Shown one piece after another: positions 1 to 45,055 of a stretch of DNA of 45,055 nucleotides. The translations under genes and the position numbers were made by a program. The notes beneath the pieces were generated by a model, which saw only the letters and a list, made by a program, of their open reading frames with translations, searched no databases and had not been told where the DNA came from. Each line of letters begins with the position of its first letter. Positions within the stretch are counted from its first letter, which is position 1. This DNA is from Bifidobacterium vansinderenii. Its GTDB lineage: Bacteria > Actinomycetota > Actinomycetes > Actinomycetales > Bifidobacteriaceae. The stretch covers positions 1 to 45,055 of the forward strand of contig NZ_NEWD01000008.1 of assembly GCF_002234915.1 (NCBI RefSeq). Direction: 5' to 3'.

Positions 1-180
1 ACAGGCTTCGCTCGGCGTGTCGCAAACACAGCAAAATCACGTCTACAACAAGAATATGCGAGCTTTCCCCTCGACTTGCCGACGAAAAACAGCCGTAACA
101 ATCACTTCAGACGGCGGTGCATGACGATTTACCGGCGATTCACGAACGGCCCATCGACCACATCGTCGATCCGCAACACG

Positions 181-220
181 ATGTACATGTACGATCGTAC
201 ATATTCGCGGTACGATAAGC
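181..220. promoter_or_regulatory. palindromic operator candidate upstream of ABC ATPase
   Basis: Positions 187-202 read ATGTACGATCGTACAT, a perfect 16-base palindrome. It overlaps a second palindrome, GTACATGTAC at 183-192, and a further TACGAT follows at 211-216. This dense symmetry about 220 bases before the first gene is typical of a dimeric repressor site. No regulator gene is visible nearby. The rest of 1-424 holds no convincing gene, only a short reading frame without a ribosome binding site. Confidence 0.4.
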
Positions 221-424
221 ATGGGCGCCAGAGATGACGCCCTCTGAGATCAACCGCGCGGCGACGGTTTCAATATCCGTTTCTCTCGAACCACGCCGCG
301 CGGCATCCCCCGGCTCCGAACTTCCCGAAGCTCACCTACCCACCGCCATCCCCTGTTCTATGCTGTTGCTATTGCCCGGCTTCGTTCCCGCCGCAACGGC
401 TCGAACGTTCGAGGAAAGGATCTG

Positions 425-1324
425 ATGATGGCCGTAGATTCCCCTATAACGCAGCATGACGCGGTCCACGCGGAATCGTTGGGATTCTACCGGCAGCAGC
501 GATTGATTCTCGCCGACGTGAACCTGTCCATTCCCCGCGGTCAGCGCTGGGTGCTGTTCGGACCGAACGGCATCGGCAAATCGACGCTGGTGTCGATGAT
601 GGCCATGCGCATGTTCCCGAACGTGGGACATATGGAGGTGCTCGGCTCCCGGACCGTGGGCGGCGGCGCCCTGCAGAAGCACCGCAGCCGTATCGCTCTG
701 GCGTCGGCGTCGTTCGGACGGGAGATCAGCCCGATCGAGGATCCGCTCAACGTGGTGATGGGCGTGATGCGCGGCCAGTTCGGCAACGAATGGCGCGAGC
801 ACACCCCTGAAGAGTACGAGCGGGCCATGGGCATCATGGAGCGGTTCGGCATCGACTATCTGGCGGACAAGACCATGGCCAAGCTTTCCGAGGGCGAGCG
901 CACGCGTGTACTGATCTGCCGCGCGCTGCTGGCCGACGCCGATCTGCTGATTCTTGACGAGCCGACCACCGGACTGGACCTGGGCGGCCGCGAGCTCATC
1001 ATGCGCGAACTCGGCCGCGTGGGTACGGCTGATGACGACCGCACGATCGTGATCGTGACGCATCAGTTGGAGGAGATCCCGGCGGGATTCGATCACATCG
1101 CGCTGATGGGCAGGATCGATCGTGCGCGCTATGACGAGTATTGCGAGCGCCATCCACAGATCTATTCCACGCTGGAAGGCAATCCGCTGCCCGGTTCGGT
1201 GGTGTTCACCGGCACTCTAGAGGACGGTCTGACCGAGGAACGACTGGGTGCGCTGTTCGGTCTGGATCTGGAGATCCGCCGCATCGGCACGCGTTGGACG
1301 GCACGGCGCAGGGCGGACCGTTAG
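425..1324 (+). CDS. ABC transporter ATP-binding protein
   Basis: This is a stand-alone ATP-binding cassette subunit of 299 residues. Walker A is GPNGIGKST (46-54), the signature is LSEGE (154-158), Walker B is LLILDEP (174-180) and the switch histidine is H213. An AGGA element lies 5-8 bases before ATGATG, so either methionine could start. The pattern resembles ModF/PhrA-like single-domain ATPases of molybdate or iron type, but no permease or binding protein is adjacent, so the substrate is unknown. It could serve an unlinked permease or have a non-transport role. The palindromic region at 181-220 may control it. The nucleotide-binding assignment is firm and the substrate is open. Confidence 0.85.
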   Translation: MMAVDSPITQHDAVHAESLGFYRQQRLILADVNLSIPRGQRWVLFGPNGIGKSTLVSMMAMRMFPNVGHMEVLGSRTVGGGALQKHRSRIALASASFGREISPIEDPLNVVMGVMRGQFGNEWREHTPEEYERAMGIMERFGIDYLADKTMAKLSEGERTRVLICRALLADADLLILDEPTTGLDLGGRELIMRELGRVGTADDDRTIVIVTHQLEEIPAGFDHIALMGRIDRARYDEYCERHPQIYSTLEGNPLPGSVVFTGTLEDGLTEERLGALFGLDLEIRRIGTRWTARRRADR

Positions 1325-1391
1325 GCAATCGTCACTGGCATGATCGCCACCGGCATGATCATCGTCGGATCAGACCGGCCGAAGTCGGCCA

Positions 1392-2594
1392 TTACCCCAA
1401 CGTCAACTTCAGCACGACGAAAGCGATCAGCATCAGCAGGAACAGCGCGGACAGCAGCGCATATCGCAGCGCCATGCGACGTTCACGTTTAGCCCTGACC
1501 GCGCGCATGCCGAGATCGTCCATCGGAATCTGCGGTTCGGTCCGGGCCATGCGTTCGAGATCGGCATCGATGCGTTCTCTGTCGTGGGGAATGACGACCT
1601 CGCCGGGCAGCGCCGCATAGGACAGCAGGCGAATGCCTCGGGCGTAGTTCAATGAGAAACCGTACATGGTAGCGAGCGCGCCCGCCGCATACATATCGAA
1701 TGATGTTAGCCATACGACGGCCAGCGAGATCAGTCCGACGGCGAGCATCGCCCATTGCATCCGACCAAGCACGACTATGCGATGTTCGGTCGGGTGCCGC
1801 ACAAACGACAGGCACCACACTCCGATGGCGATCAGCGGAATGCATGACAATGCCATCGCCATGCCGAATTCGACCATGAGCGGCGAACGCCACAGCCGGA
1901 TTTCGGAAATCATGATGCCGACGGCAAGGACCAGTAGCATCACGCCGAGCGCTCGTATGTGGCGTCGTTCCACATGAGGCCTAACGGGAAGGGACGTCCA
2001 CCACCAGTCGACAGTGCCCAATTGCGGACCGTGTCGCAGGAAAGCGGCGGAGACCGGATCGCCTGACTCGGCTTCCCGAATCAGTTTCGTCGCGCGTCGC
2101 CATCCGATCGCGTATGTCAGCGCGACGACGCCGACTACAAGCGTCCCCAAGGCAAGCCATGGATACGCACGCCGCAACGGGGTGGCGTTGCTGACTCCGT
2201 CCAGTGTTTCGTAGATCCCACCGTCGAATAGATAGGCGTTGATCTGCTGACCGGCACGATATGCGTAGGGCGAGTGCCGGAGATGCCGCAAGGTGGACTC
2301 CTCACCGTTGGCGGCCACGGTGACGATGTTGTCTCCCGGATTCGTGGAGGTCACGGTCGCCGTGATCGGCGTGCCGGCCGCGGGGCCGCCGCTGGTATCG
2401 AGACCGGCCGCGATCGTGCAGGACAGTATGGCGGCAAATATCGCAAGCCACATGAACACCGTGATGCGCATACGGCGCACGGCCGTCCTGTCATCGTCGG
2501 TGACGATCGTCGACGACGACACAGACGTTGACGATGTCATAGACGTCGACGATGACACAGATGTCATATCATTCGTGAATATGTTGCGCGCCAT
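1392..2594 (-). CDS. hypothetical six-helix membrane protein
   Basis: I do not recognise this 400-residue protein. It starts with a low-complexity Ser/Thr stretch (about 10-33) and a short acidic patch. About six hydrophobic helices follow, near 44-65, 143-165, 218-236, 243-266, 283-302 and 377-398. Between helices one and two lies an extracytoplasmic segment of about 75 residues. An Arg-rich cytoplasmic segment precedes the last helix. The first 27 codons are written in near-repeats of GATGTCATA and GACGAC, visible at 2500-2570, so the N-terminus may be expanded. A second possible start is M10 at 2567. The MFS gene upstream runs the same way with an 87-base gap. No function is assigned. Confidence 0.7.
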   Translation of the reverse strand: MARNIFTNDMTSVSSSTSMTSSTSVSSSTIVTDDDRTAVRRMRITVFMWLAIFAAILSCTIAAGLDTSGGPAAGTPITATVTSTNPGDNIVTVAANGEESTLRHLRHSPYAYRAGQQINAYLFDGGIYETLDGVSNATPLRRAYPWLALGTLVVGVVALTYAIGWRRATKLIREAESGDPVSAAFLRHGPQLGTVDWWWTSLPVRPHVERRHIRALGVMLLVLAVGIMISEIRLWRSPLMVEFGMAMALSCIPLIAIGVWCLSFVRHPTEHRIVVLGRMQWAMLAVGLISLAVVWLTSFDMYAAGALATMYGFSLNYARGIRLLSYAALPGEVVIPHDRERIDADLERMARTEPQIPMDDLGMRAVRAKRERRMALRYALLSALFLLMLIAFVVLKLTLG

Positions 2595-2681
2595 GGTTCC
2601 ATGGTCTCACCGTCGCCAATCATAATCAGGCCGCCGATCGCCATCGGTTCGGCAGACGCACGACATAAACCCGCAACGGCA

Positions 2682-3989
2682 TCACACGCGCTCGCGACCG
2701 GCAAACACGGCGATGACGCATTGCAGGGAGGCCAATGCGGTGAAAAGAACGAGCGGCACGGCCCAGCCGCCGGACAGTTCGGCAAGGGTTCCGAAGGCGA
2801 GCGGGCCGATCGAGGCGAGCAGGTAGCCGAGGGACTGCGCCATGCCGGACAACGCCACGGTCTCGGCGGCAGTACGACCACGCAGGGAGATCAGTGTGAG
2901 CGCGACGACCAGCGCGGCGCCCTGTCCCATGCCGCCGATCACGCTCCAGAGCAGGGAGAGTCGCGGCAGCAGCATCCATCCGAGTCCGGCGACGACCATG
3001 GGAACGCTGGCGGTCATGGCGGCGCAGATCTGATTGCCGCGGGCCCGCATGAGCGTGGGGATCAGCAGGCCGGAGAGAATGCCCAACGACTGGAAGACGA
3101 ACAGGTGCACGCCGGCGACCGAATCGCTGAATCCGACGGCGGTAACGACGGAGGGGAGCCAGTTCGACATCGTGTAGAACGCGGCCGACTGCAGCCCCAT
3201 GAATAACGTGACGTACCAAGTCATCGGCCGGCACCAAAGCGGGCGATCATCGGCGGGCACGTGGACGACGGACTCGATGGCGGGTTCGCCGGCCGATCCC
3301 TCGTCGGGGCGATGATCGGCCGTGGCAGAGGACTCCGTGGCAGAGGACTCCGTCATAGAGGTCGTCCGTTCGCGTATCACGCGCGACAGCCACAGCAGCG
3401 CCACGACCAGCGGCGGCACGGCCCAGATGGCGAGCGCCGGCCGCCATCCGCCAAACGCAGCGGCCAACGGCGCGGCGGTCAGTCCGGCGACGGCCGATCC
3501 GGTGGTGATGCATGCCGAATACACGCCGGTCGCCATGGGCACATGATCGGCGTAGTCGCGTTTGGCGATCACGGGTACCAGCACGTTGCCTGCGGCTATG
3601 CCGGCGCCGACCGCCACCGTGCCCAGCCACACGCCGACCGGACCGCCGAACGAGCGGGTCGCATCCCCGGCCGCCAGCACCAGCAGCGCCACGAGAATCG
3701 TACGATCGGCGCCGATGCGAGCGGTGACGAACCGCACCAGAGGACTTACCACGGCGAACGCCCACAGCGGCATGGCTCCGAGCACGCCCAGCACGCTTTC
3801 TCCCCAGCCCATGTCGCCGCCAATGCGCGTGAGCACCGGCCCGACGGCCGCGATGGCCGGCCGGAGATTCAACGCCACTAGGAAGATCAGCGCGGCGAGC
3901 AACGCCGACGTCGCGCCGTTCATGCCGTTCATGCCGTTGCGCGAAGTCGTGGATGCCTCTGCCGTCTTCTCATATCTCTCATCATGCAC
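2682..3989 (-). CDS. MFS transporter, CynX/NimT type
   Basis: This is a major facilitator carrier of about 435 residues with twelve predicted helices. The opening (FLVALNLRPAIAAVGPVL), the GDMGWGES loop and the hydrophilic central loop (about 190-230) match the cyanate/2-nitroimidazole transporter group (CynX/NimT), whose substrates vary. The frame stays open to 4115, inside the ettA promoter area. I prefer the GTG at 3989 because a TAGAGT -10-like box (3997-4002, reverse) sits exactly seven bases before it, suggesting a leaderless message. ATG codons at 3932 and 3923 are alternatives. It may export or import small organic anions, but the substrate cannot be read from sequence. Confidence 0.82.
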   Translation of the reverse strand: MHDERYEKTAEASTTSRNGMNGMNGATSALLAALIFLVALNLRPAIAAVGPVLTRIGGDMGWGESVLGVLGAMPLWAFAVVSPLVRFVTARIGADRTILVALLVLAAGDATRSFGGPVGVWLGTVAVGAGIAAGNVLVPVIAKRDYADHVPMATGVYSACITTGSAVAGLTAAPLAAAFGGWRPALAIWAVPPLVVALLWLSRVIRERTTSMTESSATESSATADHRPDEGSAGEPAIESVVHVPADDRPLWCRPMTWYVTLFMGLQSAAFYTMSNWLPSVVTAVGFSDSVAGVHLFVFQSLGILSGLLIPTLMRARGNQICAAMTASVPMVVAGLGWMLLPRLSLLWSVIGGMGQGAALVVALTLISLRGRTAAETVALSGMAQSLGYLLASIGPLAFGTLAELSGGWAVPLVLFTALASLQCVIAVFAGRERV

Positions 3990-4150
3990 GCCGATCACTC
4001 TACAACCCGGGCAAGGCCCTGTAGATGGGCTGTAGAATAATGGGTTTGGTACTTTTGCCGTGTCTCGCGACGATCTCGATGATCTCGGCGATCGGGGCAC
4101 GCCAATACTTGTCAATGAAATACAACCAACGATAGAGATAAGGAACTCAC

Positions 4151-5830
4151 TTGGCTGAATTCATTTATCAGATGATCAACGCTCGCAAGGCGTACGGCGA
4201 CCGCGTGATCCTCGACAACGTGACGCTGAGCTTCCTGCCCGGTGCGAAGATCGGCGTGGTGGGCCCGAACGGCATGGGTAAGTCCACGCTGCTGAAGATC
4301 ATGGCCGGTCTCGACACCGTGTCGAACGGCGAGGCGACCCTGACCCCGGGCTACACGGTGGGCATCCTGCAGCAGGAGCCGCCGCTGGACGACGACAAGA
4401 CCGTGGGCGAGAACATCAAGATGGCGTTCGGCGACATCGCCGCCAAGGTGGCCCGCTTCAACGAGATCGGCGAGGAGATGGCGAACCCGGACGCCGACTT
4501 CGACGCGCTGATGGAGGAGATGGGCACGCTGCAGGCCGAGATCGATGCGGCCGACGGCTGGGATCTCGACTCCCAGCTCGAGCAGGCCATGGACGCCCTG
4601 CAGTGCCCCGATCCCGACACCCCGGTGTCCGTGTGCTCCGGTGGCGAGCGCCGTCGTGTGGCCCTGTGCAAGCTGCTGCTTGAGGCCCCCGACCTGCTGC
4701 TGCTCGACGAGCCCACCAACCATCTGGACGCCGAGTCGATCCTGTGGCTAGAGCAGTTCCTGCACCAGTACAAGGGCGCCGTGATCGCCGTCACCCACGA
4801 CCGTTACTTCATGGACAACGTGGCGGAGTGGATCTGCGAGGTGGACCGCGGTCAGCTTTACCCGTACAAGGGCAACTACTCCACGTATCTGGAGACCAAG
4901 GCCAAGCGTATGGAGATCCAGGGCGCCAAGGACGCCAAGCTGGCCAAGCGCCTCAAGAACGAGCTCGAATGGGTACGTTCCTCGCCGAAGGCCCGTCAGG
5001 CCAAGAACAAGGCCCGTCTGGAGCGTTACGACCAGATGGAGCAGGAGGCACGCAACAACAAGAAGCTCGACTTCTCCGAGATTCAGATCCCGGCCGGTCC
5101 GCGTCTGGGTTCGCTCGTGCTCGAGGCGAAGCACCTGCACAAGGCGTTCGGCGACCGCGTGCTCATCGACGACCTGTCCTTCACGCTGCCGCGCAACGGC
5201 ATCGTCGGCGTGATCGGCCCGAACGGTGTGGGTAAGTCCACGCTGTTCAAGACGATCGTGGGTCTGGAGCCGCTGACCAGCGGCGAGCTGAAGATCGGCG
5301 AGACCGTGAAGATCAGCTACGTGGATCAGAACCGTGCCGGCCTGGATCCGAAGAAGAACCTGTGGGAGGCCGTGTCCGACGGTCTTGACTTCATCGAGGT
5401 CGCCGGCGTGGAAGTGCCGACCCGCGCCTACGTGGCCAGCTTCGGCTTCAAGGGTTCCGACCAGCAGAAGCTCACGGGCGTGCTCTCCGGTGGTGAGCGC
5501 AACCGTCTGAACCTGGCGCTCACCCTGAAGCAGGGCGGCAACCTGCTGCTGCTCGACGAGCCCACCAACGATCTGGACGTCGAGACGCTGGAATCGCTCG
5601 AAAACGCGCTGCTCGGCTTCCCTGGCTGCGCCGTGGTGATCTCCCACGACCGTTGGTTCCTCGACCGCGTCGCCACGCACATCCTCGCGTGGGAGGGTGA
5701 CGACGAGAACCCGGCCAAGTGGTACTGGTTCGAGGGCAACTTCCAGGCCTACCAGGAGAACCGTGTGGCCCGTCTCGGCGAGGATGCGGCCCGTCCGCAC
5801 CGTCTGCACCGCAAGCTCACCCGCGTGTGA
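4151..5830 (+). CDS. ettA: energy-dependent translational throttle protein EttA (ABC-F ATPase)
   Basis: This is a soluble ABC-F protein of 559 residues, the usual EttA length. It carries two ATPase cassettes with Walker A at 38-46 (GPNGMGKST) and 356-364 (GPNGVGKST), each followed by SGGER and LLLLDEPTN. Between them lies the charged linker that contacts the ribosomal P-site tRNA, with SPKARQAKNKARL. EttA binds the E site and couples ATP/ADP ratio to entry into elongation. The start is TTG at 4151, preceded by GATAAGGA at a good distance, and no nearby ATG is plausible. A terminator follows at 5933. Codon use is strongly biased, suggesting high expression. Confidence 0.95.
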   Translation: MAEFIYQMINARKAYGDRVILDNVTLSFLPGAKIGVVGPNGMGKSTLLKIMAGLDTVSNGEATLTPGYTVGILQQEPPLDDDKTVGENIKMAFGDIAAKVARFNEIGEEMANPDADFDALMEEMGTLQAEIDAADGWDLDSQLEQAMDALQCPDPDTPVSVCSGGERRRVALCKLLLEAPDLLLLDEPTNHLDAESILWLEQFLHQYKGAVIAVTHDRYFMDNVAEWICEVDRGQLYPYKGNYSTYLETKAKRMEIQGAKDAKLAKRLKNELEWVRSSPKARQAKNKARLERYDQMEQEARNNKKLDFSEIQIPAGPRLGSLVLEAKHLHKAFGDRVLIDDLSFTLPRNGIVGVIGPNGVGKSTLFKTIVGLEPLTSGELKIGETVKISYVDQNRAGLDPKKNLWEAVSDGLDFIEVAGVEVPTRAYVASFGFKGSDQQKLTGVLSGGERNRLNLALTLKQGGNLLLLDEPTNDLDVETLESLENALLGFPGCAVVISHDRWFLDRVATHILAWEGDDENPAKWYWFEGNFQAYQENRVARLGEDAARPHRLHRKLTRV

Positions 5831-5932
5831 GATGCACGTGCGAGATGCGCGTGTGATATCGCACGGATGCCGCGTTCGTGATTGATGATGCGGCGGATCG
5901 GCGCCGGCTTGGGCGTTGATTGATAATGGGAT

Positions 5933-5972
5933 GGCGTTCCGTTCGGAGTGATCCGGGCGGGACGCCGTTTTT
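5933..5972 (+). terminator. rho-independent terminator of ettA
   Basis: The stem is GGCGTTCCG / CGGGACGCC (one G-T pair), at 5933-5941 and 5958-5966, followed by GTTTTTG. It lies about 100 bases after the ettA stop. The rest of 5831-6218 holds only this, the compound repeat at 6025 and the thioesterase leader. Confidence 0.8.
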
Positions 5973-6024
5973 GTCTAGTGGGCGGGTTTTTATACGGCAT
6001 ATTCGAACTTCTGCGATGTGTGAT

Positions 6025-6073
6025 CCCTCCCTCAGTCCGACTGCGTCGGACAGCTCCCTCCCAGGAGGGAGCA
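6025..6073. repeat. compound palindromic repeat, copy 1
   Basis: This begins with CCCTCCCTCAG, continues with an inner hairpin GTCCGAC-tgc-GTCGGAC, then AG, and ends with CTCCCTCC-ca-GGAGGGAG. The final GGAGGGAG can pair with the adjacent CTCCCTCC or with the first CCTCCCTC. Four more copies lie at 9865, 25381, 25456 and 35959. Confidence 0.85.
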
Positions 6074-6218
6074 TGGAGTAAGAGGACGAGGACGTCGTTA
6101 TCTCGCGTTCATCTATCTCACGAAGTCGTTACATAACACACCAAGGTTTCTTTACGAGTCCCGGATAGACTGCTTTGCAGACATATTGAATCAGGCTATA
6201 CGTGAAGTGAGGAAAGCT

Positions 6219-7124
6219 ATGCCGGTCAAGGAAAAGACGCCGCTGGAACATCTGATCAAGGTGCTTCATCTGGGAGAGCCGTCCGCGTACCGCAACCACA
6301 CGTATATCAACGGCGAGAGCCTGTACTTCCCCACCGGCCGCGTCTACGGCGGTCAGGTGGTGGCACAGTCCGTGGTGGCGGCCGCGCGCACTGTGGACGA
6401 GGATCGTCTGCCGCATTCGATCCACGCGTATTTCATCGCCGCCGGAGACATTCATCAGGACGTGCTGTTCGATGTGGAGAATCTGCGTGACGGTCGTTCG
6501 TTCTCCGCACGTCGCGTGAACGCCACGCAGGCGGAAGGTCCTATCCTCACCGCCATCGCCAGCTTCCAGAAGCATGGACAGGACGGCGTGGAGTTCTCCG
6601 ATCCCATGCCCGAGAACGTGCCGGATCCCGAGACGTTGAGCTCGGCCAAGGAACTGATGGAACCGTATGCCGATCAGTCGGCGTTCGCGAACTACTATGC
6701 GACCAAGTCCGCGTTCGACATTCGTCATGTGAATTCCACGGTGATGCTGGGCAGCGACAAGACCGCGAAGACCAACGACAGCGGCTGTCAGATGGTGTGG
6801 ATGAAGGTGGATGGGCATGCCGACGTGCCGCAGCTATGCCATCGTGCCATTCTGGCCTGCGGCTGCGATCAGATCATGATGGAGCCAATCGTGCGTCGCG
6901 CCGGACTGAGCTTCATGACTCCCGGCATTTCATACGCGACGATCGATCATTCGATGTGGTGGTATCGCGATGTGGATGTGAACCAGTGGCATCTGTACGT
7001 GCAGGATACGCCGACCGCCGCGCATGGCCGTGGTCTAAGCTACGCGAAGGTGTATTCGCAGGATGGCCAACTGGTGGCGGCGATGAGCCAGGAGGCCATG
7101 ATTCGTGTGCCACGGAAGAAGTAG
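6219..7124 (+). CDS. tesB: acyl-CoA thioesterase II (TesB type)
   Basis: This is a double hot-dog acyl-CoA thioesterase of 301 residues, hydrolysing fatty acyl-CoA to free acid and CoA in the cytoplasm. Family landmarks are RVYGGQVVAQS near the N-terminus, FSARRVNATQ, then ATIDHSMWWYRD and the C-terminal AAMSQEAMIR. The D of the DHSMW block, the downstream polar residue and Q of SQEA correspond to the Asp/Thr/Gln catalytic set of E. coli TesB. I chose ATG 6219 because GTGAGGAAA lies just before it. The frame extends to a TTG at 6186 with no ribosome site. It is a single gene with its own terminator. Confidence 0.93.
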   Translation: MPVKEKTPLEHLIKVLHLGEPSAYRNHTYINGESLYFPTGRVYGGQVVAQSVVAAARTVDEDRLPHSIHAYFIAAGDIHQDVLFDVENLRDGRSFSARRVNATQAEGPILTAIASFQKHGQDGVEFSDPMPENVPDPETLSSAKELMEPYADQSAFANYYATKSAFDIRHVNSTVMLGSDKTAKTNDSGCQMVWMKVDGHADVPQLCHRAILACGCDQIMMEPIVRRAGLSFMTPGISYATIDHSMWWYRDVDVNQWHLYVQDTPTAAHGRGLSYAKVYSQDGQLVAAMSQEAMIRVPRKK

Positions 7125-7130
7125 GAACAG

Positions 7131-7174
7131 AATGACGAGCCCCCTCATCTCATCATGAGGGGGCTTGTCATTTT
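7131..7174 (+). terminator. terminator after tesB
   Basis: GACGAGCCCCCTCAT and ATGAGGGGGCTTGTC form a long stem closed by a short loop, followed by ATTTTC. It is six bases past the stop and probably works in both directions, because the next gene ends here from the other strand. Confidence 0.85.
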
Positions 7175-7186
7175 CTGATTCCGTCG

Positions 7187-8071
7187 CTACTCGCGGGGAG
7201 CGAGGACGTTGGCCAGATGGCTCATCGTCATCGTGGACTCGGCCGGCAGATAGGCGGGATCGTCCTCATCCACCGTGGGATCGGGGATGACATGCACCTG
7301 CGCCGGGGTATCGGGGAAGATCACTTCCTGCTCCTTGGAGCGTTCACGAATCCAGTCGGCGAGCGACTGGTCGTTGTGGAACACCAGCATGTTGGAATCG
7401 TCGAGCGCTCCGGCCACGTCGGCGTAGGTCGGATAGTCGAGATTCGCCGAGATCGCATCGCGGGCCTTGGCCAGCGCGGGGGCCGCGGTCTCGTCAAGAT
7501 CACCCATCAGCGCATCGAACACGGCATCGATGCCCCGGTATACGATCACCGGATTCTTACGCTGATTGGAACGCGAATACACACTGGAGATGAACCATGC
7601 GTTCGGGTCGACGGGCACCGCACGCATCGGCTGGTTCTTCTTCCAGTTCTTGGTACGACGCACGTCCACGATCGGCTCGTCGTCGGGACGCTTGACATGT
7701 ACGGTCACATGGTTGCTCATCAGGGCCCACAATGCACGGGCATCCTTGAAACGCCGGGCGTTGCCGGATCCGTCAGCCGCCGCGTGCGCCGCACGCTGGG
7801 CGAGGTTCCGCAGGCTCACGGTCTTGCCGCCTGCAGCCGACGCTTCGATTCGTTCGCCGTCCACGGCGGCGGCGTTGCCATCGAGCAGGTCCAGCACATC
7901 GAGGAACAGATTCGGCAGATTCGTGTAGTACCGATCGGCCGTCAGCGGATACTGTTCGTGCTCGCCATAGACGTGCACCGGACGCAGTTCCCCACCCTCG
8001 TCGGCGGTCCACAGGGCGATGTCACGGGTGCCCGTGATCATGCGCAATTCATAACGTGTCATACGTTCCAT
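7187..8071 (-). CDS. conserved hypothetical protein
   Basis: I do not recognise this soluble protein of about 294 residues. It has no signal peptide or membrane helix. It opens with TRYELRMITGTRDIALWTAD and has a Lys/Arg-rich middle (RTKNWKKNQPM) before a segment resembling a substrate-facing loop (WFISSVYSRSNQ). The C-terminus is acidic and Pro-rich. The frame stays open to 8128. M at 8071 or 8062 is more likely, though neither has a strong ribosome binding site. It is the last gene of the long minus-strand block after DUF3180, so it may be transcribed alone. No function is assigned. Confidence 0.65.
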   Translation of the reverse strand: MERMTRYELRMITGTRDIALWTADEGGELRPVHVYGEHEQYPLTADRYYTNLPNLFLDVLDLLDGNAAAVDGERIEASAAGGKTVSLRNLAQRAAHAAADGSGNARRFKDARALWALMSNHVTVHVKRPDDEPIVDVRRTKNWKKNQPMRAVPVDPNAWFISSVYSRSNQRKNPVIVYRGIDAVFDALMGDLDETAAPALAKARDAISANLDYPTYADVAGALDDSNMLVFHNDQSLADWIRERSKEQEVIFPDTPAQVHVIPDPTVDEDDPAYLPAESTMTMSHLANVLAPRE

Positions 8072-8168
8072 TGTGTCACATGCGTGTACATACGTGTCAC
8101 GACCGCAATCGACACCCCCGTAAGGCATGGTCGATCAGACGGGGGCGTGCGAAGTGCGAGGAGCAGTG

Positions 8169-8750
8169 TCACCGGGCGTCGCCACGCCCGTTTTCGGATT
8201 CATGACGACGCCTGGCGCTCACACGATTGGCGGCGCCGGCCGCATTGGCCGCAGGCGCCGCGCCACGCAGACGCTCGGCTTCCTTGACCTGAGGATGCTC
8301 AGGCCCTTCATGAGGCGGCAACTGACACCAGTACTCCCCCACGATGCCGATGATCATGTCGGCGAGGCAGACCACCGCGGCCACCCCGCATTCCAGCGCG
8401 GCGTTGGCATAGTATTCCGCATCAAGATGAGGCAGGCACATGACCAGCTGGCCGCCGTACCATCCGACGAGGGCGGCGCCGGCCACGCCCAGGGACTTGG
8501 CGAGCACGAGCGTGTTCACGGCACGTTCCATGCTCAGATCCTTGAGATCCCCCTTGACGTACTTGTGCACCTGCCACGACAGGACAAGTACCAGCACGCC
8601 GAGCAGACCCAGCAGCACGGGCACGATCCACGGCGCGCCCGTGAACGTGTACTCGCTGTGCTCGGTGAGCTTGACCAGCATGACGCCGGCGAATCCGCCG
8701 AGAATCACTGCGATGGCGTAGTACCACCATGGCGTGCGACGTGCCTTCAT
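8169..8750 (-). CDS. DUF3180 family membrane protein
   Basis: This 193-residue protein has four hydrophobic helices (about 9-24, 41-59, 81-98, 118-137) and a charged, alanine-rich C-terminal tail. The pattern WYYAIAVILGGFAGVMLVKL near the start and the place directly after the folate genes match the actinobacterial DUF3180 family, which commonly follows folK. Its function is unknown. A GGGAGACAACA leader precedes ATG 8750, and the gap to folBK is 58 bases, so it is probably cotranscribed. A link to folate metabolism is suggested by neighbourhood only. Confidence 0.82.
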   Translation of the reverse strand: MKARRTPWWYYAIAVILGGFAGVMLVKLTEHSEYTFTGAPWIVPVLLGLLGVLVLVLSWQVHKYVKGDLKDLSMERAVNTLVLAKSLGVAGAALVGWYGGQLVMCLPHLDAEYYANAALECGVAAVVCLADMIIGIVGEYWCQLPPHEGPEHPQVKEAERLRGAAPAANAAGAANRVSARRRHESENGRGDAR

Positions 8751-8808
8751 TGTTGTCTCCCGTCAGTTCGTTCGTACTGTGTCGGTTGTTGCGTGGGTAT
8801 TCGTGCCG

Positions 8809-9780
8809 TCACGCCTCGTCGACGGATCCGCCGAGAATCCATCCGTCCGACACCTTGTGCACGTCGTCGCGATCCGGGGTCTGCTCCAGCAGATCGGCGA
8901 TGCGGCCGCCATGGGTTCCGGTCAGGCGAGCGTCGGGGTCGAGATCCGACCAGGGCGCAAGCACGAAGGCACGCTGCCATGCGCGCGGATGCGGCAGGGT
9001 GAGATGCGGGTCGGCGCTGATCTCGCCGTCGTAGTCGACGATGTCGAGGTCAAGCGGACGGGACCCCCAGTGCACTTCATGGGAACGCCCGTGCACGGAT
9101 TCAATGGTCTGCAGCGCGGAAAGCAGCGTCTCCTTATCGAGCGTGGTGCTCACCTGGATCACGGCGTTGAGGAAGTCGGGTGTGCCCGGCTCCATTCCCC
9201 ACGCTGCCGTGCGGTACAGCGGCGAGATGCCGGTGAGCTGGTTGCCGGGAATGCCGTCGATGGCCACCACGGCCGCCCGCAGCGTCTGCTCCACATCGCC
9301 GATGTTGCCGCCCATGGCGATCACCGCGGAATGCACCTTCGGCGCCGGCGTCTCATGGTCGTTCTCGTCGACAGTGTGGGACGAGGCTGCGGTCAGCGAC
9401 GCCGCAGAGGGCTCATTCTCACCTTCGGCGGCACGTTCGATGGTCACGCTCACGTCGTCGAACGGCACGGTGATCGGCGCGTTCGGCTTGTGCACGGTGA
9501 CGATGACGCGGCGGACGCGATGCGACAGCAGGATCGAGTCGGCGATCTTGGCTGCCAGTCGTTCGATCAGATCGACATGCTCCCCTTCGATCACGTTGAC
9601 GATGCGTTGGGCGATCTGCCCGTAGTCGACCGTCGCCGTGAGGTCATCGGTGCGTCCGGCTTCCGAAAGATCAAGGAACATCGTGGCATCGACGATGAAC
9701 GGCTGCGGCTCGACATGTTCGAAGTCGAGAACGCCGTGCGTGGCTTCGGCGCGAATACCGGTGAGACGGATGGAATCCAT
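8809..9780 (-). CDS. folK: bifunctional dihydroneopterin aldolase / HPPK (FolB-FolK fusion)
   Basis: This is a fusion protein of 323 residues. Residues 1 to about 120 are a FolB domain: IRLTGIRAEATHGVLDFE at the start, then a VDYGQIA block and VTVHKPNAPI. After a variable Glu/Ala-rich linker (about 120-150), the rest is FolK (HPPK): VIAMGGNIGDVEQTL, RTAAWGMEPGTPDFLNAV, then SRPLDLDIVDYDG with the Mg-binding DxD, and LPHPRAWQRAFVL. Together they convert dihydroneopterin to 6-hydroxymethyl-dihydropterin and pyrophosphorylate it, feeding FolP encoded just upstream. A GAAAGG element precedes ATG 9780. Such fusions are known in bifidobacteria and some other actinobacteria. Confidence 0.95.
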   Translation of the reverse strand: MDSIRLTGIRAEATHGVLDFEHVEPQPFIVDATMFLDLSEAGRTDDLTATVDYGQIAQRIVNVIEGEHVDLIERLAAKIADSILLSHRVRRVIVTVHKPNAPITVPFDDVSVTIERAAEGENEPSAASLTAASSHTVDENDHETPAPKVHSAVIAMGGNIGDVEQTLRAAVVAIDGIPGNQLTGISPLYRTAAWGMEPGTPDFLNAVIQVSTTLDKETLLSALQTIESVHGRSHEVHWGSRPLDLDIVDYDGEISADPHLTLPHPRAWQRAFVLAPWSDLDPDARLTGTHGGRIADLLEQTPDRDDVHKVSDGWILGGSVDEA

Positions 9781-9864
9781 GGGGGTTGGAACCTTTCGTA
9801 GGTTGGGGTGGAAGGAGGGAAGGATGACGGCAGACGGGCTGCAGAACGTGGACGGAGTCGAGGA

Positions 9865-9913
9865 CTCCCCTCAGTCCGCCGTTCAGCGGACAGCTCCCCT
9901 CCGCAGGGAGGGG
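9865..9913. repeat. compound palindromic repeat, copy 2
   Basis: This has CTCCCCTCAG, inner hairpin GTCCGC-cgttca-GCGGAC, AG, then CCCCTCC-gca-GGGAGGGG. It sits inside the folP-folBK gap of a cotranscribed block, so it will appear in the mRNA, where it could process or attenuate the transcript. Confidence 0.85.
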
Positions 9914-9927
9914 AACCACAGGGGGCG

Positions 9928-10794
9928 TCAGCGGAAGCGACGCCAGAGAGCACCGGCGTGGACGGCGGCGACGGAACGGGGCACGTCGTGCACGCGCACG
10001 GCCCATGCACCATGTTCGGCGCACAGGGCGGACAGCGCCGCGGTCATGGAATCGCGATCCTCCATCGACGGCTCGTCGATTCCCGCCTCCTGCAGCATGG
10101 CGGTGATGAAGCGCTTGCGCGACTGGCCAATGAGCACCGGATATCCGGTCTCCTCGAACGACTCGAGTCCGGCGAGCAGCGGCAGGTTGTGCTCGATGCC
10201 CGGCTTGGAGAATCCCAGACCCGGGTCGATGATCACGCGCTCGGGCTTCACGCCGGCGGCGAGCACCGCATCCACCTGTCTCATGAGCTCGTCCTTGACG
10301 TCGCGCAGCACGCCGTGCTCATACACGGAGGTGTCGGCGTCAGGGACTCCGCCCTTACCGCCGGCGAGCCAGCCTCGCCAGTGCTGCACGATGTACAGGC
10401 AGTCATGGTCGGCGACCACGTGCGGCAGTTCGGGATCGAGCTGGCCTCCGGAAACGTCGTTGATGATCTGCGCGCCCTCGTTCAGCGCGGCCAATGCCAC
10501 GGACGATCGCGTGGTGTCGATCGACAGCACGGCGTCATGCTCGAGCAGTGCTCTGACCGCGCCGGTGACGCGGGCGAGCTCGTCGTGTTCGCTGACGCGC
10601 TTGGCACCCGGTCGCGTGGATTCGGCACCGATGTCGATCAGATCGGCGCCGTCGTTCATCATCGCCACGCCGTGCTCGCGGGCCTTGTCCGGGTCCAGCC
10701 ACAGGCCGCCGTCGGAGAACGAGTCCTCGGTGATGTTGAGCACTCCCATGACCAGCGTTCGTTCGGGATCGTGCAATGCATTGATATCGGTCAT
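9928..10794 (-). CDS. folP: dihydropteroate synthase
   Basis: FolP (288 residues) joins 6-hydroxymethyl-dihydropterin diphosphate with p-aminobenzoate to give dihydropteroate; it is the sulfonamide target. Signatures seen are VMGVLNITEDSFSDGGLW (pterin/phosphate loop), DIGAESTRPGA, INDVSGG, RVIIDPGLGFSK and the C-terminal IGQSRKRFI. TIM-barrel length and order are normal. AAGGGGAAAAC precedes ATG 10794. A strong hairpin (10817-10855) separates it from folE, so folP may be expressed at a different level from its upstream neighbours. Confidence 0.95.
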   Translation of the reverse strand: MTDINALHDPERTLVMGVLNITEDSFSDGGLWLDPDKAREHGVAMMNDGADLIDIGAESTRPGAKRVSEHDELARVTGAVRALLEHDAVLSIDTTRSSVALAALNEGAQIINDVSGGQLDPELPHVVADHDCLYIVQHWRGWLAGGKGGVPDADTSVYEHGVLRDVKDELMRQVDAVLAAGVKPERVIIDPGLGFSKPGIEHNLPLLAGLESFEETGYPVLIGQSRKRFITAMLQEAGIDEPSMEDRDSMTAALSALCAEHGAWAVRVHDVPRSVAAVHAGALWRRFR

Positions 10795-10816
10795 TCTTGT
10801 TTTCCCCTTATACGCA

Positions 10817-10855
10817 ACTGAGGGTGGTCACCATCGTTCTGCGACCACCCTCAGT
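10817..10855. terminator. strong hairpin between folE and folP
   Basis: ACTGAGGGTGGTC (10817-10829) pairs perfectly with GACCACCCTCAGT (10843-10855) around a 13-base loop. On the minus strand it stands 22 bases before the folP start and lacks a long U tract, so it may be a partial terminator, an RNA processing site or a stabiliser of either mRNA half. Confidence 0.6.
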
Positions 10856-10919
10856 CAGTTTTCCACCGGCCGGCGCCGCGGATCGTGTTCGTCCGCAGCC
10901 ACCGACGGGAGTGGATTGT

Positions 10920-11507
10920 TCAGTGTTGCGACAGGATCAGGCTCATGGCCTCGGCGCGCGTGGCGGGCTGACGCATGAGTCCGCGCACCGCCGACGTGGT
11001 GGTGCGTGCCTGCGACTTCTTCACGCCGCGCATCGACATGCACAGATGTTCGCACTCGGTGACCACGATCGCGCCGCGGGCGTCCACGTAGTCCATGAGC
11101 GCGTCGGCGATCTGCTGGGTGAGACGCTCCTGCACCTGGGGACGACGGGCGTAGACCTCCACCAGTCGGGCGAGCTTGCTCAGACCGGTCACGCCCTCCT
11201 TGGAGGGGATGTAGCCCACATGGGCCACGCCGTGGAACGGGAGCAGATGATGCTCGCACACCGAGTAGAGCTCGATGTCGCGGACCAGCACCATCTCCTC
11301 GGTGTCCACCTTGAAACGGGCGGACAGCACGTCCTTGGGGTCCTGACGCAGGCCGGCGAACAGCTCGCGCGACGCCCTGGCGATGCGATCGGGGGTGTCG
11401 AGCAGTCCCTCTCGGTCGGGATCCTCGCCGATGGACTTGAGGTAGAGACGCACGGCCTGGCGCACGCCTTCCTCATCGAACGTCCTGGGTGCTGCGGTAT
11501 CGCTCAT
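10920..11507 (-). CDS. folE: GTP cyclohydrolase I
   Basis: FolE (195 residues) opens the pterin ring, converting GTP to dihydroneopterin triphosphate, the first step of folate synthesis. The zinc-binding cysteine/histidine region [18 protein letters not shown], the [18 protein letters not shown] block and [12 protein letters not shown] are all present. The start at 11507 is fixed by a good AGGAG ribosome site and by overlap: its ATG shares bases with the ftsH stop in the motif ATGA (11504-11507), which implies translational coupling. The frame remains open further upstream, but that part lies within ftsH. Confidence 0.95.
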
Positions 11508-13621
11508 CGGGCGGCTCCTTCGGTATTGCCATTGGCGGGAGTGGTCTGAGACGAGGCGTCCGCACTCTCGAGACCGGCGTTGCGGCGCAGGGACTCGGGA
11601 ATCGGCACCGGCGGCAGATCGGAATCGGGACGACGGTCGTTCGACAGCCACACCTCACGCTGCGGAGCCTTCTTCACCTTGGAGAAGATGGCGGCGAGCT
11701 CCTTCTCGTTCAGCGTTTCCTTGACGAGCAGCTGGCGGACGAGCTCGTCGAGCACCTCACGGTTCTCGTTGATGATCGTCCATGCCTCGGTGTGAGCGGT
11801 CTCGACGAGCTTGAGCACTTCGTCGTCGATCGTCTGCGCGGTCTGATCCGAGTACTTGCGTGGGCTCAGGCCGTCCATCACCGTGGTCTGGTCGTCATCC
11901 GACGCCCACTTGATGGCACCGAGCTTGGACGAGAAGCCGAACTCCACCACCATCTTGCGGGCGATGTTCGTTGCCTTCTCGATGTCGTTCGACGCACCGG
12001 TGGTCGGATCGTGGAACACGATCTCCTCGGCGGTGCGGCCGCCCATGGCATAGGCCATCTGGTCGAGCAGCTCGTTACGGGACTGCGAATAGCGGTCCTG
12101 CGTGGGCATGACGGCGGTGTAGCCGAGCGCACGGCCTCGCGGCAGGATCGTCACCTTGGTCACCGGATCGGTGTTGTTGAGCGCGGCCGCGACCAATGCA
12201 TGGCCACCCTCATGATAGGCGGTGTTGCGCAGCTCCTCAAGAGCCATACCCTTGGAGCGGCGGCGCGGACCGGACATCACGCGGTCGATGGCCTCGTCGA
12301 TGGCGCGGTTGTCGATCAGCTGGGCACCGGCACGGGCGCACAGCAGAGCCGCCTCGTTGAGCACGTTGGCCAGATCGGCGCCGGTGAAGCCCGGGGTACG
12401 GACGGCGATCATGTGCAGATCCACATCCGGCACGAACGGCTTGCCCTTCGCGTGCACCTTGAGGATGGCCTCGCGGCCTTCCAGATCGGGCGCCTCGACG
12501 GCCACCTGACGGTCGAATCGACCAGGACGGAGCAGTGCGGGGTCAAGCACATCGGGACGGTTGGTGGCGGCGATGATGATGAGGTTCGTATCGTTGTCGA
12601 AGCCGTCCATCTCGACGAGCAGCTGGTTCAGCGTCTGCTCGCGTTCGTCGTGGCCTCCGCCCATGCCGGAGCCACGCTTGCGGCCGACGGCGTCAATCTC
12701 GTCGATGAAGATGATGGCCGGGGCGTTCTTCTTGGCCTCGTCGAACAGGTCACGGACACGGGACGCACCCAGACCCACGAACATCTCGACGAAGTCGGAA
12801 CCCGCCATCGAATAGAACGGCACGCCGGCCTCGCCTGCGATGGCTCGCGCCAGCAGCGTCTTACCGGTTCCGGGAGGACCGTACAGCAGCACGCCGCGCG
12901 GGATGCGGGCACCGAGCGCCTTGTACTTGGAGGGGTCCTTGAGGAAGTCCTTGATCTCCTCGACCTCCTGCAGTGCGGCGTCCTCACCGGCCACGTCGGA
13001 GAACTTGGTCTTCGGGGTGTTGCCTTCCAGCAGCTTGCCCGTCTTCTTGTTGCCCATGCCGAACATGCCGCCGGCGCCGCCCTGCATGCGGCTCATCAGC
13101 CACCAGAACAGGCCGAAGATGATGAGGAACGGCAGCAGCGAGCTCAGCAGGTACGTGAGCATGCTGGTCTGCGGCACGGTGGAGGTCCATCCCTTGGAGG
13201 GGTTGGCCTTCTCCACGGCCTGCGAGATCTGGCCGCCCTGCGCGAACACGTAGTAGAACTGCACGTTCTTGCCGTAGTTGCGGATCTTGCCGGTGTCGGG
13301 ATCCTTCTTGCTGAAGTCCTCCTTCAGCTCCAGCTTCACGGTCTGCTTGTTCTCGGTGATCTCCGCGTACTGCACGGCACCGTCCTCAAGCAGCTGCAGA
13401 CCATCTTGCGTATTGATGGTCTGGGTGCCGCCCATGGAGAACATCTGGAATCCGCTGATCGCGAGCAGCACCAGCAGCGTGACCCAGATCCACGGCGACT
13501 GCCAGAACGGGCGCTGCTGCCCGTTGCCGTTCTTGTTCTTGTTGGACTTACCGCCCCGACCCCCATCGGGATTGGTGAACGGGTTACCGTTATCGCCCCT
13601 GTTCGGGCCCGGAAAGCTCAT
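11504..13621 (-). CDS. ftsH: ATP-dependent zinc metalloprotease FtsH
   Basis: FtsH (705 residues) is a membrane-anchored AAA+ protease that degrades misfolded membrane and regulatory proteins. A Gly/Asn-rich cytoplasmic start is followed by helix 1 (about 43-61), a periplasm-side domain, helix 2 (about 154-176), then the AAA module: Walker A GPPGTGKT (248-255), Walker B IIFIDEID (303-310) and arginine finger region RPGRFDR (365-371). The zinc site is HEGGH (470-474), fitting the HExGH family pattern. The Ser/Thr-rich tail is typical of actinobacterial forms. It sits three bases after hpt and overlaps folE, as in the conserved actinobacterial cluster. Confidence 0.97.
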
Positions 13622-13624
13622 GTA

Positions 13625-14188
13625 CTACTCCTGGTCTCCTTGATATACCTTGGGATTGAGCACCGCGATCGAATCGAGATTGCGGTACTTCTCGTCATAA
13701 TCCAAGCCGAATCCCACCACGAATTTGTCGGGAATCTCATATCCGCGGTATTTTACGTCGATATGCACCTTGTGACGTGCCGGCTTTTCGAGCAGGGCGA
13801 ACACCTCGACGGACGCGGCGCCGCGGTTCTTGAGCTCCTTGATCAGCCAGTCGAGGGTGATGCCGGAATCGATGATGTCCTCGACGATCAGCACGTGGCG
13901 GCCACGTACGTCGGTAGACAGATCCTGACGTACCGTGATCTTGCCGGAGCTCTCCGTACCCGAGCCGTACGACGACAGGCTCATGAAATCCATGGACACC
14001 TGAATCGACAGGGCCTGGGAGAACGCGGCCAGCGTGTTGATTGCCCCCTTCAGCACGGCCACCAGCAGCAGATCCTTGTCCGCATAGTCACGGCTCACCT
14101 GAGCCGCAGCCTCCTGAATCTTGGCGTCGATCTGCTCTCGGGTGACGAGTTCTTCAATGATGTCGTCTTGGATATCAGCGATTTTCAT
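13625..14188 (-). CDS. hpt: hypoxanthine phosphoribosyltransferase
   Basis: This is a purine salvage enzyme of about 187 residues that makes IMP/GMP from hypoxanthine/guanine and PRPP. The PRPP loop VLIVEDIIDSGITL and the early LVAVLKGAI stretch are diagnostic, with FVVGFGLDYDEKYRNL at the C-terminal base-binding part. Starts are possible at 14200 or 14188; I prefer 14188 (MKIADIQ). With either start the gene overlaps the end of tilS, whose stop is at 14175, so translation is probably coupled. The tilS-hpt-ftsH order is widely conserved. Confidence 0.94.
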   Translation of the reverse strand: MKIADIQDDIIEELVTREQIDAKIQEAAAQVSRDYADKDLLLVAVLKGAINTLAAFSQALSIQVSMDFMSLSSYGSGTESSGKITVRQDLSTDVRGRHVLIVEDIIDSGITLDWLIKELKNRGAASVEVFALLEKPARHKVHIDVKYRGYEIPDKFVVGFGLDYDEKYRNLDSIAVLNPKVYQGDQE

Positions 14189-15263
14189 GCATTCCATCAT
14201 GGCACAGGAGAATGACGTGATTCTGACGACTTGCTGAGTAACCGCTGGAAAGACGCACAGCCCCCTGGCCGTGCCAGTCGACGATCAGACGGTCGATGGC
14301 CTCCACATGCTTCGACGACACGGGAACATTGGACTCCGTAAGAGTGCGGGCGATCACCCGCGTGCGGATCGCCTCATGCTCATCGGCCAGCGTTCGCGCG
14401 TCGATGCTTGCCATGGCTTCGCCGTCGGCGAAGTCCACCACATGCTCGTAGACGCGCGCGGCCTGTGTGTCGATATAGTCCTTGTCTCGTTGGGCGATCC
14501 GTGCACTACGCGACAGGTGGGAGACCATGTCGGTCTTCACGAAATTCGTCAGATACGGCAGCAGAGCGTTGCGGATGCGGCTGCGCAGCGGCAGATCGGT
14601 GGACAATCCTCCCTCGTCCGCGGTACCCCCATTGGTCGGATCGTCCCACCATTCGATGCCACGGCTTGTGCAGATGGCGGTGGTCTGCGTGCGGGTGAGA
14701 TCGAGGAACGGACGGGCGAAGGTCACGCCGTCGCGGTCGATCACGTCGGGCATGCCCGCCAGCGAATCAAGTCCGAAGGTACGGGTAAGTCCAAGCAGCA
14801 CGGTCTCGGCCTGATCGTCGCGGGTATGGGCAAGCAGCACCGTGGCGGCGCCGAGTTCCGATGCGACGTCGATCAGCGCCTGATACCGTGCATCGCGTGC
14901 CGCGGATTCCACGCCTACGCCGGCGGAGTCGACGATCACACGGCGTATGATCACGGGAGCCATGCCAAATCTGCGGCATTTGTCCGCGGCCGCGCGCGCC
15001 ACGTCGGCGGATCCGAAAACGAGTCCATGGTCCACGATCACAGCACCGCAGCGTACGCCGATCGTGCCGCATACGGTGGTGGCGACGGACGCGAGCGCCA
15101 GCGAGTCACGACCACCCGAACAGGCGACGAGCACCAGCGGGGCGTTACGGTCGGGCTCGTGCATGCCGTGGCTGCGGGAGCCGGACGGCCCGTGGATTCC
15201 CAATGTTTCGAGACAGCGGCGTACGTCGCCGATGCCCTTGCGCAGTTCCGGAGTGTAGGCCAT
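14175..15263 (-). CDS. tilS: tRNA(Ile)-lysidine synthase
   Basis: TilS (362 residues) modifies C34 of the CAU tRNA-Ile to lysidine so that it reads AUA. The ATP pyrophosphatase P-loop is CSGGRDSLAL, followed by VIVDHGL, LAHTRDDQAETVLLGL and the RSRIRNALLPYL block typical of TilS. A start at 15263 (MAYTPELRKG) is favoured, two bases past the dacB stop (15266-15268). The longer frame would run into dacB. The 3' end overlaps hpt. The protein is essential in most bacteria that have this tRNA. Confidence 0.93.
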   Translation of the reverse strand: MAYTPELRKGIGDVRRCLETLGIHGPSGSRSHGMHEPDRNAPLVLVACSGGRDSLALASVATTVCGTIGVRCGAVIVDHGLVFGSADVARAAADKCRRFGMAPVIIRRVIVDSAGVGVESAARDARYQALIDVASELGAATVLLAHTRDDQAETVLLGLTRTFGLDSLAGMPDVIDRDGVTFARPFLDLTRTQTTAICTSRGIEWWDDPTNGGTADEGGLSTDLPLRSRIRNALLPYLTNFVKTDMVSHLSRSARIAQRDKDYIDTQAARVYEHVVDFADGEAMASIDARTLADEHEAIRTRVIARTLTESNVPVSSKHVEAIDRLIVDWHGQGAVRLSSGYSASRQNHVILLCHDGMHENR

Positions 15264-15265
15264 GG

Positions 15266-16753
15266 TCACAGCTCCGGCAGTTGGCCGACGAGATGGTCGA
15301 GTGCCTGGATGGCGGACCACATGTTCTGCGGATTGTTGATGATGACCGCGAAGGTGAGCACGCCGCCCTTGGTGCGCGACACGTTGCCGGTCATGGATGT
15401 AACCGTGTCGAGCGTACCGGTCTTGAGTCGGATCAGACCGTTGGAGGATGAGGGGAACGTATGGTGCAGTGCGGTGCCGGACAGTCCGCTGACGGCAAGC
15501 GCCTCACTGGCGGCGGCCACCTCGGTGCCGGTCTGCGCGTATTGGGACTGGGTCTGCATCAGGGTCTCCACGGTGAGCTGGGATCCGGTGGACAGTCCGG
15601 AGCAGTCGGCCATGGTCAGACCCGTGGTGCTGATGCCGTGCGATTCGAGAATGCTCTTGACCGCCTTGGTGGCGCCTTCCGGAGAGTTTTCCTGTCCGGT
15701 CTTGAGTGCGGTGAGACGTCCGAGGAGTTCGGCCTCGGTGTTGTTGGAGTTCTTGAGCATGAAGCTCATGATCTCGCTGAGCTTGGCGGAGCTGACGGAG
15801 GCTATCGGGCTGCCGTTCTGCGGCGCCGTGCCTTCGCTGGTTCCCGTGACGGTGATGCCCTGTTCGGTGAGCTGGCGTGCGAATTCGGAGGCGGTGTCAG
15901 CGGCCGGGGTGCTGGATCTTGGCGGGAACTTCGTGTCCACGTCGGGGTCGGACGGCTTGTCGGTGCCGGTCCAGTTGCGCGCCTGGTCGATGGCCATGGA
16001 CGCCATGGGCGCGGCGTTCATGAGGTCGGTGTTGTTGGCGGCGATGGTGTCGGGCAGGCGTTTGCTGCCGAACAGCGAGTCGTCGTAGGCAAGATCGACC
16101 GTGGTGATGTTTTTGCTGCGCAGTGCGGCCACGGTGCGCGAGACCAGCGTGGCGATGCCCGCCCGACCATTGATGTGGTCGGGGTCGGATTCGCCGGAGC
16201 CGAGCAGCATGTCGCCATTGCCCTTGAGGGTGAGCTTCGCGGAATCGCCACTACCAGTGAGATACACTTCGGTGTCGAGCGTGGACGTCATGTCGAGCGT
16301 GGACGCGGCGGCGAACGCAGTCAGCGTCTTCATGGTGGAGGCGGGTTCGCGAGTGGCGGTTTCATTGCTCTTCACCACGGCGTTGCCTTGAGCGTCGGCG
16401 ATGATCAGCGAGAAGTCGGTGCCCACGCCTTCGGAAGCGGCGAACTCATCGACGAGCTTCTGCGCCTGGGACGCGTCGATGCTCGGACCGTTCTGCAACT
16501 GTCCGGTCACGGTCTTCGCCGTACGTGCCGTTCTGGCCGTGGGGAAGGTGACGGGCTTCACCGATGATGCTGTGAGCAGGCCGGGCGCCACGTCGGCCAC
16601 GTCGGCCATGACGTAGCCGGCCGACAGTAGTACGGTGATCACGGCCGCGGCGATCACCGTGCCCTTGCGTCGGCTCATCGCCCGACGGTGTACGCGAATG
16701 GATCGCCTCGACCCCGGATTGACGGGGTTGGTGTCGATGGCGGATGCAGTCAC
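15266..16753 (-). CDS. dacB: D-alanyl-D-alanine carboxypeptidase/endopeptidase (PBP4 family)
   Basis: This is a penicillin-binding protein of peptidase family S13 that trims peptidoglycan peptides outside the membrane. After a basic start and one membrane helix (TVIAAAVITVLLSAGYVMA), it shows the active-site STMK motif, the SNN triad in KNSNNTEAELLG, and KTG in RLKTGTLDT. I chose GTG 16753 because AGAGGAG stands seven bases upstream of it. The ATG at 16777 lacks a ribosome site and the frame goes back to 16858, inside the glycosyltransferase gene. About 495 residues fits the family. It heads the dacB-tilS-hpt-ftsH series. Confidence 0.93.
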   Translation of the reverse strand: MTASAIDTNPVNPGSRRSIRVHRRAMSRRKGTVIAAAVITVLLSAGYVMADVADVAPGLLTASSVKPVTFPTARTARTAKTVTGQLQNGPSIDASQAQKLVDEFAASEGVGTDFSLIIADAQGNAVVKSNETATREPASTMKTLTAFAAASTLDMTSTLDTEVYLTGSGDSAKLTLKGNGDMLLGSGESDPDHINGRAGIATLVSRTVAALRSKNITTVDLAYDDSLFGSKRLPDTIAANNTDLMNAAPMASMAIDQARNWTGTDKPSDPDVDTKFPPRSSTPAADTASEFARQLTEQGITVTGTSEGTAPQNGSPIASVSSAKLSEIMSFMLKNSNNTEAELLGRLTALKTGQENSPEGATKAVKSILESHGISTTGLTMADCSGLSTGSQLTVETLMQTQSQYAQTGTEVAAASEALAVSGLSGTALHHTFPSSSNGLIRLKTGTLDTVTSMTGNVSRTKGGVLTFAVIINNPQNMWSAIQALDHLVGQLPEL

Positions 16754-16827
16754 GGGTACGCTCCTCTTGTCAGTCATATCGTTGTGTCGGCGGAGTATCG
16801 CCGACGGGCCTGCGCGGAAAACCTCGG

Positions 16828-18054
16828 TCAGCGGCCACGGTGCTCGATGGGCTTCCATCCGGGCTTGGAGAACATGGCCTGAAACGAGATCGGAATGTAG
16901 CTGATCAGGTAGATGGGGAAGCTCAGGCAGTAGGCCACGAGTTCCTTGTTCGTCGCGTCGATCTTATCGCGTTCAGCAATGCAGGTGATGGCGGCGAGCG
17001 CCATCATGCCGAGTACGGACGCCACGCCGCCCACGATCCAGAAGTTGAGCGAGGCGAGCTGGCTCGACAGCGAGACGAAGCCGAGCGCCACGAAGACGGC
17101 GGCGAGCACGGTACGGATCACGGACAACGCGGTGAACGGGCAGATCAGCAGCGTCAGATCGATGCAGGAGAAGTCGCGCTCCTTGATGGCGCGCTGGATC
17201 ATGGCGGGACCGTAGTAGCGGAACACCTGCAGGAAGCCTCGGCTCCACCGCAGTCGCTGACGCCAGCTCTGCTTGAACGTGACCGGCTGCTCGTCGTACA
17301 GCACCGCCGTGCCGCAGTAGCCGATGCGGTCGCCGTGCAGAATCGAGTCGAGCGTGAATTCGAGATCCTCGGTGAGCAGGTGGAACTTCCAGCCGGAATT
17401 GCGTTCCATGACCTCGCGGGAGAACATGAATCCGGTGCCGCCCACGTGGCAGCTCGAGCCGAACACCATGCGGGAGTTGTTGAGGAACCGGGACTCCCTG
17501 ACGAACCAGAGTGCAGATCCGGAGGACACCCAGTTGTCGTCGAAGTTGACGGAGTTGCGGTAGCTGGTGAGGATGCGGAAGCCCGACTGGAAGGCGTTGT
17601 TCATCTGCGAGAAGTAGTCCTTGTCGAGCAGGTTGTCCGCATCGAACACGAAGTAGGCATCGTACTTCTTGGTGGCGCCCGAGTCGATCATGTTGTTGAG
17701 CAGGAACGTGAGCGCGAAGCCCTTGCCGATCTGCGTCTGGTCGAAGCGCTCCACCACGTGGCATCCCTTGGATCTGGCCAGCGCGGCGGTGCCGTCGGTG
17801 CAGTTGTCGGCCACCATCCAGATGTCGATGAGCTCTCTGGGGTACGTTTGGTTCTGAATGCAGTCGATGAGGTTGCCCACCACGTTCTCCTCGTTGCGTG
17901 CCGAGATGAGCACGGCGTAGCGCTTGTCCTTGGGCGCTTCGGGGAAGGTGGTGGTCTTGACGAAGAATCCGGTAAGCAGGCACACCGCCTGGTAGATCAT
18001 GCCGGCGGCTCCGAGTACGAACAGCAGTACGTCGATGGCGGACAGCAGGGCCAT
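16828..18054 (-). CDS. membrane glycosyltransferase, family 2
   Basis: This 408-residue protein has an N-terminal helix (about 5-29), a GT-A catalytic domain and three or four C-terminal helices. VLISARNEENVVGNL starts the nucleotide-sugar fold, DAD (in FVFDADNLLD) is the metal site, TEDLEFT supplies the catalytic acid, and QRLRW is the motif of processive or polymer-forming GT2 enzymes. It probably makes a cell-surface glycan or glycolipid; the acceptor is unknown. Its start codon directly follows the stop of the AI-2E family gene (18055-18057), so the two are cotranscribed. Codon use is like its neighbours. Confidence 0.88.
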   Translation of the reverse strand: MALLSAIDVLLFVLGAAGMIYQAVCLLTGFFVKTTTFPEAPKDKRYAVLISARNEENVVGNLIDCIQNQTYPRELIDIWMVADNCTDGTAALARSKGCHVVERFDQTQIGKGFALTFLLNNMIDSGATKKYDAYFVFDADNLLDKDYFSQMNNAFQSGFRILTSYRNSVNFDDNWVSSGSALWFVRESRFLNNSRMVFGSSCHVGGTGFMFSREVMERNSGWKFHLLTEDLEFTLDSILHGDRIGYCGTAVLYDEQPVTFKQSWRQRLRWSRGFLQVFRYYGPAMIQRAIKERDFSCIDLTLLICPFTALSVIRTVLAAVFVALGFVSLSSQLASLNFWIVGGVASVLGMMALAAITCIAERDKIDATNKELVAYCLSFPIYLISYIPISFQAMFSKPGWKPIEHRGR

Positions 18055-19611
18055 TTAGCGCCACTCCTCCCTGGCACTACGGCCGGTAGCGGTGTCGTCC
18101 TTGTCGGGACGAGCGGATTCGGTGTGATCAGCGCGATCGGCATGATCGTGATCGCCGCGACGAGCGTCATCATGATCGCCGTGCCTGTCCACCGTACCAT
18201 CGGATTCGTCGGACGGATTGAGGTCCGGCTTGGATGCGCTCGGGTTCACGCTCTTCTTCGGAATCGCCACGGTCTGCGAATCATCAAGCTCGGCGGATGT
18301 GGAGTATCCCGCAAGACGGCTGTGCACGTACTCGAGCTCACCGCTCACCGCGGAGGAATGCACGCGCACACGAGTGGTCGACCCCTGTGCGGCGCGCGGC
18401 ATGTGGTCCGCCACGGGCTTGACCACATGGGTGTTGAACGCCTCCACGCCCTCCACCATCTTCGACTTCTTCACCGGCTTCGGATCACTCAGCAGCGGCG
18501 AGTCGATGAGTTCGTAACGCTTGGTGTACGCCTTGAACACGGTCTGGAAGCTGGCCGTGAGCGGCAGGGCGAGGAATGCACCCAACGCGCCGAACACCGA
18601 TCCGAGCGCCAGCACCGCAAGGAAGGCGATGGCCGGGTTGAGGTCCATGGTTCGCTGCGAGATCGCCGGCGACAGGATCAGGTTCTCGATCTGCTGGTAG
18701 ACGACGATATAGATGAGCACGAACAGCGCGTACTTGATGCCGTTGGTGCCCCATGCGGACACGACCGGCAGGGCGCCGCCGATGTAGGTGCCCACCGTGG
18801 GGATGAACTGCGAGACCAGTCCGCAGAAGATCGACAGCGGCAGCCAGTACGGGATGTTGAGCGTCATCATGAAGATTGACATGCATACGCTGGAGATGGC
18901 GGCCAGAATGATGCGGCTGTACAGGAAGTTCGAGATCTGGTCCTGCACCACGGTCCACACCACCAGGAAACGCTCCTGGCTCTTGGGCGCGATCCACTGG
19001 CAAAGGCTGCGGCGCATGGCCGGGAACGCCGCGGAAATATAGTAGGTGACCAGCGCCACGGTCATGATGCCCAGCAGCACGTTGAGCAGTGAGAACGTGG
19101 TGGACAGCGCCTGGTTGGCGAAGTTGGTGACCGTGCTGGTCTGCAGGCTCTTGAACACCTCCATGCCCAGATCCTCCATGCTGGGCACCTTCCAGTTGGT
19201 CTGGGACTCGATCACGTCGACGATCTGGTTGTACAGGCCTGGCAGACTCTTGACCATGCCCACCAGCTGCTGCACAAACATGTTGCCGAACAGGGTGAGC
19301 AGTCCGCAGATGATCACCAGAAGCGAGACCAGCGTCACACCGGACGCCACTGCACGCTTCCAGCCGTGGCTGACCAGCCATCGGACCACGGGCTCCACCG
19401 CCAGCGCGATGAACATGGAGATCACCACATACAAGATGATCGAGTCGATCTTGCCCCAAGTGTTCCACACGAACACCGCCGCGAACACCGCGATCGCGGT
19501 ATACAGCAGGCCACGGCCGAACCATTCCGGAGGTCTCCGTGGGTCCCCCTTGCCCGGAAACACCGATCCGACGTCAAAGCGTTCTTCCTGACGTTCATTC
19601 ATACGCGACAT
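18055..19611 (-). CDS. AI-2E / PerM family membrane protein
   Basis: This is a polytopic protein of about 518 residues of the AI-2E transporter (UPF0118, PerM) family. Eight or so helices run from about residue 30 to 370, with the family hallmark FIPTVGTYIGGALP and the LALGSVFGALGAFLALPLTA region. Members transport varied substrates or act as Na+/H+ antiporters; the role here is unknown. The C-terminal 130 residues are soluble and end in an Asp/His-rich tail (GDHDDARRGDHDHADRAD), unusual and possibly metal-binding. Start 19611 is chosen for GGTGGG five bases upstream; 19602 is an alternative. The open frame to 19905 overlaps the divergent gene and is not coding. Confidence 0.86.
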   Translation of the reverse strand: MSRMNERQEERFDVGSVFPGKGDPRRPPEWFGRGLLYTAIAVFAAVFVWNTWGKIDSIILYVVISMFIALAVEPVVRWLVSHGWKRAVASGVTLVSLLVIICGLLTLFGNMFVQQLVGMVKSLPGLYNQIVDVIESQTNWKVPSMEDLGMEVFKSLQTSTVTNFANQALSTTFSLLNVLLGIMTVALVTYYISAAFPAMRRSLCQWIAPKSQERFLVVWTVVQDQISNFLYSRIILAAISSVCMSIFMMTLNIPYWLPLSIFCGLVSQFIPTVGTYIGGALPVVSAWGTNGIKYALFVLIYIVVYQQIENLILSPAISQRTMDLNPAIAFLAVLALGSVFGALGAFLALPLTASFQTVFKAYTKRYELIDSPLLSDPKPVKKSKMVEGVEAFNTHVVKPVADHMPRAAQGSTTRVRVHSSAVSGELEYVHSRLAGYSTSAELDDSQTVAIPKKSVNPSASKPDLNPSDESDGTVDRHGDHDDARRGDHDHADRADHTESARPDKDDTATGRSAREEWR

Positions 19612-19726
19612 TATTCCCACCGACGGTGACATGCGATCCGAGTTCGACGATATATGAAACGTTCGTTCACAAAACGTTTGCCCGGCGGACGTCGTGCAAT
19701 CCCAGCTCTCGCGTATTGTGGAAGAC

Positions 19727-20680
19727 GTGCTTACCGTCTCGATCGTGATTCCGGCATGGAATGAGGAAGAAAGAATCGCCGACTGTCTGCTCAACGCTAC
19801 GCGACAGACCGTGCGCCCCCACGAGGTCATCGTGGTCAACAACCGCTCCACCGACAACACCGCGCAGGTGGTGAAGGACTTCATCAGGGAGCATCCCGAC
19901 GACAACGTGATCCTGATGGATCAGGATGAGGAACAGGGGCTGATCCCCACCAGAAACTATGGTCTCGACCACGCCACGGGCGATATCCTTGGCCGTTTCG
20001 ACGCCGACTGCATGATCAAGCCCGACTGGGTGGAGGTCGTCACCGGCATCTTCACCGAGGACCCTGACGCGATGGGCGCCACCGGTCCGGTGATGTACTA
20101 CGACATGCCGTCCCGCCATTTCGGCCTCAAGGGGGACAATTCCATTCGCAAGCGCATCTATCGCGCGGACGACGGTCAGCCGCTGCTGTTCGGTTCGAAC
20201 ATGGCGCTGCGCGCCTCCGCATGGCGTGAGATCTCCGGCGAGGTGTGCCGGGACAAGTCAGACGTGATGCACGAGGACATCGACATCTCGCTGCATCTGA
20301 TGGGCAAGGGGCTCAAGACCGTGTATTCGCCGCGCATGATCGCCGGCATGAGCGCCCGTCGCATGGATACGTCGCTTTCGTCGTTCCGTAACTATATGAA
20401 GCGGTTCAAGAACACGTTCGACGCGCATCCCCAGCATTGGCGCAAGCACAAGCCGGAGATCCTGTTCACCGCCATGTATCCGATGATGCACCTGTTCTAC
20501 CCGGTGTGGCAGAAGGTGCTGAATTCCGCAGATATCAATCCGGCCGAGGCCGCGTGGATCAACGAGCAGATGGAGCTCGTGGAGCGCGAGGGCAAGGAGC
20601 TGTACGATGAGACGCCCACCGATGAGGAGTGGGACGCGGAGCATGGCGAGAAGTCCGGGAAGCCGCAGTCGCACGAGTAG
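19727..20680 (+). CDS. glycosyltransferase, family 2
   Basis: This is a soluble GT2 enzyme of about 317 residues with VSIVIPAWNEEERIADCL at the N-terminus, NNRSTDNT, RFDADCMI (DxD metal site) and EDIDISLHLMGKG (catalytic acid region). There are no clear membrane helices, unlike the divergent GT2 gene at 16828. It likely transfers a sugar to a lipid or surface glycan. GTG 19727 has GGAAG before it; GTG codons at 19694 and 19718 are alternatives. The gene diverges from the AI-2E family gene with a short shared promoter region and ends in an acidic tail before two strong hairpins. Confidence 0.86.
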   Translation: MLTVSIVIPAWNEEERIADCLLNATRQTVRPHEVIVVNNRSTDNTAQVVKDFIREHPDDNVILMDQDEEQGLIPTRNYGLDHATGDILGRFDADCMIKPDWVEVVTGIFTEDPDAMGATGPVMYYDMPSRHFGLKGDNSIRKRIYRADDGQPLLFGSNMALRASAWREISGEVCRDKSDVMHEDIDISLHLMGKGLKTVYSPRMIAGMSARRMDTSLSSFRNYMKRFKNTFDAHPQHWRKHKPEILFTAMYPMMHLFYPVWQKVLNSADINPAEAAWINEQMELVEREGKELYDETPTDEEWDAEHGEKSGKPQSHE

Positions 20681-20701
20681 CAGCTGACGTGCTGGGATAT
20701 G

Positions 20702-20741
20702 ACTGAGGGGGAGAGATCCGTATGGGTCTCTCCCCCTCAGT
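20702..20741 (+). terminator. terminator after glycosyltransferase
   Basis: ACTGAGGGGGAGAGA (20702-20716) pairs with TCTCTCCCCCTCAGT (20727-20741) over a 10-base loop. The stem core matches the CCCTCAGT of the dispersed repeat. Confidence 0.8.
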
Positions 20742-20760
20742 GAATTTATAAGGTTGTTGG

Positions 20761-20824
20761 TTTCGGGCCGCGCGTTCCCCTCAGTCTGCGCCTTGCTTGA
20801 CTGAGGGGAACGCGCGGCCCGAAA
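20761..20824. terminator. 26-bp perfect hairpin between convergent genes
   Basis: The arms 20761-20786 and 20799-20824 are perfect reverse complements of 26 bases (TTTCGGGCCGCGCGTTCC on the outer part, CCTCAGTC inside) around a 12-base loop. On the minus strand it lies nine bases past the fucO stop and ends in CGAAA, so it is an extreme terminator for that gene and a barrier to convergent transcription. Confidence 0.8.
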
Positions 20825-20833
20825 ACCGATGGG

Positions 20834-21985
20834 TTACATCAGGCTCTTGTAGATGGCGAGGATGTCCTCCTCGGTGGCCTTGCGCGGGTTGCCCGGGGTG
20901 CACACGTCGTTGAACGCGTCGTGGGCCAGGGGCGCCAGGTCGGCCTCGGTGGCACCGACCTCGCTGATCGTGGTCGGGTTCTTCAGGTCCACGGTCAGCT
21001 TGTGCACGGCCTGCACGGCCTCCTCGCGCACGGTCTCCAGATCGCCCGTGTACGCGTCGGCCACACCGAACGCGTCGGCGATGTCGCGGAACTTCTCGCC
21101 GGTGTAGTCCTTGTTGTACTCCATGACCGGGGCCAGCAGGATGCCGTTGGCCACGCCGTGCGCCACGCCCAGACGGCCGCCCAGCGGGTGGGCCATGCCG
21201 TGCACCAGGCCCAGGCCGACGTTCGAGTAGGCCATGCCGGTGATGTAGGAGGCGTACGCCATCTGCTCGCCGGCCGGCACGTCGCCGTCGGCGGACTTCG
21301 CGAGGTTCTTGGCGATCATGCGGATGGTCTGCATGGAAAGGCAGTCGGACAGGCTCCAGGCGCCCGGGGTGATGAAGCCCTCGATCGCGTGGGTCAGGGC
21401 GTCCAGACCGGTGGCGACCTTCAGGCCGCGCGGCATGGAGTCGGTCAGGTCCGGGTCCACGAACGCGACGATCGGAATGTCGTGCGGGTCCACGGCCACG
21501 AACTTGCGCTTGTTCTTCGTGTCGGTGATCACGTAGTTGATCGTGGTCTCGGAGGCGGTGCCGGCGGTGGTGGGCACGCCGAAGATCGGTACGCTCGGGT
21601 TCTTCGTGTCGGCCACGCCCTCAAGGGAGAGCACGTCGCCGAACTCCGGGTTCGCGGTGATGATGCCGATGCCCTTGCAGGTGTCCTGGGGGCTGCCGCC
21701 GCCCAGACCGATCAGGAAGTCGGCGCCGGACGCCTTGAAGCGAAGCACGCCGTCCTGAATGCATTCCACCGGCGGGTTCGGCTTCACGTTGTCGAACACC
21801 TCGTACGGCAGGCCGGCCGCGTCGAGCACATCGGTGACCTTCTTCGCGGTGCCAGTCTCCAGCAGCACCGGATCGGTGACGATGAACGCCTTCTTGAATC
21901 CGTGCTTCTTGGCGACCTCCGGGATCTCCTTGATCGCGCCGCGACCGAAGTACGCCGTCTGGTTGAAGATCATCCTGTAGACCAT
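20834..21985 (-). CDS. fucO: iron-containing alcohol dehydrogenase, lactaldehyde reductase type
   Basis: This is a group III Fe-dependent dehydrogenase of 383 residues, the length of E. coli FucO, which reduces L-lactaldehyde to 1,2-propanediol with NADH. The NAD loop GLGGGSPQD, the metal ligands in GLDALTHAIEG and the HGMAHPLGGRLGVAHG stretch are present. Start 21985 follows AAGGAGAACAGC; an ATG at 22003 is just ahead of that site and unlikely. In bifidobacteria such genes serve fucose/rhamnose breakdown or redox balance. A FucP-like carrier lies at 40667 but no other fucose gene is nearby, so the substrate is not certain. Codon bias suggests strong expression. Confidence 0.88.
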   Translation of the reverse strand: MVYRMIFNQTAYFGRGAIKEIPEVAKKHGFKKAFIVTDPVLLETGTAKKVTDVLDAAGLPYEVFDNVKPNPPVECIQDGVLRFKASGADFLIGLGGGSPQDTCKGIGIITANPEFGDVLSLEGVADTKNPSVPIFGVPTTAGTASETTINYVITDTKNKRKFVAVDPHDIPIVAFVDPDLTDSMPRGLKVATGLDALTHAIEGFITPGAWSLSDCLSMQTIRMIAKNLAKSADGDVPAGEQMAYASYITGMAYSNVGLGLVHGMAHPLGGRLGVAHGVANGILLAPVMEYNKDYTGEKFRDIADAFGVADAYTGDLETVREEAVQAVHKLTVDLKNPTTISEVGATEADLAPLAHDAFNDVCTPGNPRKATEEDILAIYKSLM

Positions 21986-22035
21986 GCTGTTCTCCTTTGA
22001 CATTTAAGGTCTGTCGACTATTGGAGTTCCCCTAC

Positions 22036-22132
22036 ATTGGAAGCGCTCCATCGATAAACATGGTACCGCCTATTTGACCGTTCCAGTGACAGAACTCCCA
22101 AAATATCTTCATAAGTCCCTATATGTGGGACT
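22036..22132 (-). promoter_or_regulatory. candidate control sites upstream of fucO
   Basis: AGTCCC-n7-GGGACT (22114-22132) is a perfect 6-base inverted repeat, and TTGGAAGCGCTCCAT (22036-22050), with an AGCGCT core, recalls LacI-type sites. Both lie in the 5' region of fucO (22004-22250), where I see no gene. A short frame over 22018-22305 runs into the tRNA and is not real. Confidence 0.3.
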
Positions 22133-22251
22133 ATTGGACGGGTCGCCAACATCCTTCCTTGGATGGCCATTGTGAACGCGCACAAGACGACTGCGACACC
22201 GACACGCCATCCCACATTTAGGAACGGACCATAGGAACGCCGAACAAATAC

Positions 22252-22283
22252 AAAAAATCCCCGCCAAGAAAACCCGCGGGGAT
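22252..22283 (-). terminator. terminator of minus-strand tRNA pair
   Basis: On the minus strand ATCCCCGC and GCGGGGAT form the stem, followed by TTTTTT. Its twin follows the plus-strand tRNA-Phe at 25312. Confidence 0.85.
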
Positions 22284-22286
22284 ATC

Positions 22287-22362
22287 TGGTGGCTCCGAGC
22301 GGCATCGATCCGCTGACCTAACGATTTTCAGTCGTTCGCTCTACCAACTGAGCTACAGAGCC
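22287..22362 (-). tRNA. tRNA-Phe (GAA)
   Basis: This is a 76-base cloverleaf with encoded CCA. The anticodon stem-loop CGACTGAAAATCG gives GAA. It is identical to the plus-strand copy at 25233-25308. It is cotranscribed after tRNA-Asp, and the spacer contains a CCCGG...CCGGG hairpin. Confidence 0.97.
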
Positions 22363-22403
22363 ATTGAACAAAAAACCCGGCGAAAACCGGGCTTTCATCC
22401 AAG

Positions 22404-22477
22404 CGACTCCGACCGGACTTGAACCGGCGACCTCCGCCGTGACAGGGCGGCGCTCTAACCAACTGAGCTACGGAGCC
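22404..22477 (-). tRNA. tRNA-Asp (GTC)
   Basis: This 74-base tRNA has anticodon loop CTGTCAC giving GTC, and no encoded CCA. It is identical to the plus-strand copy at 25116-25189. Upstream on the minus strand lie TTGCAT and TAATAT 16 bases apart (about 22524-22551), a good promoter. Confidence 0.97.
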
Positions 22478-22657
22478 ATTTCGTTGACTTCTTGACTTCG
22501 CTTGAAGCAACGAGTAGAAATATTACATGAATGCGCGAATGATGCAAATCGAGTCGTCGTTCGGCGTGTCGCACTCTGCCCAAAACCCCGAAAACCATTG
22601 AAATTCCAACGAAATCGTCTTGTTCATACGCAGACCTATGATTTACCGTGATTTTGT

Positions 22658-22686
22658 CTGCATGTCGCCCAACGGTGGGCTATACT
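22658..22686 (+). promoter_or_regulatory. probable galE promoter
   Basis: TATACT at 22681-22686 with CTGCAT 17 bases upstream gives a plausible -10/-35 pair. The resulting leader of about 120 bases (22690-22810) is A-rich at first and carries no other gene. The region 22479-22657 shows only the tRNA-Asp promoter on the other strand. Confidence 0.45.
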
Positions 22687-22810
22687 GAAGATGTTAAAAA
22701 AGATAACAAAAGCGAGCAAAAGTGAACATTTTGCGTCACGGGCCGACAGATTAACCGACATATCCCGCCGACGCGCAATGTCACCGCCCGCTATGTCAGG
22801 AAGGTACACC

Positions 22811-23824
22811 ATGACAGTTCTGGTCACAGGAGGCTGCGGCTACATCGGCGCACACGTGGTCCACGCCCTTCATCAGGCCGGCGAAAAGGTCGTCGTCGTC
22901 GACGATCTGAGCTACGGCAAGCCCACTCGCATCGAGGGCTCCCGCCTGTACGGCATGGACATCTCCGCCCCCGGCGCCGGCGAGCGCCTGGCCGAGATCC
23001 TCGACGCCGAGGACGTCGAGGCCGTGATCCACTTCGCCGCCCGCAAGCAGGTGGGCGAGTCCGTCGAGAAGCCGCTGTGGTACTACCAGCAGAACATCAA
23101 CGGCATGCTCAACGTGCTCACCGGCATGACCAAGTCCAAGAAGGCCAAGAAGCTCGTCTTCTCCTCCTCCGCCGCCACCTACGGCGTTCCGCCGGTGGAC
23201 GTGGTGCCCGAGGACGTGGTGCCGATGCTGCCGATCAATCCGTACGGCCAGACCAAGCTGTTCGGCGAGTGGATGGCCCGTGCGTGCGAGGAGCCGTTCG
23301 GCATTCGCTTCTGTGCGCTGCGCTACTTCAACGTGGCCGGCTGCGGCCCGGTGGAACTCGAGGACCCGGCCACCCTGAACCTGATCCCGATGTTGCTCGA
23401 CCGTCTGAAGAAGGGCAAGGCCCCGGCGATCTTCGGCGACGACTACCCCACTCCGGACGGCACCTGCGTGCGCGACTACATCCACGTCTCCGATCTGGCC
23501 GACGCGCACATCGCCGCGCTGAGCTACCTCGACCGCGACGAGCGCAAGTACGATGCCTTCAACGTGGGCACCGGCGAAGGCACGTCCGTGCGTCAGATCG
23601 TCGACGAGCTGAAGAAGGTCACCGGCCTGCCGTTCAAGGAGACCGTAATGGCCCGCCGCGCCGGCGATCCGCCGCACCTGATCGGCTCCCCCAAGCGCAT
23701 CAACGAGGAGATGGGCTGGCATGCCAAGTACAACGTGGAGGACATCGTTCGCTCCGCATGGGAAGCCTGGCAGGCCAACCCCGAGCATCACATCGACGTC
23801 GAGCACTGGAAGCAGGCCGACTGA
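22811..23824 (+). CDS. galE: UDP-glucose 4-epimerase
   Basis: GalE (337 residues) interconverts UDP-glucose and UDP-galactose, a step that in bifidobacteria serves both the Leloir and the lacto-N-biose/galacto-N-biose pathways and supplies surface glycans. It is an extended SDR enzyme: NAD loop VTGGCGYIGAHVV at the N-terminus, SSSAATYG, and the YGQTK active-site YxxxK. The C-terminal part has the usual HLIGSPKRINEEMGW pattern. AGGAAGG precedes ATG 22811; the frame is open to 22691 but that part is leader. It stands alone between tRNA genes and has its own terminator. Confidence 0.95.
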   Translation: MTVLVTGGCGYIGAHVVHALHQAGEKVVVVDDLSYGKPTRIEGSRLYGMDISAPGAGERLAEILDAEDVEAVIHFAARKQVGESVEKPLWYYQQNINGMLNVLTGMTKSKKAKKLVFSSSAATYGVPPVDVVPEDVVPMLPINPYGQTKLFGEWMARACEEPFGIRFCALRYFNVAGCGPVELEDPATLNLIPMLLDRLKKGKAPAIFGDDYPTPDGTCVRDYIHVSDLADAHIAALSYLDRDERKYDAFNVGTGEGTSVRQIVDELKKVTGLPFKETVMARRAGDPPHLIGSPKRINEEMGWHAKYNVEDIVRSAWEAWQANPEHHIDVEHWKQAD

Positions 23825-23850
23825 TAGCGTGATCACACCATGACGGATAG

Positions 23851-23893
23851 ACGGGTCCGTGACCGCGAAAACGGCGGTCACGGACCCGTTTTT
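23851..23893 (+). terminator. terminator of galE
   Basis: ACGGGTCCGTGACCGC and GCGGTCACGGACCCGT form a perfect 16-base stem with a seven-base loop, followed by TTTTA. Confidence 0.92.
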
Positions 23894-23993
23894 ATATTCC
23901 CGCCATCGTGGCACAGGCCGACGCCCCATTCATTCGCGACGGTTCGCTAGGGTGGAGTCATCATCGATATCACGATCAGCAATCGGAGTTTTC

Positions 23994-24860
23994 ATGAACG
24001 ATTCCATGACCGCCGCACCAGCGGACAACACGCCCCAGAACGACGAGACGACGCCGCAGCCCGCGGAACGTCCCTATGAACATCGCGAACTCATGTCGTT
24101 CGTCCGCCGCTCCTCACGACTTGACAAGCGTCTGCAGAAGGCGTGGGACAACTATGCCGGCACCTATCTGCTCGATCTTCCCCAGGTGGGAGGCCGCGAA
24201 CTGTCGGTTGACCCCGATTTCCATTTCGACCGGGCATTCGCGGAACGCACGTGGGGCAACGGCAACCCGCTGATCGTGGAGATCGGCACCGGGCAGGGCG
24301 AGAACATCGTCGCCGCCGCGCAGAACAATCCCGAAACGAACTTCCTGGCGCTGGAGGTCTATCGCCCGGGCGTGGCCCACGCGCTGCTCAAGGCCGGCAA
24401 ATACGAACTTTCCAATCTGCGCGTGGCCGAGGTGAACGCCCCCGATCTGATGAAGGTCTGCGAGACCGGCCTGCTCGAGGAGGTGTGGACGTTCTTCCCC
24501 GACCCGTGGCCCAAGACCCGTCACCACAAGCGCCGCATCGTGCAGGATGCGCTCGCCGTGGACGTGCACCGCGCACTGCGCCGGGGTGGACTGTGGCGCA
24601 TCGCCACCGACATCGAAGACTACGCCCTGCATGTGCACGAGGTGATGGACGGACGCGACGACTTTGAGAACACCGGCACGATCACCGTGAGTCTGCCCAC
24701 CGAGCACGTCAGCAAGGGCACTGCGGACACTGCAGCGTCCCTCCCCCACGCCGACTTCTCCGAGTCGGAACGCTTCGACGGCCGCGTGCTTACCAATTTC
24801 GAGAAGAAGGGCATCGACGCGGGTCGCGTGATCCACGATTTCGCCTACCGCGCCAAGTAG
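23994..24860 (+). CDS. trmB: tRNA (guanine-N7-)-methyltransferase
   Basis: TrmB (288 residues) methylates G46 in the tRNA variable loop using S-adenosylmethionine. The SAM site is [12 protein letters not shown], and the tRNA-binding [16 protein letters not shown] signature is complete. The first 40 residues are a polar extension, then [13 protein letters not shown]. Start 24001-region alternatives exist, but ATG 23994 has CGGAG nine bases upstream, while the frame open to 23859 overlaps the galE terminator. It ends 137 bases before a tRNA operon whose products are probable substrates. Confidence 0.93.
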
Positions 24861-24955
24861 CCGCCGTCACTCCCCAACAGACAGCTCGATAACGGTCAAA
24901 CCGTTGAAAACACAGGGGTTCAAGCCGATAACCACCAACGCGACACGCCGAGAGT

Positions 24956-24984
24956 TGCGCATCTGAAATGACTCCCGTAATATC
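24956..24984 (+). promoter_or_regulatory. promoter of Glu-Asp-Phe tRNA operon
   Basis: TTGCGC (24956-24961) and TAATAT (24979-24984) are 17 bases apart, 13 bases before the tRNA-Glu. The same TAATAT box precedes the minus-strand tRNA-Asp and the tRNA-Pro. Confidence 0.75.
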
Positions 24985-24997
24985 AATCGAGTTGTTC

Positions 24998-25069
24998 GCC
25001 CCCGTCGTCTAACGGTTAGGACATCAGACTTTCAATCTGACAACGAGAGTTCGACTCTCTCCGGGGGTA
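24998..25069 (+). tRNA. tRNA-Glu (TTC)
   Basis: This is a 72-base cloverleaf. The anticodon arm CAGACTTTCAATCTG gives TTC. The acceptor is GCCCCCG / CGGGGGT and no CCA is encoded. It is the first of three plus-strand tRNA genes and has no partner in the inverted copy. Confidence 0.96.
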
Positions 25070-25115
25070 CGAAATCAACCGCAAGGTTGGATTTCATGAG
25101 TAGTTTACTACTTGT

Positions 25116-25189
25116 GGCTCCGTAGCTCAGTTGGTTAGAGCGCCGCCCTGTCACGGCGGAGGTCGCCGGTTCAAGTCCGGTCGGAGTCG
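25116..25189 (+). tRNA. tRNA-Asp (GTC)
   Basis: Identical to the minus-strand copy at 22404-22477. A CCCGG...CCGGG hairpin with TTTTT follows at 25202-25221, similar in place and sequence to the one in the other pair. Confidence 0.97.
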
Positions 25190-25232
25190 CGAATGGCAAA
25201 GCCCGGTTTCGGCCGGGTTTTTCACTATTCAT

Positions 25233-25308
25233 GGCTCTGTAGCTCAGTTGGTAGAGCGAACGACTGAAAATCGTTAGGTCAGCGGATCGATGCCGCTCGG
25301 AGCCACCA
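25233..25308 (+). tRNA. tRNA-Phe (GAA)
   Basis: Identical over 76 bases to the minus-strand copy at 22287-22362, with encoded CCA. It is the last gene of the plus-strand tRNA operon. Confidence 0.97.
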
Positions 25309-25311
25309 GAC

Positions 25312-25343
25312 ATCCCCGTCGGGTTCTCCGGCGGGGATTTTTT
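25312..25343 (+). terminator. terminator of plus-strand tRNA operon
   Basis: ATCCCCGTCGG and CCGGCGGGGAT pair over a five-base loop with one G-T pair, followed by TTTTT. Confidence 0.92.
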
Positions 25344-25380
25344 GTATTCGGGTTCGGATTTGTCGGGTTCGGACGTCGAG

Positions 25381-25430
25381 CCCTCCCTCAGTCCGACTGT
25401 GCCGAACAGCTCCCTCCCTGGGAGGGAGCA
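25381..25430. repeat. compound palindromic repeat, copy 3
   Basis: CCCTCCCTCAG, an inner hairpin decayed to GTCCGAC/GCCGAAC, AG, then CTCCCTCC-ct-GGGAGGGAG, then CACGAAG. It stands 25 bases ahead of copy 4. Confidence 0.85.
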
Positions 25431-25455
25431 CGAAGGGTAACCAGCTCGCAGTCAA

Positions 25456-25503
25456 CTCCCCTCAGTCGGCCATACCGACAGCTCCCCTCATTCATGAGGG
25501 GAG
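25456..25503. repeat. compound palindromic repeat, copy 4
   Basis: CTCCCCTCA, inner hairpin GTCGG-ccata-CCGAC, AG, then CTCCCCTCAT-tc-ATGAGGGGAG, the most perfect outer arm in the set. It lies 20 bases past the stop of the phosphatase gene and could end its transcript. Confidence 0.85.
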
Positions 25504-25522
25504 CCAGAACACCGCGAACTTG

Positions 25523-26053
25523 TCAGAGCTGGGTTTCGATCCAGTCGACGATGTAGGGGGCCACTTCCTCGATCTGGTCGATGGCCACGTCGAATTCACG
25601 AGGACCGCCATACCACGGATCCACCAGATCGATCTGATCCTCATGGCCCGGCTTGGGCGTGGGAAGGTTCGGATCGAAACTGCGGTACATGTGCACCTCG
25701 CCGCGCTTGCCGGCAGGCAGCTGACGCAGCAGGGAACGCATGTGCGATGCCGTCATGGGCAGGAACAGGTCGGATTCCTCGATCTCATCGCGGGTGATGC
25801 GATGCGCGAAATGATGCGGATCCACCGCGTACCCACGCTCGCGCAGCACCTTCTGGGCGCGCGGATCGATCGGATTGCCATGCTCCTCACTGCTCACACC
25901 GCTGGACATCACACGCACGCGGTCGCCCAGTCCACGTTCCTCCACAAAATGCCGCAGAATGATCTCGGCCATGGGGGAACGGCAGATGTTGCCGGTGCAC
26001 ACGGTCATTACGGTGTAGCGGTCATCGGGACGGTTGGATCGGGTATCGGTCAT
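25523..26053 (-). CDS. low molecular weight protein tyrosine phosphatase
   Basis: This 176-residue protein belongs to the arsenate reductase/LMW-PTP fold. The P-loop VCTGNICRSPMAE (CxGNxCRSP) holds the nucleophilic cysteine, and DPWYGG near the end supplies the general acid, the usual DP motif. It is likely to remove phosphate from tyrosines of a kinase controlling surface polysaccharide, but no partner kinase is in view. The extra C-terminal 20 residues are acidic. Its start overlaps the folA stop by four bases (ATGA, 26050-26053), so it is translated with folA. Pairing with DHFR is unusual. Confidence 0.92.
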   Translation of the reverse strand: MTDTRSNRPDDRYTVMTVCTGNICRSPMAEIILRHFVEERGLGDRVRVMSSGVSSEEHGNPIDPRAQKVLRERGYAVDPHHFAHRITRDEIEESDLFLPMTASHMRSLLRQLPAGKRGEVHMYRSFDPNLPTPKPGHEDQIDLVDPWYGGPREFDVAIDQIEEVAPYIVDWIETQL

Positions 26054-26718
26054 GACTTCCTTTCATATTCCACGAAACGGTATCCGGCGATGCCGGTGTC
26101 CTTGGCAGGCTTCATCCATCCGGTTTCGCCGGCCACCTGCCACAGTCCGGCCTCCACCAGTTCGTGCAGCGGCGGGGCGAACGTGTCGGCGGGGAATTCG
26201 GCGTCGATCTCGGTGATGAACGCCTTGTCGGCGAACGGCAGGGCCTCACGGAAGATCTGCGCACCGCCGATCACCCACAGTTCGTTGCGCTCGATGCCAT
26301 CGTCCGGGATGGCTTCCTGCCGGGCCAAATCCAAGGCGTCGTCAACGGAGCTGACCACGGTGGCGCCACGCGCACGATAATGATCGTCGTGTGAGATGAC
26401 GATGTTGTCACGGTTCGGCAGCGGACGATACCGCTCCCCCAGCGACTCCCACGTACGGCGACCCATGATCACTGGATGCGAGATCGTCAGATCCTTGAAA
26501 TGCTTCATGTCTTCGGCAAGATGCCAGGGCATGGTCCCCTCGAATCCGATCGCGCCGTCGCGACCGTCCGTGCTACGGGACTGTGCCCAGATCAGATTGA
26601 CGCGGATCGGGCGCAGACCGTCGTCATGCAGGTCCTCGTTCTCCCAATCCTCATCGTAAAGCCCGGCAGAACCGGGCTTGGGTTCGTGATAGCCGCTACG
26701 GCTACTGTCATGGTCCAT
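26050..26718 (-). CDS. folA: dihydrofolate reductase
   Basis: FolA (222 residues) regenerates tetrahydrofolate from the dihydrofolate that thymidylate synthase makes. Landmarks are VNLIWAQSR, GTMPWHLAEDMKHFK (substrate loop, with acidic ligand), VIMGRRTWESL (NADPH) and ELWVIGGAQIF. About 36 extra residues rich in Asp/Glu precede the domain. They are real if the start is 26718, which has AAGGAG eight bases upstream. An internal methionine is not available before the domain. It lies 112 bases after thyA in the same direction, so a thyA-folA-phosphatase unit is likely. Confidence 0.95.
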   Translation of the reverse strand: MDHDSSRSGYHEPKPGSAGLYDEDWENEDLHDDGLRPIRVNLIWAQSRSTDGRDGAIGFEGTMPWHLAEDMKHFKDLTISHPVIMGRRTWESLGERYRPLPNRDNIVISHDDHYRARGATVVSSVDDALDLARQEAIPDDGIERNELWVIGGAQIFREALPFADKAFITEIDAEFPADTFAPPLHELVEAGLWQVAGETGWMKPAKDTGIAGYRFVEYERKS

Positions 26719-26830
26719 CGAAAAACTCCTTCATACGCAAGTGGTTTTCATCCTAACGATGCGGCCAGACGGGGCGTACAGCGACACACGAGAGGCGCAG
26801 CACGCCCCGCCGGCCGACGTCAGGGACATA

Positions 26831-27703
26831 TCAGACCGCCACGGGGGCCTTGATCGCCGGGTGATGGCGGTAGTCCACGATCTCGAAGTCGTCGAACTCG
26901 TAGTCGAAGATCGACGCGGCCTTACGGATGCGGATCTGCGGATAGGGGTACGGTTCTCGTCCCAGCTGGGTGAGCACCTGTTCGATGTGATTGTCGTACA
27001 CGTGGCAGTCGCCGCCGGTCCACACGAACTCACCCGGCTCGAGACCCGCCTGCTGGGCCATCATGAGCGTGAGCAGGGAGTACGAGGCGATGTTGAACGG
27101 CACGCCGAGGAACATGTCGCAGCTGCGCTGGTAGAGCTGGCAGGACAGGCGTCCGTCGGCCACATAGAACTGGAAGAGCGCGTGGCATGGCGGCAGAGCC
27201 ATGTTCTCCACTTCGGCCGGGTTCCATGCGGAGACGATCATGCGGCGGGAGTCGGGATGATGCTTGATGAGATCCATGACGTTGGCGATCTGGTCGATCG
27301 TGCGGTTCGGATCGTCCGGCGTGGGCGCGGGCCAGCTACGCCACTGCACGCCGTAGACCGGGCCGAGATTGCCTTCGGCGTCGGCCCACTCATCCCAGAT
27401 GTGCACGTTGTGCTCCTGCAGCCAGCGCACATTGCTGGAGCCCTTGAGGAACCACAGCAGTTCGTAGGCCACGCCCTTGAAGTACACGGTCTTGGTGGTG
27501 AGCAGCGGGAAGGCGTCCCTGAGATCGAAGCGCATCTGCCTGCCGAACAGGGAGATCGTGCCGGTTCCCGTGCGATCGGATTTGAGCGTGCCTTCGGTGA
27601 GGATGGTGCGCACCAGATCCTCGTACGGCATGGGAATGTCCGTTTCTGGACGAGCGGGGATGCGTGCGCGAATGTCATCGAGCTGTTCTTGAGTCAAAGC
27701 CAT
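26831..27703 (-). CDS. thyA: thymidylate synthase
   Basis: ThyA (290 residues) methylates dUMP to dTMP with methylene-tetrahydrofolate, producing dihydrofolate for FolA. The active-site cysteine is in [12 protein letters not shown], the dUMP arginines and [14 protein letters not shown] are present, and the C-terminus ends in the conserved hydrophobic valine (APVAV). ATG 27703 lacks a clear ribosome site but a TACACT box lies seven bases upstream (27711-27716, reverse), indicating a leaderless message. The frame remains open further, across the divergent OsmC gene, but this is not coding. Confidence 0.96.
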
Positions 27704-27874
27704 GGAATCCAGTGTATAAGGGGTGCCACAGAAACGTGGGATCCGCCACAATACCATCCACTGGGAGAGTATATGAGAGCGAGGGACGCCGCCGTGGATT
27801 AGATTGGACAGTGGAATGCCGGCAAGCCTGCCGGGCATGCCGGAACACAACGAATTCTTCGACAAGGAGGAATC

Positions 27875-28288
27875 ATGGGCAAGCGCATTTGGGTGGAACG
27901 GAACAAGGATGGTTCCTGGGACGCCTTCTCCGATGACGGTGCACACATCAAGTTCGGCAAGGACAAGGGTCAGTTCACCCCCGGCGACCTGATGAAGGTG
28001 GCTCTGGCCGGCTGCGCCGCGCTGAGCAGCCAGTTCGCCGTGGAAAGCGCCTGCGGCGAGGGCAAGGGCGCCAAGGTGGTTGTGGACGGCACATATGACC
28101 AGTACCACGACGCCTACATCAACTTCACCGAGCAGCTCACCGTGGACGCGGTCGATGCCGGCCTGAGCCCCGAGGATGTGGAGAAGCTCAAGGAGCGCAT
28201 CCGCCGCCACGTGGACAAGGCCTGCACCGTGAAGCACACCTACGAGCAGGACACGCCCTGCCGCATGGACATCACGGTTCGTTCGTAG
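27875..28288 (+). CDS. OsmC family protein
   Basis: This is a peroxide-type stress protein of 137 residues in the OsmC/Ohr superfamily. The N-terminal beta strands ([17 protein letters not shown]) precede [16 protein letters not shown] with the first redox cysteine; the second is in [10 protein letters not shown], near the end. Many OsmC members reduce organic hydroperoxides with these two cysteines. An ideal AAGGAGGAATC precedes ATG 27875. It stands alone, divergent from thyA, with a terminator shared with the convergent usp gene. An aerotolerance role in an anaerobe is likely but inferred. Confidence 0.88.
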
Positions 28289-28306
28289 TCTTTTCCCTAC
28301 GACATG

Positions 28307-28337
28307 AAAAAGCTCCCTCAGATGAGGGAGCTTTTTC
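28307..28337. terminator. bidirectional terminator osmC/usp
   Basis: AAAAAGCTCCCTCA and TGAGGGAGCTTTTT form a perfect stem with A and T runs on both sides, suited to both strands. Confidence 0.92.
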
Positions 28338-28356
28338 GTAAGTGGACGTAAGAGGA

Positions 28357-29430
28357 TCAGGCCTTGTGCTCGGGGTCGATGGTGGCCTCGATGGCGTGTG
28401 CGGCCTCGGCGTCGGCGGTGGGTACGGAAACCTCCTGCACGCCGCTGATGTCGTCGAGGGACTTGGGCTTGACGTCGGCCGGCGATGCGGGCACGGTGTC
28501 GAGACGGGACTCGGCGGCCTCCACGTACTTGCGCGGCACCACGTAGACGGGGCTGACGGAGTGCTGCAGCAGACCCTGGCTGGTGGAGCCGAGGATCAGA
28601 CCGGTGAATCCGCCACGGCCGCGGGAGCCCACGACCACCACGTCGCTGTTGTGGCTGGCCTCGGTCAGCGCGGTAACGGCGGAACCCGGCACCACGGACT
28701 TGGCGATGACCAGATCCGGGAAGCGCTCCTGAATCGGGGCGATGCGCACGTCGAGATCCTCAAGATACGATTCCATGATGCTGTTCGCCTCGGCACCGCC
28801 GGAACCGCCGGATGCGAACATGCCCATGCCGCCAAAGCTCGGCACGGCGCTCATGACCGTGAGCTTGGCTCCCCACTGATGAGCGAATTCCGCGGCGATG
28901 TCGAGCGCCTTGAGACCCCACTTGGACTCGTCGGAGCCCACGACCACCGACGTGATGGTGTTGTTGAGGTGCATGAGGTTGCCGTCATCGTCGGTGTAGG
29001 GCACGACCACGATCGGGCAGTACGCGTAGGCCGGCAGGCTGGAGCTGGTAGTGCCCAGCAGACGTTCCGCAAGGCCTCCCTTGCCGCGGTTGCCGATGAC
29101 GATGAGGTTGTAGTTGCGGGAGAGCTCCACGAACACCGAGCTCGGATCGCCGGTGACGATCAGCGTGGCGGCCTCCACACCCTGCTCGTCGGCGATGGCC
29201 TTGGCCTTGGACAGGATTTCCTGGGCGTCGGTGTGTGCAACGTTGTCGTCGCCCATGGCGGTGTAGGTGGCGTCGAAGGAGACCGCTGCATAGCTCGGCA
29301 GTGAGTATGCGCAGACGATCTGCAGTGTCAGGCCGGCGTGCTTGGCGTAGTTCGCAGCCCACCACGTGGCCTTGTAGCTGGCATCCGAACCGTCCACACC
29401 TACAAGGATGGCCTTTTCGTTGACAGTCAT
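28357..29430 (-). CDS. tandem universal stress protein
   Basis: This 357-residue protein has two UspA domains (about 5-150 and 160-305) and an acidic C-terminal tail (about 310-357). Each domain keeps the ATP-binding G-x2-G-x9-G-S/T motif: [15 protein letters not shown] and [15 protein letters not shown]. It is thus an ATP-binding member, of the kind that controls dormancy or stress survival in actinobacteria, though its partner is unknown. GGGGAGG precedes ATG 29430. The 5' region (29431-29704, no gene seen) holds an inverted repeat ACCATGC-n6-GCATGGT at 29460-29479. Confidence 0.92.
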
Positions 29431-29459
29431 GATGTACCTCCCCTTGTGTTCTGGGAAAG

Positions 29460-29479
29460 ACCATGCGTCTGTGCATGGT
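29460..29479 (-). promoter_or_regulatory. inverted repeat in usp leader
   Basis: ACCATGC-n6-GCATGGT is a perfect 7-base dyad about 30 bases before the usp start, either an operator or a short leader hairpin. TATCCT on the minus strand just upstream is a possible -10 box. Confidence 0.35.
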
Positions 29480-29608
29480 TCCTACTTGTAAGGATAGCGT
29501 CTGAAACCACGAAACGCCGGTAAGTGCCGACAGTGAACATGCTTGGCAGGGCTTGGTTCGCTTCGCTGTGAACGATCGTCTTTTGGCGGATTTTCAACCG
29601 AATACGAC

Positions 29609-29641
29609 AATGCCCGCACCGGAAAATCCGATGCGGGCATT
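29609..29641. other. hairpin downstream of NlpC/P60 gene
   Basis: AATGCCCGCA and TGCGGGCATT pair around a 13-base loop with CCGG/CCG inside. It follows the stop by about 60 bases but has no U tract, so termination is not certain. Confidence 0.45.
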
Positions 29642-29704
29642 GCCTGGTGGCGCGTGTCTCCGATGTCACCGGGCGACTTGCACGATGACGTTCCGCGATG
29701 ACGA

Positions 29705-30466
29705 TTACAGGATGCGGTAGTACTCGAAGGTGGCGTAGGACGCCGAGCTGACGATGGTGCCGGTACTCGGAGTGGAGGCGTGGACCATCTGTCCGCCACC
29801 GATGTAGATGCCCACATGACCGGACTTCCACATCAGATCACCGGGTTCGGGATTGGTGACCCTGACGCCGTGTGCCACGGCGTAGGCACGCTGGTCGGCA
29901 TCGGTGCGTCCGATCTCCAGACCGAACTGGCGGTAGACGTACGAGGTGAAGCCGGAGCAGTCCCAGCCGGACGGCGTGGTACCGCCGTAGACATAGGGAA
30001 CGCCCTGGAACTGGAGGGCGTATGAGACGACCGCGGCGCCCGATGTGCTGGTGGGTGCGCTGACGGCCGCGGACGATGATGAAGAAGAGGATGAGGAGTC
30101 ACCGGATGCACCAGCAGCCGTCGATTCGCGTTCGGTGGAGCGGCTGGCGGCCTGCTCACGTTCCTGCTGGGCCTGAGCTTCGGCCTCGGCCTGGGCCTTG
30201 GCGTCCTTTTCCGCCTGGGACTCGGTCTGGGGAACCTCCAGATTCTCCACGCCGCCCCAGTTGGAGGCGTGATCGACGGATGTGGATGCCGATTCCTTGA
30301 GCAGCGATGCGTAGCGGGACTGCTGGCCCTTGAACGAACGGGACGACGTCACGACGCCGGTATCGGCGGCACTGGCCGCCGGAGCGAGGAACGCGGACAT
30401 GGAGACCACCGCAAGAGCGGATACAAGAGAAGAGACGAACCTTACACCAATACGAGTTTTCATCAT
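29705..30466 (-). CDS. secreted NlpC/P60 peptidoglycan hydrolase
   Basis: This exported protein of 253 residues has a signal peptide ending near APAASA (about 32). A motif AADTGVVTSSRSFKGQQSR follows, then a Gln/Glu/Ala-rich region and a Ser-rich linker. The C-terminal NlpC/P60 domain (about 145-253) has cysteine in WDCSGFTSYVYRQFG and histidine in SGHVGIYIGGG, the usual pair of a cell-wall endopeptidase. It has the same design as the next gene upstream. Start: ATGATG at 30466 without a strong ribosome site, with a TATAGT box nine bases upstream. Likely role: cell separation or remodelling. Confidence 0.93.
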   Translation of the reverse strand: MMKTRIGVRFVSSLVSALAVVSMSAFLAPAASAADTGVVTSSRSFKGQQSRYASLLKESASTSVDHASNWGGVENLEVPQTESQAEKDAKAQAEAEAQAQQEREQAASRSTERESTAAGASGDSSSSSSSSSAAVSAPTSTSGAAVVSYALQFQGVPYVYGGTTPSGWDCSGFTSYVYRQFGLEIGRTDADQRAYAVAHGVRVTNPEPGDLMWKSGHVGIYIGGGQMVHASTPSTGTIVSSASYATFEYYRIL

Positions 30467-30520
30467 CAGGACATGACTATACCAAGCACCGGCGAACGCC
30501 CGAAAGCCCCCGTAACGAAA

Positions 30521-30543
30521 AAGCGCCCCGAAACGGGGCGCTT
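30521..30543 (-). terminator. terminator of second NlpC/P60 gene
   Basis: AAGCGCCCCG-aaa-CGGGGCGCTT has a run of T on the minus strand (TTTTTCG), lying between the two hydrolase genes. The downstream copy must therefore have its own promoter or depend on read-through. Confidence 0.88.
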
Positions 30544-30584
30544 GTACACGTAAATCAGCGGTCGGACCTTGCCGACCGGATCGG

Positions 30585-31394
30585 TCAGAGGACTCGACGG
30601 ATCGAGTAGCCGCCGGTGAAGGCGACGTTGACCGGTGTGACGGCGGTGCCGACGCGGCTGTTCAGGGAGTTGACCACCTTGCCGTCGCCGATGTAGATGC
30701 CGGCATGCGCGCTGTTGGCGATGATGTCGCCGGGCTGGGCCTGATCGAGGCTGGCCACCGCGGTGCCGACCGTGGCCTGAGCTCCGGAGGTGCGAGGCAG
30801 GCTGACGCCGACCTGGGAGTAGACGTACTGCACGAAGCAGGAGCAATCCCACTGGCGGGCGGAGACGTTGCAGCCGCCATAGGTGGCGTTGCCGACGAAC
30901 TGCATGGCGAAGCTGATCACAGCGGAGGCGCTGGTGCCGTTCACCGGGGTCACCGTAGCGGCACTGGACGAGCTCGCGGACGAGGAGGAAGACGATGAAG
31001 ACGACGTTCCGGCCGTGGTACCGGTCTGGGACGTACGATCCGTGGAACGGCTGGCGGACTGGGCCTGTGCCTGAGCACGGGCGGCGGCCTCAGCCTGCGC
31101 CTGGGCCTGAGCGGCGGCTGCCGCGGCTGCGGCCTCGGCGTCCTTCTCGGCCTGGGACTTGGTCTGGGGAACATCAAGCGATTCGATGCCGCCGTAGCTG
31201 GAATCGGAATCCACGCTGGTGGAGGTGGACTCCTTCAGCAGGGCGGACGTACGGGACTGCTGGCCCTTAAACGAACGGGATGACGTCACAACGCCAGTAT
31301 CGGCGGCGCTGGCCGCCGGAGCGACGAAGGCGGACATGGATACGACCGCAAGCGTCGCGGCAAGAATGGAAATGGATTTACGTGCTTTCATCAT
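30585..31394 (-). CDS. secreted NlpC/P60 hydrolase, paralogue
   Basis: This 269-residue exported protein has a signal peptide (about 1-31) and shares the TGVVTSSRSFKGQQSR N-terminal module and the GGIE/VPQTKSQAEKDA stretch with the neighbour at 29705. A long Ala/Gln region (about 85-115) and Ser stretch follow. The C-terminal NlpC/P60 domain differs: it reads WDCSCFVQYV, not DCSGF, and HAGIYIGDGKVVN. The cysteine and histidine are kept, so it is likely active, with altered specificity. The N-terminal module seems to be under stronger constraint than the catalytic end. AGGTA precedes ATGATG. Confidence 0.92.
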   Translation of the reverse strand: MMKARKSISILAATLAVVSMSAFVAPAASAADTGVVTSSRSFKGQQSRTSALLKESTSTSVDSDSSYGGIESLDVPQTKSQAEKDAEAAAAAAAAQAQAQAEAAARAQAQAQSASRSTDRTSQTGTTAGTSSSSSSSSSASSSSAATVTPVNGTSASAVISFAMQFVGNATYGGCNVSARQWDCSCFVQYVYSQVGVSLPRTSGAQATVGTAVASLDQAQPGDIIANSAHAGIYIGDGKVVNSLNSRVGTAVTPVNVAFTGGYSIRRVL

Positions 31395-31539
31395 TACCTC
31401 ACTACCCTAACACTATGCGCCGAAAACGCTCAGAACGTTAACAGCGAGGAACAATATCGAACATTATCGTTCATATCGCACGACAACGTTCGACCGTCAC
31501 ACGATGGCGACGTCAACAAGAACAACAATCCAGTACGGA

Positions 31540-32508
31540 TCAGTAGTGGATGTACTGGAAATCATGCACGTTGGAGAACGTGCGGGACATGGTCTGGCCG
31601 TTCAGCGACGCACCGCACTCGGACGTGACTACCGAACCGTCGGGATTGATCGACTCGACGATGGCCACATGACCGTAGACGGCGCTGGCGCCTTCCTGGC
31701 CACGCTGGAATACCATGATGTCACCCACGCGCGGGGTGTTGTCCACCCAGTAGCCGAGGGCGCGGGCGGAATCAGCCCACTGTGCGCCGTTGCCGAAATA
31801 GGAGCCGACGGGCAGACCGAGCTGCTGGCGTCGTACGTAGGCCCACCACGTGCACTGGGAGAACGAATAGGCGTTGCCGGTGTCGCCCGTGTCGTGGTTC
31901 GGGTTGAAGTCGGCGGGCAGATCGGCCGCATCGCGGTCCATGAGCTTGGCGACTTCGGGGTTGTTGGCCAGGGACTTCGACATCTGCGAGGCGTCGAGCG
32001 CATCGGATTCGGACGACAGGCTCCATGCGGCGGAGTCGTCGGCGCTCACTCGGGCCTCGGAACGGGAGACCGTGGCGGAGGACACGTCGGCGTTGGTGTC
32101 ACGCAACGTCGCCGTGGAGGACGAGGATTCAGAGGACTGCACCGTCGCGACGGAGGCGTCGGTGGTGTCGGTCACCAGAGAGGAGACCGCATCGGAAGCC
32201 GACGGAAGTCCCGCGGAGGACGCCGTGGATGCATAGGCGAAGCTGCTGGCGGTGGCCGCAAGCAGGGCGAACGCCGAAGCGCTCAGGAACTGCTTCTTGT
32301 GCGCCTTCTGACGAGCCGCCTGACGAATGGCCCTGCGAGTGGTGGGTGCACCCTCGTTGAGGATCTTGGCGACTTCGGGAACCACGGCAAGGGGTGAATT
32401 CGCATACACCACGGCCGAGGTATGCGCAGCCCGACCGGGACGGGCAGGCCTATACACACTTGCCGAACCGGTGCTCTGGGCATTGGCCTTATGAGCCGCA
32501 TGTCTCAT
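31540..32508 (-). CDS. CHAP-domain secreted amidase/peptidase
   Basis: This 322-residue protein ends in a CHAP domain (about 210-322): SFSQCTWWAYVRRQQLG holds the cysteine, GHVAIVESINPDGSVVTSE the histidine and acidic residue. Before it lies a Ser/Ala-rich region. The signal-type helix (FLSASAFALLAATASSFAYA) is preceded by about 75 Arg/Ala-rich residues, an unusually long N-region; no internal methionine gives a shorter form, and the start has an AAGGAG site. It is probably a murein hydrolase acting together with the two NlpC/P60 proteins. A palindromic site (32528-32543) is just upstream. Confidence 0.92.
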   Translation of the reverse strand: MRHAAHKANAQSTGSASVYRPARPGRAAHTSAVVYANSPLAVVPEVAKILNEGAPTTRRAIRQAARQKAHKKQFLSASAFALLAATASSFAYASTASSAGLPSASDAVSSLVTDTTDASVATVQSSESSSSTATLRDTNADVSSATVSRSEARVSADDSAAWSLSSESDALDASQMSKSLANNPEVAKLMDRDAADLPADFNPNHDTGDTGNAYSFSQCTWWAYVRRQQLGLPVGSYFGNGAQWADSARALGYWVDNTPRVGDIMVFQRGQEGASAVYGHVAIVESINPDGSVVTSECGASLNGQTMSRTFSNVHDFQYIHY

Positions 32509-32521
32509 TGCAAATCACTCC

Positions 32522-32557
32522 TTGGATAACTTTGTCCAAAGTTGGATACTAACCGGT
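32522..32557 (-). promoter_or_regulatory. palindromic operator candidate upstream of CHAP gene
   Basis: AACTTTG-tc-CAAAGTT (32528-32543) is a near-perfect 16-base dyad flanked by direct TTGGAT copies 20 bases apart, with AACCGGTT at 32550-32557. It sits 20 bases before the CHAP start, where a repressor would block the leader. Confidence 0.45.
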
Positions 32558-32615
32558 TCAAGTGACGGATACAAATCGAACCTACCGATCGGAAAGGTCA
32601 AACGTTTGATGTGCT

Positions 32616-32816
32616 TGACATTCACAGTATTTTCTGATAAAGGAACGGCTTCACATTGCAATCACTCAGAGAAATCACTGTAAGATCAAAGGTTTTACCG
32701 TGCAACATCGAGCCATATTGCCAGTTGAAAGTCCATCATTCCATCGGATGATTTCCATGAATCCCGAGGAAATGCGCACTATGAACCAAAATGTCCACAT
32801 TCTCACATTATGAGAA
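32616..32816 (+). promoter_or_regulatory. serC upstream region with dyad
   Basis: The 337-base gap 32509-32845 has no gene. It has TTGACA (32616) 17 bases ahead of TAAAGG, and a perfect dyad TTCTCA-n5-TGAGAA at 32800-32816, which would overlap the -35 region of the TACGCT start-site promoter of serC. Confidence 0.35.
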
Positions 32817-32845
32817 AATATGGTGGTCTGGGTACGCTGGGCCCC

Positions 32846-33991
32846 ATGATCGATGCCGTGAAAATTCCCATGTCCATGCTGCCCGAAGACGGCCGGTTCG
32901 GCTGCGGCCCCAGCAAAATCCGCCACAAGCAGGTCAAGGCACTCACCGAAGCCGGCTACAACCTGCTTGGCACCTCACACCGTCAGGCGCCCGTCAAGCA
33001 CGTGGTCGCATCCATCCGCGAAGGACTGGCCGACTACTTCTCCATCCCCGACGGCTGGCAGGTGGCCCTCGGCAACGGCGGCGCCAGCGCCTTCTGGGAG
33101 ATGGCCTGCGCCTCGCTGATCTCCCGCCGGGCCGCATTCGGCGTCTACGGCTCGTTCAGCGGCAAGTTCGCCACCAGCGCCGCCAAGGCCCCCTTCCTCG
33201 AGGAACCCGTAGTATATAAGGCCGAATACGGCTCCTGCGCCATCCCGCAATACACCGACGACGTGGACGCCTACTGCTGGGCGCAGAACGAGACGTCCAC
33301 CGGAGTGATGGCCCCTGTCCAGCGCGTGCCCGGCAGCGTCGAACAGGGTGCGCTCACCCTCATCGACGCCACCAGTGGTGCCGGCGGCCTGCCCATCGAC
33401 ATCAGCCAGACCGACGCCTACTACTTCTCCCCGCAGAAGGTGTTCGGATCCGACGGCGGCCTGTGGTTCGCCATCCTCTCCCCCGACGCCGTCAAGCGCG
33501 CCGAGGACGTGGAGAAAAGTGCCGAGCTCGATGGCGCACGTCGCTGGGTGCCCCCGTTCCTTTCTCTCACGCAGGCACTCGCCAACTCCCGCAAGGACCA
33601 GACGCTCAACACCCCGGCCATCGGCACTCTGGTGCTCATGGACGAGCAGGTGCGCTGGCTCAACGAGCACGGCGGACTGGAATGGGCACAGGCCCGTTGC
33701 GCCAAGTCGGCGAACATCCTGTACACATGGGCGGAGAAGTCCGACTACGCGACCCCGTTCGTCACTGACGCCTCGTTGCGCTCCAACGTCGTGGTGACCA
33801 TCGATCTGGACGACTCGATCAAGGCGTCCGCCGTGGTGTCGGCACTGCGAGACAACGGCATCGTGGACACCTCCGGATACCGCAAGCTGGGCCGCAACCA
33901 GCTGCGCATCGGCGTGTTCCCGTCCGTCAAGCCCAGCGACGTGGAGGCACTCACCTACTGCATCGACTACGTGGTGGAGCATCTGCAGTAA
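32846..33991 (+). CDS. serC: phosphoserine aminotransferase
   Basis: SerC (381 residues) moves the amino group from glutamate onto 3-phosphohydroxypyruvate, the second step of serine synthesis, with PLP. The start LPEDGRFGCGPSKIR, the NETSTGV and the PLP-lysine region DAYYFSPQKVFGSDGG are the actinobacterial SerC pattern. ATG 32846 is preceded by a TACGCT box at exactly seven bases and no ribosome site, so the transcript is probably leaderless. An earlier ATG at 32810 would put the promoter in the gene. It stands alone. Confidence 0.95.
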   Translation: MIDAVKIPMSMLPEDGRFGCGPSKIRHKQVKALTEAGYNLLGTSHRQAPVKHVVASIREGLADYFSIPDGWQVALGNGGASAFWEMACASLISRRAAFGVYGSFSGKFATSAAKAPFLEEPVVYKAEYGSCAIPQYTDDVDAYCWAQNETSTGVMAPVQRVPGSVEQGALTLIDATSGAGGLPIDISQTDAYYFSPQKVFGSDGGLWFAILSPDAVKRAEDVEKSAELDGARRWVPPFLSLTQALANSRKDQTLNTPAIGTLVLMDEQVRWLNEHGGLEWAQARCAKSANILYTWAEKSDYATPFVTDASLRSNVVVTIDLDDSIKASAVVSALRDNGIVDTSGYRKLGRNQLRIGVFPSVKPSDVEALTYCIDYVVEHLQ

Positions 33992-34039
33992 CGGCGACGA
34001 TATGCGCAATATACTAGGAGTGCGATAGGAATACGAGAC

Positions 34040-34057
34040 GATCCGTCCTCACGGATC
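34040..34057. terminator. hairpin between serC and manA
   Basis: GATCCGT-cctc-ACGGATC is a perfect stem with four-base loop, between convergent genes. No U run is seen. Confidence 0.5.
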
Positions 34058-34087
34058 GGGAAATTTCGTACGGATCCACACTCCGAT

Positions 34088-35536
34088 CTAGAGACCGGTG
34101 GAGGCCAGCAGATAGGCCCCGCCGGTCGTTTCATATGCGTCCCATGCGACGTCTCCGTCCGAGACGGCATTCGAAGCAGTGATGGATACCGGACCATCAG
34201 CCGACGGAATGAAAACGGCATCTCCCCCATGCAATGCGTACGAAGCCGGACCGGCCCCGGCATCCGCCGGACCCGGCATCACCCGGGAACAGTTCAGCTC
34301 CCCGGACAGACAGACCAGTATGCGGGGCCTGGATGCGCATTCGGGTGACGGTACGATCGCCGAGGTCTCATGAAACGGGTATCCGGCCAATGCCACTCCC
34401 CCGTCTTCGGCGTCCGCCCGACCGAGTTTGAGTGAAAACTCGTCCAGTCCGGGACGGTACAGCACGCCATCAGGCCGGGCGAAGGATTCCGGCCGGCGGA
34501 CCGGTTCCGGCATCGGTCTGAGATTACGCAGCATGTTCGGCACGTCACGATGCTTCACCGTCAGTCCGGCACGCAACACGTTGTCGGAATTCGTCATGAT
34601 CTCCGCGGCCATACCTCGTATATAGGCATGCGGCGTGCCCGGGGTGATGAACGCCCCCTCCCCCGGTTGCAGCCGTACGGGATTCATCATCAGCAACGCC
34701 AGTACGGACGGATCGTCGGGAAACGACCGCGCCGCATCGATAGCGTTATCGAACGCGGATCGGACAGTATCCCGATCACCGGTTCGGCCGATTCGTTCAC
34801 GCGCCACAGTCAGCATCGACAGCCAATCCATGGGCCGCCGCGCATCGGTCCACCGCGCATCAGACCGCCACGCGTTTTCTCCGGCTGTCACCGCGGCCCA
34901 GAACGCACGAAATACGCTACGCCCAGGTACACCCCACGACACCGAAGACGGCGGCATGTATGCGTCCACCGAACGAACATCAACCAACGACGATGGATCA
35001 CCATCGGTCTTCCCCGTCAGCAGCCGCACCATCAGACAGGCAAGATCACAATCGACTAAACGGAGTGCGGCAATCTGCTGAGAGATCGGCGCAAATCCAA
35101 TCGACGCACGGAAATCCTCCAGTGCCACCACCATCTCCGACTTGCCGTGGGCGTCACGAAACGACCGGTCGAACGCATCAAGCGGCACCCCTGCGGCATT
35201 CTCCCGATGAAAGCCCGCCCTGGCCTCAAAATCCAACGGATGCACCTGCAACGACAGCGGTCGATGCACGGCGATCACCTTGAGCAGATACGGCAGCATC
35301 GGCCCCCACCGATGCGACGCCACCGGGCCGAGCATACGAGCCGGATTCTCACGAACCGCGGCATCCAACGCAACGTCTGCTCCCCGCATGGTCACGATGG
35401 ACGGCGACTGCGGATGCCCTCCATACCAGAGCTCGGCCAACGGACCAGTCACGCCGCGCATCGCCGGCATCAGCGATTGCAATCTCGTCGACGATCCCCA
35501 GGCGTATCGCTTCGGTACCGGTCGAATCGGAATCAT
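34088..35536 (-). CDS. manA: mannose-6-phosphate isomerase, class I
   Basis: ManA (482 residues) interconverts mannose-6-phosphate and fructose-6-phosphate in the cytoplasm, using zinc. The early RYAWGSSTRLQ, LAELWYGGHPQSPS, SLQVHPLDFEA (zinc ligands) and the GEGAFITPGTPHAYIRG block are characteristic. The segment about 200-270 is less conserved. AAGGGGGAT precedes ATG 35536; the frame extends to 35602 without support. It converges on serC. In bifidobacteria it supplies mannose utilisation or GDP-mannose synthesis. Confidence 0.93.
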   Translation of the reverse strand: MIPIRPVPKRYAWGSSTRLQSLMPAMRGVTGPLAELWYGGHPQSPSIVTMRGADVALDAAVRENPARMLGPVASHRWGPMLPYLLKVIAVHRPLSLQVHPLDFEARAGFHRENAAGVPLDAFDRSFRDAHGKSEMVVALEDFRASIGFAPISQQIAALRLVDCDLACLMVRLLTGKTDGDPSSLVDVRSVDAYMPPSSVSWGVPGRSVFRAFWAAVTAGENAWRSDARWTDARRPMDWLSMLTVARERIGRTGDRDTVRSAFDNAIDAARSFPDDPSVLALLMMNPVRLQPGEGAFITPGTPHAYIRGMAAEIMTNSDNVLRAGLTVKHRDVPNMLRNLRPMPEPVRRPESFARPDGVLYRPGLDEFSLKLGRADAEDGGVALAGYPFHETSAIVPSPECASRPRILVCLSGELNCSRVMPGPADAGAGPASYALHGGDAVFIPSADGPVSITASNAVSDGDVAWDAYETTGGAYLLASTGL

Positions 35537-35656
35537 TCCATCCCCCTTCCGGCTCCCGGATTGAACAGACGCATACCGTCGACGACATTCATGCGCACTC
35601 ACCCAAGGTTACCCAACATACAACCGAAGACAACCCCCGGCTGTAAGGTGTTCCCT

Positions 35657-35917
35657 ATGAAATTGGCACCCATTCTCGATCCAGGCGCTCGCAAGCCCGG
35701 CCCCAAGCCCGCACAGGTGGATCTGCACAGGGTGTTCTTCATCGGCACGACGCTGTGGCTGATCGCGGGGATCGTCTGCCTGATTCTGGTGCTGCTGGGC
35801 AAGCACGCGACCGGTGCTCTCATCGTATGCGTGGCCGGCATGATCATCGGCGTGCTGCTGCTCATCTGGGAGCACTTCAACCGGTGGTACTACCGCAGGC
35901 TGGGGAACCAGAAGTAG
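35657..35917 (+). CDS. DUF2530 family small membrane protein
   Basis: This 86-residue protein has two helices (about 27-48 and 52-71) with a basic, Tyr/Arg-rich end (HFNRWYYRRLG) and a proline-rich N-terminus. The size and layout match the actinobacterial DUF2530 group, of unknown function. AAGGTG precedes ATG 35657. The long open frame that begins at 35147 is mostly antisense to manA and is not coding. It is a single gene followed by a repeat-rich gap. Confidence 0.78.
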   Translation: MKLAPILDPGARKPGPKPAQVDLHRVFFIGTTLWLIAGIVCLILVLLGKHATGALIVCVAGMIIGVLLLIWEHFNRWYYRRLGNQK

Positions 35918-35958
35918 GTTTTTTACTGGGGAGCCTGTTCCGTCCATCGGTGTTTTAT

Positions 35959-36008
35959 CCCTCCCTCAGTCCGCCTTCGACGGACAGCTCCCTCCCTAGG
36001 AGAGAGCA
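35959..36008. repeat. compound palindromic repeat, copy 5
   Basis: CCCTCCCTCAG, inner hairpin GTCCGcc-ttcga-CGGAC, AG, CTCCCTCC-ct-AGGAGAGAG, then CACGAAG. The outer arm has one mismatch. It is followed by two decayed copies of the right half. Confidence 0.82.
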
Positions 36009-36118
36009 CGAAGATGCATAACACGCCCTCGACGAAGGAGAACGACAGCCTCTGCTGAAGAAGCACGAAGATGCGCAACGCGTCCCCGACGAAGGAGCAC
36101 AGTCTCCGCTGAGGAAGC
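36006..36118. repeat. degenerate tandem repeat derived from the palindromic element
   Basis: Two units of about 55 bases begin GCACGAAGATGC (36006 and 36063) and contain CGACGAAGGAG and GACAGCCTC/ACAGTCTC with TGCTGA/CGCTGA. The end GCATGAC begins a third unit. They resemble the right end of the compound element (ACAGCTCCCTCC...GAGAGCACGAAG), so the gap 35918-36131 appears to be decayed repeat copies. Confidence 0.6.
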
Positions 36119-36131
36119 ATGACAATAACGG

Positions 36132-37442
36132 CTAATCGGCCAGAGGCAGGGAGAAGGTGAAGGTGCTGCCTTGTCCGGGGGCGCTCCACACCGAAACCGA
36201 ACCATGATGGGTGAGAGCCACATGCTTGACGATGGCCAGGCCCAGACCCACGCCGTCGCCGGTGCGCGACGACTGGTTGGAACCACGATAGAACCGTTCG
36301 AAGATGCGCGGCTGTTCCTCACGCGCGATGCCGCATCCCTGATCGACCACACGAACCACCGCATGCTTGCCGTCCTTGGCCCTGGACACGGCGATGCCCA
36401 CGGCCTTGCGCTCCGGGGAGTAGTCGATGGCGTTCTCGATGAGCTTGCTCAACGCGCCCTGCAGCTGCTCGCTTTCCGCGTGCACCATGATGTCGTCCGC
36501 ACCGTTGACGATCACCCTCACACCGTCCTTCCAGGCAAGCGGCGCCATGACGTCCGCGGCCGCGCGCACCTGATCGAGCAGGTTCACCAGATTGTCTTTG
36601 CTCGGCACAACCTTGGACTGGGCCTTGATCAGCAGCAGCAGATCGGCGACCAGATGACTCAGATGACTCGCGTAGTTCCGCACCCTTGAGGCCTCCACGA
36701 GAATCTGACTGATGTCCGCGTCATCTTCCTCAAGGTCTTCGCCCAACGTCTCCAACGCACGAGTAGGCTTGAGCAGCTGCTCGGTCACGTTCGCCACGAA
36801 GTCCTCACGTACCTGCGCGAATCGATGCTCCTCGCTCACATCGTTGATGATCACCAGCGTCTTCGTTTCGCTGATCTGACCAACGGTGACCTTCAGCCAG
36901 TTGGGCCGGGTGAACACCACCGTACCGTCGCCGATCACCTGCTGCTTCGCGGCAGCCGCACCATCGTCACCGTCATCGCCGAACCGGTATTCGTTCGCGA
37001 ACCGATCGGGCGTCTGCGTCACCAGTTCGCAGGACCGTTTGCCTCCCGACTCGCGAACACTGTGCACAGCCTGCAGAATACGGTCGTTCACCAGGCATTC
37101 GTCGTTCACGATGCCGAGACGGTAGGTGTCGGTGCTGGCCTGCAGCACCTCATCGTTCTCGTCCACCACCACCGTGAGGCCGGGAATGACGGACAGCATG
37201 CGCACGGTTTCGAAATCGAGTTCATCGTCGTCATCGTCGTCGTCATCGTTGCGTTTACGGGAGCGACGGAAGCCGATGCTGGCACGCCAGTGCGCGATCG
37301 CATCGGTGTTTATATACTGAGAGAGGAACGGATACGCCCAGTTGTACAACTTGGAAATCAGAGCCACGATCGCGATGAATATCATCACGCAGAAGATCAC
37401 GAAGATCACCATCGATACGATCTGGGCGTTTTGCGTAGTCAT
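36132..37442 (-). CDS. SenX3/PhoR-like sensor kinase without the acceptor histidine
   Basis: This 436-residue membrane sensor has an N-terminal helix pair (about 8-40), an acidic linker with eight Asp (66-73), a PAS-like region (about 80-205) and a kinase end. ATP-binding boxes are intact: N box LIENAIDYSP (N337), G1 DQGCGIA (367-373), F box FERFYRG, G2 GDGVGLGLAIV. The H box, normally FVANVSHELKTP, reads FVANVTEQLLKP, with E221 (codon at 36780-36782) at the histidine position. It may therefore be unable to phosphorylate itself. No response regulator adjoins it. Divergent phoU and gpmA nearby recall senX3-regX3 loci. It may act as a pseudokinase or bind ATP as a signal. Confidence 0.88.
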   Translation of the reverse strand: MTTQNAQIVSMVIFVIFCVMIFIAIVALISKLYNWAYPFLSQYINTDAIAHWRASIGFRRSRKRNDDDDDDDDELDFETVRMLSVIPGLTVVVDENDEVLQASTDTYRLGIVNDECLVNDRILQAVHSVRESGGKRSCELVTQTPDRFANEYRFGDDGDDGAAAAKQQVIGDGTVVFTRPNWLKVTVGQISETKTLVIINDVSEEHRFAQVREDFVANVTEQLLKPTRALETLGEDLEEDDADISQILVEASRVRNYASHLSHLVADLLLLIKAQSKVVPSKDNLVNLLDQVRAAADVMAPLAWKDGVRVIVNGADDIMVHAESEQLQGALSKLIENAIDYSPERKAVGIAVSRAKDGKHAVVRVVDQGCGIAREEQPRIFERFYRGSNQSSRTGDGVGLGLAIVKHVALTHHGSVSVWSAPGQGSTFTFSLPLAD

Positions 37443-37519
37443 GTCACCATTGTCGCACGATGTGAGGCATCATGTCGGAACATCGAACGGCTTGCAACGG
37501 GCATTGAGGCCCGCCGCAA

Positions 37520-37573
37520 GGTGAAGTCAAGGTAAACATGACGGTGAACACTCAGACAATTCGCGGTTTACAC
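37520..37573. promoter_or_regulatory. Pho-box-like direct repeats between kinase and phoU
   Basis: GGTGAA (37520), GGTAAAC (37531) and GGTGAAC (37543) recur at 11-12 base spacing; on the other strand they read GTTCACC-like, the half-site seen for PhoP/RegX3 regulators in actinobacteria. GGTTTACACC follows at 37564-37573. Two TTGCAA sites at 37625 and 37639 lie nearer phoU. Confidence 0.5.
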
Positions 37574-37667
37574 CGTGCGGCAACGGAGTCATTTCGGTGT
37601 TCATCGCCTAGAATGGGAAAAGGTTTGCAATCGGAAAATTGCAACGAAAATGGAAAGGCAAAGAGAA

Positions 37668-38375
37668 ATGCGCGTAATCTTCACCGAGGAGATGAAGCAG
37701 GTAGCCGACGACCTCGATCGCATGGCACAGGAAGTGCGTACTGCGATTCTCGGTGCCGGCAAGGCTCTGCTCGAATCTGATGTCGAAGTCGCCCAGAACG
37801 TCATCGATGGCGATCTGGAGATCGACGCCCTGGAAACCAGCGTAATCAACCAGTGCGTGCAGCTGCTGGCCCGTCAGAACCCCGTCGCCACCGATCTTCG
37901 CGTCGTGGTGTCCACGCTGCGTCTGGCCTCCACCTTCGAGCGCATGGGAGATCTGGCCCGTCACGTCGCCGAGATCGCCCGTCGCACCTACCCGGAGTCC
38001 GCGCTGACCCCGGAGACCCGCGAAGTGTTCTCCAAGATGCAGCAGTTCCTTGACGAGACCACCGAAGAGCTTATCCACGTGCTCTCCAACCGCGACGTCA
38101 AGGCCGCCGAGCAGCTGATCATCAACGACGACAAGCTCGATGCCCTGCACCTGCAGATCTTCGACATCGTTAACAGCGACCAGTGGACCGGCACCACTCA
38201 GCAGACCATCGACGTGGTGCTGTTGGGCCGCTTCTACGAGCGCTTCGGCGATCACGCCGTGTCCGCCGCTCGTCGTCTGGTTTACATCGTCTCCGGCTTC
38301 GACCCTACCAAGGCTCCGCAGACCAAGGCCGATTCTTCTGCCAAGGATCCGTACCTGTCCGTTCCGGAGAAGTAG
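37668..38375 (+). CDS. phoU: phosphate signalling protein PhoU
   Basis: PhoU (235 residues) links the Pst phosphate transporter to the PhoR/SenX3 kinase and inhibits signalling when phosphate is ample. Two three-helix PhoU domains are visible, each with its metal-binding motif: RLASTFERMGDLARHVAEIA (first) and LGRFYERFGDHAVSAARRLV (second). AAAGG precedes ATG 37668; M at 37650 is an alternative. It diverges from the degenerate kinase across a gap with Pho-box-like repeats, so a functional link is likely. No pst genes are in this window. Confidence 0.95.
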   Translation: MRVIFTEEMKQVADDLDRMAQEVRTAILGAGKALLESDVEVAQNVIDGDLEIDALETSVINQCVQLLARQNPVATDLRVVVSTLRLASTFERMGDLARHVAEIARRTYPESALTPETREVFSKMQQFLDETTEELIHVLSNRDVKAAEQLIINDDKLDALHLQIFDIVNSDQWTGTTQQTIDVVLLGRFYERFGDHAVSAARRLVYIVSGFDPTKAPQTKADSSAKDPYLSVPEK

Positions 38376-38395
38376 TCCGACCGCTGATTCGTTCG

Positions 38396-38440
38396 AACGG
38401 TGGGTTTCCGCTTTACTGCAGGAACCCACCGTTTTGTTTT
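38396..38440 (+). terminator. terminator of phoU
   Basis: AACGGTGGGTTTCC and GGAACCCACCGTT form a long stem with one bulge, followed by TTGTTTT. Confidence 0.88.
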
Positions 38441-38511
38441 ATATTCTTTCATCCGCTCAGCCGCCTCCCTTGGCACCGGGCCGGTGAAACAGACTGCGAT
38501 TGCAAACAAAA

Positions 38512-38550
38512 AGGGAGGACCCTCCGTCATATTGGCGGAAGATCCTCCCT
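38512..38550 (-). terminator. terminator of gpmA
   Basis: AGGGAGGA and TCCTCCCT enclose a second pairing around TCCGTC/GGCGGA, with TTTTTGTTT on the minus strand. Confidence 0.85.
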
Positions 38551-38586
38551 GAACGATTAGCGATTAGCGGACCGAAGTCCGTTCAA

Positions 38587-39324
38587 TCACTTGCCCTGGT
38601 TGGCGACGGCGGCTGCACCGGCAGCGGCGGCCTCCGGGTCCAGGTACTCACCACGCGGCTTGATCGGCTTGAAGTTCTCGTCAAGCTCGTACACCAGCGG
38701 GATGGCGGTGGGGATGTTCACCTTGGCGATCTCCTCTTCGCTCAGGTCGTCAAGCATCTTGACGATGGCGCGGAGGCTGTTGCCGTGGGCGGCGATCAGC
38801 ACGGTCTTGCCGGACTTGAGCTCGGGGATGATCTCGGACTCCCAGTACGGGGTCACGCGGGCCACGACGTTGGCCAGGGCCTCGGTCTCGGGAACCGGAT
38901 CGCCGGCGTAGCGCGGGTCGTTGTTCTGCGAGTACTCGTCGTTCGGATCGATCTCCGGCGGCGGGGTGGCGTAGGAACGACGCCAGAGCATGAACTTCTC
39001 GTCACCGTACTCCTGACGGATCTCGGACTTGTTCTTGCCCTGCAGGGCGCCGTAGTGGCGCTCATTGAGGTGCCAGCTACGCTTGACCGGGATCCACAGA
39101 CGATCGGCGGCATCCAGCGCGATGTTGGCGGTGTTGATGGCGCGACGCAGCAGGGAGGTGAACACGATGTCCGGAAGGACGTTCTTCTCCTTGAGCAGCT
39201 CGCCGCCGCGCTTGGCCTCGGCTTCGCCCTGCTCGGTCAGCGGGACGTCCACCCAGCCGGTGAACTGATTGGTCTTGTTCCATGCGCTCTGTCCGTGACG
39301 GAGCAGTACTAGTTTGTAAGTCAT
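38587..39324 (-). CDS. gpmA: 2,3-bisphosphoglycerate-dependent phosphoglycerate mutase
   Basis: GpmA (245 residues) interconverts 3- and 2-phosphoglycerate in glycolysis by a phosphohistidine mechanism. [18 protein letters not shown] carries the phospho-histidine, [13 protein letters not shown] the substrate loop and [15 protein letters not shown] the second histidine. ATG 39324 has no ribosome site but a TAGACT box seven bases before it (39332-39337, reverse), so it is probably leaderless. The open frame to 39426 is not supported. Codon use is strongly biased, as expected of a highly expressed glycolytic gene. Confidence 0.96.
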
Positions 39325-39450
39325 ACGGCACAGTCTATGCCAATCTTGCGACGAAAACCATGGCAAAACCCTCACGATTCCATAACGGACAGGTAAACAT
39401 TCGGCATGTTTTCCAGTCGATGTCACAACGTTGACATCATTGAATTGACG

Positions 39451-40557
39451 TCATTGAATAAAGACGATTCCGAACCCTCCTCCCGCTGCGAGCACGCCCA
39501 CGGCAAAGATCACCGCGAACACCATGCACTGCCTGCCGGCGATAGCCAACGCCGAACGGAAATCATGATGGGACACGGCCTGGATCAGTCTGGTCTGCAT
39601 GATCGCGGCGACGGCGGCCCATACGATCAGCCCGCCGCCGAAACCGACCAGCAGCATTAGCGCAGTGGCGATGAACCAGTTCAGCACACAGCACACGACG
39701 AGTGCGTTTCGCGCGCCGTTTCTGCCCAAGCGAACGGCCAGAGTCCGCTTGCCGTGAATACGATCATCGTCGATGTCGCGAAGATTATTGACCATGAGAA
39801 TCATCACGGCGTTGAGTCCGGCGCAGACCGCGGCGAGCACGCCGATGGCGTCGATACCGTAGCGACCACGCCAGAATTCATGCAGAGGCCAGATGCCGGG
39901 CTCCCCCGGCCTGGCGAAATCGAACACCGACAAATCGGGACCGACGAACCCATTGAAGGCCTGGCAGATGGCGAACTCCGTGCCGAGGGTGGCGACGAGT
40001 CCGAAGAAGACGAACACGAAAAGCTCGCCGAATCCCGCATACCCGTATGGGTGCCGGCCACCGGTGTAGAACCATCCTGCGATCAGACAGAATGCGCCGA
40101 TGAGAATCAGCCAATACTGGCGACTGACGATGGCGACGCCGAGTCCGCACAGGCACGCGAGCAGTGCGGCGACACCGGCCGCGGCGAGCACACGCCTTGG
40201 CGGGACCAGACCTGACGCCGTGAGGCGCTGCGGCTTGCCGGACGCGGCCTCGTCGACGGAACGATGTTCGTCGGCGCCACGAACGCCATCGGAGTAGTCG
40301 TTGGCGAAATTCACGGCGATCTGCAGGAACAGGGCCACGCCCATACACAGCATGGTCACGCCGAGGAATTTGGGCAGGGCGTCGGCAATGGAGTACCAAG
40401 GTGCGACGGACCGACCCGTGACGGACGGACCTCGCAGGCCCCAGCCATCCGAACGGGTGAATACGCTCCATGCCGCGGCGGCGCCGGCGATCACTGGTGC
40501 GATTGATGCGGGGAGGGTCTTCGGACGCATCCCCTGAATCCATAAGCCCATGGTCAT
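39451..40557 (-). CDS. menA: 1,4-dihydroxy-2-naphthoate polyprenyltransferase (MenA family)
   Basis: This integral membrane UbiA-family prenyltransferase of 368 residues has about nine helices. The first Asp motif is NFANDYSDGVRGADEHR and the second is NNLRDIDDDRIHGKRTLAVRLG, both specific to MenA, which attaches a polyprenyl tail to DHNA to make demethylmenaquinone. A loop insert of about 25 residues (PDLSVFDFARPGEPG) is unusual. A TACACC box lies seven bases before ATG 40557. No other menaquinone genes are in the window, so the source of DHNA is unclear. Confidence 0.92.
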   Translation of the reverse strand: MTMGLWIQGMRPKTLPASIAPVIAGAAAAWSVFTRSDGWGLRGPSVTGRSVAPWYSIADALPKFLGVTMLCMGVALFLQIAVNFANDYSDGVRGADEHRSVDEAASGKPQRLTASGLVPPRRVLAAAGVAALLACLCGLGVAIVSRQYWLILIGAFCLIAGWFYTGGRHPYGYAGFGELFVFVFFGLVATLGTEFAICQAFNGFVGPDLSVFDFARPGEPGIWPLHEFWRGRYGIDAIGVLAAVCAGLNAVMILMVNNLRDIDDDRIHGKRTLAVRLGRNGARNALVVCCVLNWFIATALMLLVGFGGGLIVWAAVAAIMQTRLIQAVSHHDFRSALAIAGRQCMVFAVIFAVGVLAAGGGFGIVFIQ

Positions 40558-40612
40558 GATTTCAGGTGTAGCAAGAGGGGGTGCCCAACCGAATATCCCA
40601 ACCGAATATGAA

Positions 40613-40650
40613 GACTCCCCTCAGCCGACGTTTGTCGATTGAGGGGAGTC
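40613..40650 (-). terminator. terminator of the sugar MFS gene
   Basis: GACTCCCCTCA (40613-40623) pairs with TGAGGGGAGTC (40640-40650), with GAC/GTC inside the loop. The arm is like that of the compound repeat. CCCAACCGAATAT occurs twice in tandem beside it (40584-40609). Confidence 0.7.
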
Positions 40651-40666
40651 GGGGTCAAAGACCGGA

Positions 40667-41920
40667 TCAGCGAGTGGCGCCGTAGGACTTGAAGAACGCA
40701 CCCATAAGCGCGATGTACAGCACGCCGATGGACATGACCAGGATCGCGCCGAGCTGCATGCCCATGGCGTCGGAGGCCAGACCCATGAGCGGCGGGAAGA
40801 TCGCGCCGCCGATCAGACCGATCATCATCAGGCCGGAGACCTCGTTCTGGCGCTCGGGCAGATGCAGCAGACCGGTGGTCAGCATGATCGAGAACACGTT
40901 CGCGTTGCCCATGCCCACGCAGGCCAGACCGAGGTAGGCCAGCCACGTCGGCATGCCGGTCAGACCGGAGAACAGCAGGAAGCACACGGCGGAGGCGACC
41001 ATCAGCGCGCCGCACACGCGCAGCATCGCCTTGCGGCTGAACTTCTGCAGCAGCACGGAGCCAGACAGGCAGCCGAGCGTACGGAACGCGAAGTACACGC
41101 TGGTGGCGCCGCCGGCGGCCTCAAGACCAAGATCGGAATGCTCCATAAGGATCTTCGGCGCGGTGGCGTTGATGCCCACGTCCACGCCCACATGGCAGAC
41201 GATGCCGAGGAAGCACAGCAGGATGACGGGGTTCTTCAGCAGCGCAAAGCAGCCGGCGATGCTGGTGTGACCGGTGTCGGGGGCGTTCTCCTTGATCTCG
41301 TCGAAGCTCAGCATAATGAACGCGAGCACGGCCACCACAAGGTAGATCGGGTACAGCAGCCACCACTTGCCGAACGTGACGGCGGCCCAGCCGGCGATCA
41401 GCGGGGCGATGAACGAGGCGATGGCCTTGACGAACTGGCCGAAGGTGAGCATGCCGGCAAGCTTCTCGTCGTGCGCGAGGTTGCCGACGAGCGGGTTGAG
41501 CGACACCTGCATGAACGTGTTGCCGATGCCGAGCAGGCAGAACGAGACGACGATGAACGCAAGCTGCGCGCCCTTGGCGGGAATCAGATAGCCGATGATC
41601 GGCAGCAGGCAGCCGAGCGCGGTGATGCCGATGCTCACAAGCACGGTGTGACGGCGGCCGATGCGGTTCATGAGCATGCCGGCCGGAACCGACAGCACCA
41701 GGAACCAGAAGAACACCATGGTGGTGAAGATATTGCTCACCGAGTCGGACAGGCCGAAATCGGACTGCACGTAGTTCGATGCGGTGCCGACCAGATCGAC
41801 GAAGCCCATCACGAAGAACGACATCATGACGGGGATCAGGACGGCGAAAGGCGCGTTGCCGAGCTTGTCGGCGGTCTGCGCGGAAGTCTCCTCCACTTCC
41901 GTGGTCTTTGCGCTGCTCAT
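40667..41920 (-). CDS. FucP-like sugar MFS transporter
   Basis: This 417-residue carrier of twelve helices resembles the FHS/fucose permease group: FVMGFVDLVGTASNYVQSDFGL in helix 1, MNRIGRRHTVL between helices 2 and 3, and NTFMQVSLNPLVGNL. The substrate is likely a monosaccharide taken up with protons; fucose is a possibility. GAGAGGAAAAC precedes ATG 41920 and the frame is open to 42052. Upstream, TAACG-t-CGTTA (42057-42067) is a possible LacI-type operator. It lies between menA and lysS, neither related to sugar use. Confidence 0.85.
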   Translation of the reverse strand: MSSAKTTEVEETSAQTADKLGNAPFAVLIPVMMSFFVMGFVDLVGTASNYVQSDFGLSDSVSNIFTTMVFFWFLVLSVPAGMLMNRIGRRHTVLVSIGITALGCLLPIIGYLIPAKGAQLAFIVVSFCLLGIGNTFMQVSLNPLVGNLAHDEKLAGMLTFGQFVKAIASFIAPLIAGWAAVTFGKWWLLYPIYLVVAVLAFIMLSFDEIKENAPDTGHTSIAGCFALLKNPVILLCFLGIVCHVGVDVGINATAPKILMEHSDLGLEAAGGATSVYFAFRTLGCLSGSVLLQKFSRKAMLRVCGALMVASAVCFLLFSGLTGMPTWLAYLGLACVGMGNANVFSIMLTTGLLHLPERQNEVSGLMMIGLIGGAIFPPLMGLASDAMGMQLGAILVMSIGVLYIALMGAFFKSYGATR

Positions 41921-42056
41921 CGTAGTTTTCCTCTCCGTATCCGTTCCGAAGGAACGGTCATCTTTCCAAAACGACCGCCATGCATGGCCGCCGAATATGC
42001 GCAACAACGGCTCCGCGGATCGAAAGTGTGTGGGATTCTTCGATGAGATCACGAAG

Positions 42057-42067
42057 TAACGTCGTTA
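42057..42067 (-). promoter_or_regulatory. possible operator of sugar MFS gene
   Basis: TAACGTCGTTA is a perfect 5-base inverted repeat with one central base, about 135 bases before the MFS start, in an AT-rich stretch (42060-42120) unlike the surrounding DNA. Confidence 0.35.
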
Positions 42068-42128
42068 AACAATTGAGAGAGTTTATTAATAGAACGTTCA
42101 AAAAAGCAAATCGACACGCAAATGGAAA

Positions 42129-42159
42129 GGGGCGCCCCTTCAGATGAAAGGGGCACCCC
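42129..42159 (-). terminator. terminator of lysS
   Basis: GGGGCGCCCCTT and AAGGGGCACCCC pair over a seven-base loop, with CTTTCCATTT on the minus strand. Confidence 0.8.
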
Positions 42160-42190
42160 AGGAAAACATGAGGGAGGTTTAGAAGGTCGC

Positions 42191-43894
42191 TTACAGCGCG
42201 AGGGGCTTGACCAGCGGGAAGGTGATGGTCTCGCGGATCGTGGCACCGGTCAGTGCGATGAGCAGTCGGTCGATGCCCATGCCCATGCCGCCTGCCGGAG
42301 GCATGCCCACGCCAAGGGCCTCGAGGAAGTCCTCATCGATGTCGCAGGCCTCTTCGTCGCCGGCGAGCGCGTCCTTGGCCTGGGCCACGAAGCGTTCGCG
42401 CTGCACGATCGGATCGTTGAGCTCGGAGTAGCCGGTGGCCAGCTCGAAGCCGCGCACGTAGAGGTCCCACTTCTCCACCACGCCGGGCTTGGAGCGGTGG
42501 CCCTTGACCAGCGGGCTGGTCTCGACCGGGAAGTCGCGCACGAAGGTGGGCTCGTACAGCTTGTCCTCGTAGAAGTGCTCCCACAGGTGTTCGACGAGCT
42601 TGCCGTGGTTCTCCACGTCGTCGCGTTCCACGCCGAGCTTGTCGGCGATGGCGCCCAGGTGTTCCACGGAGGTGCCGGGGTTGTCGGGGCCACCATTGGG
42701 CACGATCTCCTCGCCGAGGGCCTCGGAGAGGGAGTCGTACATGCTGATCTGCTTCCATTCGCCGCCGAAGTCGTACTCGGTGCCGTCGAGCAGGGTGACC
42801 TTGTGGGAGCCGAACACGTCCATGGCGGTCTTCTGCACGAGCTCCTTGACGAGCTTGCCGATGGTGTCGTACGTGCCGTAGGCCTGATAGGCCTCGACCA
42901 TGGTGAATTCAGGGGCGTGGGTGGCATCCACGCCTTCATTGCGGAAGTCGCGGTTGATCTCGAACACGCGGTCGATGCCGCCGACCAGGCAGCGCTTGAG
43001 GAAGAGCTCCGGGGCGATGCGCAGGTAGAGGTCCAGGTCGAAGGCGTTCATGTGCGTGGTGAACGGACGGGCCGCGGCGCCACCGTGCACGGTCTGCAGC
43101 ATCGGGGTCTCCACCTCGATGAAGTCGTGGTCGTCGAACGTACGGCGCAGCGAGGCGACGGCCTTGGAACGGTTGCGCACCATGTTGCGGATGTTCTCGT
43201 CGGCGATCATGCCGATGTACGGCTTGCGCGTGCGGGTGTCCTCGTTGAGGTCCTTGTGCAGGGCGGGCAGCGGCTGCAGGGCCTTGGACGCGATCGCCCA
43301 GTCGGTGGCGAACACGGACAGCTCGCCGGTCTTCGAGGAAATCACGCGGCCACGGATGTACAGGTGGTCGCCGAGGTCGACGATCTGCTTGAACTGCTTG
43401 AGGGAATCGGCGCCGATCTCGCGCTTAGAGATCATGCCCTGGATCTTGGTGCCGTCGCCGGCGGACAGCTGCACGAAGCACAGGCCGCCCGCGTTGCGCA
43501 GGAACAGCACACGGCCGGCGATGCCCACCACGTCGTCGGTCTCGTCGCCGGCGTTGAGCTTGCCGTCGTACTTGGCGCGCACGGATTCGATGGTGTCGGT
43601 GACATCGAGGTGCACCGGGTAGGGCTCGATGCCGTCCTTGAGCATCATGGCGCGCTTGGCCACGCGCATCTGCACCTGCTCGGGGTGGCCGTAGGAGGAG
43701 AGGTCGCCCAGCTTGGCGTTGTTCGGATCGACGGCCTCGTCCAGGGTGGCGCCGGCGTTGATACGGGCGCGGATGTCGGCGTCCTGGTTCAGCAGCAGTT
43801 CGGCATGTTCAACGGTGGTAAGGTGACGGCGTTCGCTGCCCTCGGCAGCGTTTTCGGCAGTGTTCTCGCCGTTTTCGATGATGTCTTCACTCAT
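42191..43894 (-). CDS. lysS: lysyl-tRNA synthetase, class II
   Basis: LysS (567 residues) charges tRNA-Lys. About 55 acidic residues precede the OB-fold anticodon domain (about 60-190). The class II core has motif 1 in DDHDFIEVETPMLQ, motif 2 as EINRDFRNEGVDATHAPEFT and motif 3 as GMGMGIDRLLIALTG. The extra N-terminus is typical of bifidobacterial LysS. ATG 43894 follows a TACACT box (43903-43908, reverse) by eight bases with no ribosome site, so the message is probably leaderless. The open frame to 43963 crosses that promoter. Confidence 0.97.
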   Translation of the reverse strand: MSEDIIENGENTAENAAEGSERRHLTTVEHAELLLNQDADIRARINAGATLDEAVDPNNAKLGDLSSYGHPEQVQMRVAKRAMMLKDGIEPYPVHLDVTDTIESVRAKYDGKLNAGDETDDVVGIAGRVLFLRNAGGLCFVQLSAGDGTKIQGMISKREIGADSLKQFKQIVDLGDHLYIRGRVISSKTGELSVFATDWAIASKALQPLPALHKDLNEDTRTRKPYIGMIADENIRNMVRNRSKAVASLRRTFDDHDFIEVETPMLQTVHGGAAARPFTTHMNAFDLDLYLRIAPELFLKRCLVGGIDRVFEINRDFRNEGVDATHAPEFTMVEAYQAYGTYDTIGKLVKELVQKTAMDVFGSHKVTLLDGTEYDFGGEWKQISMYDSLSEALGEEIVPNGGPDNPGTSVEHLGAIADKLGVERDDVENHGKLVEHLWEHFYEDKLYEPTFVRDFPVETSPLVKGHRSKPGVVEKWDLYVRGFELATGYSELNDPIVQRERFVAQAKDALAGDEEACDIDEDFLEALGVGMPPAGGMGMGIDRLLIALTGATIRETITFPLVKPLAL

Positions 43895-44051
43895 AACTGC
43901 ACAGTGTAGCGATGCGGCGATACACCGAAAATCCATACTCCTTGAACGCGAAATCACTCGCAAACGTCATCAAAAAATCATGGGGAATCCATTTCGAGAT
44001 TTCCGAAAAACATGCAGGAATCGTTGAAATCTGGCGCAACACGCCGAGCTT

Positions 44052-44079
44052 TTGCATGAATCGACGACTCGTGTAATAT
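44052..44079 (+). promoter_or_regulatory. promoter of tRNA-Pro
   Basis: TTGCAT (44052-44057) and TAATAT (44074-44079) with a 16-base spacer, 14 bases before the tRNA. Same boxes as the tRNA-Asp promoter near 22540. Confidence 0.75.
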
Positions 44080-44093
44080 CTATCGAGGTTCGA

Positions 44094-44170
<77 letters not shown>

Positions 44171-44175
44171 ACACA

Positions 44176-44210
44176 GAAGGATCGCTGGTTTCCAGCGGTC
44201 CTTCTTTTTT
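44176..44210 (+). terminator. terminator of tRNA-Pro
   Basis: GAAGGATCGCTGG and CCAGCGGTCCTTC form the stem with one G-T pair, followed by TTTTTT. Confidence 0.92.
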
Positions 44211-44448
44211 ATTCCGAGCCGATCATGCAGCTCGGCGGTCTCACGGCTGACCTCACGCCGCCACTCCGCGACCCCTGCCGCACATACCTTGCGGCGGCAC
44301 TGAAAACGGCGGTAAATCGCGTGTCGAGGACGATCACCGCCCATACAATATAGTGCGCATTCAATAGTTCACTTTCAGTGGTCCAACAGCAAGTAATCGC
44401 AACACAGTAATCGCAGAGAACATCCTCGAAACAATCGTCAGGAAGATC

Positions 44449-44554
44449 ATGAAGAAAAGTCTTATCGCCCTCGCCTTCGGCGCATTCGCACTCGGCGCCG
44501 CGGAATTCGTCATGATGGGCATCCTCTCGCAGGCCGCGCACGACATGGCGGATT
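44449..44554 (+). pseudogene. MFS efflux gene interrupted by IS element
   Basis: AGGAAGATC precedes ATG 44449, from which about 36 codons read as the start of a drug/arabinose-efflux MFS carrier: a first helix with FGAFALGAAEFVMMGIL, then AAHDM. After AHDMADS the sequence changes to the end of an IS30-type element and the frame stops at 44589. The rest of the gene should lie beyond the element, outside the window. The upstream region 44211-44448 has TACAAT/TATAGT boxes and a repeated AGTAATCGCA. The interruption probably abolishes function. Confidence 0.75.
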
Positions 44555-45055
44555 CTAGTGGTGGTTGCAACACCTGTGTTGCTGTCTGATTTGGTTGTGT
44601 GATCGTATCATGCCGCTTCGATCAGGTCGAGCATGACCTCGATCGGAGACCTGGCGTCAAGGGTCTTTCTGGGACGGTTGTTCATTTTGGCCGCGATCAT
44701 GTCCAGATACGCCCGCGAATACCCGCCCAGGTCGGCCCCCTTCGGGAAATACTGGCGCAGCAGCCCGTTCGTGTTCTCGTTCGTGCCCCGCTGCCACGGC
44801 GAATGCGGGTCGCAGAAGAACACGTCCATGTCCAGCGAGGCCGAGATGCGTCTGTGGAGCGCGAGTTCCGAACCCTGGTCCCAGGTCAGGGACCGTCGCA
44901 GAACGGCGGGCAGTTCTCCCATCCGGTCGATGATCGCCCGTTGGACGTGTTCGGCGTCATGCCCGTCGGGCAGATGCAGAAGGATCAGGAACCGGGTGGA
45001 GCGCTCCACGAGCGTGCCGATCGCGCTGCGGTTGTTCGCGCCCATGATCAGGTCG
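44554..45055 (-). mobile_element. IS30-family insertion sequence, partial
   Basis: The element begins near 44554 (TCTAGTGGTGGTTGC) inside the MFS gene and continues past the window. Its end contains the palindrome GCAACAC-ct-GTGTTGC (44567-44582), probably part of the terminal inverted repeat. The exact border and target duplication cannot be fixed without the other end. Confidence 0.8.
44608..45055 (-). CDS. IS30-family transposase (C-terminal part)
   Basis: This reading frame of 149 codons enters from the right edge. It carries the DDE catalytic residues of IS30 enzymes: D of GDLI-type in DLIMGANNRSAIGTLVERS, D in LTWDQGSELA, and E in RGTNENTNGLLRQYFPKG. The N-terminal helix-turn-helix part is outside the window. 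It is probably intact, as no stop or frameshift is seen. It cuts and joins IS ends into target DNA, often at palindromic targets. Confidence 0.92.
   Translation of the reverse strand, partial: DLIMGANNRSAIGTLVERSTRFLILLHLPDGHDAEHVQRAIIDRMGELPAVLRRSLTWDQGSELALHRRISASLDMDVFFCDPHSPWQRGTNENTNGLLRQYFPKGADLGGYSRAYLDMIAAKMNNRPRKTLDARSPIEVMLDLIEAA

Follow-up and report, generated by a model that had tools for sequence, protein, structure and literature searches.

A SenX3-related pseudo-histidine kinase beside phoU in Bifidobacteriaceae, a predicted ATP-binding member of the phosphate pathway

Introduction

The PhoRP system of Bifidobacterium breve was reportedly described by Alvarez-Martin in 2012. 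For the B. breve laboratory strain UCC2003, a two-component system of phosphate starvation is reported. In B. longum, SenX3-RegX3 or PhoRP have been taken as ordinary two-component systems (PMC3517610, PMC10329679), and strains in which phoR was not found are reported in PMC10329679. According to PMC12301784, PhoU of Mycobacterium smegmatis moves SenX3 toward phosphatase and the PAS domain of SenX3 is essential for Pi sensing; the same source reports a docking model for E. coli which puts PhoU in the PAS-CA cleft. Salmonella PhoU is described as contacting both the PAS and the kinase domains of PhoR (PMC9239213).

Few bacterial pseudo-histidine kinases appear in the literature searched, DivL being chief among them. 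As described in PMC4211667, DivL carries a Tyr at the His site, is devoid of kinase activity and binds ATP weakly; it reads a response regulator and steers another kinase. A laboratory-evolved ChrS pseudokinase of Corynebacterium glutamicum is reported to act only with the paralogous HrrS (PMC9491836). In the literature searched, which covered few subscription papers, we found no account of the bifidobacterial pseudokinase presented here. It is encoded in the window, by which we mean the whole stretch of 45,055 nucleotides of Bifidobacterium vansinderenii that was analysed.

Results

Architecture and predicted fold

The gene codes for a protein with the SenX3/PhoR-type domain order of membrane helix, PAS, DHp and CA. 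Its features are as follows.

36132..37442, minus strand: pseudo-histidine kinase gene, 436 aa, ATG at 37442 (ORF, Pfam, AF2 model, Foldseek)
37314..37439, minus strand: N-terminal membrane helix, residues 2-43 (hydropathy, windows from residues 1-19, and model helix)
36840..37214, minus strand: PAS-like domain, residues 77-201 (alignment and AF2 model)
36618..36836, minus strand: DHp helical hairpin, residues 203-275 (alignment and AF2 model)
36135..36590, minus strand: CA (ATP-binding) domain, residues 285-436 (Pfam, alignment, AF2 model)
Within CA, minus strand: G1 (D367, G369, G371), F (380-386) and G2 (397-404) boxes, all intact (alignment)

Pfam matched HATPase_c (98 bits, 5.8e-28) and gave neither a HisKA nor a PAS match in the protein; the PAS-like sheet comes from the AlphaFold2 model. 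This model, calculated from a 38-row alignment with a mean pLDDT of 82.8, consists of a helix (2-43), the PAS-like sheet (77-201), the DHp helices (203-239 and 244-275) and the CA domain (285-434). The best 50 Foldseek matches to it were mainly histidine kinases, PAS-kinases included. Among them, VicK (4i5s_B) aligned across 379 columns and DivL (4q20_B) matched with a TM-score of 0.75 over the target. As judged from the model, the PAS-DHp-CA fold is kept. The best 25 of 84 NCBIfam matches bore histidine-kinase names only, all below their cut-offs. Around the locus, Rfam matched nothing and a scan for sigma-70 promoters found none.

Loss of phosphotransfer residues and conservation of the nucleotide pocket

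In HisKA kinases, the Glu following the phosphorylated His serves as general base, and a Thr or Asn at position +4 has a phosphatase role. The corresponding codons of the pseudokinase are listed below.

36780..36782, minus strand: Glu221, phosphohistidine position (orthologue alignment)
36777..36779, minus strand: Gln222, position of the general-base Glu (orthologue alignment)
36768..36770, minus strand: Lys225, position of the phosphatase Thr/Asn, +4 (orthologue alignment)
36444..36446, minus strand: Lys333, position of the first N-box Asn (alignment and HK853 mapping)
36432..36434, minus strand: Asn337, second N-box Asn (orthologue alignment)

A first reading of the window, made from the sequence alone, had placed a Glu where the H-box His belongs, and the alignment with SenX3 confirmed it. 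E221 (codon 36780-36782) lies in FVANVTEQLLKP, which aligns with FVTNVSHELKTP of the genome's own intact SenX3-type kinase. Residues were compared in 137 orthologues, one per genome, with 8 of the 145 pseudokinase genomes absent. Site 221 was occupied by E (110), Q (13), R (7), D (3), N (2), T (1) or V (1); His and Tyr were each found in 0/137. Gln predominated at site 222 (Q130, R5, M2), while site 225 held Lys in 70 orthologues and otherwise varied (T in one, N in four). Lys333, aligned to the first N-box Asn of HK853, was a Lys in 134 and E, R and C in one each. We further compared 29 pseudokinases with 53 canonical kinases (17 SenX3 of the family, 30 outgroup SenX3 and 6 distant ones). All 53 canonical relatives displayed H, E, T and N at the four sites; the pseudokinases had none of the four (0/29).

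In contrast, the nucleotide-binding residues were retained. N337, D367, G369, G371, F381, R383, R386, G399 and K406 were present in 137/137 orthologues and G401 in 136/137. The statement of the sequence-only reading that the N, G1, F and G2 boxes are intact thus holds for G1, F, G2 and the second N-box Asn (N337), but not for the first, which is replaced by Lys333 (Lys in 134/137). It is well supported by these alignments that the pseudokinase, having lost the His, the general-base Glu, the phosphatase Thr and the first N-box Asn, is predicted to be catalytically dead. Also well supported by sequence is the prediction of an ATP-binding protein with an essentially invariant nucleotide pocket. 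In the PAS-like domain, T142, T144, R179, N181 and W182 hardly varied among the pseudokinases compared, and SenX3 mostly has other residues at these positions.

The residues speak against the suggestion that another acceptor is used, as site 221 varied among E, Q, R, D, N, T and V and a search of the DHp helices for a replacement revealed no His invariant across the 137 orthologues. The commonest DHp histidine was H263 in helix 2 (H116, R15, K5, L1). Two histidines outside this search were rejected as alternative phospho-acceptors: H407 also occurs in SenX3, and canonical relatives nearly always have H412. An active enzyme of another kind, which phosphorylates a different residue, hydrolyses ATP or transfers AMP, might be seen in the invariant ATP pocket, in the fixed Lys333 beside the nucleotide, which could mean altered chemistry, and in the frequent His263 (116/137). 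With the old acceptor position variable, the DHp devoid of an invariant acceptor His and both the general base and the first N-box Asn gone, we consider such an activity very improbable.

Distribution, selection and descent of the gene

A search with E <= 1e-50 detected the pseudokinase in 145 of 189 Bifidobacteriaceae genomes. Below this cut-off, inspection by eye revealed a divergent copy with Glu at site 221 and the N-box Lys (G170) and a more decayed copy with a non-His residue at site 221 (G184).

Against three relatives, dN/dS of the whole gene was 0.086, 0.126 and 0.252. The corresponding DHp values were 0.03, 0.03 and 0.11, making it the most constrained domain in all three comparisons, and CA gave about 0.06 against the two nearest species. 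Overall, whole-gene and domain values ranged from 0.03 to 0.32 in the three comparisons, with dS near saturation for some domains. These ratios indicate that the gene is under purifying selection. The prediction of an ATP-binding pseudokinase, already made in the sequence-only reading, therefore stands on the loss of four catalytic residues, a conserved pocket and purifying selection.

Loss of catalytic residues is also what a decaying gene or a sequencing error would produce. When sister species were checked for a His at site 221 as a sign of such an error, none of the 137 orthologues had one. Moreover, the gene occurs in 145/189 genomes, those placed in the tree (29) form a single group with support 100/100, dN/dS lies between 0.03 and 0.32 and the pocket is invariant. 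We rejected this explanation, which retains next to no probability.

In the tree, the 29 pseudokinases sided with the SenX3 proteins of their own family against outgroup and distant kinases with support 97/88 (DivL was absent from the tree). Their branch is long (1.25), and long-branch error could affect the grouping with the family's SenX3, which is provisional for this reason. We provisionally propose that the pseudokinase arose by duplication of SenX3 on the family stem.

The phoU locus and the ancestral senX3 slot

The neighbours of the pseudokinase gene are:

37668..38375 (listed ORF 37575-38375), plus strand: phoU, divergent neighbour (Pfam, homology)
38587..39426, minus strand: gpm, phosphoglycerate mutase of the histidine-phosphatase superfamily (Pfam, synteny)

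The ATG at 37668 is the likely phoU start; homology in relatives mostly starts around residues 23-30 of the ORF as listed. gpm is a member of the ancestral gpm-phoU-senX3-regX3 block. On the other side, an ORF at 35147-35917 (plus strand) faces the 3′ end of the pseudokinase gene; its C-terminal part resembles DUF2530 (E 0.0007, below the curated cut-off).

Among 119 Bifidobacteriaceae loci, phoU was divergently adjacent to the pseudokinase in 118 and gpm was nearby in 96. In the exception (L172, L265; genome G098), the pseudokinase lies on contig C15, apart from phoU and gpm, which share contig C10. A response regulator neighbour had been noted as absent, and indeed 0/119 loci contained a RegX3-like gene beside the pseudokinase within the flank examined. 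In genus g8, pstS came next after the pseudokinase in 3/3 loci (L140, L141, L160).

Twenty outgroup loci, chosen among the best of 374 matching genomes, were read; they belong to 11 further families within the order. All 20 had an intact senX3 in the same slot, divergent from phoU and followed by regX3, in agreement with the gpm/phoU/senX3-regX3 placement first proposed for the window. gpm was present in 18/20, pstS followed regX3 in 2/20, and the H box was confirmed in two. regX3 had been called missing, which is correct for this locus but not for the genome: on another contig, an intact kinase of SenX3 type and a regulator of RegX3 type adjoin pstSCAB. Six further senX3 loci of the family were read, and regX3 and pstS were present in 6/6. 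Since the phoU slot is ancestral and senX3-regX3 now lies beside pst, it seems that the original gene block broke up, that the kinase was duplicated and that one of the copies was inactivated where it stood.

Co-occurrence with phosphate genes

At the search cut-offs, phoU was found in 166/189 genomes, including 145/145 with the pseudokinase, and none of the 23 genomes without phoU had a pseudokinase. pstC was present in 170/189 genomes, again including 145/145. Membership of the pseudokinase in the phosphate (Pho) pathway is well supported. Conversely, 21 phoU-positive genomes were without the pseudokinase at the cut-off, among them G170 and G184, which proved to hold the divergent and decayed copies. 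In 11/11 further loci read from phoU-positive, pseudokinase-negative genomes of genus g5 the slot was empty (13/21 read altogether), so PhoU does not always need the pseudokinase.

Canonical SenX3 was detected in 97/189 genomes (E <= 1e-40). This status was amended by removing G162, a cross-hit to the pseudokinase, and adding G003 and G044, whose loci contain a divergent senX3. A RegX3 cut-off of E <= 1e-80 gave 97 genomes, namely the SenX3 genomes plus G044. SenX3 was undetectable in about 49 genomes that nevertheless possess the pseudokinase, phoU and pst. At the pst loci of 20 presumed SenX3-negative genomes, senX3 and regX3 were absent upstream of pstS in 19, and both were present in diverged form in G003; of the final 49 SenX3-negatives, 19 pst loci were thus read. 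The diverged pair of G003, a genus mate of the window genome, lies near pst (L272, about 4904-8445) and possibly represents an intermediate stage of loss.

At least one HisKA match was found in each of the 189 genomes, and an unrelated kinase could therefore be a partner of the pseudokinase. An orphan response regulator was considered as hidden partner and rejected: the genome has 8 OmpR-type genes, 2 of them on contigs without a HisKA match, and neither links to the pseudokinase. One (L075:6139-7224, contig C16 of G000) is a GlnR-type regulator with Pfam GlnR_1st and Trans_reg_C on a contig with no HisKA match listed. The other (L076:4550-5290, contig C12 of G000) is an OmpR-type gene with a Pfam DNA-binding domain and no receiver domain detected, likewise with no HisKA match listed on the contig; two ORFs resembling histidine phosphatases adjoin it.

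A PHO box in the gap between phoU and the pseudokinase gene

The motif GTTCACC is described as conserved in the PHO box of Streptomyces coelicolor (PMC4415409). The intergenic gap of the window contains similar repeats with 12/14 matches:

37520..37549, minus strand (pseudokinase strand): PHO-box-like repeats CTTCACC / GTTTACC / GTTCACC, periods 11 and 12 (sequence and scan)

A box was defined as two 7-bp GTTCACC-like repeats with an 11-bp period and at least 11/14 matches, the consensus being that of S. coelicolor. It was sought in 118 loci of 145 genomes, with the window's own locus uncounted and L172 dropped as it has no phoU. The gap contained a box in 55/75 SenX3-positive versus 1/43 SenX3-negative genomes (counts that ignore shared ancestry), and 20/75 SenX3-positive gaps scored under the threshold. 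In 54/55 cases the box was on the pseudokinase strand. The contrast recurred within g5 (44/58 versus 0/15) and g6 (4/6 versus 1/19). With 120 permuted units the mean was 2.8/75; the top values of 33, 18 and 18 apparently came from shifts overlapping the real motif. Period 12 performed equally to period 11 (56/75 versus 3/43), and periods 8-10 and 13-15 gave only 1-10/75. In trimmed gaps, of which 96 were scorable, boxes were found in 37/70 SenX3-positive and 0/26 SenX3-negative genomes. The same box occurred upstream of pstS in 6/6 SenX3-positive loci versus 1/19 SenX3-negative ones; one of the six (L266) was on the strand opposite pstS. Outgroup gaps exceeded the threshold in 13/20, and the best site was on the phoU strand in 19/20. 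The simplest reading of this pattern would be that the pseudokinase is under RegX3 control in starvation and that the box is eroded once RegX3 has been lost.

Residues that differ with SenX3 status

When the orthologues were divided by SenX3 status, E221 was present in 85/92 with and 25/45 without SenX3 (Fisher 1e-6, ancestry ignored). Within g5 the proportions were 70/74 versus 9/17, and within g6 6/6 versus 12/19. P226 behaved similarly (92/92 versus 30/45). Two SenX3-positive g11 genomes with T and V at site 221 speak against a strict need for Glu. The ATP-pocket residues and T142, R179 and W182 were invariant in both classes, with single exceptions at G401 and T144. The relaxation of E221 and P226 without SenX3 suggests that the helix around the old phospho site matters to SenX3 or RegX3. 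The PAS and nucleotide sites stay in place without SenX3, which suggests that they serve something outlasting SenX3-RegX3. The protein thus seems to have two functional surfaces, the helix of the old phospho site and the PAS/nucleotide sites. For the latter, PhoU is the natural candidate as partner.

Both features of the old phospho-site helix would also fit a heterodimer with active SenX3, in which the DHp bundle shifts the kinase/phosphatase balance and the adjacency to phoU is merely historical. Such an explanation, possible though somewhat doubtful in our view, draws on the grouping with the family's SenX3 (97/88), on E221 and P226 being held with SenX3 and relaxed without it, on the DHp as most constrained domain in three comparisons and on the reported precedents ChrS-HrrS (PMC9491836) and DivL-CckA (PMC4211667). 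It is countered by the approximately 49 genomes without detectable SenX3 that keep the gene, the pocket being invariant in the 45 aligned.

A RegX3 decoy or scaffold would likewise act through this helix, Glu221 mimicking phosphohistidine or shaping a RegX3-binding DHp surface in the style of DivL and DivK. The preference for Glu in the presence of SenX3 (85/92 versus 25/45) points in this direction, as does the description of DivL reading a response regulator via its DHp (PMC4211667). However, Q, R, T and V occur at site 221 in SenX3-positive genomes too, and retention of the gene after RegX3 loss would be left unexplained, making this role unlikely.

Discussion

The loss of the catalytic residues alongside a kept ATP pocket suggests that the protein relays or tunes phosphate signals through partner binding rather than phosphotransfer. 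Synteny and co-occurrence favour signalling through PhoU or via another kinase that it binds. Because the synteny is inherited from senX3, a contact with PhoU does not follow from adjacency by itself. Our preferred reading, whose probability we put at about even, is that the protein binds ATP without phosphorylating and acts as a partner of PhoU, with an additional contact to SenX3-RegX3 where this system exists.

According to this PhoU-partner reading, a duplicated SenX3 (PhoR-type) copy would have stayed in the ancestral slot beside phoU and lost its phosphotransfer chemistry before the family radiated, becoming an ATP-binding adaptor of the phosphate pathway. Its PAS/CA face may bind PhoU as in SenX3/PhoR, with ATP occupancy of the CA domain presumably setting the conformation. 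In genomes with SenX3-RegX3, RegX3 would induce the pseudokinase via the PHO box in phosphate starvation. The induced protein might alter the amount of PhoU reaching active SenX3, contact SenX3 or RegX3 via its DHp, or both, and the outcome would be a feedback module that works without any phosphotransfer. In genomes that have lost SenX3-RegX3, the pseudokinase may still have a function tied to PhoU, such as the control of Pst.

For the approximately 49 species without detectable SenX3-RegX3, we tentatively go one step further. Here, the pseudokinase and PhoU might make up a module for phosphate sensing to which no cognate two-component pair is known. The pseudokinase would be a membrane receptor for PhoU, gated by ATP and non-phosphorylating, and would directly control Pst. 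Although we regard this extension as rather doubtful, it would mean, if true, that signalling by PhoU can persist after the loss of its two-component system.

The pseudokinase provides a new example of a pseudo-histidine kinase. It is kept across the family to which Bifidobacterium belongs and occupies the gene slot of the best-known phosphate sensor of actinobacteria. Some species possess the active paralogue and others do not. This natural contrast makes the role of a conserved ATP pocket in a dead histidine kinase, and the targets of PhoU without its usual kinase, testable. It is also a warning for annotation, as a bifidobacterial 'SenX3' beside phoU is probably not the phosphate kinase.

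Comparison with known systems

SenX3/PhoR kinases (M. smegmatis SenX3, B. breve PhoRP) are the nearest phylogenetic relatives of the pseudokinase, which has in common with them the domain order, the phoU/gpm locus and a PHO box in the gap. Unlike them, it is without the phosphohistidine, the general base, the usual phosphatase Thr and the first N-box Asn, has no adjoining response regulator and displays a PAS motif specific to its own family. It also differs from outgroup senX3 loci in the orientation of the PHO box: here the box is on the pseudokinase strand, but in 19/20 outgroup gaps the phoU strand holds the best site.

The pseudokinase resembles DivL of Caulobacter (Tyr550) in having a residue other than His at the phospho site of a kept DHp-CA fold. 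In contrast to DivL, it belongs to another phylum and another pathway, has Glu instead of Tyr and groups with SenX3. It exhibits more changes in the H and N boxes, DivL being said to keep the other histidine kinase motifs, and its pocket residues are invariant, whereas DivL is reported to bind ATP weakly (PMC4211667 for both properties of DivL). ChrS_CA-fs of C. glutamicum is likewise an actinobacterial, dead paralogue alongside an active kinase. That variant is a laboratory frameshift in CA with the His kept; the pseudokinase, conversely, keeps its CA domain and appears to have lost the DHp chemistry naturally and family-wide.
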